Source: Diprion similis (lineage: Eukaryota > Arthropoda > Insecta > Hymenoptera > Diprionidae). Taken from it: a stretch of 64,000 nt of DNA. The position numbers and the translations under genes are program-made. The notes below the pieces were generated by a model that saw only the letters and a list, made by a program, of their open reading frames with translations, did not search any database and had not been told where the DNA came from. Of the stretch, positions 1 through 64,000 are shown one piece after another. Every line of letters starts with the position of its first letter. The stretch's first letter is position 1. Location: NCBI RefSeq assembly GCF_021155765.1, contig NC_060114.1, positions 16,377,501 to 16,441,500 on the forward strand, given 5' to 3'.

Positions 1-672
1 AGGCAGAAGAATACCGATTAGAAACACGAGGAGTGAACCAACTGTGTACGCAAGAAAGCTACTTCCAATAAGAATCAGCACGATACCCAGAGCAGGATAA
101 TCTTTTTTTGTCTGGTGAATGGCTCGGCCCTCGCACGATGCATAGGCAAACAGTCCAAGAGCAACGCTCATCGATACGGCACCGACCAACATTTTCACAG
201 GATGAATCAGCCTGCAAAGAAAGGATATCTTACATATACTTTTAATTCAATCGTTTATAAATAGTAAATGGTTAAGGATGGGAACCAAATAATGAAAAAC
301 AGATTGTCAATGATGCGTTCCAAGACTAGAAACAATGAAGCTCGTCAAATACCAACATTTTCATTGTTTTCTTCGAAGTATAGACACAGCTATTAATAGA
401 TCCATGAATAACAAATTCATATCAATGATGATGGAAAGTATAATAATAAAAATGTGATCTCACCCGACAATAAGAAATATGATGACAGACATGAAGAAGT
501 AGTTTGTTTGGTAGTAAAACAGATTGTTGACAACCCGGTTTCCCCATTTGTCCAGGTCCTTGAAATTAGGTATTTGGAACCGGGCGGATTCTAGTAGAAA
601 ATCGTCGAGACCCCGTAAAGGAGGAATGACGAGCTCAGAATTTCCTATACCCACAACCTTTGACCGCTCCAT
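1..672 (-). CDS. ARL6IP5: PRA1 family protein 3 (ARL6IP5-like), 3' end outside window
   Basis: Two exons are visible: 464-672, starting at the ATG at 672-670, and 1-211. The intron has a GTGAG donor and a TTTGCAG acceptor, and the join keeps frame. The 140 visible residues open with a short polar N-terminus containing PPLRGLDDFL, then the family signature around NRVVNNLFYYQTNYF (about residues 43-58), then hydrophobic helices (VIIFLIVG and the second exon's ALGLFAYAS and GIVLILIGSSFLAY). PRA1-family proteins are small four-helix ER/Golgi membrane proteins that bind prenylated small GTPases; the ARL6IP5 branch also regulates the glutamate transporter EAAC1 in mammals. The open frame reaches base 1 without a stop, so the C-terminus lies to the left. 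The identification is by family motif and order of segments. Confidence 0.88.
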
Positions 673-1290
673 ATTAGACGGAGGATCGCACGACCTAGAT
701 TTTGTTAATTCTTGCTTTCAATATTTCCTTCTAATTTCAATTTTTTTTTATAACTTTTATTTTTTCGCCGTACGTTGCAGCAAATATCCGTCACAATTGA
801 CCGCAAACCGTAAGATAGGTCACAGCCGTCACGTATTTGCAGTTCAGCGACTGCTGCAATCTAAATAAAACAGTCACGAACAACGAAGATACCTGAGAAA
901 AGAAACAACGGAAGATGAACGATTTTTAAAATGCTGTTTCATCCTTAGCTAAGAGATGTCGCCACTATATTTTATTAATCTGTCAAAAGCAGCGCGAAAA
1001 TTTGATACTTCATCTGTAATAAGATTTACATACGTAAATAATACGAGAAATATCAGGATAATTTTTTTACAATATTATTCAGAAGTTTGCAAGACCCTGG
1101 TATTACAATTCTTTTTCCCAATTCTGGATAGAGTTGAAGAAAATGGTCGTTTATACTTTTCCAGCTATTTAAATAAACTCCCAGATATCCAGAATCACAG
1201 TTGCCATAAATAAAAAATATTCGAAACGTCGATGCTTTTTTGTATGTACAAAATTAGAAAAATTGTCAAGGTAATATAAGAATGTAAATA
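673..1290. other. Gap between PRAF3 start and HSD17B4 3' end
   Basis: AT-rich DNA that should contain the PRAF3 promoter and 5' leader (minus strand) next to its start codon. Plus-strand open frames at 524-868 and 956-1213 show no domain or coding signature and look like chance frames. I see no other gene here. Confidence 0.5.
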
Positions 1291-1296
1291 TTTATT
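1291..1296 (-). terminator. Poly(A) signal AATAAA of HSD17B4
   Basis: TTTATT on the plus strand, so AATAAA on the minus strand, about 630 bases after the HSD17B4 stop. The 1297-1922 stretch is then a plausible 3' untranslated region. It is the signal that would end the HSD17B4 transcript before PRAF3. Confidence 0.5.
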
Positions 1297-1922
1297 GAAC
1301 GCCCATCATCCCATCAATAGTAATAAAGTATAGGTATGAAAAATATACAAATCAATCAGTCAAAATTTTAACTTGATTCACCATTCAGCCCACAAAACAC
1401 ATATTTTTTACATATTTATAATACACCTGCCAACTACCACCTATTGTAACGGTGTTAATATGATTGTAATGCATTTAACATAATTTTTTTCCCTTATATT
1501 ACGAAATTCATTCTGTACGGAAAAAATTAGCTGACAAAAAGTAACGCAACACATGTGTGCGCATTTACCTATCAATCTATGAGAAAGAGTTGAATATTCG
1601 GTACTATTTCGATAAATTCTATTAGTTGACAACAGGAATTAGTAAGAAGGAATAACAATATTTAACCCATAAATAATGAACCGTAGAATTATAAATGCAA
1701 ATCGTTTCAAGATACCAACGATTTCTATAGTTTTCACTATTGTGAAATGCCAAGGTCTTCCAACATGTTCAGACCAATTCTGAGCTTGCTAAAATATTGA
1801 AAAGGTCTAGACACTATACACTAAATAACTAGTGGGAAAGATTAAATTGAAGTACTTGGTAGAAAAAAAATCGTCTAAAATGATGTAACGATGCAATTGT
1901 GATATTAAAATTGGATGGAAAA

Positions 1923-4900
1923 CTATAGCTTAGCTCTGTTAGCGTCGAGCAGTGTCTTCAACTTTTGAGTTAACATGATGTTTCCCTTAATCTTCAATTT
2001 ACCACGCATGAAAGCCACTTGAGGGTTCAATTTACCAAGTGCCTGTAAAAAGTGAAAAAAAAAACTCTTTTAATAATCATTGATTTGCAATATTTCTTCA
2101 AGTACACTTACAATTTGAACCATATCTTTGTCTTCAATGGTTAAAGTAGTATCAGACTTTCCAGATTTCGGTTCTCCTTTATATACTTCGGCTTTCTTTA
2201 AATCAAGAGCTGAAAAAACGATTCATTTAAAACTGAACCTAGTTCTATTTTTCATTCGTAACGTGGAGAAGAAATTAACTCACTCCATTGCGCCTTATTT
2301 TTCCCAGAACTTGTGATATTGTATACGAATATACCGTTTATTTTTTTTACTTCATCTGGATGCGCTTTGACGTGATCAGCAATAGCTGCAAAAACTGCAT
2401 CAGATTCTAAATTCTCTTCAGCTGAACATACAGCGGGTTGAATTGGCTGCATTTTTACAGCTTTAAGATCAATGTAAGCTCCTAAAAAGTAAAAAACCAA
2501 TTATTAATGACGAATCGAACTAACAGTGCTCCACTATTTCCATATCTAGTTTATTTTGGAAGTATCAGCGAATTCTTTCAGTATTTTACATAATTTATAG
2601 TCACTTGTGATGTATTATTACTATTGTAATCATCAGTGTTGTCACAGTATTTCGCACGTTTTTTTTTTCATAATAGCATAGATTGACCACAGACCTAGAG
2701 AACTTTGCACGTATTACCAGATAACACAGGTTCATTGAAGCACTGACATAAATTAAAGGAATAAGAAGTTACCATCGTTATGTTTTCGTTATCGAATTAC
2801 GAAGAAGCAACACACGGTATCAAATTTCGCGATAAGGCGATATTTTACGCTGACAGGGCGTAACAGCGCGGAATAAGCGCAGAAAAGACAAGAAATTAAT
2901 TGAACGAATAAAGAGAAGTGCGTTTCTTTACCTACCAAGTCACGAACACGCCTCTGCTGCAACAATGACTGAAATCGTATATCGATTGACGAAAAATGAA
3001 ACAAACGAACGTAATCCGATGATGTCTCGCGTCGTTTTTTTTCCCGCTTTCCTAATTCACCTGAGAAACTCTAGCTCGAAAATAGCGAAGTTGTAACTAC
3101 AACGAGGCGATTTCGACTAGTGTCTAATCTAGCTAAACATGGCGGCCGACGAGCCGATTGTCATGCTGTGGCCTTGGTGTAGAATATCATAAACACTTTT
3201 TTCTATAATTGGAGGGAGAACGCACGAAATAATTCCGGAGTTGCGTGGATAAATATCTCTATCGTTTTGCTCTGACGGTGAAAAAAAAAAAAACTAATAG
3301 AGAAAAAAACACAACCGTTAAAGCGGAATTGTGTATGGCTATAAAACTGGGAGAATTATATTGAATTCTAAAGTCGTTAAAACTACATTTTGTTACGTAA
3401 CAACATTCGCATTACCTGTAATAACTTTCTTGTTGTTTTCCAAAACCGTTGTTTCGAAATGTATTCGATTACCATTCCTCCACATGTCGGTGCGCAACGT
3501 TTGCCCGGGAATGACTGGGTTAGAAAATCGAGCCTAAAAGTAAAAATGTATAATGAGTAAATGAATACATAATATGCACCTACGACCTTAAGCATTTATT
3601 TTCATCCTCAATACTATTATACTTTCAAATTACACTGCACACAAGCTTACAGGCTTTAATTGTTAGCGAATTTTTAAGAAAGTTTCGTAATACCTTAATT
3701 GCTTTGAATAAATCCGGACTTTCGTGAGCGTAGGTATCCAGAACATGACGTGTGGAGAATCCAAGAGAACACAAACCGTGTAAAATCGGTTTTTCAAACC
3801 CACCAAGAGATGACACCGACGAATCTATATGGAGAGGGTTGAAGTCCCCGCTTAATCGATACACAGCCGCCTGTTGAAAAAAATTATAACTACTTGACAA
3901 AACTAGCATTAATTCTTCTAATTCTGGCATCAGGACAGTGGTTAAAACCTAACATTGAAAGCTATAGCAACTTAGCGAAAAAGAAAAATTAAATTACTTG
4001 ATCAACAGTAGTTTTTTGGATTTTTGAAATATCTGGTTTCCTGTTGGGGGCAGGTTCGGTTGGAATGATACCGGGACAACTTCTCTTTCCTCCAAAACCA
4101 CCGGCACCGATAGCAAAGGCAGAGAGTTGCGCAGTGGCCAATTTTTCGCCAGTCGAAACGTCTATGGTATCGGCTGTGAAAATTTTTTGGTTTTAAACAT
4201 TTATTATTAGCAAGACGACGTAGAAAACTCACAAATAGTCCAACGAATTTTCTCAAAAACATGATCGTTTCTCTATCAATACCGACCTTGCATTATTATA
4301 ACAGCTCCCGATCCTTTATCAAGAACATCAATAATCTTAAAGTGCGTTTCAACACTCGCTTCTGTCGGTATAGGTTTCAGAATTTCGAGATACTGTTCCC
4401 CATGCAGTGCCTAAAATAAGACAAAAATAAATTAACGATTACACCACATTTCTTTGATACGCTCGCGAATGGAACGTTTGAACTGAACTACATACCCTGG
4501 AAGGATCTATTTGTATTCCATATGGTACATCGTCAAGTATCGATGAAGAAATGATCGCATTGGGTCCAAAGATAACAAAGTAAATCGGTAGAATAGCGAA
4601 TTTACTGTGATTCTCGTACAAATAAAGCATATCTGATGAGCATTCTGTTGTAGCACCGACTGTAAGTTAAAATAGATCGTTACAAGGGTCTTTTTAATTG
4701 CATTCTTTATCGTAGAGATTTTATATCGATCATATAAAAAGAATAGGTATATATATATAATTTACTTCGTACCTCCAATAGCATAAAGAATGATGTTTCG
4801 AAAATCATAGGTGTGTTTCAGGACTACATTCTGTATGAAAAAATTTTTCATCAATCTTAGCGTTGGTACAAATTTCACATCTTTGGCTATTTTGAGAAAA

Positions 4901-6727
4901 ATATTTCTCAACAGTTTGATTTACATACGAAAGATAAAATTTTTCAGTTGAAACAGAAATACATGATTCTATTCAATTTTCAAATTGAAAATACTTGCAG
5001 ATTTCTCTTGGGACGAACTTTCTGGTAGCTCTTTTAATACGTTAAATACTTCCATTGAGGCTTCCTGCGTTGTTAAAGAAATATTACATTAATATAATTA
5101 TTATCAGAGTAAATACAATTACTTTCATTTACTGATTCTAATTACTTGTATGGATTCACAACGTTTCGCTTTACTCATGTCAGTAACAGCTGCCCAATTG
5201 TCTCTGGCATCTTCTGGAGTAACGGCTTCCGTCATTTTTTTTCTCAAAGTGCAACCAGCAGAGCGAATTAAATGACCTGTACAAGTTGATTGTCGCAATT
5301 TTAGTAACAGAATTAAATGTGAGAACGAATGACGATAGTCAGAATAAAATATCTGAACTTCCTGTCGGATTTTGATATTATAACTGTCCATTATATGTAA
5401 TATAAAATATAAGTCATGTAATCCGATTTTTATCCATCAAAAAAAACTGTAACGTACACTTTCCAGCCCAACCAACAGCTGCTTCAATAATAGATCCATT
5501 TTCAGAACAATCCTCATGACAGAGCCATGCAACAACAGGTGCGATCAGCTCAGGTTTTAATTCCTTAAAAAAATCTGGAATAAAGGTCAATTGAGAAACG
5601 AAAATTGGAATAACTGGTAAAATTTGGATAGATGAATAAAGACTACAGCGATTGTCACCCGAATACATAAGTTGAAAAAATTCAAACCTGGTGGAAGAAT
5701 ATCTTCCGTGAGCCGAGAAGCGGCTGTTGGCACAATTACATTGGTGTAGATGTTAGAAGTGTTCCCTTCGATAGCCAAAGTATTTGCTAATCCTACCAGC
5801 CCCATTTTGGCAGCACTGTAATTAGCTTGACCAAAATTTCCGTAAAGTCCACTATTGCTGGACGTTACGATAACTCGGCCATACTTTTGTTTTTTGAAAT
5901 ACGGCCAAGCAGCTTGAGTTGTTTTGAATGCTCCTTTGACATGAACATTGTGGATTAGGTCTGAAAGATTGTTTCATGAAGTTTCAGCCAAGTTTTACCT
6001 CTCCACACATTGAATTGTTAATATTAATACACACCCCAATCTTGGTCCGTTATTTTAGCAAACGATTTGTCACGCAAAATACCAGCATTGTTGACAATAA
6101 TATCAATACGCCCAAAAGTTTTAATTGCCGTATCCACAATTTTATGGCCTTCAACAACAGAGTCGTAATTGGCGACAGCTTTTCCACCTGAAAATCCATA
6201 GTCAGATTTATTGTTTGTACTTTCACGTAATCTGCCCAAGTCCAGCACTTGGATATTAACAAATGCTTACAACAATACAAGCACTAAATAAACATAAATT
6301 TGAACCATTTTGTCGGATTTCTTTGACAACAGAATCTGCGACGCTGCTGCTACTTCCATCTCCGTGTCGTCCACCTCCTAGATCGTTAACAACAACACTG
6401 GCACCTCTTGATCCAAATAAAAGAGCATAAGCCCTTCCCAGACCTGAACAAATTTGTCATAATTAAAGAAGGCTGTAAATATTTAATAAAAAAGGAGAAA
6501 GCTAACAAAGTCACAAACGAGACTGTTGAATTAAAGGTGAAATGAATAAAAATTGAACAACAACCGCGTAAGAGAATTTTATTTGGAATAGAAGAACTTT
6601 CGTACGGCGTTTTTTGTTGTGTAAATAAATATTTCGACTCTAACCTAGAATGCACATTATACAATTTACCTGCACCGGCACCGGTGACTATAACTACACG
6701 ACCGTCAAAACGGAGTTCTTCAGGCAT
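1923..6727 (-). CDS. HSD17B4: Peroxisomal multifunctional enzyme type 2 (HSD17B4)
   Basis: Three-domain enzyme of peroxisomal beta-oxidation: 3-hydroxyacyl-CoA dehydrogenase, 2-enoyl-CoA hydratase 2 and a sterol-carrier-like domain. Sixteen exons join in frame to 742 aa: 6670-6727, 6306-6443, 6035-6187, 5688-5960, 5458-5574, 5146-5276, 4995-5064, 4773-4886, 4496-4659, 4287-4410, 3998-4173, 3694-3870, 3416-3533, 2284-2481, 2112-2209, 1923-2042. The short-chain dehydrogenase domain (about 1-300) has TGAGAGLG, the NNAG motif, Ser151, Tyr164 and Lys168. The hotdog hydratase part (about 310-610) has Glu367 and [13 protein letters not shown] with Asp515 and His520. The SCP2 domain fills about 625-742 and ends in AKL, a type 1 peroxisomal targeting signal. 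Length matches the family (about 735 aa). The start codon directly precedes the Rossmann fold. All catalytic residues are present, so it should be active. Confidence 0.96.
3135..3147 (+). promoter_or_regulatory. YY1/Pho-like AAACATGGCGGCC word inside an HSD17B4 intron
   Basis: The word matches the YY1/Pleiohomeotic core (AANATGGCGGC), which often sits at transcription starts. It lies inside the 934-base intron (2482-3415) just upstream, on the minus strand, of the exons for the SCP2 domain. A short plus-strand frame beginning at this ATG reads [13 protein letters not shown] and ends within 20 codons. The site could mark an internal promoter; this is inference. Confidence 0.35.
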
Positions 6728-6970
6728 CGTGAGATGTCAAAATCAACTTGACGGTACGACGATCAGTGGATTAGTACCCACTTAGTACCTCTGAAATGAC
6801 TCGGCGAACCTGGCGAACCTCGAATGCATTTGACGGACGGTCAAAGTTCGTTTGGATCACGGTTTTGTTACAACATAGATGCGGTACCGAGCTCATGTCC
6901 GTGGAGCTCATCAATGAAGTCCGAACTCAAGGAACGTCATAACGACCATCAAAACGTAGCAGCAGCAGCA

Positions 6971-7054
6971 TTTCCCACCATCCAAGCATTCTGATTGGTT
7001 GACTAGGGTTAGGTTAGGTTAGTCAACCAATCACAATGCTTGGATGGTGGGAAA
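6971..7054. repeat. Near-perfect inverted repeat with telomere-motif loop
   Basis: Arms 6971-7005 and 7020-7054 are 35 bases each and pair at 34 positions (one C-C mismatch). The 14-base loop is GGGTTAGGTTAGGT, which carries TTAGG units. Each arm contains a CCAAT-box core (ATTGG or CCAAT). The element lies about 245-330 bases upstream of the HSD17B4 start. It may be a foldback element (MITE-like) or a palindromic CCAAT promoter element; no target-site duplication was established. Confidence 0.85.
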
Positions 7055-8209
7055 TTAGTCAAGTTTAATCACAAATTAGCGCAGTAAATTTGAATTATGC
7101 TATCGAAAATATAGTTTGTTGGTGATAAATCTGATAATTCGACGGCCACAACGCGTCACAATGATGAGGACAATTATCCATTCAAGATAAATTGGATTCT
7201 TTCAAAAGTAAACTCTGTGAGCTATGGCTGAGATGCGAAAATTTTCGAAAAAATTTCCTTTAATTATAAATCAATAAATCGTTAATGGTTGACTAACAAA
7301 TGTTGGGAATGGAATAATAATAAACCAATCAACGATTGTCATGAAAATTAATTTTATCTGCAGTAGTGGAGCGACTAAGTACAATACATAAAGCCACTGA
7401 GAATTGATGTCTTAATTTATGTTTATATCAGCAAATCCACTATTCTTTTTACACCGAAAGTAAGGTGACAGATACAGGCTGCATTATTTCGCGATTGTTT
7501 GGATTGATTACATTTTAGAAAAATTCGAAATGATTGGGTTTGATTTGAAATTCATTAGGTGAAATTGTAAATGTAAAAACGATAAACTGAATCTTTCATA
7601 TTTTATACAGGATCAATGACAGCAAAGTACTGCTTATTTTATTTTATAACGTAAACTCTGAACATGAATTAAAAATTTAAGCCTGTACATTTTTCGGAAC
7701 GCTAATTGCCTTTAGGAAAAAATGGTTGAGAAACATGTGGAAACTTCAAAAAATATAAAAGCTCTAATAAAGGTCAATTCTAATCAAGTCGAAATATGTT
7801 ATCGTTTATGTGACTAATTAAACTTTCTAACAAAATACGTGATGAACGATACGTGAATTAAAATTCGATCTTTAAAGACATGTCATTTCACGAAGATTTC
7901 GTTTTTGCTATGTATGTATAAGTTTTTCAGGTGGGATTAACTACCAATTCACTTTCAGTTGGTTTGCCACTAACCTTATGCTGCATCAAAAAATTAGTAT
8001 GCACTAGAGAACTCCATAGGTCTCAGAGTAGGAAGTTTTGTGAAATATTAAGGTAAATTTCAAAGAACTTCAGATTCGACAAGTTACCAAACTCATTGGC
8101 TGGAGATGAAAATAGAGCTTTCAGTTGCGATTATATGTGTAGAAAGTTCACATTTTTATGTATACGACTCTAGCGGTGCACGCGCAAGTCCAAATACGCG
8201 GTCATTAGA

Positions 8210-8223
8210 GTCCCCATAGCGAC
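8210..8223 (+). promoter_or_regulatory. RFX X-box upstream of BBS1
   Basis: GTCCCCATAGCGAC fits the invertebrate X-box RYYNYY-N(1-3)-RRNRAC exactly, with a two-base AT spacer. It is 141 bases upstream of the BBS1 start codon. X-boxes bound by RFX factors drive ciliary genes, and the BBSome genes are classic targets. Match and position are read directly; function is inferred. Confidence 0.7.
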
Positions 8224-8363
8224 AGAAGTCCAAACATTCGTATACAGAGTAATGTATTCCGGTGTGTTCAAAGTAGAATGTTTTGTTAACGAAATGGTCT
8301 CTCAGGAACCAGAAGAGAAGAATATAAAACGATTTGAAATAAAAAAAATCCTCTCGATATAAC

Positions 8364-10836
8364 ATGACTGCCCTTAGGTACGTGTATTCGAACGAAGCCA
8401 CTAACGTAGTTCGTTGTGTAATTACATTCTCATGAAAAGTACTATTTCACCGTGTCTTTCACAAGACTTTCATCGTGCCAAATTCGCTCACTAATAATAT
8501 ACTATTCTGCATTTAATAATAGAGTCAAAACAATAAAATATACTTTTGACAAATTCAACGATCAATCATCTCGTTTCGAAACAAATTGAAAGAAAAAATA
8601 TTGTTTTCGAAACTTCAAACCTCTAATTTCAGTGACGATCGTTCAGCTGCAACTGGTCTGGGGGGAAGTCGATGGCTGGAAGCTGTATGGGAGCCTGAAG
8701 CTCGTCTATACGTTTTACCAGGAGGTCTTGAAATACTCGATGTCTGCGGAGAAGGAGACCCAAGATTAGTTTGCGCGGATTTGGGAACAGCAACTACTAA
8801 TGCGGCCAAGGCACGCAGATGTATTTCATCCGCTATACAATTTTCTATCAATTGAGTTCGACTTATTAATATTCCACTACGATCTGCGCAGATCCGAGTT
8901 TACAAAGGTGGCGATCTGGTAAGTCAACACAATCTTGGAGACTGTCCGTCTGGTCTCGTCGGATTTTATTCTGAGAATGGAGAACACGGATCTGCTGCAT
9001 TGGCCGTTGCCGCTGGCTCGAGCGTTTACGTTTATAAAAACATGAGGCCATACTTCAAGTACTGTTTACCTCCGATGGATGCCCATGCAGGGGAAAGAGA
9101 AGTACGGGAATGAACATTTGCGGACGTAATTATGACTCGATCATTCGGCTTTATCACCTTAGAAATGACTTTTTCGCGTACAGATTTGGCACAGGGCTGG
9201 ATTAGAAGATGATCCGAACATACTGGCACTAACCGATGATTTGGAAACGTTATTGAAAGAGCATGGCGCGTCTCTATTATCACCAAGAACTTTGAAACTC
9301 CTTGGAATGGAATCTAATCTCAGATCAAGTTTCGTCCAGCAGTATCGTAGAGTTCCTTTGACAAGACCTGGCGTCGCTACAACTATTGCAACGATCCGTA
9401 AAGACTCCTGGAACAACGTAGCCAGCAGTTATCTTCTGATCGGTACAGAATCTGGTCAAATTTTAGTTCTAGACACAAGGTAAGGAGTTTGCTCACGAAT
9501 TGAAAAGAAAATTAAACAAAAATCGAAATTTTCGAAATTAGCATGAAAAAAAAATTCAACTTTCGGAAATTAAACACAGTTTAACACCTGCATGCATTAC
9601 ATATCGCAGAGCATTTACAGTTATTGACAGACTCCAGTTGGGATGGCCCCCAGTTGCGTTGATAGGCACGGGGCTTTGGGCCAAGGAGAGTCGAGTCGTT
9701 GCCGTAGGAAGAGATGGAAAATTGGGAGCAGTCAAGAGAGGTTCTGCCTCAAAACTGTGGTCCAAATTACCAGCGCCGGCAGTTTCTCTGTCAATTTTGC
9801 CAGGAGAAGGTGCCGCCGTGGCTGTGATGGATGGGAGCCTCTGGGGTTTTTCAAAAAAGGTAAAGGCACAAGGCTAAAATTTCAATTTTCATATCACAAA
9901 ATGTATGTATTTTTCTCACAAGGGTGCCCGATTGTGGAAAATTCAACTGCCAAATATTCCTCTGGACTTGGTCGGGCTCCCAGTGCCTCAACGAGGACTT
10001 TCGCTGCTTGCTGTGAGCGTGGCTAGATTCGGAGTTCGGATTTATGATGGAAAACACCACGTCGATACCATAAATACAATGGAAGCCGTATCCGCTATGA
10101 AGGTGATTTTATACATACATCCGTTACCGGGTGGTTTATGTACGATACCAAAAGTTTCTAAATCGTTATCTCAGCTGTAACTAACGATAACAGTATCTTT
10201 ATCACTTCGTAGTACGGTAGAATGGGACAAGAAGAACGTGCAATGACTATGGTGACAGTTGGAGGCGGTTTGAACGTCCGCATACTAAAAAGGACCGCAG
10301 ATTTCAGCACATATGTTGCACCGGAAATGCTGCCGAACTTTGGCAGCCGTTTCACGATACCAAAAAAGACGAGATTATTTGTCGAACAAACGATCAGAGA
10401 GAGATCAGAGGCTGTTAAGATTCACGATACGTTTCACCGAGGGTTAGCAAGGCTCAGATTACACACGGCTAAAAAAGCTGTCGATGAACTTACTACGAAT
10501 CAAGATAGTGGACCTAGTCCAGTCATCATCGATGCCAGTGTTCTCGGATTGGGTCCAGACTACATGATCAAAATTTGCGTTACTAACGTTTCTGATGCTC
10601 TGTCCGATACGGGGTTGTTCATTGTTTGCCGGGGTGAAAATGCCGATGTGAAACCAAGGGTTCTTAATCTACCCCTACTTCCAAGTACGGTTCCTATACC
10701 CTTGATAGTCAAAGCAAGCCCTCGAAGCATGATATCGGGAAAAGTGAAGATACTTTGCTGCAAAAAGGGTAGAGTAAAACCTGTAGCATTAACCAGCATT
10801 GTACTGCCGGCAGTTGAAGAAGAAATTCAAGCTTGA
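8364..10836 (+). CDS. BBS1: Bardet-Biedl syndrome 1 protein (BBSome subunit)
   Basis: BBSome subunit that forms a beta-propeller, contacts the ARL6 GTPase and carries membrane cargo into and out of cilia. Seven exons give 583 aa: 8364-8377, 8633-8810, 8892-9101, 9184-9479, 9610-9859, 9923-10102, 10213-10836. The first exon encodes only MTAL plus two bases and ends in a GTACGT donor; it fits in frame to exon 2 (GLGGSRWLEAVW). Family landmarks are VYVYKNMRPYFKY in the propeller, YLLIGTESGQILVLDT, SLWGFSKKGARLWKIQLP, and GGGLNVRILKRTADF followed by KKTRLFVEQTIRER. The C-terminal 200 residues form the gamma-adaptin-ear-like part. Length is close to vertebrate BBS1 (about 593). The second intron uses a GC donor. 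The exact X-box upstream supports ciliary expression. A poly(A) signal lies at 11042-11047. Confidence 0.94.
8811..8891 (+). other. GC-AG intron in BBS1
   Basis: Donor AAG|GCACGC, acceptor TGCGCAG. Removing these 81 bases joins ATTTNAAK to IRVYKGGD in frame, as in the family. The only nearby GT (8821-8822) would shift the frame, and reading through meets a stop. Confidence 0.75.
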
Positions 10837-11512
10837 ATTCATTATTTGTCCGCCTCCTTAATTATACTTATGTCAATGTTCATGATGAATATATTAAATG
10901 AATTCCGTTCACGTCAGTTTTTCGGAAGATGAGAGAAATTGAAAAGGTTGAGAATAATATGTTATAAAACATGTGTGTATGTCTATATGTACAGAAATTA
11001 TTCATTATTTCGATTATAAGTTATTGAATTATATATATTTAAATAAAATGATTACATACATTCGAAATTCGGTCATAGCTCTGTATTTGACAATACTTGA
11101 GTTTATTATTCTCCATTTTTGACCTATTGCAAACTTTGTTAAGTTTTGTAGGTAAAAAATCTACGCCAATTTTGCAAAGTGCAGAATTAATTTCAAGCGT
11201 TCGAAATTTGAAATTCGAAAACGATCTTCCTGCGCGCTACTAGATTAGTAGCGCTGCTATATTTGCATACCTATCACGTGCGTCGTACTCGCGCACGCGC
11301 AGGTGGCGAGTTGCGCAGTCGTTCATTTGCTTATCTATTCCCAACATACCTTACAAAGAATGTTGACATTTGTAGCCATCCATTCGTGGGAAGGGCAAAC
11401 GGGCAAAAGCACATACAGTGCAGCCAAATACAAGTAGGAAAATGCGAGATCCGACACAATAAAAATCGAATAGATCAAAATCAAAACAGATTTTCTATGT
11501 CTAACAGGAGTT
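10837..11512. other. BBS1 3' end and TMEM8 upstream region
   Basis: Contains the BBS1 poly(A) signal AATAAA at 11042-11047, followed by the presumed promoter and leader of the TMEM8-like gene. The open frame 11263-11601 is out of phase with the next coding exon and is not used. Confidence 0.5.
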
Positions 11513-12722
11513 ATGCGATCGAAATATATTTTAACAAGTCAAAATGTATTTATTTACCTACAAATCATTTACGTTCTGGCACATTTCTTCGTCCGAGGTA
11601 AGCGTGTATATATATGTATATAACATTAGGATAAATAAATTTCGGATCATATTCGATTTTAATATACCATAAATATAATTACTACCTGCAGTGATCCAAT
11701 ATTATTATTTCAATATTCACAATACAATCAATTCACTTCCCCAATCAAATTATCTCAAACAATACTTCACTATACATGTTCTTTTTTCTACATTTATTAG
11801 ATTTACTAATGAAACAATGTCATATCAGGTTTTTTTTTTATTCTATATATAATTTTATATGTAAATGTACTAATAATTGTCACTGAACTAACAAATTACT
11901 TTTTAATGACGTTTATTATTATTATTATTATGATTATTGTTGTTGTTGTTGTTGTTGTTATTATTAGTGTTAATTGTATCGTTTGTCAGGTATTCGATGC
12001 ATGTTACCTGAGGCCAGTCAGGAAGGAATTTTACATCCGTTTACAAGCTATGGGGACGTAACGACGTTCCATTACACAGTACCGAAAGACGTTTTCAGAG
12101 CCACATGGCAGTTTGCAGCCTTTACAGACAATGTGCATTGTCCGTCCCGAAAAGTGCATCTGTAAGTTTCTCATAGAGAGATATTGAATTTTCTCAAGGA
12201 AAATAGAGCATTCGCTTAGTATAACTTACAAATCATGGTTTTCCACGGTTTTCAGGCACCTGAAATCTGGCAGTTACCCCGTAATGTCAGTGGAAAATGC
12301 ATCGTTTCCTGCCAACATGCATTTGTACCATAATGACACTATATCGGTATCAATGATGACCACTTTCGAGCCAAAAGTAACGGCCACTATACCAGTGTAC
12401 GGACCGGAACCTGGAGATTGGTTTGTGACTGGATACCTTTCCCATTGGGATAAGAAAGTTCAGCAGCAAGTAATTGCAGTTTTATTATTCATCTATTTAC
12501 TATTATCTATTCAACTTTGTCTTGTCGTCACGCTTTACAAGGTCATCGGATTCATTAAAAGTACATTGAGTAACGTTTTTTCAGGGTCTGGGGTATAAAT
12601 GCCGTTATACTTTGGGCTCCGTTGCTATATGGACACAGACCAGTGGTATCCAAGACATACCGATCGGGACACAAAAATTTCTGCACACCAGCGAACCAAT
12701 GTCCTATTACAAGCAAGTATTA

Positions 12723-12756
<34 letters not shown>

Positions 12757-15700
12757 GATCAAAGAAGAAACGAGACAAGTCAATTTCTTTTACGACAGTC
12801 AAAACTAAGCTGACACTATGTTATCAATGGTTTTTTTTATTAGTTCCTTTGCTTGTTTTCCTGTCTATGCGTCTTCAAATAATTTGGTAGGTGCGAAGTT
12901 TTGCCGAAATCACACTTGACAGTTCTCGTGTAACTTGAGAAAGGAAAATTTATTACCTCCCTAGACTAATTCTCACACGTTATCGTCATTCAGAATCTAC
13001 ATCCCATCGAGTACGTGGCATTTTCGCGTCCATATATGGGGCTGCAATTTTACTCTGCAAGCTTATCACGAATCCAATACGCCCTGCATAAAAGGACTAG
13101 CACTCAAGGGACGGATGGTACCAATTTACAATGAGTCGCACCCCAGCTCAATCGGCAATTTAACAATGAGCGATTCTTACACTTTCACTGTTCTCTCGCC
13201 GTACCAAGAAAGTTACTATTACTTATTAGTCATTTCGAGCAGTGTTATAGACTTCAATGTCAGGGTGAGCATTTCGGGTAAGTTGAAAAGCAAGTGATGT
13301 CGTCATTTAAGAAGCTGAATTTTTTCAATAATCCTTCGTAACTGTAAATCTGTCACCAGAATGTCCTATACGAATGTTGGAAAAATCGTTTATGAAGCAG
13401 TATCTAGATGCGCCATCATTTTCCGAGGCGTTGACCCAGCTCCGAGTAAAAAATAAAGAAGAACGATTGAGATCGTCGCAAAAACAACCTTTGCTTCACC
13501 AGATTTTTTATAACAATTCAACGCTTAATTACGACAGCATGAGACCATCCAAAGACCAGTTCGTTTTACCGGACGAAGATAATGCTAAAGACGATCCTTG
13601 CATACCAAGGTTTCAACTAGCCAGGATAAAACATTCTAAGCCATTCTCAAGTGTTTATTTGCTCCAGGTACTTACTATCAAAATTTTATTTATAGATGTT
13701 TTCTTCTCTGTGGTACAGTGAATTAGAACTTTTATGGCAATTGTGAAAAATTAATTCCATACGAATCAATTCAGAACGAAAGTGAAATAGGCCAAGTTTT
13801 TTTTCAGGGCAGAGAATGGCTAACGTCGTGGGTAATGCTCACGGATTATTACCCGGTCGTAACGCAGTTTGATATCATGCCATTTATTGACATCGGAGGT
13901 ACCCTAAGCATAAAGATTCGTCTGGAGATGAACAAGGCAAGAATTACCAACGAAATATTTTGATCATTACTGTTCATTTCAACGAAATGTATCAATAGAA
14001 GAAAATCGCATTTTCTCATTCCGATTCATTTTCACAGCAAATATCCGACCAGCTCGTCCTTGTCGAAGTCTGCATTCGCAAGGGTCGAATACCCGATCGT
14101 ATCAATGGAGCAATAGCGTGCCCGAACCAAAATATGTTCATGAACTTATCATCTTTTGGAAAAAACACATCCTCCTTGTTAATTCCTTATCCACAATCGG
14201 ATGTTTGGCACGTAGCAATGCAAGCCAAGTGTTATACCGAGGGGTAATTATATTATCATCATCGTCGCAATGGTCATCATAATTTTTAAAGAAACGATAC
14301 AACTGTGTAGATATTAAGTAGTTGAAATATATGTGCAAAATTGGTTTCTCTAATTCAGAACAAGAGCTCCTTGTGCAATGGAGGAAATACTTGTATCCGT
14401 AGACATAAAAACACAGCCATGCGTCTTCCCTGGAGATCGTTCGTGCGGTAATCACGGGATTTGCCAAGAGACAAAAAGAGGGCTTCTGTATTATACTTCG
14501 TGCAAGTGTTTCGGAGGTAATTGAATCACATTAACGATGCATTCGTATCATTCAGTCACATTCTTTTTCATCGGTATACCTCGCAAGTTTGTGCAAGCAA
14601 CTCTGGGGTCTCCGTAATCTAATTATTGGTCTCTTTTTTTTGTCCTAGGATACAAAGGGTGGGGTTGTACAGACTCGACACACGCAGATCCAAAGGCATT
14701 CATAGTGCTTACAACTCTCCTGCTTACATTAAGTAACGGATTTTTTATCCCGGCCATTCATTTGGCCATCAAACGAGGCCTCTACACAGAAGCACTCGTC
14801 TACTTAGCTACCATGATATTCTCTTCGCTTTATCACGCGTGCGATCAGCAATTCATGACCTACTGCGCAGTTAAATATGAGGTGAAAATTTTTTCCTGCG
14901 TGAATATTTCCTCAATATTGGAAAAAAAAACTTCAAAAAGAAAAAAAATATGTCTTTTTTATCGTTTCGACAGGTTTTGCAGTACAGTGACTTCTTCTCA
15001 AGCATTCTTGCATTCTGGGTGACACTCGTTTCGATGGCAAAGTTACCCACAAAATATATGTCGTTTTTTCACATGGTCGGTGTACTTATTATTGCATTTT
15101 GTGTCGAGATGGATAGAACAGGATTAACGAGCATTTTAGTACCCTTAGCAATGGGCGCGACAATTCCAGTGAGTATAACAGCATTAAAACTAACTATGAT
15201 GTTCTCATTTACGGATAAAAAATTGTATACAGTGCAATATGAGCTTGTTTGACCGATAATCTTGTATTCAACTTGTTAGGCCAATTCTTCTTGTTAAAAT
15301 CTATCTTAAAAAATATTTATGTACAAGCTTTCGTGCTTTTTTTGTACAGATTGCAGCCTTTGCCTGTCGATGCTACAAGTATAAACAGAGACATCGTCCT
15401 AAAGAGGTTGCAAAACTGTTGATCGGTTTGTCACTAGCTACAATTGGATTACTCTTGTTTGCTCTGGTTGAAACGGAAGCCAATTACCAAGTAAGTTGAG
15501 AAAGAAAAATTATAAAATGAATAATTATTGAATTTTACAGAAGTCACCGACTCTGTGTAGTCTTCAAAAGACTAAATCAATTTTCCCATTTTCACAGTAT
15601 GTGCACAGCATTTGGCATGCCCTTATAGCCCTATCGCTGTTATTTTTATTGCCAAACCGTGCAGAACCAGAACCAATTGAGATATCAATAAACGATACGA

Positions 15701-15810
15701 GCAGCTCGGACAGTGAGTTAATGGATTGTAAAGACTTGTCCCAAAGTCCTGTATTCACGATAAAAGCAGATGGTAAAAAGTTACTGACTGTCGAAAGTGA
15801 CGCGTCATAA
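11513..15810 (+). CDS. TMEM8: TMEM8/PGAP6-family multipass membrane protein
   Basis: PGAP6 (TMEM8A) is a GPI-specific phospholipase of the CREST superfamily; other members are surface proteins of less certain activity. Thirteen exons give 821 aa: 11513-11597, 11990-12161, 12256-12469, 12585-12712, 12994-13277, 13360-13667, 13808-13936, 14038-14243, 14359-14516, 14649-14881, 14974-15168, 15350-15490, 15598-15810. The ATG at 11513 was chosen because it is the only upstream start in phase with exon 2; it yields a hydrophobic signal peptide (FIYLQIIYVLAHFF). A long beta-rich ectodomain with many N-glycosylation sites follows. An EGF-like module (about 527-568) contains CGNHGIC and GYKGWGC. A seven-helix bundle begins with VLTTLLLTLSNGFFIP and includes SSLYHACD and SDFFSSILAFW, carrying the conserved S, D and H positions of CREST hydrolases. 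The C-tail is acidic and Ser-rich. Two introns use GC donors. Whether the activity matches PGAP6 is not known. Confidence 0.9.
12713..12993 (+). other. GC-AG intron in TMEM8, with an A30 tract
   Basis: Donor AA|GCAAGT is the strong form of the GC donor consensus; acceptor CATTCAG. It joins MSYYK to IYIPSSTWHF in frame. The GT at 12718-12719 would give the wrong phase. The intron carries 30 consecutive A (12726-12755) only 13 bases from the donor. Confidence 0.8.
13937..14037 (+). other. Second GC-AG intron in TMEM8
   Basis: Donor AAG|GCAAGA, acceptor TTCACAG. It joins IRLEMNK to QISDQLVLVEV in phase 0. No usable GT occurs before the frame closes. Confidence 0.8.
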
Positions 15811-17277
15811 GGATGTACGGGATCTAATCTGAGAGTAATTGATTATGTGCCAAAAAGATGTTCGAGTTCGTTTTACGAGCTGAATTACAATTTAAAAATA
15901 TTGCGATGTCGGAGATTATATTTTTAATTCAAAAAAAAAAAAAAAAAAATCTCAATTAGTTTCTATAAATGTTAAAAAGAAAGTTACTTAGTAATACTAG
16001 AATTTATTGAAACAATTTAATATCTAGATGTAAAAGGAATATGGTGCAATGTTAAACTTATTACTTTGTGCAAAGGTACTATTTCTGGAACAGATATTTA
16101 TATTACATACATGCCTATACTCTGTTGAATATGTTTTAAGATTCACAGTATAAACGATACCGTAGCTTGTTGATTGATTCAGTATTGCCAAAATTTTTTA
16201 TTTCATTAGAACGCGCAAAAACATTATCTACCTTCGACGAATTTCGTTTGTATCATTAACGAAACAGGGTGAATCGTAGAACAAAAATCATATGACTACA
16301 ATGAGAAATAGATTGCATTGTATGCATCACGTATGTAATCGTACGTTTAAACAAAAGTGTATTTTCAAGAAATCCATTTAAAAGTATCCTTAATAATCAA
16401 ATAACTTTGTCGTAATAGGTATTATTTACTATAAAAAGTAAATAAGATTACGATTACAGTTCCACTAGACTGATTATAAATGCATTTAACTAAGTCTGCA
16501 AGAACATATACCATGACGCTAAGTATAGTTAGGATAATAAAAGATTCTTTTCTCAAATATTTCCTAGGCAAAACTCAAGCTACGATTTGTCACGCTACTC
16601 AAAAAAGGAAAGAGCAGTCACTTTCAAAATCCAGTAGTTTCAATATTTTACTAGACATTTTTGATCCGAAACTTGAATCGAATTATGCAAAGCAACGCTT
16701 GAACCGATGCCATGGTTATTATCTTCATATATACTCTTGTGTAACATCAATTGCTCCAAGTCAATTTTAATTACGAGTTTTTAAGTCTGAACATTGCTCT
16801 CTTCTACGCCAATTCTGCTAAGCAAAATAATGCTTTTACTTGCAGTACGAATATGATAAAAAATATATACACAAGTCAAACAAAGATAAGAATGTTTGTT
16901 ATTTTTAATTAAAAAAGACCACGTCACAACTGTGTGTAAGAATCTTATACTGCGTACCTCTTAAGTAGGGTTTAAAATTTGTCAACTTATATTAGGATCT
17001 GATCAACCAATATATTCTGTTAAAAAAATTGTACGTTACCTCTAAATATACTTAATTTTTAAATATGTAAAACTTCCTAGCTTGGAATGGTGCCACTTGT
17101 TTACATAATATTGTAGAAAAAGAAATACCTATCCTTTTTTAATATATGAAAATACAATTATAATCTTTAATTAATATTAAAAAGGTGTTTCACTTCACAT
17201 GCACCCCCAGTTCATTTATTGCAATATTACTTTGAAAGTTTCCAATACATGAATTGATTCAATTTTTTACGTACACT
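15811..17277. other. Convergent spacer between TMEM8 and the dynein-tail gene
   Basis: AT-rich 3' untranslated and intergenic sequence with an A-run near 15932-15949. A 96-codon frame at 16480-16770 shows no domain. Importantly, no dynein motor exon is seen here on the minus strand, where it would be expected if the tail gene continued. Confidence 0.6.
17215..17220 (-). terminator. Poly(A) signal AATAAA of the dynein-tail gene
   Basis: AATAAA on the minus strand, 58 bases after the stop codon of the dynein-tail reading frame. It supports a genuine transcript end at this point rather than an intron leading to motor exons. Confidence 0.6.
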
Positions 17278-20200
17278 TTATGAATCGCTATCGTTACTCG
17301 CCTCGTAACTGCACAAACTCAATTCTTCCGGCGGAGTTGGTGTAGCAGCAGAAAACTTCTGTTCAGCTACAATGACTTTGCTCAATTCTATAAACAATAT
17401 TTCTCTCCAAGATTCACACTTCTCAATCATTTTCAGTTTCGCGTCTTTCATATCCAACTCTAAAAAATCAATGATCACCTCGTTTCCATGGTTTTCGATA
17501 GAATCTGCCAATTTCGTACATCTGCAAACGTAACTTTACATTATTCCTGTAATTTCCAGTTGTAAGTAATAACGGAAATGGTCAATAAACTGCATTGTCG
17601 TTTTACCGCCGTATATCACTTTCAAGTATTTCTCTGCTTGGCTCGTTTGCCGCGTAATACTGAACAATTTGTGTGATGTCGATCACTGATACTTCCTTAA
17701 AACATTCTGTAGAATTTACGTACTTAGTTATCGATCTTTTTAAATCTTCAATTTCTGCAAATTAAGAAATCTTGTAACATAATAATAATAACATGAGAAA
17801 AATGATGTTTAGTCTTCTTAAAAATAATTCTGCGGAATTCACCTGAGTTGATTTCATCCTGTATATTTTTACAAGAATCGTGCTGTTCGATCGATTCCCA
17901 GAATTCTGTAGCATCATTGCGAACCTCAACGTTTAACTTTTTTGAGAGCAATTCTAATGGTTTTATAACGTTTATTAAAGAATTAAACGTATTATTGAAT
18001 ATTTCTTCGATCTTCTCAATGTCCTCAGGAATAATCAGCTGCGAAATGATAAAAGTCAGCTGATCTATTGCTGCTTTCTCATTTTTCAAATATTGTAATG
18101 ACAAACGGACAATGAATTTACCTCATCACCGATATAATCAACTTTGACTCGGAACAAAGCCTTGCTGATATTGATTCCATCCCCTTTAATTAATCTCAAG
18201 GTAGTTCGTAACGAATTTATCACAGCTAAACAAAGCGATTCTTTCAATTTCAAATCTTTGGCTTCAATAAACTTGTTCCAGTGCTGTATTACCTAAACAA
18301 ATATTGTGTATCTTAGTTTATCAGCAGATTTTTACGATTTTCAATATCGTTTGTACGTAGATAACGATAAATGAGAAAACGTCGAAATGGATTTACCTCC
18401 TCAAAGTCTATTTCAAAGCCTTCTTTCATTCCTTTTAATAATCGCAGAATATTATCACAAGATTTTGTAACTTTGCACATTCCCTCTGCCCTGGTTAAAC
18501 ACACGATGTCATAAAATATCTATATTATTCTTAAGAAGGTTTGGAATAAATGAATTAAGATCCGATTGTACACACTTATTAATTTCCAAAGCAGTGCAAA
18601 AATCGTTCACTTGATAAGTTACGTCGTCGGATGCTTGGAGAAATTTTACGTTTGCGATTTCTTCAAAGTAATGGTCGATTCGTAAATTAGCCTTTTCGTA
18701 CAGTTCAAAAAACTCTTGAAGCTGCAATTAATAATTAATTCGTCAGTTCTTATTAATTATCAATATGCATTTATTCATACGATCCTTACGTTCAGTATTT
18801 CGACAGTAGAATCCGCGTAGAATTTCTCAACGTCTGGGGAATTCCAAGTAATTTTATCAAATCCAGGTATTACACAATTGTCGAGATTTTTCAAAAGCTC
18901 ACTGAACAACAAACGTTCATCGTCATTTGATATGCGTTCAAAAGTTCTGTTGTAACTTCTGCACAATAACACCGCTCCTTCGTATCGCAATTTTATGGTC
19001 AACAACTTAGTTGATAACTTTTTTAACGATGCTCTAACTTCAAAATTCAACGAAATCCATCTGAAAAATTTTAAATAGCTATAACAAAGGTGATATTAAA
19101 CTACACGATGTTTGTTCTGGATTTGTATGCGGGAGGAAAATCCTTGAGTTCATTATTCCCCCTTCAAATATTTACACTTTAGTTTCTTCCAATGTGTCCA
19201 AAAGGCGGTAGTCCATGTTCACTTCAATCGGTCCAAATTTGGATTTGATTCGACGTAAAAGCGGCTCCCCAAAAATACTAGTCAAGTTCTTTTCATCGTC
19301 CATCATTTTTTCCCATTCGTCGAACAGCAGTTTTTCCTCATTTGCAATGGCTGACACTAACTTTTTATAATTTCTCAATACAGGTCTGCAATAATTGATC
19401 ACGGTAAATAAACCCTAGAAATCTAGCAGTCTACGAGTCTCTAAATAACTGAATAACAATGGATTACATTTGAGCGTCACAGTCTCCAAGCCAATCAGAA
19501 GCATCGATCAAAGTAGTTTGATGCGACGTGAGTCTAGTTTGTCGTATTCGCAACATAGACGCTCGTCCTGAATAATACGGAGTCGAAGAATGGTACTCTC
19601 GGCTATGGTCTATAATATCTTGCTTACACTGCTGTATTTCCTCATCAAAATTCATCCAAATCTGCGAATACCGATGCATATTCATTACCCGACGATGAGC
19701 TTTCAGAACAATCCTAAGATTCGTACATTCTACAAATGAATTTTCAGCCGAGATGATGTGTATAAGATAAACTCACATCCACCAACTTCAGATGCAGAAG
19801 TTCGTTGATACATTCACGCTGATTGTACCGTTGCAAGGTATAAAGTGCCTCGATACTCTCTTTGATGCAGTTTGTGTCAGCAAAGATACTGTTAATAAGA
19901 TTCTTAACCATAACTTCAAGCTCGGTTACTTGATGTCGAAATAAAGTCATGTGTTCTATCCAAGTCGCTTCGGCGACATCGAGTATCTCTTGTTGGACAT
20001 TTTCGATAGCCTGCAAGTTTTCGTAGAACAAATTTTCTATCTTGTTACAATCACTTTCATACCGAGCTCCGTTCGATCCGCCAAAACTGACGGATTTAGA
20101 AGATCTGAAAGAGTTTGAATTCGAATAGATATGAGCGATCTTTTGCTTACTGTGTGAAGAGCGTTGCTTTTTACCTTCCGAACACAACAATTGTATCACA

Positions 20201-22427
20201 AATTTCAATAACGTCCTGGCACCGTGTGATGAACGCGTCGACACAATTGAACACATTTTCCCTGTCGACTTCCCACCTGATTTCATCACGGATGATATTA
20301 AAAATGATTTTGACGTGCTGCAATTGTAGGATAAATCATTTCCTTTAATTTTTTACGCTAACACATATTTTGTGCTGCGTTTATTTCTGAATCAGAATAA
20401 TAACTCTCACCTCGTCATAAATGTTCTTATATTTTTCGCAACAACTGATGCATACTTCAACTGTTTTTTTGCTTTCTATCGTTTCGCCTTGAAATATCAT
20501 CTTCAAATCAATCGATTCTCTACACGCTCCAACAATTTGAGTGCTCAAAGCTTGACAAAGACTTTCTATCTTATCCCTGCAGTAAAATTAGCTGTATAAA
20601 TAACAACTATCAGAAAATGAGGATAGAAATTTTTCGTTAACGATACCTACTTTGTATTGAAAAATGGCGATTCAAGCCAAATGTAACCGATCAAATGCAA
20701 GATCTCTGCAATTTGTTCATCCCGTATTTCAGGAATTTCTAACGCCGTACAAGGATCAGATAATAAGTCAAGATAATTGATGTTAGAAACGGCTTCGTCG
20801 ATCGCACTCTGTAGACTTTTACTCAGATCATAGAATTGTCTGATACTTGTAAATTTAACGTTCTCTAATTTTTCAACAATGCAAATAACGCCGTCATTTT
20901 GCAGCTGAGAACGAAGCCCACGTAAATTATCATCTGTAGTCAAGAAATATTTACCCATGAAACAAAAGACACCATATAACTTGACGGTCAAACTTTTATA
21001 TTCAAAATATATGTATAATGTTCGATATCTAACATGCGACTTTCCCTCAATGGCCATAAAAAGTCATATACAATCTCAATAAATTCACTTTTACAAATTA
21101 TGAACTTGCATCTGTAATTCCAGAAAGTTAATTCATCTGTAACTCTAGCCAACTTGCTAGCAGGGTTTTGATCAGCAATTGCTTCCCTGATTTGTCGAAT
21201 CCAAAAATTGGCTACAGTTTCTAATCTGCCTAGTAATTCCCCCTCGTCTTTGGCTCCGTCTACGTTTTCACTATCCTCCCACGCTCCTTCGTTCGATTCA
21301 TCATCGGCAGCAACGAGCACAAAATGATTATGTTCCTTAACTTTCTGAATTGCGTTAAAATCCGTTTCTTCTTTTGGAACATACAAAATAGTGAGTCCCA
21401 TTAATTTGTATGTTGTATCGGTTAATTTTGTCAGCAGGTTGTGAGTATTTGTGAAAATATTGTTCCTCTGGACTGCAGTACATGGAGATAATGTATGGAA
21501 AAAATTTTAATTGCTTCAAACGCCTGAGTCCTTTAAAGAAAAGTATGAATTACTCAAGGATACCGGATGGCCAGTCTTTGCTGTTGAATATCCCAAGTGC
21601 GTAAGCATTTTCCATAATTTTCAGTACACAATTTTCAATGCTTCCACTAATACTGCCAAATTTAATGGTGGAGTGAAAATTTTCAGGTGTATAAATCTGC
21701 CACGGTGATCTAAGAAAATAGGTGAGACCTTCGATCGCATCGGATGGAAAATCAAGGAGAGCTTTCAATGCATCAACATCATAGAAAATAGTCAGTATAA
21801 TTTTTGTTGGATCTTGAAAAAATTCGCGAATCACTTTACAGCAGTTTTCATTCCAATCTGAGGCATCTAAGGCAGGTAGAATAGTGAAGTCTTTCGCATA
21901 TTGTTCCTAGAATTTTTGAAAAAATGTAAATTCGTGAGCCTTCGACGCTTATTATTTTGTCAATACAACTACTCACAAGCTGTTGTAGCTCTTGGTCTGT
22001 AAATATTGGCTTTTCAGGTTCTGGTGGTGGCTCTTCCTCCGGTTCCGGTGTTTCTATAATCCATCATTTTTCATAGCGTATTCAATCTTTGATTTTCTCC
22101 AATAAGAAATACAAAGTTACAAGAATTTCAACTTATAATGAACAACAATTCGAAAGTCTAAGAAGGATTGCCTTGATTCAAAACCAGACCAAAATTTTTT
22201 CTATAAAAACAAATTTTCTGTTCTAATAATGATCCAGTTTTGGTCATCATCCCATCATCGTGGATTTAGAATTCATAATAAATTGGTCAACCTGGTTTTC
22301 CAAACTCTTCTTCATCAGTATCCATATCCAGATACTCTCTGTGCGGATCAGCCGGAGGTTTATCCATTTTCTTAGTTCTGTCAATTCCCTTCTCAGCTCC
22401 ATTTGAGATATCTTTTTTCCCGAGCAT
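17278..22427 (-). CDS. Axonemal dynein heavy-chain tail only (DNAH2-like, no motor)
   Basis: Seventeen exons join in frame to 1170 aa: 22292-22427, 21977-22053, 21564-21906, 21110-21472, 20651-20933, 20411-20576, 20175-20317, 19777-20104, 19468-19661, 19176-19385, 18790-19060, 18576-18721, 18397-18490, 18122-18292, 17843-18038, 17607-17754, 17278-17521. After an acidic, Pro-rich start (TPEPEEEPPPEPEKP) come DHC tail landmarks in order: FFQDPTKIILTIFYDVDAL, LTDTTYKLMGLTILYVPKE, FWIRQIREAI, the ILHLIGYIWLESPFFNTK segment, VFGRSSKSVSFGG, ELEVMVKNLINSIF, TPYYSGRASM, FGPIEVNMDYRL and ITWNSPDVEKFY. These match the DHC N1 region, most like DNAH2 (inner-arm I1 beta). Family proteins run to about 4400 aa with linker, six AAA+ modules and stalk; here the protein ends at SYEASNDSDS before the linker. 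All 17 exons are open, so it is not an obvious pseudogene. One intron is GC-AG. Tails bind intermediate chains and partner heavy chains, so a non-motile assembly role is possible. Confidence 0.88.
20934..21109 (-). other. GC-AG intron in the dynein-tail gene
   Basis: Donor AGAT|GCAAGTTC, acceptor GACTACAG. It joins ELTFWNYR to DNLRGLRSQL in frame, as expected for the family. The GT three bases further on would create an immediate stop. Confidence 0.7.
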
Positions 22428-23846
22428 TTGGAGCAACCAGAACTAAAAACTATTTGCAAATTTAATCATGATGCCCTAATAAGAAGGCTAAAAGTCTTCA
22501 TAAGAGTGCCGGTACCTGCATAGTGGCACATAACATACGAGTCAGACGGACCTGAAAGTATGCTAAATGCTAATAGCACAAACCAGTGGCTTCTGGAGAC
22601 ATGTACCCTATCGGGTATGGCGGGTGTAGGCAGTAAAACTAAACTAAACTAAACTAAACTAATAGCATCTGAACATGGTAAGAGCACCGAGTAAAATAGT
22701 GCTAATAACTAATGGACCTCATAAAGATGCTGAATAAAAGAGAACATGAGTATGCAGAGCGCAATGTTTTCAACAACACTCCCTGGTGAAAGTGATTTCA
22801 AAGATTTTCTATGAACATTAAAAGCAATTGGAACATTTTATACAATTTTGTAGAATAAAATTGTTTTCATCCAGAGTTGTAAAAATTTATAATAGATTTT
22901 CATAAAAGTTTGCATTTTTTCAGTAAAAAATGTACAAGCTGTTATAATTAAAAAAAAAAATTAACAATTCTTGATAAAAAACAAATATATATAGATGTCA
23001 ATATATATATATATATATATTGATACTAAATTGCCCAATTTCTGTAAAAATTCGTAGTAGTAGAAATTTTCGCGGGCTATGACGGGATTGCAAAGTGCGA
23101 TAACAGTTGACTATGCAATACAAGGACAGTTGGGAGCGAACATGTATCTAAATACGGGTGTTTGCATGCATTGCTGTAATGCATGCGTGTGCTACTATAA
23201 ACCTTAGCTTGGGAATGAAATACGACCAGTTGGCAGTTTGGCCTGGTAGAACCGGTCGCCGTTTATTTGCGCTACTTCTGGTTGCGGTTGCCGACGGATA
23301 ATTCTGATCAGTTGTGATCTTATTCATCATCTTTCCCTCTTTTAGTACCCATAGCAACATCGACCGAAAAACTCCAGCAAACTCCCCTGAGGGTTTGTAT
23401 AGTGTAAATTGTTTTGACCGAATTAAAGTTTATTTACGGTCTATTTGTTCGAAAGAACACGCTAACTTCTCGAATTTAATTTGTAATAAGTAACTATTGT
23501 GTAAAATTTATTTGCAACATCTAAACCTAGGTTAAGTCTTATTGATGGATAAGGAACCGTCTCTAATACAGAAATACAAAAAATTGACTACTAATACCGG
23601 TTAACAAATTATTTTTGCTGAAAAAAAAAAACCGGTATGTTTTTACATCTAGTCGCGGAAAATCTTTATCGACCGATGGACATAATTTTCGGAGAATATT
23701 ATAGCTATATTGTCAGTAGTAAGTTTGAAACTTGAAGGTTTTAGTTGTCAAATACTTGATGCGACAGTTACGCATCACTGGATTCGACCAATGCCATAGA
23801 AAAACTGGATGATAAAGAAATTAGAAGCTGGAAATCCGGTTTGAGT
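22428..23846. other. Divergent spacer between dynein-tail gene and GDA
   Basis: Holds the presumed promoters of both genes, a short tandem-repeat-tailed element (22592-22662), an AT dinucleotide run at about 23001-23020 and an A-run near 23622. I searched by eye for an X-box near the dynein start and found none fitting the full consensus. No supported coding sequence. Confidence 0.5.
22592..22662 (+). repeat. Possible SINE/LINE 3' tail with (AAACT)5
   Basis: About 45 bases of unique sequence with a small TACCC/GGGTA hairpin lead into five tandem AAACT units (22636-22660). A short sequence ending in simple tandem pentamers resembles the 3' end of a non-LTR element or SINE. No tRNA-like A/B boxes or target duplication were identified, so the element type is uncertain. 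Confidence 0.35.
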
Positions 23847-26841
23847 ATGAATCGACAGTTGTTTGTCGGGCCAATTATTCATTCCGACCCTCAGGGACGT
23901 CTAGATGTGCTACAACGAGCTGCGATTCTCGTCGAAAATGGAAAGGTAATTAATTAATCTTGAAGATTACTCAATTTACGCATGATTGCATCACCGCAAT
24001 CGGTTATTCAAATTTTACTGACTCGTCCCGCGATTTACGGAATGGCGTTCGAATTTTGAATTTGAGTGCGTTGTTTTGCTAGTCGGTTTTGACGATTGGA
24101 TAAAAATTTAGTAATAATAAGAGTAACAATGATAATAATAACCATTTACAAGCATCATATTATGGGAAAATTTGGTTTTGAGAGAATATGGGAGAAATGT
24201 TCGTTCAATGACAGACGATGTTTCGTAAATTATGTGGTAACCAGTTCAAAATATCCGTTTTTTCTGTTACACTTCAGCGCGTAATTCAAAATTATTTTCG
24301 ATGTGCACATCTATGGTCAGCTATGACACAGCATGAAATGAAGTACGGGATTTAACGACTAATCTGAACCGCTGCAAATCGCGAGCCATTTGCCATCGAG
24401 TCCAAACAATAAAAATAATTTATACTTCGCAAACGATAACGAGATTCGGATGTGAGAATCGGCCGAACACTAGTTGCTATACCAGTAGTTGATTTTTCTT
24501 ATCAGTATTTATGGTTATTTCGTTTTTTATGTCATAAAAACGACGATCTCAGTCCAAGGATGTGACAGTTATCGTTCTTTTTTTTCAATATTTCGTATGA
24601 GTTGTGATAAGATTAGAAATAAATAACTCGAAGCAGCTAGATACTTTGTTGATATTACAACTCTTGATTGTGTAACATGCAATGTTATGGGTAATCATTA
24701 TTAATTTTGAAATCGTCAAAGAATTGGTCGCCCTGTTTTACCTATGCAGAAGCTCTGTTTTACCCTGCGAACATTATATTTGACCAAATTCAAACAACAA
24801 AAAAAAAAAAAAAACTGAATAAAAGTGAATTCATAGTATCTGAAATTTTGTAATGGTATTTTTAAATCTTGGAATTCGGAAATAAGATCCGGTTCATGAG
24901 AAAATCTGCTTTGAGATTGAAAATTCGATTTAATAAAAGGAAAATTCCTGATGCGGTAATGATTTTCTTACACGCTTGGCTTCCGGCAACCAGATTACCA
25001 GTGTATCAGAGAATCCTAAACCAGGAGACGTCAATGCTGACTATGTCAGAGTCTTGAGCGCAGGCCAATTTCTAATCCCAGGATTTGTTGATGGTCATAT
25101 TCATGCGGCGCAGTTCCCAAATTTGGGAATTGGCTACGATAAATGTCTTCTAGATTGGTTGGAGACTTACACCTTCCCGTTAGAGAAAAAATACGTTGAT
25201 TCAGCATTTGCAGAACATGTGTACGAAGCGGTAGTCGTAAGTTGCCAGGATTTAAAGCAAGCACTTCATGAATGTTCATAAGTTCATTAATTCATCGGAG
25301 TTCTTACCTTTATTCATAGAAAAGAACTCTAACAATGGGAACTACTACAGCGTGCTATTTCGCATCCTTGCACACAGAGTCGTCTCTAATTTTGGCCAAA
25401 CAGGCTATAAAGTATGGGCAGCGATGCTTGGTGGGAAAGGTGAACATGAACCAATCGCGGAAAGATGGTTACTATGAAAGTACCGAGGAATCTATCGCCG
25501 GGACCACAAAGATGATCAAAGAAATTGCTGAATTAAATGTGAGAAAATAGACAAATAGAGAAATTGAAACAATTATTTCACTCTATGAGCAGATACTTTT
25601 ATAAATTTCCAGCGAAAAAAGTAATAAAAAATTCTATGAAATAAGAGAGTATTGAAGCGAAAAGTGAAGAATGGAAACTAAGAGAAAAAAAAATTTATAT
25701 TGCAGAGTTCATTGGTAAAGCCAGTAATCACGCCAAGGTTTGCCCTGAGCTGTGATATGGAGCTCATGACTGAGTTGGGAAAACTGGCGAAAGAAATGAA
25801 AGTTCATGTCCAGGTAATTAGATAATTGAATTTCAATCATGCACCTAAGTTTCTCGCCAGAATTGAAAAGCTTGAAAGATGAGTTCAACAATTAGTAATA
25901 TCATACCCTTCTCTGAAACTTTTTTCAGACCCACATTTCTGAGAATCTGGATGAAATAGAAGCTGTGACGACGACTTACAGGGAATATCCCTCTTACGCT
26001 GCTGTTTATGATGCCGCTGGCCTTTTAACAAACAAGGTAAATCTAAAGCGTGGAAACTCAACTTACCACGAATTATAACGCCGCTCATGAAAAATAATGG
26101 CATTTCATTTATTGATCCACAGACTGTATTGGCTCATGGAATCCACCTTGGGGATAGCGAACTTGCGCTCCTCAAAAGCCGAGGATCTGCCATCATTCAT
26201 TGTCCATCTTCAAATACTTGTTTGAGAAGCGGCCTATGCGATGTGCAGCGTTTGAAAGATCGGGGACTTAAAATTGGACTGGGAACCGGTAGGTTACATT
26301 CCATGCAGACCCTTTCTTTCCATTTTCAATGGAGTGAGGACCAAAGGACCAAATCCAGTAGGAAATGGGAATGACGAATAGGTACTTATTCAACTGTTTA
26401 TCATTCTTGATGCAGATATTTCCGCCGGAGATAGTTCTTGCATGCTGAATGCAATGCGAGCCGCACTTCAAGTTTCATATCATTTATCTATCCTTACACC
26501 TGGTTACACCCCACTGAACTACACGGATGTTTTCCATCTAGCGACATTGGGAGGAGCTACCGGTAAGTTTAAAAAAAAAACCTGAAGTTAACAAATTTTA
26601 CGATTTGCCTATTTTACCATAATCTCTGTTTCATCTTACAGCCTTGGCCATGCAGGATGAGATAGGGAGTTTTGTACCTGGAAAACAGTTTGATGCTCTT
26701 GTTATTGACTTAAACGGATCGAGCGGGCCACTTGACAATTTAATTGAATACAGCTTAGAGAACAGGCTTGAGAGGCTGATTCACTCAGGTGATGATCGCA
26801 ATATCGTCGAGGTTTATGTTACTGGTCACCGGGTGAAGTAA
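23847..26841 (+). CDS. GDA: Guanine deaminase
   Basis: Zinc amidohydrolase that deaminates guanine to xanthine in cytosolic purine catabolism. Eight exons give 429 aa: 23847-23945, 24994-25236, 25320-25538, 25706-25813, 25929-26036, 26123-26288, 26416-26562, 26642-26841. The start reads MNRQLFVGPIIHSDPQG, the typical small beta-sandwich part. Metal and catalytic positions are present: PGFVDGHIHAAQ (His68, His70), THISE (His225, Glu228), VLAHGIHL (His264) and GTDISAG (Asp315, split by an intron). NMNQSRKDGYYESTEES and LRSGLCDVQRLKDRG are also characteristic. The C-terminus EVYVTGHRVK closes the beta domain. Length is slightly below human GDA (454). The first intron is 1 kb, the rest short. The stop overlaps a GTAAGT word, so an extra 3' exon cannot be excluded. 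Poly(A) signal at 27001-27006. Confidence 0.95.
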
Positions 26842-27328
26842 GTGGATCTGGTACAATAATAGGAAATGAAAAAGATTTCATCTTAAAGGTATAATACACG
26901 GTTTAAAAATATGCACAATCCCAGCACATTTAATCAGTGAAATTTGGCAGCCTACTTTGTTAATAATAATTACTACGCATGTCTCTAGTTCTAAACGTGA
27001 AATAAAATTTGAAAACGAGATTTGTACAAGTTAAAAAAATTTGAACCAATGATTCCATCCTTTTTGTACTTTATTTCTTTAGCATAATTAATATTATGAT
27101 TGCGATGATAGTAATTATTCTTATTATACATCACTGTAACATTTTAATTCCTCTGAATTAAATAAACTTACTATGTTCCATTTTCCAAAAATCAATTTGT
27201 ATTTATTTGTTTTTCTTAATTTGCAATACTTGATTATTTCCTAGCTATTTCTTTTTGGTTTTTAAACCTTCTGTTTCCATTGTTTGTAAATAATGTTTCA
27301 AACAAAACATCCATGCAATGGTTACCTT
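26842..27328. other. Convergent 3' region of GDA and ACP1
   Basis: Contains AATAAA for GDA at 27001-27006 (plus) and AATAAA for ACP1 at 27202-27207 (minus), so the two transcripts probably end within about 200 bases of each other. No other feature is seen. Confidence 0.6.
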
Positions 27329-28268
27329 TCATTTGTGTTTTTCTAAAAATGCGGCTACTGACCTGACGCATTGTATGTAAGCTTTTTCAAATCCTTCCGA
27401 ATCACTGTCCTGTAATCAAGGAATAAAAAAAAAAAATTAAGATAGAATAAACACAGGAAATATCAAACGAAACATTGAAATCAAGTTTTTCATTTTTTCA
27501 AGAATACTGCCATTGAAATGAATAAATTTTGAGGAAACTAACATAGTAAGGATCTCTGATGATCAGTTCTTCCTCCGGATCGTATTTACCAAGAAGTTCA
27601 ATCACTGCGCGACTATTTGCTGGCCTAAGTCGTTCTAGCTCCCTTATATTATCTTCGTCCATTCCAAATATCCAATCAAATTTATCATAATCTGACTTAT
27701 TGATCTGAAATCAATATGAAAATATTACAAATAATCGTCAATGATAGATTCAAGTTCGTCCAAAATTCTCTAGTATCAAGTCCACCATTACGTGACACCG
27801 GCGAAGAGTTATAATCGGATAAATATGATCCAGAATTTTTTTGATAGACTTACCGGTCTTGCTTTATGAACATAATCGGTTATGCCGTGTTTCTTTAGCG
27901 TAGCAATTGCTCGATGATCGGGATTTTTCCCTGTGTGATAGCCGATAAGTGCAGCGCTTTCGACTTCCCATAAATCGTGGAGTTTTTTCCTCCTTATAAA
28001 GTCTGCGAATACGGCTTCAGCCAAAGGCGAGCGACAGATATTTCCTAGTGTAATATAAATTGTACACATTGATCAACGTGTTTTATCCAATTATTTTGCG
28101 TAAATTATTATCGACAAAATTTCTGGCCGAAATTCTTCCTTTCTTGCAATCAAAATGTAGAAGTGTATAAAATCGAAGTGCATTTATTAAGAAGTTGTAG
28201 GTTATGTTACGGTTTTAACATCGTGACTTACCCAGGCATATCATCAATACTTTCTTTTTTACTGACAT
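27329..28268 (-). CDS. ACP1: Low-molecular-weight protein tyrosine phosphatase
   Basis: Small cytosolic Cys-based phosphatase acting on phosphotyrosine; the insect members are known as primo. Four exons give 156 aa (human 158): 28232-28268, 27854-28044, 27543-27704, 27329-27409. Exon 1 (37 bases) encodes MSVKKKVLMICLG, supplying the catalytic Cys11; exon 2 continues NICRSPLAEAVF, completing the C-X5-R loop with Arg17. The general-acid loop DPYY has Asp127 and both tyrosines, split by an intron just before DSDSEGFE. GMDEDN and the C-terminal AFLEKHK also fit. The gene is head-to-head with RRP9, 358 bases between start codons. The ATG at 28069 is not the start; see rejected items. Confidence 0.95.
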
Positions 28269-28626
28269 GATAAACGTGTCGAGTGTTTTTGCTTTTATCT
28301 GTTTTTATTCAATAATTAAACTTTTACAAAGACGTTCGTTAATTTGAAGACAGTTGATAATGTTCGATTCGACACCTTCAAATGTTTTATCTTCTTTTTT
28401 TTTTTTTTTTTTTTTTACCATCATTTTTATCTCACGGAACAAACATCAGCGCCTCTAGCGACGATTGTCAAAACTATTACAAGACAGACGGAAAAAACGC
28501 TGGAGTTTCTGTTCTACACAATATTCTACAACCAATGTTCGAAAGTGTGAAGAGGAGGCCATGTGGCTTTTCGCAACAGTTTACCAAGAATTTGAAAAAC
28601 ATAATTACTATAAAATCAGATAGATA
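28269..28626. promoter_or_regulatory. Bidirectional promoter region, ACP1 and RRP9
   Basis: A 358-base spacer between the divergent ACP1 and RRP9 start codons must hold both core promoters. It contains a long T-run (about 28395-28416). No specific factor site was recognised. Short plus-strand frames here are chance. Confidence 0.5.
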
Positions 28627-31268
28627 ATGTCATTTTTTATAAGAAATAGTCGAGGTGGCGGTCCGCCCAAGAGAAAGGTAAATAAATCAGTAAATTCTAT
28701 GAACCAATCATTTAGCCGAAATTTACTTTTCGTAAAATAGGTTATACCTGCATACATGTTTGTATTCTTAAATCGCGTTACAAGTTGTTTAAATTTAATT
28801 TTGTTTTCTCACTTCAATCAAATCAATGATGCCAGATGAAATATTCGCATTACTCACGAATGGCTGTGAGTAGAATAATTCAAATGCAGGTGAAGATTCG
28901 TCGTTTTCCGAATATTCCTTGGAATCTCAATTAACATAAAACAGTAGACAGAACTACGTGATTTTTAGAGAAGAAAAGATATTTAAACAGTCCTCAATTT
29001 GTATATAGATCAATGGGAAAGTTGGCAAAAAAACATTTGAAGGTCCTCCCTTTAAAACAAAAAAAAAAGATGCAAGGAAGTCGACCCCAGAAGACGATGA
29101 GAGCATAGCGAGCAGCGATGAAGAATTTGCAGAGGAAAGGTATACGTTCAATAATTTTACAAGCTCTTATCATCATTTTGCATAGAACATCAGGTATTAT
29201 CAATTCTGTTTTAATTGATGAAAGTCTTTATCACGTACAAAATGAACTGCCAAAAACTTAATAAATAATTTATAAATCATGGCACATACATTTCTTCGCG
29301 TATCAAATCAAGTTCTCTGTATAATTATTTTTTTCTCAGAGAGAAGAAAAATCATATAGAAGAAGAGTCTGACGAAGAAGAAGATGAAACGGCACAAGAA
29401 AAACGTTTACGGCTTGCCAGAAAATATTTGGAAGAGATTGAGAGAGAAGGTCAGCATTCTTTATTTTCAATAACTGGCTATAAATTCAGTAAAACGATCG
29501 TTTACACCCTGTTCAATTTCAATTCTAGTTTCAATTGCTTAATTGAATATGGTTACAGAAAAAGATAGAGCAGACTTTGAGGAAGGTGCAGTGGCCAAAC
29601 GACTACAGGAAGAATATTTAGAGGATAAAGGTCGTTTGCGAAAAACTGTTGCAAGCAATTACACTGGACACAAAGAACCTTTTATGTTACGATGTAAAGA
29701 CCAAAAAAGCTCGATAACGTGTCTCTGCCTTTCCAGTGATGGGAAATCCGTTTATTCCGGTTCCAAGGACGGAACAGTCGTAAAATGTAAATCAGCCTGA
29801 TACAAGGATCATTTTATACCCGAGAAATTTATTGGAACACCAAATAATTACTCAATTCATTAATTTGCAGGGTCATTAACTGATAAAAAGAAGCTCAAAA
29901 TAATCAAGGGAAAAAGAAAAGGAACAGAAGGAATGAAATACATTCGATGCTTAGCCATAAGTACCGACGGTAAATTTTTAGTAAGTTTGAAAACAAGGAT
30001 CAACAGAACTCAAGATGCTCAACTATGCTAAAATCAGAGGGAACACGACCATTCTTTCTAAGTGTGATATTACTCTGTCAACAGGTTGCCGGTGATAATG
30101 GCTCTAAAGAAGTCAAGGTCTACTCTGGTGATGAATTGACGCACATTAAAAATCTTCAAGGGCATAGAGACAGAGTCAGCGGCCTGATATTCAGAAGGGA
30201 TACGCATACTCTGTATTCTGCTTCTGACGACCGCAGTGTGAAGGTCTGGAATTTGGACGATATGGCCTACGTTGAGTCGATGTGCGTTACAACTGAGAAT
30301 AACCAAATTTAATCCGCTATTTGTCTGTTTATTTAAGAATTCCAACTTGACTACCCGCCGAATCTGGTTGATGAGTTTTTAAACTGATTCTTACAAAATC
30401 AACAGGTTCGGACATCAAAATGGAATAACATCGATAGACGCGCTTTCACGTGAACGCGCTATAACGAGCGGAGGTTACGATGGAACGATTAGGATATGGA
30501 AAATAGTGGAAGAATCGCAACTGATTTTCAATGGTCATTCCGGTAGTATAGACGCGGTAAAATTAATCAATGAGGAGAATTTCTTGAGCTGCGGTGACGA
30601 TGGTCAACTCTGTGTCTGGGGATCGATGAAAAAGAAACCTCTATGTTCAGTGGCTGAAGCCCACGGTAAAGACGAAGAAAATGGAAGACCCATGTGGATC
30701 TCTAGCATAGCCACTCTGCTCAATACTGATCTCGTTGCATCCGGTACGATAATAGTAGATTAATGATGGACAAGGAATTTTTACTTTTAAATTGCAAGTT
30801 TAATGTAGTACAATCTATGGTGAGAACGATGGGAATATTCTAGAGTAAATAGGTGATGAAAAGTAGGAAGATTATTCGAAAAGCGATAATTAGGGAATTA
30901 TTCTATTTTCCCATACAAAATCTGTTCCTACTTTTTGATTCATTTAAATCCTTCGTTCTATTGTATAATGAATAATTTCATCACAGGCCTGAATTATACT
31001 AGAATGTTGTAACGCAGATATAGCTTCTATTTCAGGCTCCAGAGACGGAGTTATCAGGCTATGGCAGTGTGGAGAATCGTTCAGAAGCTTAACAATGCTA
31101 TTGGATATAAAAGTCGTCGGTTTCGTCAATTCTCTGGCATTCACACCAGACGGAAAATCTCTCGTCGCTGGAATTGGTCAGGAGCACAAACTGGGAAGAT
31201 GGTGGCGAGTGCCAGAGGGAAAGAATAGCATAGTTGTTATACCGTTAATAAGAAAAGATGAAAAATGA
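28627..31268 (+). CDS. RRP9: U3 snoRNP-interacting WD40 protein RRP9 (U3-55K)
   Basis: Nucleolar WD40 protein that binds U3 snoRNA box B/C and is needed for early 18S rRNA processing. Eight exons give 465 aa (human 475): 28627-28677, 29009-29139, 29340-29449, 29559-29786, 29871-29980, 30085-30281, 30406-30743, 31036-31268. The N-terminus is basic then acidic (GPPFKTKKK, EESDEEEDE), as in the family, followed by KRLRLARKYLEEIER. From about residue 145 come WD repeats: DGTVVKW, ASDDRSVKVWNLDD, GHQNGITSID with GYDGTIRIWK, GDDGQLCVWG, GSRDGVIRLWQ, then the conserved tail GQEHKLGRWWRV. AATAAA lies at 31273-31278, only five bases past the stop, implying a very short 3' untranslated region unless another site is used. 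Confidence 0.95.
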
Positions 31269-31591
31269 TGATAATAAATGTTTGTAAACCATTGTGAGAG
31301 CAGTTAATTCAGGCATTTTAAATCCCTCAATCATCGCTTTCCACAAAGAATCCTCTTCGTATGAACACGTCTTTTACAAATCAGAGATGTAGAGTTTTAT
31401 TTAATTTTTCGTATTCATTCGGTTTGTGATTAAAAACGAATTATTGGTGTTCAATACAGTCTTGATGGACCCAATTTTGAAAAACCCATTTCGGATGGCG
31501 TATAACGTGATATAACTTCTTCGGATAGTTCCCAGATATTCCGCTAGGTGGCCAACTATCGCTAAAAAGATGATCTGGTATTTGCCATAAT

Positions 31592-31997
31592 CTATGGCGG
31601 AACGTTCCACCAATAGAATTTCAGAACCAAGTTGAATTCAGCATCCCAATGGCGTAGACAGAAGAAAAAGTAAAGATTTCCCCAGATTTCCCCTATTTGA
31701 GAAAAAGAAACATCTTCGTTCCTAGTCAAGAAAGAATATTCGCGATGAAGATCTGATCGTCCGAATTTTACAATATCAAAGCACCGTGTCCCTCGATGAA
31801 ACGCGTGAATAAATCATGAGTAGACTTTAGAAATTCGCCAGTTTTTAAGTTTGTGGAAAAAAATTTGAAGGATTCGAAAAGCATTAACGGAATTTTTAAC
31901 AATCACAGTCACACTTACCAAAAGTAAACAATCCATCGATCACACACGGGACGCCGGCTTCTTTGTTATGTTTATGGAATCGAAACTTCGCTGGCAT
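31592..31997 (-). CDS. Candidate 79-aa protein, antisense upstream of WLS
   Basis: Two putative exons, 31919-31997 and 31592-31752, join in frame. The first has an acceptor-like CACTTTAG just before its ATG and a GTAAGT donor; it begins MPAKFRFHKHNKEAG. The second follows CGATCAG and is open to a stop, ending LKFYWWNVPP. I do not recognise the family. The second part is rich in aromatic residues, and other frames in the same stretch are also open for long distances, so it may be a decayed coding sequence rather than a gene. The ATG is only 80 bases from the WLS start on the other strand. Treat as hypothetical. Confidence 0.25.
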
Positions 31998-32077
31998 ACC
32001 TAAAGTGAAATAGAATAATAAACTATCAACGCGTAATTTAAACAAAAGATCCAACCTCGAGAACGAAATCTGCAATA

Positions 32078-35030
32078 ATGCAGGGCACTATTATCGAAAA
32101 TCTAAGCGGCAAGAAGCTGTCCGTTCTTGTATCGTTCCTGATAATCGGCCAGATTATTTGCTTCCTGATTGGCGGTTTGATAGGTAAGAATTCGAAGAAT
32201 AATTTTTCTGCAGATACTTAAATTCGGATTTACTTTGAGAAAAGAAAATTAAGCTCCGATCCCTGTCAACATCTGTCATCCGAATGTACGAGGGAAAAAC
32301 AGTGTAATACTCAAATCCTTTGTGTTTTTATCATCGTCTTACAGCTCCGACACCGGCAAGCAGTCAAAATATTCTCGGAACGCCGTGCGAAGACATTAGA
32401 GTAAACGGTTCAGAACCAGGCGGAGGAAAATGGTTTTATCCCCGTGGAAAAGGAGCCTGTATTTCAGTGGACAAAGGCGGCTTCGATTTGGATGATCATT
32501 ATCTAGCTCATCAAGTCGTTTACGCATTTCAGGTAACTTCGGAATGAAACGAAATAATTTCTAATCTACAAAACGGATAGTTTTACTTTCGCAGGTAAAA
32601 AATTATGAAGATCGAAAGACGTTGAATACGATTTCCAATTTTCTTTTTTTAAACTTGGAAGACTAGAGTAATCTTAATCTTATTAAACTTTAATTACAGA
32701 TGCCGATACCGCGGAATAACAGGCAGCTAGATTACTCGAGATGGCAACAAAACTTGATAGGCGTCTTACAAGTCGACATTATGTATCACAGCCAGATGGA
32801 AATTGGTACAGATCAATATTCTAGAACGTAAAAAAGTCAGACAGACGCGAAAACAATATCCGTCTATCTTCCTTGCTCTCCATGTTTTATCACTTATTAC
32901 TCGTACTCTATGTTCACGTAACCCGTGCAATAATGATCCTTCTTTTCTACTTAGTTCCGGGAACAAAGATTACCTTAGATGCAAAGTTGGCTTATCGAAA
33001 CAAGGGCGACCCTGACTATGCTTGGAAGCCGTACGCATTCTCTATAGAGGAGCGTTCATTGGATTGCACAATCGATCTTGTAAGTTGTTCGATAAGAACG
33101 GAGGAAAAGAGATTCTGCCTTATCCCTTTTACGTTTCTCTAACGCCTGTTATGTTGTATTTTGGATTTTAGAAAACGGACGATTATATATACAATTGTAG
33201 CGTTGTGCCTCTGTTTGAGCTGGGGTCGTTGTTCCATGACTATTATCTCCTCAACGTTCGCTTGCCTGCCGACACAGACAGAAATATCAACCAAGGCTTG
33301 GGCCATGTGACCGATTTATGGCTTACGGTAATATTATTCTTCAGATTCGTCTCGTTTCTTGTTATGATTTTATCTCTTCTATCTAGGTCATAAATCAGAA
33401 CGGAGGATTCACAAAAGTATGGGTCAGCTTGAAGACAATTTTCTTTCCAATAATAGTGTGCGTTCTTGCATGGTATTGGAGAAGAGTTCACATGCTTTCG
33501 AGATCTCCCGCTCTATTGGAATACATGTTGTTGGTGCTTGGTTCTGCGCTGACGTTTTTGAACAGTAAGAATCAAACGCCGTTGATAATCCAAATGTTTT
33601 TGAACTTCGTTTTTAATTCGAAAAACGATTTATATACGCTCTAATTTTTTGCCCACTATCTTGCGAACTTCTAGTGCCACTAGAGTATTTGACCCTTGCC
33701 TACGACATGCCGTTCATGCTTCTACTCGGAGACATTAGACAAGGAGTATTTTACGCCACTCTTCTGTCGTTTTGGCTCATTTTTGCTGGCGAACACTTGA
33801 TGGTGAGAAGTTTACTTTCACGTCTATATACTCTAAATATGCGTTTATTCCGAGACAAGAATTCTGAGGGAAAGTATTCCCATCATTTTTACACATTTTT
33901 TGCCAACATGGCTATCATTATGAGCTTTAAATGACTGTATATTTTTTCTTTTCATGTCGTCGCCGGCTGTCCCTTTAGGTCCAGGTGAGGAGACAGATCT
34001 TTTATACCTTGAAGTATCACAGGAATGACCAGCGTATTAAATATGAAAATTCTTGCAGGACGGCGACCAGCGCAACTCTCTTAAATGTTATTGGCGTCAT
34101 CTTTCGGCAGTGGGTGTAGGTTGCCTCTCTTTATTTGTGTTCGACATGTGCGAACGGGGAATACAATTGAGGAATCCGTTTTATTCGATTTGGGTAACAG
34201 ACATCGGAACAAAGCTGGCTGTATCCTTTCGAAAATACTATACATTTAAATGATATAAAACTTACGCGGTATTCCCGTTGCTCGACAAGAATTTTCGTCA
34301 ATTTCGTTCACTTTTTCCTTAACCAGATCATCGCACGGTCCTCAGTTATCGTTTATCATACTCGCTGGGATTTCCGCTGGGGTTTATTTGATGTTTTTGA
34401 CTTACATGATATGGAAAGTCTTCACGAATATTAGCATAAAGCGTGCTACTCTACCCAGCATGAGCGCAGCCAGGCGTTTACATTACGAAGGAGTTATTTA
34501 CCGCTTCAAATTCCTCATGATAGCTACTCTGTTGTGCGCAACTTTAACAGTTGTTGGATTTATTCTCGGACAGGTATAATAAGACTGCACTTCATTCAAA
34601 TATTTTAAACTGTACCTCACAGTAAGTAACGACGATAAATCACGGCTCTAATTTCTCATCTTAGATGGCTGAAGGCCAATGGAAATGGGACGAGGATTTG
34701 GAGCTGGAAATGACTTCGGCTTTCTTTACCGGCGTTTATGGAATGTGGAATAATTACATCCTGGCACTTTTAGTCCTCTACGCACCATCGCATAAGCAAT
34801 GGCCAATCGAAACATCCGGTTAGTAAATTGCGAATGTGTATGGAAAACATTTCGAATTCAATTTTACCAAAATTAAAAATTGCATAATACCCATCATTAA
34901 TCGTAATATTTTTATGGTTTTGTATTTTTCAGACAGTATTAGCGAGGAGATAGAATTCTCTCGACTACCGACGGACCCTAACGAGATGTTGTCTCTGACG
35001 GCATTTGCCGGTAAAACAGCGGTCGAGTAG
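32078..35030 (+). CDS. WLS: Wntless (Evi/GPR177) Wnt cargo receptor
   Basis: Multipass receptor that carries lipidated Wnt proteins from the ER/Golgi to the cell surface. Eleven exons give 542 aa (human 541): 32078-32183, 32345-32532, 32700-32805, 32955-33079, 33172-33327, 33387-33564, 33675-33802, 34059-34220, 34346-34573, 34665-34818, 34933-35030. The order is: [18 protein letters not shown] with the first transmembrane helix ([17 protein letters not shown]); a luminal beta-rich domain with [24 protein letters not shown] and YYLLNVRLP; then seven further helices with [55 protein letters not shown] and [19 protein letters not shown]. The C-tail carries [11 protein letters not shown]. The start places the signal-anchor helix near the N-terminus as in known members. 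All parts present. Confidence 0.97.
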
Positions 35031-36217
35031 AGAAACAGCGTTGCGCTAAGTTTAACAATTTTAATTCATATCTTTATTAATTATCCGAGAACAAAAGATT
35101 TAATTAATTTACCTGAGTTCTTCCAGGTTTATTTCATTGACTGTGACTCTAATCTCTGTATTACTAATTTTGCGGAAAACCAATTTCTCAATAGCATACT
35201 TTTTCGACGTTGAAAATTATGCCCAAGATTCATACAGTTTTCTGTTTCGATACTATACGCATACACTGATTAGTTAGATTGATATAAGCGATAATATTCC
35301 TCCACTGTCGATATAGCAATAGTATTTATTAAAAATAGTCGTGATAATTGTCTAATTAGTAGGGAATATATATTCAAGTAGAAACACTTACGAGGTCTGA
35401 ATGATAAAAAGACAATTGTTAAAAACTTTACAGAATCTCATTTTTTCTCTAACTGCGAAATTCGTTGTTTTTTTTTCTTTCATTTTTCTTCCGTTTGTTA
35501 CCTTTTTTTTACCTTGAGACTTTAAATCATGGAAAAGTAAAATAGACCGATAAGTTCATTAGGCTTGATACTTAAGATTTTTGAGAAAGCCATTTGTGTC
35601 TTTACTTTTTATACATCTCAGTATTATTGGGCATTTATTATCATTACTTAATTATCGACCTCGACTAAGTAAAATGCATTTATCCAGAAATGTAGACTTA
35701 ATATATATGTCAGTATTCAAAGTTCGTTTGTAAGTCAAGTATCGCGGCTGATCTGCTTAATGTTATCTAAGTTTTTACTTATATTTCTCGTTTATTTTGT
35801 GATTCCTCTTTTTTATTAATCACACCTTAGGCCCTGCAATTGAGGTATCTTAGAGATTCCTAAATTTATTTTTTCTTCTATTCTTATTTCGTAAAATTAG
35901 GCAATTTAGAGCCAAGCAGCTGTATTTTAAATAATTTTTTAACGATTAACATTTTCATTTGTCAATATACCAATTAAGGTCACGTTTGATGTTCCTTTAC
36001 TTTAATATGCTAAAATTATTACTAATGGTATCTAAATATGTGTTAGCTTTTAGCACGACAAAATGTAATAACACAGATATCATAATTCCTTCTGTTTGGA
36101 ATAATGTATAACTAGCGTTAGTGATTATCGTGAAATAGTATGATCATCGCTCAGAACATACACGTATAAAAATTTTTTATAAATTTAACTACAACTTTTA
36201 TATGTTCATATCTTTAG
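35031..36217 (+). other. WLS 3' untranslated region
   Basis: About 1.2 kb of AT-rich sequence without long open frames, ending at an AATAAA at 36218-36223. The length and the single signal suggest a long 3' untranslated region. Confidence 0.5.
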
Positions 36218-36223
36218 AATAAA
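36218..36223 (+). terminator. Poly(A) signal AATAAA of WLS
   Basis: Canonical AATAAA, the clearest one downstream of the WLS stop codon, about 1.19 kb away. Confidence 0.45.
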
Positions 36224-36884
36224 AGTATTAATGAACCATTAGCCATTCAATATTTCATATCAACATCCAAGCTGTTTCCTAAAAATTAATTATGAAATAA
36301 TTTTAATCAATTGTTTTCCGATCTATTTCACGTTGGTGTCATTTTATTTGCATCAAGTTCGAATGCATCTTGAAGTTGTGTTCAGTTGATATGTCAACAA
36401 CGGGTTAATTAATTGGATTCCAAATTAGAATCAAAATTCATGATGGGGCAGATTAATACGTTAAAACCGATTTTCCGACAATGAGAATAACTCATAGAGA
36501 TCTCTATGAAATAACTGGGCAATTTTGATTTATTCAATTCATTTGCCGCTCCGGACAAAAAACTTCGCGCACGCGTATTGAGTGGGCAATTTCCTCATCA
36601 TTAGCGATCAGAGATGCCGATTGGTGGCGTTCACTACATTTTGGAACCCGATTGGCTCAGGCATACACTTGCTACAGCAACTGCATGTGTAAGGAATCCG
36701 CTTACACAGTGAGGATCCTTACGCGCGAATAGGTCAAACTTGTAAAATATCGTCGATTACCCAGAATTCAATCGTGATTTAATGTATGTATATACATAAT
36801 ATACATAAAAGTCCTCTTTCATGATGCGAAAACATTTGTTATTGACTGTCAAAGCTTGAACTTACAAAACAAAATCTTACTCAC

Positions 36885-37268
36885 CTCCCGATGCGCGGCC
36901 GAATATTTGAGCTGTGATATGACTCCATCCTGTTCAGAACTTGTTCAATCACTATAGTTTGTTCAATGTTGTTACACACGCAACGTGGTTAAGTTTATAG
37001 GCACGATTAACAGAATACACTTGGCGAGCAAACATGATGTTGAAACTCCATGCGCGTAACCACTATTCATTTTTCATGCTCCTATTAATTATTGTCACTG
37101 ACTGTAGTGTCTGTTGTGTAAAAGAATACACGGCCGCTGTGAAACTTTAAATCTACTCACTGTAATGAAAACAACAGACAAGGACGCAATTGATTTTACT
37201 AACCTGGTCGACGACCAGAAGCACACCGTCAAATCAAACGAGCCGCGTGTCGAAGGAGACGTGACCAT
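36885..37268 (-). other. Possible first exons of an unidentified minus-strand transcript
   Basis: Two exon-like pieces are joined in frame by good splice signals: 37204-37268 (ATG, donor CCAG|GTTAGT, reading MVTSPSTRGSFDL...) and 36885-36929 (acceptor GAACAG, donor GGGAG|GTGAGT, reading MESYHSSNIRPRIGR). No later exon was found to the left on this strand, where WLS 3' sequence lies. It could be a noncoding RNA, a 5' leader, or a gene with a distant body. Confidence 0.25.
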
Positions 37269-37451
37269 ACTTGTCGACGGTTGAGACGGGTTCTGGGATC
37301 TGGAGTTTTCAATGCGATCAAGCGAGGGACGCGAGAACCGGTGGAAACATACACACACTCACTGATATATATATATATATATATACACTCGACTCACGTG
37401 ACAATCGTACGCATGCCTTTTATCGTTGGACTCGCACACCATCACCACGCC

Positions 37452-37463
37452 AAAATGGCCGCC
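37452..37463 (+). promoter_or_regulatory. YY1/Pho-like AAAATGGCCGCC word
   Basis: A YY1-type core in a locally GC-richer patch between WLS and the kinesin gene, beside the possible minus-strand first exons. Likely part of a promoter, by analogy only. Confidence 0.3.
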
Positions 37464-38772
37464 TAGGGTCCCTATACCGTCTGAATTTGTAAACTGTAAA
37501 GACTTGTGAAAATCATCGCATAGCGCTATCCTACGATGTCGGTCAACTACTTTGTTACCTATTTTTTCTCATGAGGTTTTGCATTGTGATTAAAATGCTA
37601 TCGAAAACCCACATTTCATTGTGTTCTCTATGACCGTAGGCATAGAGTGCGTTCCGAAATTAACTGGCAGCGCTAAAAACTCCCTAGGATAGAGGCAGCG
37701 CTATTCACGAACTGGGCTGCGCAAAAGAGATAAAAGATTGTTGACAGCAGTGGGAGCTAATCGGAATGCACCCAGAGAGTGCAGAATTTTTGGGAATCTC
37801 GGGGATGCGTCTCTCCAGCAATGTTAAAAAGTATATAACCGATAATCCTGGTACTAGATGTCGATAAAAGCTAGTACTCAACACGAACTAAGTCCGTGAT
37901 GTCAAATGAAAAAGTGGTATGCTCGAGCAGAATCTTCGTTAATTAATGCCTGGGGCACCTGGGGCTTCCGGCTGGATTCGTTTCGGTCCGTAACAAAATC
38001 ATAGACTTATAGAGATATATTGTTATGTCATACGAGATCGTAAAAAATGGTATATACATCCATCATATACTTAAACATTCCTGCGTCTCTCTCTCGTCCC
38101 CGCGTCGCCGATAAGCTCTATTTCTCTTGTGCTCGATTTTCAATACCGACAGTCAATAAGTTAGCGACACTGCTGGTTACCGACGACAATCATGATGTGA
38201 ATCACACAAGTCTTGTCGTTGGCAGCATTGGCCAGCAACGGTTTTTGAATTTGAAGTATTGCATATGGCGAGACATTCTAGTAAACGAATTGACGGTTAA
38301 ACGTCGCGGAGTGGATTTTGCCTGTTTTGATGAAATCCCGGTCTAAACGTGATAGATTGTCACAAGTTTTCGGTCTCATCTTCACGTACATACCAATGAT
38401 CGCGCATAACCAGCAACAAATTCACACCAATCGCTGTACATTCGTAGTTTGAAGAGGTAAGATTTACAGCCACTTGATCGCCTCTGTTACAACCACTTGC
38501 CTCGATAATTATCAATGGTGAAAACAATCAAAAGTGAAAAATTATACTTCGATCTTTCGGTGCTATATTTTGGTCTAAAAATATTAATTTTGTACAAATA
38601 TCACCCTTCTCTCAACCATATCAAACTGATTTGCGTGTACGATACAAGGATGTTTACTGTAACAACAAAACTACGTCCCTGTTACGGGTATAGTAATTTC
38701 GAACGAAAACGATTATGGAAGAAACGATTGTACAACGAAAATCTGATCATGAAACTTTTTATCGTTTCTTAG
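37464..38772 (+). other. Kinesin upstream region with probable 5' leader intron
   Basis: A donor-like GAAGAG|GTAAGATT at 38456-38457 and an acceptor CTTAG immediately before the kinesin ATG suggest that the 5' leader is spliced (intron 38457-38772). The 99-codon frame at 38047-38346 has no recognisable motif and is probably chance or leader sequence. Confidence 0.45.
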
Positions 38773-41700
38773 ATGGAGGATACTCTGGCATCGATCAGAC
38801 CTCCGAACGATGATTCGATGGACGCTCGACTTTCTTTTTTGGATGGTCGCGATCCTAGCATCGTGGCTTATGGGCAAGTCAGGATTCCGGCAGCTGATAC
38901 TAAAAAGAATTTAGAGTCTCTTTTCGAGGATGAAGAGCTTGAATCGCGGATACTTTCATCCTCTGCCCCGTCATTGTCTGTCTTGGGCGATACGGTCAAA
39001 GTCTACCTGAGACTTAGGCCGTTTCCTGTTAAAATGCGACCGACTAAACAACAGCAGGAAGCTTATGAAATAATAAATTCCACTACGTTGCTAACAAGAC
39101 TACCAAGATTGGATTCGAACACCAGTTCACTCAAAAGATCCAAGGAAAGTGAAACGGTATTGAGAAAATTCACGTTCACGCAAACTTTTGGACCGGAAAT
39201 AACTCAGCTCCAGCTTTTTGATATGGGTATTAAACAACAGATGAATGAATTTTTGGCTGGGCGAAACTCCACAGTCATGAGCTACGGTAAGTCATTTCTA
39301 CAACTAATTCTTAGTTTTGGTAGAAGCCAATGTTTTGCGAAACAACACTGTTTGAAGTACATTTTATTTTGTTATCGGTAGTAAAATTTTATTCTTTGGA
39401 ATATGCAGATATCATAAAATAATGAAATGAAACAATTACTTATTGTAATGGGTGAAAACAGCATTTTGATTTGTCATCTTAACTATACTCCAGGTACAAC
39501 AAATGCGGGTAAATCCTTTACACTTCAAGGAACAACAGTTTCTCCTGGTATAATACCTCGAGCGTTGGAGTTTGTGTTTAATCAAATTAACCCCAGAAGT
39601 ACGCCTTATTATAAACCAGTGTACAATACCGACGTAGTGAGTCTTGATGCGAACGAGAGAGCACAAGAAATGGAGTTGAAAACAAAGCTTCTTTCTTTTG
39701 GTTCGATTGATAAAAATCAATACATTCAGGCCTATAGAGCAATGCAACAGCAATTACAGGATGAGTCTCCTTTGAAGCCGAACGAAACAAGCGATGCCAA
39801 TTATGCGATCTGGGTTTCGTTTGCTGAAATTTATAACGAAACAATTTTTGACTTATTGTCAAACGACTGTCAGAAAAAACGACCGCCTTTAAAACTCGCA
39901 ACGGATAGTAGTGGAAAAGCTTTCATCAAGGGGCTCAAGACCGTGTGTGTCAATTCAGCTTCAGAAGCCTATCAGCTACTAATGGCTGGACAATATAATT
40001 TGAAAGTTGCTGCTACTGCGCTGAATACTAGAAGTTCTAGGTCTCATTGTGTTTTCACTATTAAGGTGCTCAAGTATCATAAGGAAAATTCTCCAGCAGA
40101 TGTGGAGGTCAGCTCGTGAGTATGAGTCATTATTGTTGTTGGTGATTTACTTTTCAAAACATGTGTTCAAGAATCCATAAATATTCATCCTTGTTAATTT
40201 GTTTAGTTTTTCTTTCTGCGATCTCGCGGGTTCGGAGCGTTTGAAGAAGACGCTAAACGAGGGAGAACGCTTGAAAGAAGCGCAAAATATAAACACTAGT
40301 TTACTTGTTCTTGGCAGATGTTTGAAATCCATATTTGAAGTTCAGACATCAAAGTCCAAACAGGACATAATTGGACCCTTCAGAGAGTCTAAGCTGACTC
40401 GGTTGTTTCAAAGTGCATTGTCCGGTAAAGAGCACATTGCACTTATAGTCAATGTTAATCCAGTGCCAAATTTGTACGTTGAAACTCAGAACGTTTTGAA
40501 CTTCTCTGCCATCGCTAAGCAAATAGTCATCGAACCTGTTATTCGGGTAAAACGAAGGGTCTCCACGTCCAGATTCTCTCAAATGGTGTCACAGAGCATC
40601 AAAACTGTTACGGACTGGGACGTTACGGAATTGGAAAGCATTGGTGGGTAGCAATCAACTAATACGAATGTCGAAATTTCAATGAAGACCCAAATTCCGT
40701 AACAATTCTGTATCTTCCATCTTCAATCTTCCATCTAACACCAATCAATAACGCTCTTGCAAAATATCAGTTGTAGATGAGGACCAGTCTTCAGCAATTT
40801 CAGAGAAAGCAGAATACGTTCATGCTGAGGACTATGAAGAAATGGTGATTGAAAATGAAAAATTAAAACAAGAAATAGTAAAGCTAAAAAATTCTGCTTT
40901 GGATGCAGACTTTGCAATTCGCCAAGAGATGTCCAACATCTATTCGGATATGATAAAAGACATCGAAAGAAACTTCAAGTAAGTCCGTAATATTCTTAAT
41001 TCTTCTCAATCTTGTATCGTGTGATTTGATTACTAATTCTTGAAATACAGAAATCAGTTGCAAGACGTTGAAGAACGACAAGAAGATATGCTCGAATGGT
41101 CTGTTCAACAAGTTGAAAGTTATTATAAGAAAAAATTGGAAAAGTTATCTAGTAGAAAAAGAACCCGAGTTGAGAGTGAGGACGATACAGACGAAGAAAT
41201 AGATGTAAAAGAATTAGAAGACGAAAATGTTCAGCTTAAGGCGAAGGTTCAATCTCTGAAAACAACCATTAAAGATCTTCGCGAATCTAAAGACAAACTG
41301 TTTGCTCAAAATAACGAAAATGCTTTCGAACTTTCCCTTGCCAAAAAGGATTTAGAAAATTGCAAAAACTTACTGTACGCCGCGCAAAATAACATAGGCT
41401 GCGATGATAAAGCTAAAGGTGTCATCGAAGAACTGAAGAAACAGCTATCGGCTCGTGAGGACCAAATTAAGGTACATCAATCTGTTATTTACGACATATT
41501 TCTAGTGCCATTTTAACAACATTCTCTTTAATCCAGTCCCTGAAAGAGTATTTGAACGAAGCAAAAGTTGAATGGCTCAGATCTACTGATGTCGAATCAA
41601 AACTGGAAGAAGCATTGAAAAATAAAGATAAGGAGCTGTTGGAATCTTCGGAAAAGATTGATGATCTTATGGAGCAACTTGAACACACTAACGTGTGTCT

Positions 41701-44700
41701 TGCTGAGAGAACTCAAACTGTAGAAACTCTAGAGGACAAGCTGGAGCGATATGCCAAGAAACTAGCTGACGCTGAAGAGGAAATTCAGAACGCAGATGAT
41801 AAATGGAACAAATGCTCTGCCAACTACTTGGTTCTCCTAAAAGAAAAGGAAGAGTTGCAAAAATCCTTGGACGAAGAAATTGCACGCAGTAAAACGAATG
41901 TCATTTACAATACTGGAGAAGAACAGGTACGCTTGAATTTCTTTTGTTGAAGTATTTTTGGATTTTAAATGTACTTTTCATCTGCTGCCAGGTTTTTGTC
42001 ATCCGATAATTATTAGCACTGTCATCAGAATTACTGATAGTATAGGTAATTTTGCAAATAGATTATTCACATTCGTTTTTTCAGGATTCGTTTAACTTTC
42101 ATATTGGTTTCCATTGTTTGTAATTATTTAAGTTGTTTGAACAGGTTTTAGAACTCGAACGATTGAACAAAGATCTCTCTCGTGATGTACGAGAGCTAAA
42201 AGACCAAATTAAAATTAAGAACGACACACTAGATGAGCTAAACTCCAAACTGCTGGACAGTGAGAGTGAAAATTTATCACTGAAAAACAGATTAGGCCAA
42301 AGTAGCAATCACACAAAGATGTTGAGAGAGGAATTGAATTCCACCAAAGCAACGCTTAGCGATATCACTGAACAAATAAACAGCTTGAAGCTTGCCGAAG
42401 CTGCTAAAGTAGATACTGCAAACGTTGACAGTCAAACTAGCTTTGTAAGTGACTGTGAAAAAACTGAGAAAGAAATTACAGTTCATATTAAACAAGAAAA
42501 GTTCGATGATCATCCAGATGTACAAACTAACGACAAAGAGGACAATGAGCAAGACTCTGACTTGCCATCCAGCAAGGAAACTCCTTCAATAAGTCATACT
42601 GAAGAAAATAATGACACGGCCCGTGAGAAACTAGAACAGCTGATGATAGAATATAATGAATTGAAAACTCAATGTTTGTATGAAACTTTGGTAAGTTTAT
42701 CTTCTCATAAACATTCTATTTTACGATATGCATGTATTAATTATCTTTCTGGGAACGATAAGCATCAAACTGAGAAAATTTTTTAATTGTTGTTATTTCT
42801 TTTCTTTCTTCTATTGTAGAGAGTAGAAGAACTCAACAAAGAGCTAGATGAGGTACGGCAGGAGTTGTCTTCGCTGAAAATTACTGTTGAGGTTAACGAG
42901 CAGGAATTGAAAGAGTGCAAAAATTCATTAAAATCCGTCGCAAACAAGCTTCAGCTCACGGACACAGAATTGACTAAAGCTAAAAATGAACTAGAGGAGA
43001 GAATACGGGAAAAAGAATCCTTGGAGATTCAATTCTCCGAGTGCAAAGTAACCGTGGAAAAATTGCAGAACGATCTTTCAGATAGTGAAAGACAGAATAG
43101 AGATAAATCCGAGGTGAGAGATACCGTAGTATTTCCAGTTTTCGTGAAATTGATGTATTCATACTTGTGGATTGCAAATGAGGATGAATCTGAACCTAAT
43201 TTTTATAAATCTTATTTTTCAGACCTTAGCGGAATACAACAACCGCCTCAATAAACAGGAAAAAGATATTGCCACTGCCAAGGAGAGAGATTTGATCAAA
43301 GAGCAGGTTTGTTCTGATTTTTTTTCATCCAAACCGTGGTAATAGTTTATTTTCTTTTAAGTGGTATCTGTACTCAAAAATTTTGCTTCTATTCTATTAA
43401 ACTAAGCCTGATAATGTTTCAGCTTCTCGATGCGCATTTCCAAAGGATTTCCAAATTAGAAAAAGACTTGGAGCAAGTAGCCATTCTTGAAAGAAATATA
43501 GTCGAGATCAAAGGTCAATTAAAGACATGTGAAGAGGAAAAAGCTGAATTGAAAAAGCAGCTAAGCGAAAATTGCCAAAAAATGTTGTTGTTAGAAAAAG
43601 ACTTACAGGCATCGATTAGCCGTGAACAAGATAAAGAGAATGAGACTATATCCCTGCAAAAAGGTGATCAAGTATTACTTTGAAACTGGTATTACATTTC
43701 ACGTGAACCACAACTTTGTATTGTTTGATTTCTACATAACTTGGTTTTTTTAATGTTTTGTTACTTTCAGAAATGAAAAGTATGATTCAAATGAATTCGA
43801 GTATCAATAAGCGGGACGCAGATATGGAAAATGAGGTGAAGAACGCGTTACGAAAATTGACGGCCACTGAAGCAGCACTGGATGAGTCACAAGCAGCTTA
43901 CAAAAGGCTAGAAGAATCATCGCAAGAGAAGATGACTGAAGTTATGAAAAAGTTTGAAGAAAAAGAAAGGGAAATGGAATCATTTAAGAAGAACAGAAAC
44001 GATGCAATGCAGAGATATGAAGCTCTCGTAAAACAGCTTCAGGAAAACGCAAAGAGAGAGAAACGAGAGGTAAGTTAATGGTGTATCTAGTTGAAACGCC
44101 GATCACAAACGAAAGAAAATATATGTTTAAAGAAGAGTAGAAAAACAAGTAAATATAAAATAAACAATATTAATCAGGTACAGAAGTACCAGGAATTGTT
44201 TTCAAGACAATCGACACCGACTCCGTATAAAGATGAGATTAGGAAGCTTAAAGATGAGCTTAGAAGTAAGACCAGTCTCCTCGAGCAAATGCAGGCAAAC
44301 GTAAGTTGTTATAGAATCATTATGCACTCTGTTCTCCATTATAACTGCCAACCGAATAACAACGAGCTAATAACCTACTGCAAATATGCAGTTCGAGGAA
44401 CACTGAGTCTTATTAATTAATTCTTCGCGCAATCAAATAAAAATAGTTATTTACAAACCAAAAGTCTAGTGAAGGAACAATTACTTGTTAGTATTAAACA
44501 AAGCATAACAGGCTGACTTTCATAGTTTTATTTCTTTTCAATAGTTGAAAAACACGGATAGTAAGAACGATGAAAAAGAAAACATTGTCAACACTTCGGA
44601 AGACGAGGCCACAGCTTTCGAAGTTCGTTCGACACGCAGAAGGGGAAGAAAGAACGCACCTACCAATGCCGATGACATTTCTGTCATTGATCTTTCCGGA

Positions 44701-45495
44701 TCAGAATCAAAGTGCGTAAAAATTATTGACGTTTATATATAAGAATAGTATAAAAGGTGACTTGATTTTCGGATTAAAAATCTTATTCTATCCAGGCGAG
44801 TAACGAGGCGAACAGCGTTACAACCACCGTCGCCTGTACAATCTGTCGAAAAAAGAAAGACGAGGAAGAAGAAATTGTTCGCGCAAGCTGATGATAACTG
44901 CGTGGATATTGAACCTACCGAGGTATACAATTTACGTCATGGCAGGTCTTCGAATAAGTAGAACTATTCTTAGCTACTCGTTTATTTTTTCTCTTCAATC
45001 TTTGATCTATTGCCTTTTTCTCAATGACTATTTCCGCCTTTTATATCCTCATATTTGTACTCAATGGAATTTTATTTAGTTTAATCAATTGTGTCTTCTT
45101 TTAAATAATTATGGCGCTTTGCATGGCTAGTTATTTTGCATGATTTTATACCTCATACACGGTCTGTACGGGATTAAAAAAGAAATAAATAAATCCCTTG
45201 CTTTTTTTATTTAAATTATTTTGATCTATGTAGTTTGTGCTTCACATCATTTTATCTTCTTTATGATTTTCTAGTTTACTGCTACCTAAGCTTGAATCAT
45301 CAACTCCTAATATGCAATAGAATCCATATTTCTCTTCTGTTAGATACCGCCAAAGCTTTTATCGGTAAGGAGATTGCCTTGTCTTTCAAGGACGGTTCTA
45401 ATTACATTCGAATTTCTCAATTACAGAGTACACCCAGACCTATTCTAAGATCTCCGCTATCGGCGACACGAAGTTTAAGAAACAGAAGAAAGTAG
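38773..45495 (+). CDS. KIF20B: Kinesin-6 motor, KIF20 type (long, KIF20B-like)
   Basis: Plus-end mitotic kinesin of the KIF20/MKLP2 branch, expected at the spindle midzone in late mitosis and cytokinesis. Sixteen exons give 1518 aa: 38773-39286, 39494-40115, 40207-40643, 40777-40978, 41051-41471, 41537-41926, 42145-42690, 42820-43113, 43223-43306, 43423-43663, 43771-44069, 44178-44300, 44545-44711, 44796-44922, 45344-45364, 45427-45495. The motor begins with VKVYLRLRPF; its P-loop is YGTTNAGKS (Lys178), switch I NTRSSRSH (349-356), switch II DLAGSERLKKT (from 384). The long insert between residues about 195 and 275 is a kinesin-6 hallmark. After about residue 525 comes roughly 800 residues of coiled coil, then a basic tail with TPTPYKDEIRKLKDEL and STPRPILRSPLSATRS, likely CDK sites (TP/SP). 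The length favours KIF20B over KIF20A (about 890 aa); orthology within the branch is uncertain. The penultimate exon is a 21-base microexon. Confidence 0.92.
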
Positions 45496-46711
45496 TGTAC
45501 CTGAGGGTGGCTATTTTAGGATAGTTTTCGTTAAGTGGCCCAGTCTTTCATCATTTTTCCAACGATAAGTTGTGCCTTTTCATCCTCCCTTTTTTTCTAA
45601 TCTGTAATTATTTCTTACACAGACCGGTAACTAGCTAATCAATATTAATCCTACATTCCATGAGAAATTTATGGAACGTTACAGAATAAGGAAACTCCTC
45701 CAACTATGGTCTTGCATTCTTAACTGAGTTATTGTGGAATTATTGGTGAGGAGGATTCAGAAAAATTTTATGTTTGACATTTTATTCATCAATTTTCTGA
45801 TTACTCATCTTACTGTGAAGAAATATTTACACAATCTTTAATACGTGAAGAGACTTATCAACATACTATGTAGGTATAATTTTGTATACATGGATGACAA
45901 AAATTACGCCATATTATGAGCAATGGTTTTAACAAGAATAAGTGTTTTTAAAATTTCACTGTGATTATATATATATTATATCCGTATACGCATCCTTAAT
46001 TACTTCTTTCTATACTTTTGAAGAAGACTTTTAGAGTTTTTACTGGAGTATAGCCCCATGGAAAAAGATGAGCAACAAAAAAAGTTTTCAGTTATTCGAT
46101 GACAGAATTTTTAGCATAGTCTCATTGCGTGGTTGTTTAATAATGATAATAGCAATTGTCATAATTAAATTAAATTCCAAACCATGCATTTAAAATCTGT
46201 ACAAAACTTGACATAACTCATATTTCATAGTTAAATCTTGTAAAATATTTCATTTCGTTAATATGACCATATATGTAACTATGTCTTGTAATATACTTTT
46301 TCTTTCATCCTCGGTAAAATAGAGGTACAGAAAAAAACAGAAGCTATCAAATAACAGAATTATGAAATTTTGTAGTCATGTAATTTACGCAAATTAGCAT
46401 CAACCGTTCTACTATCACACGACAGGTTAGGTTAGGTTAGGTTATATTCTCCACAGTCAGGGTAAACGAATTAACCTGAAATGACTAATTAAAAGAACAT
46501 CTACCATTGTAATGATTCCGCACATTGGCTGTTCGAAGTTGGGAAACAAAAATGTGGACAATAGTAATTAAAAAACTTTTAAATTTGTGTTTTAAAGACA
46601 GCAAAGCACGGTTGGTGTACGGTCTTCAACGGCCTTGGAGCCCGAGCGCTGTCAACGATCTAAGTGGAAACTAATCGAAACAATGCTTCTTGGCGTGGGT
46701 TCCGCTATTTG
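45496..46711. other. Kinesin 3' flank with interstitial TTAGG run
   Basis: AT-rich 3' flank of the kinesin gene. Near 46427-46448 is AGGTTAGGTTAGGTTAGGTTA, four TTAGG units of the insect telomere repeat. No coding sequence is supported. Confidence 0.5.
46427..46448 (+). repeat. Interstitial telomeric (TTAGG)4
   Basis: Four head-to-tail TTAGG units inside unique sequence. TTAGG is the telomere repeat of many insects, and short interstitial copies are common in hymenopterans. Confidence 0.75.
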
Positions 46712-47115
46712 CTATCGGTAGTATGAAGACCTAGCGAAAGTGAGAGGAGCCGATAAAGAATTCAGAAGTTCGACGGAGAAACAAATCTGTAACCGTGGAA
46801 CATGTCTGAGAATTCCACTATCGATGGAATTCCACTGATAATTAACTCCACTGGATAGAGGGCCGCCTATGTTTTGCATGCTACCTCTTACTTCATGCTG
46901 CTCGGCTCGAGTTGACCGAGCGTACGGCAGCCATCTACCTGCTTTATGCGGGGGGGATTCAAACTTAAAAAATGTTTTGGAAAGTTTGATAAAATTTGAA
47001 TAATAAATTCGTTCAATTTCACTGCTTAAAGCAATTAAATGACGGCTGGGTGCGTTGCCATGGTGACAACCCTTCAAAAAATACGAAAATGACGTCACGG
47101 TTGTCGTTGACCTTA

Positions 47116-47127
47116 TAACATGGCGGC
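47116..47127 (+). promoter_or_regulatory. YY1/Pho-like ATAACATGGCGG word upstream of UBE2H
   Basis: A YY1/Pho core in the GC-richer stretch that precedes the UBE2H leader. Together with the TCAGTCAG initiator-like word at 47509-47517 it marks the probable promoter of UBE2H. Confidence 0.35.
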
Positions 47128-47263
47128 GATTCCACTGGTTCATATTACGACGTGCTGGGCAGTGCGATCCTCCATCCATGTAGTTATATGTCAATAGAGA
47201 ATCTAGAGGATATAGTAGTATATGCTCTAAAGTGGAGAATCCCTTCCCACCTGCTGGCGCCAC

Positions 47264-47330
47264 CTTTCAAAACAAGTTTAGAAGAGAGGAAAGAGAAAAA
47301 AGACGGCGATATGCAGCTGCGGGTGTGTGG

Positions 47331-47364
<34 letters not shown>

Positions 47365-49224
47365 TAGCAACCCGCGATACTGTATGCATACATATATTAA
47401 CGTAGGAGTGCGCAGCGTGTTCGCACGACAAAGAGGTACACGGATAGATGTTTTTGTCGATTTGGAGAGGGACGGAGGCGCGCGGCGGTGGGATTTCTAG
47501 GTGAAACAGTCAGTCAGATGCGCCAAGTCAGAGGGCTGACAGGTCGCGGAGTGCGAGCGTGAGAGCGAAAACGATGAGAAAACTGTAGTAGATTTCTGGA
47601 ATAAGATATACGTGCGACAGGCGAACTAGAAAGAAAATAAAAAGAACAGGCTCGAAGTGCAGTAAAATAGTGTTGATATCGAACAGGGGTGAGAAGGCGT
47701 AAAGAAAAGCCTGTAGCGAGTTTTAAAGAACCTCGCGTGCATACATAATAACTAAAGGAAAAACGCAGCACGTATGTGTATGCATAGATCGTCGTTGCGT
47801 CGTGCATCGTGTGTAACATACATACGAACGTACACCGTACGTACGTCGGGTTAAAGAAAATCAGCCCACCAATCAATCCTCGTCGAAATGATTATCTAGC
47901 ATTAGCGTAAACTCGTCGTTTTCCTGCGACGGCTGCAGTGGAGTTTCGTGACAAAGAGGAATCGGTTGGTTTTACGCCACTTGCGGACTGACGGATTTTT
48001 CGATATCCTAGGCCAGCTAGCTGGCTAGCCACTTTGATAATTACGTGGACCCTGTTGTCGGTAAGGGAGATTTCTTCTTTCTTCGATAGTGTTTTCTTTT
48101 CACGAAGAAACAAGAGAAGAAGAAAAATCTCGCGTACACATTTCGCCTTTACGATAAATAGTACAGATAGTATATGGAATATACCGCGACAACAAAGGAA
48201 CGTCAACGAATCTCAATCGCTGTTGTTTCCTCTGGTTGCGCATAGGTATAAAATATATACGCGTGCATACATTGGATGTGTACATACATTAACTCTACCC
48301 ACACACGAAACTCGGACGTGTTTTGTTTCTGGCTACGCAGCTGCTCGATTCTTTGTCTCCCTCTTTCTCCGTCCATCTATCCTTTTCTCGCTCACAATCG
48401 GAGGATCACCCTGCGTGAATTTACTTGCATTGTGAATCGTTTTCCCGAGTCGCTTCGTCTTCTTTAATTTTCTTTGTTTTAATTCCATTTTTCAATTTTA
48501 ATCATCCTTCTCTCGTATCTACTTGGTTTCTTCGTCGCGACGTGTTTTTATATACTCTCATTATTTTTTTCCCCTCACTTCACATCCCCCCCACCTTTTT
48601 CGCCCACTCGTAGAACCGACCGCCCATGTGTATAAAGTTGTGATGACCGTAAGGTCTGCTGCAATTTCATGATTTCATCAATCCAGGTCGTCCTACCTTA
48701 GTTAATTAAACAACGAGAGGGTGACTAATCGTCCTCCAAAGTGCGATTCAGTGTACTCGGACAGTAAAGATTAGCAACTTTACAACGACAAAGACAGTGC
48801 GGAACAACGTGCATAATAAAAATAAGTGAAATTAACCTAAAGTTCAGTGTGCTGCTGCGGGTTTTCGGCAAATCTGACGAACCTGATTATCAATATTGCT
48901 ATCGGTAGTGGAGGTGAAAAATACCTAAAGAATATATTTCTTTTCCATCTTTCTTTCTATCCGTCTAATCGTGTATACAGTGTTAATGTTACGCCGAACG
49001 GACTGGAGGAGAAATATAATCCCCGCGATCGTGTTTACCGTCATCATCGCTGTCACATAGGCAGCAGGCCCAGCCACTCGATCGGCAAGCTGATCGGTCG
49101 ATACGATAATAGTTTTGGATATTTATTTATTTATATTTTAATTTCTATTTATTTTACTAATTTTTTTTCCTCGTGTTTTGGTTGTTGTTGTTGTTGTTGT
49201 TGTTGTCACTATTAAACAAGAAAC
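47264..49224 (+). other. Probable UBE2H promoter and long 5' leader
   Basis: Sequence composition changes here: it is richer in C and G, with CpG-rich words, a (GT)n microsatellite at about 47333-47362, an arthropod initiator-like GTCAGTCAG near 47509-47517 and a (GTT)n run at 49180-49205 just before the UBE2H ATG. The numerous open frames (for example 47514-47876 minus and 48034-48435 plus) are low in coding character and overlap each other. I read this as promoter plus untranslated leader, possibly spliced. Confidence 0.45.
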
Positions 49225-52200
49225 ATGTCGTCACCAAGCGCTGGAAAACGACGTATGGACACCGATGTCATCAAATTGTATCCTTGACTCGTAAAAGTAG
49301 CTAGTGTACACGCATAATATCTAACATACTGTAGAAAGTAATTATTATTGACACACGTGTTTTAAATTACGATACACTAGACGTTCTTAGAGAATCCAAT
49401 AAGTCATTCATCCGACGTTTCGTCAGTAACGCATCCATCCATCGCACGCACGCATTTTTACGTATGTGTAAAATAAATGATTCATTTCAACCATGCTCCG
49501 ACATCTTGTATACACTTTGGTACTTCCACGCGTTTAATTTCGTTCAAAATTTTCTCCAATGTCATCATTCACTCGTGCTTCATAACCAGTTTATATGCTC
49601 GTCAATATCAGGGGCCCCATTTGGTACGTCCCTGGCGGCACCCCCTCCTCGACGACTGTCGCTAGTTCTCCATCCCTCCTTTTCTCTCTTTCTCCGTCTA
49701 CCGCACAGCTGTTTTTAACAACCAGCTGATTGCTGTACTCACGCACATGTATAACACGCGCCTCTTGCATGTACGGGTTTCATGATTTTTTATTTTAGAG
49801 GTTGGAAAATCGAGAGTAGAGAGAATGAGAAAAACAAATTTGACCTAATTTCTTGCAGGATACGAATTTCCTTTAACTCGCAGATCCTTTTTAAACCCTT
49901 ATCGTTTTTGCGTATTCTAAAAACTTTCTCTTTCCCTCACCCCCCTCCCAGACCTCTATCCTATCGAAAGTTTTCTCATTTTCAATTCTACGTGAGCGAT
50001 TCAACTTTCTTTTTATTTTTCAACTTTTTTCGCTAGGCCATATTTTCTCAATCGTTTCTATTCCGTTTGCTTCATCATTCTATCGTTAATTTATTCTTTC
50101 AATTTTTACTTTACTCTCTGCCATTTTGAAATCGATTCGCGGTTTTTCTCTCTTTAACCACGGTTCGCGAAACTGGCGGCTGCGCTTTTCCCATATAATA
50201 ACACGAATTCAGAGTGTACGTATGTATATACAGTTAGATGATATTATACGGCCATACAGCTGTTTTTAAACAGCTGATCGAGTGCCTACAATGTACACAG
50301 TAAATATAACGCGCGCGGCAAGGTAGACGACATATTAACCCTTTGATTGTGAGTTACACATTATTGTGCTGAGTCAACTTCTACAACAAGATAGTATTCT
50401 ATGGTTTTTGGGAATTTGACATTAGATCCCAAAAATTCAAGATGGTGGATCCAATATGGTGGCCGAAAATCCAAAATTTGATCGAATTTGATCAAAAAAC
50501 TCTGCAGGTGTTTGCGAGGTCGCTTATTGGATTCGCCATTCTGAATTTTCAAAATCTGATTTCAGATTCGTAATCAGCGGCCCCAAAAACTCTTGGACAG
50601 AGTTTTCGCTCCGGATTCGATCGATTTTGAAATTTTCGTTCGCTATATCAGACCCGCCATCTTGAATTTTTAAAATCAGATACCAGATTCGTAATCACCG
50701 ACTTCACAACCTTATAATTTATGCAAAGCATGCAAGCCCCATACGTGTAGAGGAGTAACTTTTTCGGAAATGAATTACTCCTTCAATTTTCACGATTTTT
50801 TTCAATCATTTGGCATCTAACAATAATAATTTACAATGTATCGCAATAATTACTCAAGAGCATTGAAAAGCTATAAGTCATCTAGTAGAAATAGTTAAAA
50901 ACCGCAAGGAAATATATGTATGTCGACAAGTTCTCCAAGTATGCAAAAAGTCATGTAAAATAGGCGATAAGAATACTTGCCACTATTCGACTCAAAGGGT
51001 CAATTCGCCGTCGCGTCGTCGTTGTTTCAGCGCTTTGTCTAACGCGACGGAGATTTTCGTTAGCTTCTTTTTACAGTTTTCTCTACACTCTAAGCCATAT
51101 CATATGTATACATATATCTATATATCGCACGCACATGTCTTCTTTTTACGATGTCTCTGCCCCCGCTTTTCCCTCCTTCTCCTTCTCCTTCTCCTTCTCC
51201 TACCTTCACCCTCGTTCGTCGACCCTCTACACATTCATCGCTATATAATGTGTTCGGTTATCGTTATAGTTATTATTATTGTTATTATTTTGTGCCATTT
51301 TATTTTCTCTTCTTTTTGCCGTTTTTTTTTTTTTTTTTTGTTTTATGCTTGTTTCTGTTTTCGCTCTTATACATTCGGTATACTTTAACGTGTAGGTTTC
51401 TCGCTCCGCAAAGATCAATAACGGTTCTACAGTTTTACACGTCGAATCGTTTTCTCTGGCTATCCTTTAAGCCAGTTACCTCGATTTTTGGTGGGGCGCG
51501 ATTTATGTTAGTTTCGCGAGGTAGCAAACAACGAAATATAACAACACTTCTCTTGCATAATGTATGCGGTGATGTCTGCGGCAGATTTAACAGTTTTATT
51601 TATTCATTTGATTGTTTATTTTCTTCTTTCAATTATCAACACCTGGCGTATATGCAGTTGAACGATGTTATGTTTAGTAGAATTATTATATGAATAGCTA
51701 AACAGTCGCAATGTGTACAAACATTTAACGCATAATGTTATTTGGTAATTTTAAATCAATAAACCGATCTTTCGTTTTTGCTATTTAAATAACTTCTACG
51801 GTATACGTATTATACTCATGTATATCATACGCGTGATAACTACACGACGTGCCATATACTCTAAACTATACGTCAACACACCATTATCGACATCCTACGT
51901 TGATAACGAATACGATAGGACGGGAAACTTGCGATTTTTATATTACGCTAAGACGCCGGTCTAGCCGATTATTGTTGTTCGTTATTATTATTGTTCAACG
52001 ATGTGAAAAAACTTTTCTTGCGCTCCTTGATCAAGACAGTTGTTCATACCTGAGAAAAAAAAATTGTTATTTTGTTTTTCATTTTTTTTTATCAAGCTTT
52101 ATATGCATAAATAGACTTTGACTCGCAGACTTAAATGGTGAAACATAAGTCGGTAAATGGTCAGATACGAATGGATAAAATTCGACGGTTTCGAAGTCAG

Positions 52201-55200
52201 CAAAGAAAACATACAATGATAATTCGACCCGCTTATCCTCTCCGCCCTTTCCATACACACAACATCAATCATTATTTATATCCTATATATATATATATAT
52301 GCATTGGAAAGATATTGTCATTGTGAGTTGAAGAAGCTTCAGTTTTCATTTTCACAAACGTATATCAATTCGATGTAACCCTTGCGCTGTCGCGGGTCAA
52401 GGCTCGTTATAATTTATAACATTGTATCATTACCAATACGCTTCGCAAAGCCACTCGTGGCGTCTCTCTTTATCAGAGGAAAGAAAAAAGTCATGAAAAG
52501 ATGCAGAGATAAATCGATACCTTTGCGGCAATATCATACCTACTCACACCTACCATGCTGTTGATTGGATAATTGGTACTTTTCCTTATTTCGAATATTC
52601 AATACGTAATCAGAATCGAAAGTAAACACGAAGTGACGATATTGGGCGGTCTCAACGAATTTTCGGTGAAATTCTACGGACCGAGAGGAAGTAAGTATGA
52701 TGAAGGTTTATACTACAGTAACATGTTATATACACAAGGGAAATGGAGAAAACGCGAATGAATAAATAAATGAATAAATAAATAAAACTGAGGTCTTGTA
52801 AATAAAATGATGCAACGTGGAATGTTTAGCTTTCACACGTGGTATTTTATATAACAATAATGGAAAAGATGTCGGTTTGCATGTATATAATTTGTTGAAT
52901 ATATTATACGAAAGCTAAACATCGAAAGATGAAAGGCGATGAAATATGCGGATTTGTCATCGAGCGTGAAATGGAAGATATTCGCCGTCTGTGTAACGCG
53001 TTGCTTGGTCTGCAGGAATGTGAAATATTCGATTAAAAAAGACTTATATGTATGTTCATGTAGAGTATATAATTTATATTAAAACAAATGAGGAGAAACA
53101 TATAGAAATAAAAAATTCCTCCAAAACGTGTTTAATCTATATATGTATATATCCGTATACAAGTAACGCGTTACGTTTACAACCACGCAGTTCCTAAAAT
53201 AAGTTTCGAAAAATACTCTCTGAGGACGCCGCAGATCGTGGCGTGTTTGTGCCGTGCGACCTCAGAAAAAGGCGTACAGTCCAGATGCTGTATGTAGAAA
53301 AAACCTGACATTGCCATTTTTCGATATCGTTGTTTCTTTTTTCTAATCGTTGGTAGTCTGAATCCAGAATTTCGACCAGGTTCCCTATCGAGCATCGGTC
53401 GCCATCTTGAATTTATGGTTTCAGTCAGAAAATATCTATAATAGATAGATAAAAAATTGTTATGATCAAAATTGTAGAGAATTCAGTTTCATACAAGTTT
53501 AGTTATGACCATTTAGTCAACGGTTGAAAATGGGTGAATTTTATTTGACAAAAACAAATTCCCTGGTAAATTCAAAATGGCGGACGAAGCTAACGCAGAA
53601 TCTGGTAGACATTTTTTTTTACACTACCAATCCACCCTCTCAACGATTAGAAAAATTAAATAGTAGTTTCGAAAAATTGCTAATTCAAATGTATATTTCG
53701 ACTGGACTATATAATCAGAAAAAGGCGTAAACTTGAAGTAAAGAAATATATGTAACGAGTGATCGTGTACGAGGATTCTTTCTGACGCTTGGAAATGAGT
53801 CGATGAAACGGATTCTGTTACAGGCACTTGTTCTACATACATAAATATTATACAGACATACATGTTACTGTCCACATATCATATTTGCATTCACGCAGCA
53901 CGCGATTGATTTATCGTATAACTCTGAAGATCGAAGAGGGTCCTTGTGGAAATTTACGAACTGTAACGAACGAACGTGACCCGCATGCGCGGTCTTTAAA
54001 ATCAAATTTCGAACACCGATTCGTCGCAATCAATGATTAAACGTACGCGTACATACATGTCTAAACGCTTCTCTGCGATCTGGGCCTTGGCCATGGTTCT
54101 CTGCTGACGAGTTTTAAAATAAACACTGACAAACTTCTTTGCCTTGACTTATTACACTGCTCGCGATGTTCTTACAGCCTAGCGCTTGCATTCGTTGCAA
54201 TTTTCGTTACGGATTTGTTTCATCGAACTCATACCGATGTTATTGAAAAGAAAAAAAAAGGGAAAAAAAAACTCTCATTTCAACATTTTTTCTCTTCATA
54301 TTCCAGCGCCGTACGAGGGCGGAATATGGAAGGTCAGAGTTCATCTGCCGGACCATTATCCATTCAAATCCCCGTCAATTGGCTTCATGAACAAAGTGTA
54401 TCATCCCAACATCGATGAAGTCTCGGGCACCGTTTGTCTCGACGTTATTAACCAGGCATGGACTGCCTTGTACGGTAAGAAATTAACTATTCTCAACTAT
54501 TCCGAGAAATTGGATAAAAGTTGCGACATTCTTTTACTGTCAGACAAAAATCGTCGCTAATTTTATTCCAGACATGTTTTCAGGGTCGACATTTAGACCG
54601 TAAATTTAAAATCTGTTTCTGGACGATAAAATAGGTCGAGATATTTCGTATGATATTTCGCCAAATGATGTGAAATTTTTCTCGATGCTTTCGAAATTTG
54701 AAAAGTTTTCGCAACAGATTTATTGCCTAATATTTCGCTATAGTTTTCTGTATTACTGTCACTATTAGACAGTTTTATGCATCATCTTTTCTAAAGAAGA
54801 ATTTTCAAAAATCTCGGAAATATTCGTGGAACGAAATGATTCAATTCCCTCATCCATACTTTGTAAAGAGCTTCAAGTTCGCCAAAGGATGAATGAAAAA
54901 GCAGTAAGAAAAGCATAATCTGAATAATTATCGATTGCTTCTATTTTTCTCTTTCACAGATTTGTCAAATATTTTCGAATCGTTTTTACCTCAACTTTTA
55001 ACGTACCCCAATCCAATTGATCCATTGAATGGAGACGCAGCCGCGATGTACCTTCATAAACCTGAAGAATACAAGAAAAAAGTAGCCGGTAAGACAAAAA
55101 GCAATCTACAATAAGAAAAAAAAAAAGATACATATATTTGGTCATGTTTAATTTTTTTTATGAAAAAATGCGTTTTTCTTGCCTCACAGATTACGTTAGG

Positions 55201-55326
55201 AAATACGCGACAGAGGAAGCATTACGAGATCAAGAGAATGGGGGTACAGGAAATGGTGTTTCGTCGGACAGCGAATCGTCGATGAGTGACTTTAGCGAAG
55301 ATGAAGCGCAGGACATGGAGTTGTAA
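49225..55326 (+). CDS. UBE2H: Ubiquitin-conjugating enzyme E2 H
   Basis: E2 enzyme that accepts ubiquitin from E1 and works with the CTLH/GID E3 complex. Five exons give 187 aa (human 183): 49225-49277, 52614-52690, 54307-54474, 54960-55088, 55190-55326. The N-terminus [20 protein letters not shown] is the family's, which fixes the start. The UBC fold contains [47 protein letters not shown] with catalytic Cys87, and [13 protein letters not shown]. The acidic tail [16 protein letters not shown] is conserved in UBE2H and contacts the E3. The first intron is 3.3 kb and contains a dispersed repeat; the others are short to moderate. The poly(A) signal is at 55908-55913. A very strongly conserved gene with no defects. 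Confidence 0.97.
49278..52613 (+). other. UBE2H intron 1
   Basis: A 3.3-kb intron containing pyrimidine-rich and simple-sequence tracts: (CCTTCT)n at about 51171-51205, a T-run near 51325-51339 and an AT run at about 52285-52300. It also holds the repeat at 50395-50715. Open frames such as 51151-51693 arise from these simple repeats. No nested gene is supported. Confidence 0.6.
50395..50715. repeat. Dispersed repeat with duplicated GCCATCTTGAAT modules
   Basis: Two modules about 120 bases apart (50534-50579 and 50655-50697) share CGCCATyyTGAATTTT, then a run close to AAATCAGATTTCAGATTCG, then TAATCA. A third, inverted word ATTCAAGATGGTGG lies at 50435-50448. Sequences of this style recur in many arthropod genomes; I cannot name the family from sequence alone. 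It has no coding capacity. Confidence 0.6.
53400..53583. repeat. Inverted pair of GCCATCTTGAAT/ATTCAAAATGGCGG words in UBE2H intron 2
   Basis: CGCCATCTTGAATTTA (53400-53415) and an inverted near-copy, TAAATTCAAAATGGCGG (53567-53583), face each other about 150 bases apart. The core is the same as in the intron 1 repeat, so this is probably a diverged copy of the same element. Confidence 0.5.
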
Positions 55327-56123
55327 CCAAATATCTTATCACCCGTACCCATATCCTTACTCTTAAAGTCCAGAAAAAACAACATCAATGATATTTTGTT
55401 TACAAAACATAAAGTGCTTAATTTTTGATCATATATTTATCTATACACATCCGTTATTAGTCATCTAATTAATCTTCCACAATGTGGGATTCATCAACGA
55501 TTGTGACCGTGACAATGATGATAATGATATCGTCAATGGCAATGACATGAATGATGGTATATCGTAGAGGATCACTTGTTATTTATTGAACTTGCGTTTT
55601 CAAATCATCGATGATGACCATCGTCGCGTTTATTCACTAATTAACGTCAACCTCACACTATCGCGCTTTATATTATTCTACGATAGTGTTGGATTTATTG
55701 ATCTTATTGTTTTCCCTTCTTTTTTTTTATACATTCGTTTTTTCCCCATGTTTTTTATTCGCGCTCGAGTTTTAAGATACCACAAAAGAAAATGGAAAAA
55801 GAAACACATATTTGTATAGATTATTAATTGTCAGTCACGTTCATCACTGTTCACATCACTGATAAGAGTAAATGATAATTGATATTTTTGCTGAAGAGAA
55901 AATGAAAAATAAACATATACATATACTACATATGTATGTATGTTTAAAAAGAAACTAATCAAATTTTCGAAACGAAATTCAATTACTTTTTATGCCACAT
56001 ATTTTTGAAATCCTGTGGACTAATCCTGAAAAAATCCCCAGCTAAACTCCCAAAGTCATTTTTAAGATCCTACGTTATCCATCCTCATCCTCATCAAGAT
56101 TCCTGAAAAATTTCAATCACAGG
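55327..56123 (+). other. UBE2H 3' untranslated region and flank
   Basis: AT-rich sequence with a poly(A) signal at 55908-55913, giving a 3' untranslated region of about 0.6 kb. No gene seen. Confidence 0.5.
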
Positions 56124-56375
56124 ATGCAAAGCAGCGACGATACACAGCTGGGATTTAAATCTAGCTGCAAACGTCATCTGAATGAAGAGATCGCAACTGA
56201 TTCAGCGGCGCCGAAAGCAACTAGATCTTCCATTAAAGACAATTTTACTCTGTGCCGCCTTCAAAGAACCGGTGAAAACAGCCGCAGCGAAGCACCCTTC
56301 GTCACGCTTCATTCTAACAATATGGACGTGGACCTGGATAATTTTGATGAGAACAGCGTCGATGTTATCAACTGA
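56124..56375 (+). CDS. Hypothetical 83-aa open frame, possibly an exon
   Basis: The frame begins MQSSDDTQLGFKSS, is polar and ends in an acidic stretch (DVDLDNFDENSVDVIN). It is directly preceded by an acceptor-like TTTCAATCACAG, so it may be a terminal exon of a larger gene instead of a free-standing one. It lies 0.8 kb past UBE2H, beyond the UBE2H poly(A) signal. Base composition is more balanced than its surroundings. No family was recognised. Confidence 0.3.
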   Translation: MQSSDDTQLGFKSSCKRHLNEEIATDSAAPKATRSSIKDNFTLCRLQRTGENSRSEAPFVTLHSNNMDVDLDNFDENSVDVIN

Positions 56376-58557
56376 CATTTTGTATCTTAAAATAACTCTG
56401 GGCAGGTTTTGTCACTGTTGTGCACAAAAGGTTGTGTCCTGTTAGAATCCTGAAAAAGAGATATCGAACCCCTGAGGTGGTTTAAATAATACGAAAAAGA
56501 ATCTGAAAGAACAACCCTGAGGGTTTGTCGGCATCGTTTCAAATGAATTTTTTCTCTGACGTGACAGTTGAATAAAAAATGTGAAAAAATTAAATGATCG
56601 ACAAACCATTTAACGCATCATTTTATCTGGATACTGCATTCATATTGCTCCGCTCAGATATGACGATGGTAGATTTTTCCTCTCAGGTTTTAGCAGAGAC
56701 ACCTTTTTGATGTGACACTGTAATCGTCAATCGAATTTGTATATCTAGTTTTTCATTACTGCGAAAATATTCACTCTGTATCTACTTTCTTTATATTATT
56801 GATAGTAAAATTCAGACAATTGATAATTATCATATATTCTTATGCTTCTTTTACTTTTTAATTGTTGTAGGTTTATGTACATAACAACTATTAAAGCTAG
56901 AGATAATCGTATTGCTGATAAATTTTGAAAAAAAGTTGAAAGAAAGCAAAGTACACTGATTCGCACTTGTTGTCAGCCATCTTACGTAAATACATTTTTA
57001 TTATTAAACATCAAATTGGAAAAATCTGCATGAAATTATTATACCTACTTTTCTGGAAGATGTGTAAGTTATGAAATTCGCTCAAATACCTTGTGATATA
57101 TCACCTACACGTACAGCTTATACCAATGAGCTGAATTTCGTACAACGAACAAACGTTTTCTTTATTAATGAAAAAAATTCTTCGAACCGTCGATTCTTTG
57201 CTGTCTAAAAAAAATTCTTACTCTTGAATATTGTTATAGATTCGTTGGATAATTTTATAATCATTAAAGTACCAAGGATTAACTTTCTTACTTTATTCGT
57301 TTCAAATTTGTACATTAAGAGCGCAGTTTCTCCAAGTCTCAGGTTGTATACTTCCTTGATCTTCTCCTTAATGTTCATTTACAAGCTTTACAGAACAAGA
57401 ATAGACATCATTTTCAAAATATGAACTGCAACTGTTTGCTTAACTTTTTTATCCAACTTTAATTTCAACTTTCCTAATCATACCTTACACTCGAAAAATT
57501 TGTCAAAGCTGTTCGAGCTATTTTCTTTATCATGTTTTTTCTCACTGATAATCAAAACAATAACACTAACGATAGTAATTATTTTTCAAAGTATTCAATT
57601 TTTCTTTCATCTTCCTGCATTGTTTCCTTATCTAAACGCGACACTCATCATCCATGGTATTTGTGTGAAATTATCTACAACTGTTAGTTGTCCTCTATTC
57701 AAGGCACAGTGGCACAAGCAAACGAGCAGGATAAGCGTGGCTTGAAGAATGCCACATAGAATGAGTACATTTACCTTAAGTACCAGATTTGCAATGAAAT
57801 TTTTTAATCAGTCACATAATAAGGTTTGCTGCAATACCATACAGGATTTCACGTTATTTCAAGTCAAGTTGTTCGTATGGTTGAAAGAGGAGAAATTTCA
57901 TAATTTGGAAATGACATTGGTGGACATAATTAAGAATACATTTAGCTGTTCTTATTGCTGTTAATGTTATTGTTATCATTATTGTTGATGTTATTAATTC
58001 TTCAAATATGTAACTAATTCCAGCGGTATTAAAATATGGCAAAGTAAGATCATATTCGTAGATCTCAAATAGATCTCAATTGCAGCGTAGTTTTATTAAT
58101 GTATATACACGTTTATTATGTACTGGAAAATATCACATACAAGGTACCAGATTAAAACAGAAGGAGGAGGTACAATGGTTTTTGCTTTCTTCGTTAGCTA
58201 CGCTGTTATTAATCACTGTCTAGGTGCACACTTAAGTATAATGGAATCAAAGGACAACCAAAATGAGTCATCATCATTTTTAACATAGAAATAAGGACGA
58301 TAGTTAGGTTTTGAAATTTATCTCCCCGTTTTGCAGCTATTAACTAACTGTACATTTATTCATCATCTTGCATATAAGTATAAATTATTCTCACGAAAAA
58401 CTTTTCTCATAGTACCAATTAATTACAATTCTTTGGCTTATTTATTTTTAGAACGATATTCGATTCAATTACGCAACTCGTACATGTTGTGGCGTTAGAT
58501 GCGTCTTCATTTTTACTTCAATCATATCTTAACTATTGAAATATGAATAACAATAAC

Positions 58558-58590
<33 letters not shown>

Positions 58591-60997
58591 TGATTGTGAC
58601 GAATATGTATGGCAGCCTTCGAAGCTGGATTGATATTCCATCTCTTTAAATTCAGTCCTCTCATTTCGTCGACCAAATTTTGATTTAGCGACAGTTCGAG
58701 CTTCCATTGTATTTTCAGTCCCTACTTGATTGAAGAAAATATTTGTATATTTTTATTTTTGAATAGCCACAGCGTCACTATTTGCAAAATGAAAAAAAAT
58801 CTGACGTCACAGCGTCATGTTTGTGTTGGACGTGCGGTTTCACCTCCGTAGTTGACCTCCTTCTCAATGAAAAAAACAAAATGATCGAAGATGCACGAAT
58901 TGATTGGAATTAGGACCGATGGAATGTTGGTGGTCGTATTTCAATGGCAAAGAGTAATTAATTGGTAAACCAAATTTGAGAACCCAAAAGTTGAAGATAC
59001 GATATAAGTATATTTTTTTAATGTAACAACGATTCTTCTGTTGTTGAAAGAAAAAGAAGATGAAAAAGTCAACAAAAAATAATGGCAGGAATAAGATTCG
59101 AAAGAAGAAAAAAAAAATTTTTTGCAAAATAAAATATAAATGAGATAATCGTAACAATCAATTCAAAAATGGTAGAAGAATTTGCGATTGATTAAATTGC
59201 AATTATTCAGCGACTTTAATAACTATTCCGCACTATCATACGCATAAATATTGATTTATGAGATATAAACGAAACGAGTTGCGGATAATAGCTAAAGTTC
59301 TAAGGCTTGATCAATAAATATAATATTTGTGATGCGTACAGCTGGGGAGAAGGAAAAAAAAAAGAAAAAAAAAAATTACAAATAATAATAACATTAATGA
59401 TAATAATAGACTTAATTGTATTTTTTCGCGAGATTGATAATATTATGTGATACGTATTATATGAAGAACCTTCGAAAGACAAATTAGAAATGAAAAAGGC
59501 ACGGAAATTTTTTTTTGAACTTTCCTTTTTTCATTTATTATCAATTTCGAATTTGTAAAATAATCAATAATAATAATAATCGATGACTAACGTTAATGTA
59601 GTTCAATACTATACATATAATATCATTTAAGGAAAATATCGTATTGACGTAATCACGATGACGGTATGTTCTAATTTATATGTAGATACATATAACGCCA
59701 TGTATTTTATCGGATGGGGGGGGGGAGCAAATTTTTTATTATTTTATCAAACATGTAAATTAACACCGCTAAATTAATGTTTAAGAAATCAGCGGGGCAT
59801 GAACGTAAATAATTTTGTACCCGTCAGTGCGCAAGACCAACTCGAAAAAGAATTGATATTAAGATTAATTAATTGAACGATACAAATGGTATTCGTAATC
59901 TCGTTATTGGACTACGGATATTGGGTATGTATGTACACTTTATAGCAATACTGCGTCGTGTTTTACGGCACGTAGAGCCCACACCTAATTAATTTTTCAA
60001 CGCCTTATAACGTTTGAAGTTATAATACATGCATCACATTTTTTGGAGTTGCGATAATCCGTTCAGAGAATTGAAAGTTATTATATTGTCTAGGTTCTTC
60101 TTTCAATGTTCCTCAAGAGAAAAGTTGCTAAATCCGTTGACTGGATCTAATAACGATATTCGTCACAGGTACATAAGTTAATTAATCATTGAATTAATAA
60201 TGTGGATAAACAAAGTCGTTAACTCTGGGTTCTCGTTGCTACACGACGTTTACAATGAAATTTAATATTACAAATATTTATTATAAATAAAAAATATTGA
60301 TAAAATTGAAAAAAAAAAGAAACTTATATATAATATATATATATAATAAATATAAATGATGAATATATTATACTATTGAATTACTAATTATGAAGCAAAA
60401 TGCAATTTTTTGGTACAATAAACTGAAAACGTGAATTTTTGGCGACTTGTATATTACAATACTGTACATGTGTTTACATTGTGCTCAGATTTCTCTTTTT
60501 TCTATCAGTTGCCGAAAATTAATTTTCCTAATTGGTTGGCATGTTGTCGTTTTTTTTTTTTATTCAAACCACTTATTAACATTTTTTTTTCATTCGAATT
60601 GTGATACGAGCGCGATATTTAAATTCAATTCTGTTCCCACTTTTTTTTTTTAACGCACAGCGTGTAACTGCAGATTAATTGGAGTTCTCTGGAATGAACT
60701 AAACGACATATAAATTAAGCCTGAGCGTTCTACCTTACCGATGGAATATTCGATCAAAAGATTGCGCGCGCAACCCTTTCTATTCCAATATTCGCGGAGC
60801 AATTTTCCATTTGTCCGTAAATCATTGACATGACGTTACTCGTTAACACCGACCTTTTGCAAGTATATACAACATCCTCTGATTAAGACTAGTTTTCTTC
60901 GTTTAAAATTTGATTGAGCTACCGTTCGAAAAACCGCTATCACCGCACATCCCGTTGAATGCTTTACCCCGGACGTTGGGGAGGGAGAAAAAATTGA
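56376..60997. other. AT-rich gene-poor stretch
   Basis: No supported gene. Contains (AAT)n near 58550-58590, A/T homopolymers and a G10 run at about 59716-59725. Open frames at 57224-57424, 57500-57745 and 58864-59157 are low-complexity. Confidence 0.5.
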
Positions 60998-62600
60998 TTA
61001 TACAGGGATATTAATATAGATATAATGTAAATACGCGGGGATGTAGAAGAGATAGTGCTGCAGATATGTTTCAAAAATAGAACTACGGGGTTCGGTGATC
61101 GTACTCGTATATACATATATATATACATTTACGCATATGTGTATATTCAATTTGATTATCGAACGAAAATCGTGGATGCTTTGATTCGAATTTACCCTTC
61201 GACTGTGTTTCCATCTTTGCACAAACTGCAGAATACTGCAAATACTATTTAGGGTGGTCGCTTCTTTTTTAAAATTCGAGCGATTATCCGGTATCCATAT
61301 TACTATCTGGTCCCTGCGTAAGTTCCCCTGACATACCATGTGTCGGATGTACTTATGTATGTATGAGTAACAGCGTAAGTGCGAGCCAAGTGCATACATA
61401 CATTGACATGTAGGAGTGTGTAAGTATGTGCTGGATACGTATGTGGATGGATATGGAAAACGAGTTCGGTCAGTCAGTCGCTCCTCAGCCACCGGCGAGA
61501 GAACATCTGCAATGGGTGTGCGGGAATGCGTGTGAACGTGGTTGGTGTTTTTTTTCATGGAATTCGAGCAAGTGATCAGTGCGGCATTCGCATAGCTATA
61601 CTACACCCATATCCGCTCACGCAAATAAATGTCGGTGTTTGAACACGTTGGATGAATCGAAGGTCGCCGTTAAGGTGCCGCATACCTAGAAAAGAAAGAA
61701 GAAAAACAAATAATAAAATATTAACGAGGCAATATTGTCGCACAGGCGTAGCCGACGACAACGACGTGGTGTAGAGTACGTGCTTTTTTGTATGTATATG
61801 CGCGTGTAACAACGCAGTGCGATTAGCTCGCCGATAATTTTGTTTCTTACTTCGCGATGCGTTGTTATTAAGAAATAAACGGGGAAATAAGAAACATTCT
61901 CTCCGTCCGTCGGCCCGATCAGTGAATCGATAGCGTGACTGTCTACGTTATACATACATGCATTCATTTCAGCCGGCTAGTATAGAAATTGATAAAAATC
62001 ATTCCGGCTGACAGACTGTGCATGCATGAGAAATTAAAGGCGGTTTCTTTACAACCGTTTGCTATAAGGTGTCCCGGTTTCGTCAACCGCGTAATAAATA
62101 ATTGTTACTATTATTTTATTGATGCTTTTGGAATTGACAGTACGGCGAGAAGAAACTAGGAAATACAAGATAAACTCCGCTCGTCCTGATTTAAAACCAA
62201 GTGATATTTTCGTGTACTTTTTTGTGCGCGAGTGTGTGCGTGTGTGTTTACTAAAAACTTGCGTTAAACCGCGACTAGTGTCAACGCGACAGACTTTCAG
62301 CTGTGAGGATCAGCTACGTCATCACGATCCCAAAGTAAGCAAACCGAACGCCAGCAGCCTAGCTGGGTATAAATTTAAATATACTATATCATAAAATAGA
62401 TGTAGATACAAACGTTATGTGTTACGATCTAAGGACCCGACGAAGACAGATGGGACACCTAGTTTTCTTTTCTTTCATATTCTTCCCCAGCATCTTACAG
62501 ACATGCATTATTCGCCTTTAGCCTCAGAGTCTGTCGCGAGTCTCAATTGTTTTGTGAAACCAAATAAAAGAAGATCGGCAAGACGCGAGGGAAAATGTAA
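60998..62600. other. Leader-like, CpG-richer stretch
   Basis: Composition resembles the UBE2H leader: TCAGTCAG initiator-like word at about 61468-61478, CpG-rich words and many short ATG frames on both strands. A donor CCCAAA|GTAAGC at 62334-62335 on the plus strand could end a noncoding first exon of a gene lying to the right of the window. No protein can be assigned. Confidence 0.3.
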
Positions 62601-64000
62601 CTAGTCGCGGCACGTTTTGAATTATGAACGCTATAATTATTTTACGTGTTGCGTGCACGTTATTTCTCGCATTAGATCGACACCTGCTGATGTTTACTCG
62701 TAGCTATTATTTCTTGCTTTTTTTCTTTTTCATCCCGCGTTTTTTTTTTTACCGCGAAATAGTTATTCGAGCTTTCTTAGAAGATTTAAATTTGCATTCA
62801 ATCGATTAGCTCAGTCAGTTGTTTTTGGCATGTGTTCAGCACGCATCGCGACTCGATTAGCGGCGAACGTTCTAAAGAACGTTTTGAAAAGTTACTAGAA
62901 AATCGAGAAACGGACGGGGAAAAGGAAAAGAAGGTCGAAAATGAGCGCAGATGATTTCACACGATTTCGAACCGGTTTTTTTTTTTTATACTTTCCGGTA
63001 GATTGCTGCCATGCTATTTATTTTATCCGTTGCGCGGAAATATTTGTGTATCCCGATCACTTATGCTTTAAGGTTATAAATCCTAGAATGTAGAAATTTT
63101 CGTTGAGTGTCTCGCGCATCGACGATACGCTTAACGATTATCGTACTGATTCATGCTGAGGAAAAACCATTATTTCACGATTTCGAAATTTTTTTTTTTT
63201 CGAAATTCAATAAACCGTAATCAAACAAAAGACACTCATACTTCCAAGCCTTATAGTTCCTTTAAAAGCATTTTAAAATCAAGAAAATAGTGACTTTTTC
63301 CCCAACGGTTCGTTACGATAACGTTACTAACTTCAACCTCGTTAACGATCGCTAATTGATTCGCTTGAGTAACGTTTTCAATGTGACCACGATTTCTCAC
63401 TTATACGTATATAACCGCAGGCGTGTTGTTTTCTTTTCATATTTTATTTGTCGATGGTTTCACCTTTTTTCCCCACTGTCACTTGTCCTTCGTTATTATA
63501 CCCTTGAATAGTTTCTATTTTATTTTTTTTTTCTCTTTTTTTTTTATTTATGTCTTTAGTTCTCCTACTCTTGTTTTCATATATTGTTTTTACTCCGATT
63601 ATTATGCAGATGTGATGTCACGTATTGCTCAATATTTATCATGATATTGATCCCAATATGATATGCTTAGAATGAAAAGGTCGCATAGTCTTAAATACAC
63701 AAAATAATGTTTACTTCTTCTTTATATCTTTCTGTTTGGCGATGACATTAAGGTGAACTGTGTTACGATTTCAAATTTCTCTATCTTTAGCCAAAAGAAT
63801 TTTTCTGTTTCAATTATCACTGATATTTGTTCACAACTCACCTATACGAATAATTACCTTTTGCTCAAAGACTGAATTCTTTTTCATGCATATCGATGGA
63901 AAAAGAAAAACAAAAAAAAAAAAAAAATTGTCATAAATTACACGTTTATTCATTCTTAAAATGAAGCTAAGCAAATATTTTCAGTAATACTTTTTAACTG
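62601..64000. other. AT-rich right end of window
   Basis: T- and A-runs and short chance frames only. If the donor near 62335 is real, this would be the first part of a long intron. Confidence 0.4.

What the first reader, a model, noticed from the sequence alone, without database searches (positions are those of the whole stretch)
17278..22427. Intact, motor-less dynein heavy chain: a DNAH2-like tail as a free-standing gene
Seventeen exons with good splice signals and continuous frame encode only the axonemal DHC tail (1170 aa). The order of landmarks matches the first quarter of DNAH2-type heavy chains. Translation then ends with a short Ser/Asp-rich tail, and AATAAA follows 58 bases later. 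No linker, AAA+ or stalk exon is present to the left on the same strand, where convergent TMEM8 begins. A decaying fragment should show stops or lost splice sites; none is seen. A tail-only heavy chain could occupy a docking position, dimerise with a partner heavy chain without force output, or act dominantly in sperm. It could also be the 5' half of a split gene whose motor half lies elsewhere.
Basis: partly seen in the sequence, partly recalled or inferred. Interest (0 to 1): 0.82.

Follow-up and report, generated by a model that had tools for sequence, protein, structure and literature searches.

The report
Motorless dynein tail gene, DNAH2-derived
Besides a normal gene for the cilia motor DNAH2, this animal genome (probably an insect's) has a second intact gene that encodes only the motor's anchoring tail and none of its engine, which suggests use as a passive scaffold in sperm tails or sensory cilia.

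Summary
Seventeen minus-strand exons (22427..17278) splice into an intact 1170-aa frame with a complete DHC_N1 domain (338 bits). Its best solved relatives are DNAH2 (318 and 301 bits) and the Chlamydomonas I1 1-beta chain (279); outer-arm beta scores 112. It ends before the linker, and no motor sequence was found in the window.

It is not half of a split gene. Motor hits in this genome fall in 15 loci. One, on contig C13, is a full-length DNAH2; no second DNAH2-type motor was found. Of 8 DHC_N1 loci only this one lacks a motor. It is an old partial paralogue: 38% identical to the C13 tail, dS saturated.

The motor-distal tail is still constrained, while the motor-proximal part has relaxed in this gene but not in C13 (p = 0.0005; the cut was set after a first look). 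This fits long service without a motor. Likeliest role, inferred: a motorless subunit of inner-arm dynein I1/f, as motor-deleted chains in Chlamydomonas still assemble. Expression, partners and presence in other species are untested.

The parts
22292..22427 (-). exon 1 (start codon at 22427; weak donor gttgac)
21977..22053 (-). exon 2
21564..21906 (-). exon 3
   Evidence: C13 paralogue matches from aa 73
21110..21472 (-). exon 4 (GC donor; in-frame GT donor 15 nt further on)
20651..20933 (-). exon 5
   Evidence: DHC_N1 hit
20411..20576 (-). exon 6
   Evidence: DHC_N1 hit
20175..20317 (-). exon 7
19777..20104 (-). exon 8
   Evidence: DHC_N1 hit
19468..19661 (-). exon 9 (acceptor atcggtattcgcag|ATTTGG keeps the frame)
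19176..19385 (-). exon 10
18790..19060 (-). exon 11 (end of DHC_N1, aa 828)
18576..18721 (-). exon 12 (start of the relaxed, motor-proximal part)
18397..18490 (-). exon 13
18122..18292 (-). exon 14
17843..18038 (-). exon 15
17607..17754 (-). exon 16
17278..17521 (-). exon 17, with a C-terminus that does not align with DNAH2, and stop codon 17280-17278
17215..17220 (-). AATAAA

Best explanation
The gene is an old partial duplicate of DNAH2, the beta heavy chain of the two-headed inner dynein arm I1/f. It encodes the N-terminal region and the DHC_N1 tail but no linker, AAA+ ring or stalk. Shown here: an intact coding gene, DNAH2 ancestry, a separate full-length DNAH2, no second DNAH2 motor found, and selective retention of the motor-distal tail. 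Inferred: the protein is made, pairs with DNAH10 (one DNAH10-type locus is present), binds intermediate and light chains as a normal DNAH2 tail does, and docks an I1/f-type complex without the beta motor, that is a one-headed or passive regulatory scaffold, in sperm or in chordotonal sensory cilia.
For: Intact frame and splice sites over 1170 codons, while about 1.9 stops are expected per 1% of neutral substitution. DNAH2-type tail with the full-length paralogue on C13 and a DNAH10-type locus, C2:12.19 Mb. Sites where C13 and human DNAH2 agree: the window gene keeps 130 of 211 in aa 1-829 but 21 of 58 in aa 830-1150 (p = 0.0009); C13 reciprocally 130 of 189 and 21 of 31 (p = 1.0); partition test p = 0.0005. 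Precedent: motor-deleted outer-arm beta and gamma chains assemble arms (PMC12338079, passages); a mutant without the I1/f beta motor is described (PMC6249098, passages); DHC5 tail fragments without motor occur in axonemes of normally swimming cells (PMC11151096, passages). Recalled, paper not held: Perrone 2000, under 20% of the 1-beta chain reassembled I1 with full-length 1-alpha.
Against: No RNA, protein or relative was seen. The gene evolves faster than C13 (branches 1.11 and 0.58). No excess of X-box-like sites upstream (4 found, 3.8 in crude shuffles). Weak exon 1 donor and GC exon 4 donor. The C-part tests rest on 126-141 columns, with C13 exons missing for aa 846-922 and 981-1058, and the cut at aa 830 was set after the binned table. 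Chlamydomonas cells lacking motors come from mutation; that a separate tail gene is used in this way in nature is not shown.
Confidence: 0.5

Rival explanations
1. A remnant without function: a second full-length DNAH2 lost its motor recently and the left-over 5' part has not yet decayed.
For: Faster evolution than C13; marked loss of conserved sites in aa 830-1150; no expression evidence.
Against: No stop or lost splice site in 1170 codons, with 1.9 stops expected per 1% neutral change. Relaxation is confined to the motor-proximal part, which suggests that the truncation is not recent while the rest stayed constrained. No motor relic in the window.
Confidence: 0.2
2. Neofunctionalised tail: the protein works outside an I1/f arm, for example as a competitor that limits DNAH2 assembly, an assembly aid, or a binder of intermediate or light chains elsewhere.
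For: Only 36% identity to the C13 tail and a long branch; an extra acidic insert near aa 225-255 that C13, human and Chlamydomonas lack; a C-terminus that does not align.
Against: The first 829 residues keep 62% of the C13 = human sites, including the N-terminal region (25 of 33), as a chain that still assembles with the old partners would.
Confidence: 0.2
3. Split gene: the motor half is encoded elsewhere and is joined at RNA or protein level.
Against: 48, 50 and 30 motor hits were all assigned by position to 15 loci; the only DNAH2-type motor found is collinear with the C13 tail; the only motor locus found on contig C10 is DNAH7-like, 8.4 Mb away; the frame ends with stop and AATAAA.
Confidence: 0.03
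4. Assembly or gene-model artefact.
For: No direct evidence; one genome only, and no RNA.
Against: The locus lies inside a 22.56-Mb contig, the window holds no N apart from the header letter counted, and a convergent DUF3522 gene follows.
Confidence: 0.03

Closest known systems
DNAH2 / Chlamydomonas 1-beta (DHC10), beta heavy chain of inner dynein arm I1/f; Drosophila kl-2
   Same: Best match over aa 26-1142, complete DHC_N1, groups with the C13 DNAH2, five shared intron positions
   Different: No linker, AAA+ ring or stalk; compact introns against a C13 gene spread over about 840 kb; motor-proximal tail relaxed
Motor-deleted heavy chains of Chlamydomonas mutants (oda4-s7, oda2-t, I1/f beta without motor, dhc5 strains)
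   Same: N-terminal tail without motor; such chains assemble (PMC12338079, PMC6249098, PMC11151096; passages)
   Different: Those are mutant alleles of the only copy; here a separate, old gene exists beside the full-length one
Cell-type-specific dynein paralogues of Drosophila sperm and chordotonal neurons (PMC6367277)
   Same: Insect duplicates of dynein-arm parts; chordotonal neurons keep an IC138 paralogue, MIA and CFAP43 although I1/f heavy chains are testis-only
   Different: No tail-only heavy chain in the passages and sections that I read; tissue of the present gene unknown

Membership tests
DNAH2-type axonemal dynein heavy chain | DHC_N1 tail domain | tested here: met
   PF08385 3-562 of 562, 338.3 bits
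DNAH2-type axonemal dynein heavy chain | Closer to DNAH2/1-beta than to other heavy chains | tested here: met
   318, 301 and 279 bits against 112 for outer-arm beta; nearest relative in the genome is the C13 DNAH2
DNAH2-type axonemal dynein heavy chain | Linker (DHC_N2) | tested here: not met
   Not in Pfam scan of the protein, no hit in the window
DNAH2-type axonemal dynein heavy chain | AAA+ ring and microtubule-binding stalk | tested here: not met
   No AAA_6 or MT hit in the window
DNAH2-type axonemal dynein heavy chain | Assembly into arm I1/f with DNAH10 and intermediate chains | not testable with these tools
   One DNAH10-type locus is present; binding needs an experiment
Pseudogene / decaying fragment | Stops, frameshifts or lost splice sites | tested here: not met
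   None in 17 exons
Pseudogene / decaying fragment | Uniform loss of constraint | tested here: not met
   Loss is regional
Pseudogene / decaying fragment | No transcript or protein | not testable with these tools
   No RNA or proteome at hand

The most novel reading that the evidence does not exclude
A dedicated motorless inner-arm scaffold: this lineage uses a tail-only DNAH2 to build a complex at the I1/f position that carries the IC138/MIA/tether regulatory parts without the beta motor, most interestingly in chordotonal sensory cilia. In Drosophila those regulators are kept, and the IC138 paralogue is needed, although the I1/f heavy chains are testis-only (PMC6367277); a tail-only chain could supply the missing platform.
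Probability: 0.2. Interest if true: 0.85.

Novelty: new variant of a known kind. Interest (0 to 1): 0.62.

Why it matters
Motor-deleted heavy chains in algal mutants have been used to separate the structural role of a dynein from its force. A natural gene that has kept only the structural half, beside an intact full-length copy, would show that evolution uses that split, and would give a direct way to ask what the I1/f arm does as a regulator rather than as a motor. It would also offer a candidate answer to why insect sensory cilia keep I1/f regulators without its motor.

Tried and rejected
Split gene or trans-splicing: disfavoured. Frameshift at exon 8/9: suspected, because the nearest canonical introns shift the frame; resolved by the acceptor before 19661, which also aligns with DNAH2 without a gap. 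X-box (RFX) sites upstream: no excess (4 against a mean of 3.8 in block shuffles). dN/dS against C13: dS saturated (pS 0.82), so only dN 0.59 is informative; 776 codons from 8 C13 matches, the match in the last C13 exon being too weak for that cut-off. A chimera of motor pieces was dominated by the C13 AAA1 piece; a second one was biased against the short C13 linker pieces, so that DNAH2 chains matched another gene's longer piece best; single-gene searches settled it. Structure prediction was not run: the spliced protein does not stand letter for letter in the window, and alignment partners would have come from genome loci that the tool does not name as allowed. Species: a COX1 fragment reads in the invertebrate mitochondrial code; that it looks hymenopteran is recall. 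Print: searches for a motorless heavy chain listed no natural tail-only gene (20 of 45, 20 of 60 and 12 of 145 listings seen; one search returned none); the library lacks most subscription papers, and Kollmar 2016 and Perrone 2000 are not held. PMC2674883 (passages) says that arthropod heavy chains were not analysed there; PMC3468612 (passages) had nothing that bears on this.

Full report
Observation. The minus-strand gene was rebuilt from its splice sites: 17 exons, 22427..17278, 1170 aa, one stop at the end, AATAAA at 17220. Every junction keeps the frame. The weak spots are a GC donor after exon 4, a poor donor after exon 1, and an exon 8/9 junction for which I found the acceptor before 19661 to be the fitting one. 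The product is 135 kDa, pI 4.7. Pfam finds one family, DHC_N1, complete (338.3 bits).

Identity. Against solved chains the protein matches DNAH2 (9fqr_D0 317.7 bits; 8j07_k9 301) and the Chlamydomonas I1 1-beta chain (279.1). The fourth of 12 rows is an unnamed putative chain at 138.3 bits, outer-arm beta follows at 112. The match runs from residue 26 to 1142 and reaches DNAH2 residue 1041. Linker (DHC_N2) pieces of this genome start to match DNAH2 at about residue 1222, so the protein ends well over 100 residues before the linker. The homologous C13 exon ends, as I read it, near DNAH2 residue 1057; the last 25-30 residues of the tail-only protein do not align with confidence. A duplicate that broke within the next intron would give this; that is inference.

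Where is the motor? Own-genome searches for DHC_N2, AAA_6 and MT gave 48, 50 and 30 hits, which I assigned by position to 15 loci. DHC_N1 gave 40 hits in 8 loci; 7 of the 8 have motor hits on the same strand, the window has none. The tool scores only the best candidates, so counts are lower bounds. The window protein's nearest relative in the genome is on C13 (10488904..10792391; 42, 37, 36 and 31% identity for the four matches with E below 1e-15), followed in order by linker, AAA1 and stalk hits up to 11327227. C13 motor pieces score 503 and 491 bits against DNAH2, 386 against the 1-beta chain and 369 for the next chain. Among the 15 motors none pairs closely with C13 (best 47% in its most similar stretch), whereas gE/gH, gC/gN and gF/gI reach 62, 65 and 71%. 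A DNAH10-type locus is present (320 bits). The only motor locus found on contig C10 is DNAH7-like (261 bits). The split-gene idea is thus disfavoured.

Age and constraint. Window and C13 tails share 37.9% of 776 aligned codons; dS is saturated and dN is 0.59. On 630 columns shared by four sequences window-C13 identity is 36%, window-human 30%, C13-human 35%, human-Chlamydomonas 41%; the tree groups window with C13 (delta lnL 60.5), branches 1.11 and 0.58. Both are fast, so long-branch attraction may add to that support. By the breaks of the C13 matches, five intron positions are shared (near aa 186, 306, 456-471, 504-511 and 613), and four introns of the window gene (aa 401, 678, 748, 1090) fall inside uninterrupted C13 reading. 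The copy was thus made from genomic DNA, and long ago.

The most telling result is regional. At sites where C13 and human DNAH2 agree, the tail-only gene keeps 130 of 211 in aa 1-829 but 21 of 58 in aa 830-1150 (Fisher p = 0.0009; 20 of 54 up to aa 1130, p = 0.0019). The reciprocal for C13 is 130 of 189 and 21 of 31 (p = 1.0). Branches, window/C13, are 0.98/0.60 in the first part and 1.62/0.25 in the second; the partition test gives 2 delta lnL 15.3, 2 df, p = 0.0005. A count of unique changes gives p = 0.012, and a human = Chlamydomonas test that does not need C13 gives 116 of 231 against 17 of 55, p = 0.011. The cut at 830 follows the end of DHC_N1 (aa 828) but was set after the binned table, so the p-values are somewhat optimistic; the second part has 126-141 columns, because C13 exons for aa 846-922 and 981-1058 were not recovered. 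The stretch that in a normal chain leads to the motor has been freed; the stretch that dimerises and binds intermediate chains (recalled from dynein structures, not tested) has not. Long use without a motor predicts this; uniform decay does not.

Mechanism. In Chlamydomonas, beta and gamma outer-arm chains without motors still assemble arms (PMC12338079, passages); a mutant without the I1/f beta-chain motor is described (PMC6249098, passages); DHC5 tail fragments without motors are found in axonemes of normally swimming cells (PMC11151096, passages). The I1/f core consists of the heavy-chain tails with intermediate and light chains and contacts ODA1 through IC140 and nearby f-beta helical bundles (PMC10266980, passages). 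A DNAH2 tail could therefore suffice to build the core, and I infer a beta-motorless I1/f arm with DNAH10. In Drosophila the I1/f heavy chains are testis-only, yet chordotonal neurons express and need an IC138 paralogue and keep MIA and CFAP43 (PMC6367277: abstract, passages, sections 17 and 27). That survey notes that they lack IC140, which is needed for the IC138 sub-complex in Chlamydomonas; this counts against a simple transfer of the idea. A tail-only DNAH2 would be a fitting platform there. This is the boldest reading; nothing here shows the tissue, and the upstream region has no excess of X-box-like sites.

Limits. One genome, no relatives (the tool offers none for it), no RNA, no proteome, no structure model. 

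Noticed in passing
G000:C13:10488904-11327227 (L021, L039, L043, L078, L081-L086): The full-length DNAH2 is spread over about 840 kb, with gaps of tens to hundreds of kb between exon hits, while other dynein genes here are compact; reminiscent of the giant-intron dynein genes of the Drosophila Y (recalled; PMC9031259 seen in a listing only).
   Followed up: partly
window 10213-10836 (+): BBS1-type GAE domain (PF23304, 41 bits): a second cilium-related gene about 7 kb from the tail gene.
   Followed up: no
window 38773-40651 (+): Kinesin motor domain in pieces (PF00225, 129 and 106 bits).
   Followed up: no
window 24952-25281 (+): Amidohydrolase-like gene (PF01979 at 21.4 bits, below its cut-off of 25; guanine-deaminase-like by recall), divergent from the tail gene across about 2.5 kb.
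   Followed up: no
window about 21365-21265 (-), exon 4, aa 225-255: An acidic insert of roughly 30 residues that the C13, human and Chlamydomonas tails lack.
   Followed up: no
G000:C7:8182164-8182700 (+): A second COX1 match (137.8 bits, 5 TGA) inside a nuclear contig, probably a nuclear copy of mitochondrial DNA.
   Followed up: no
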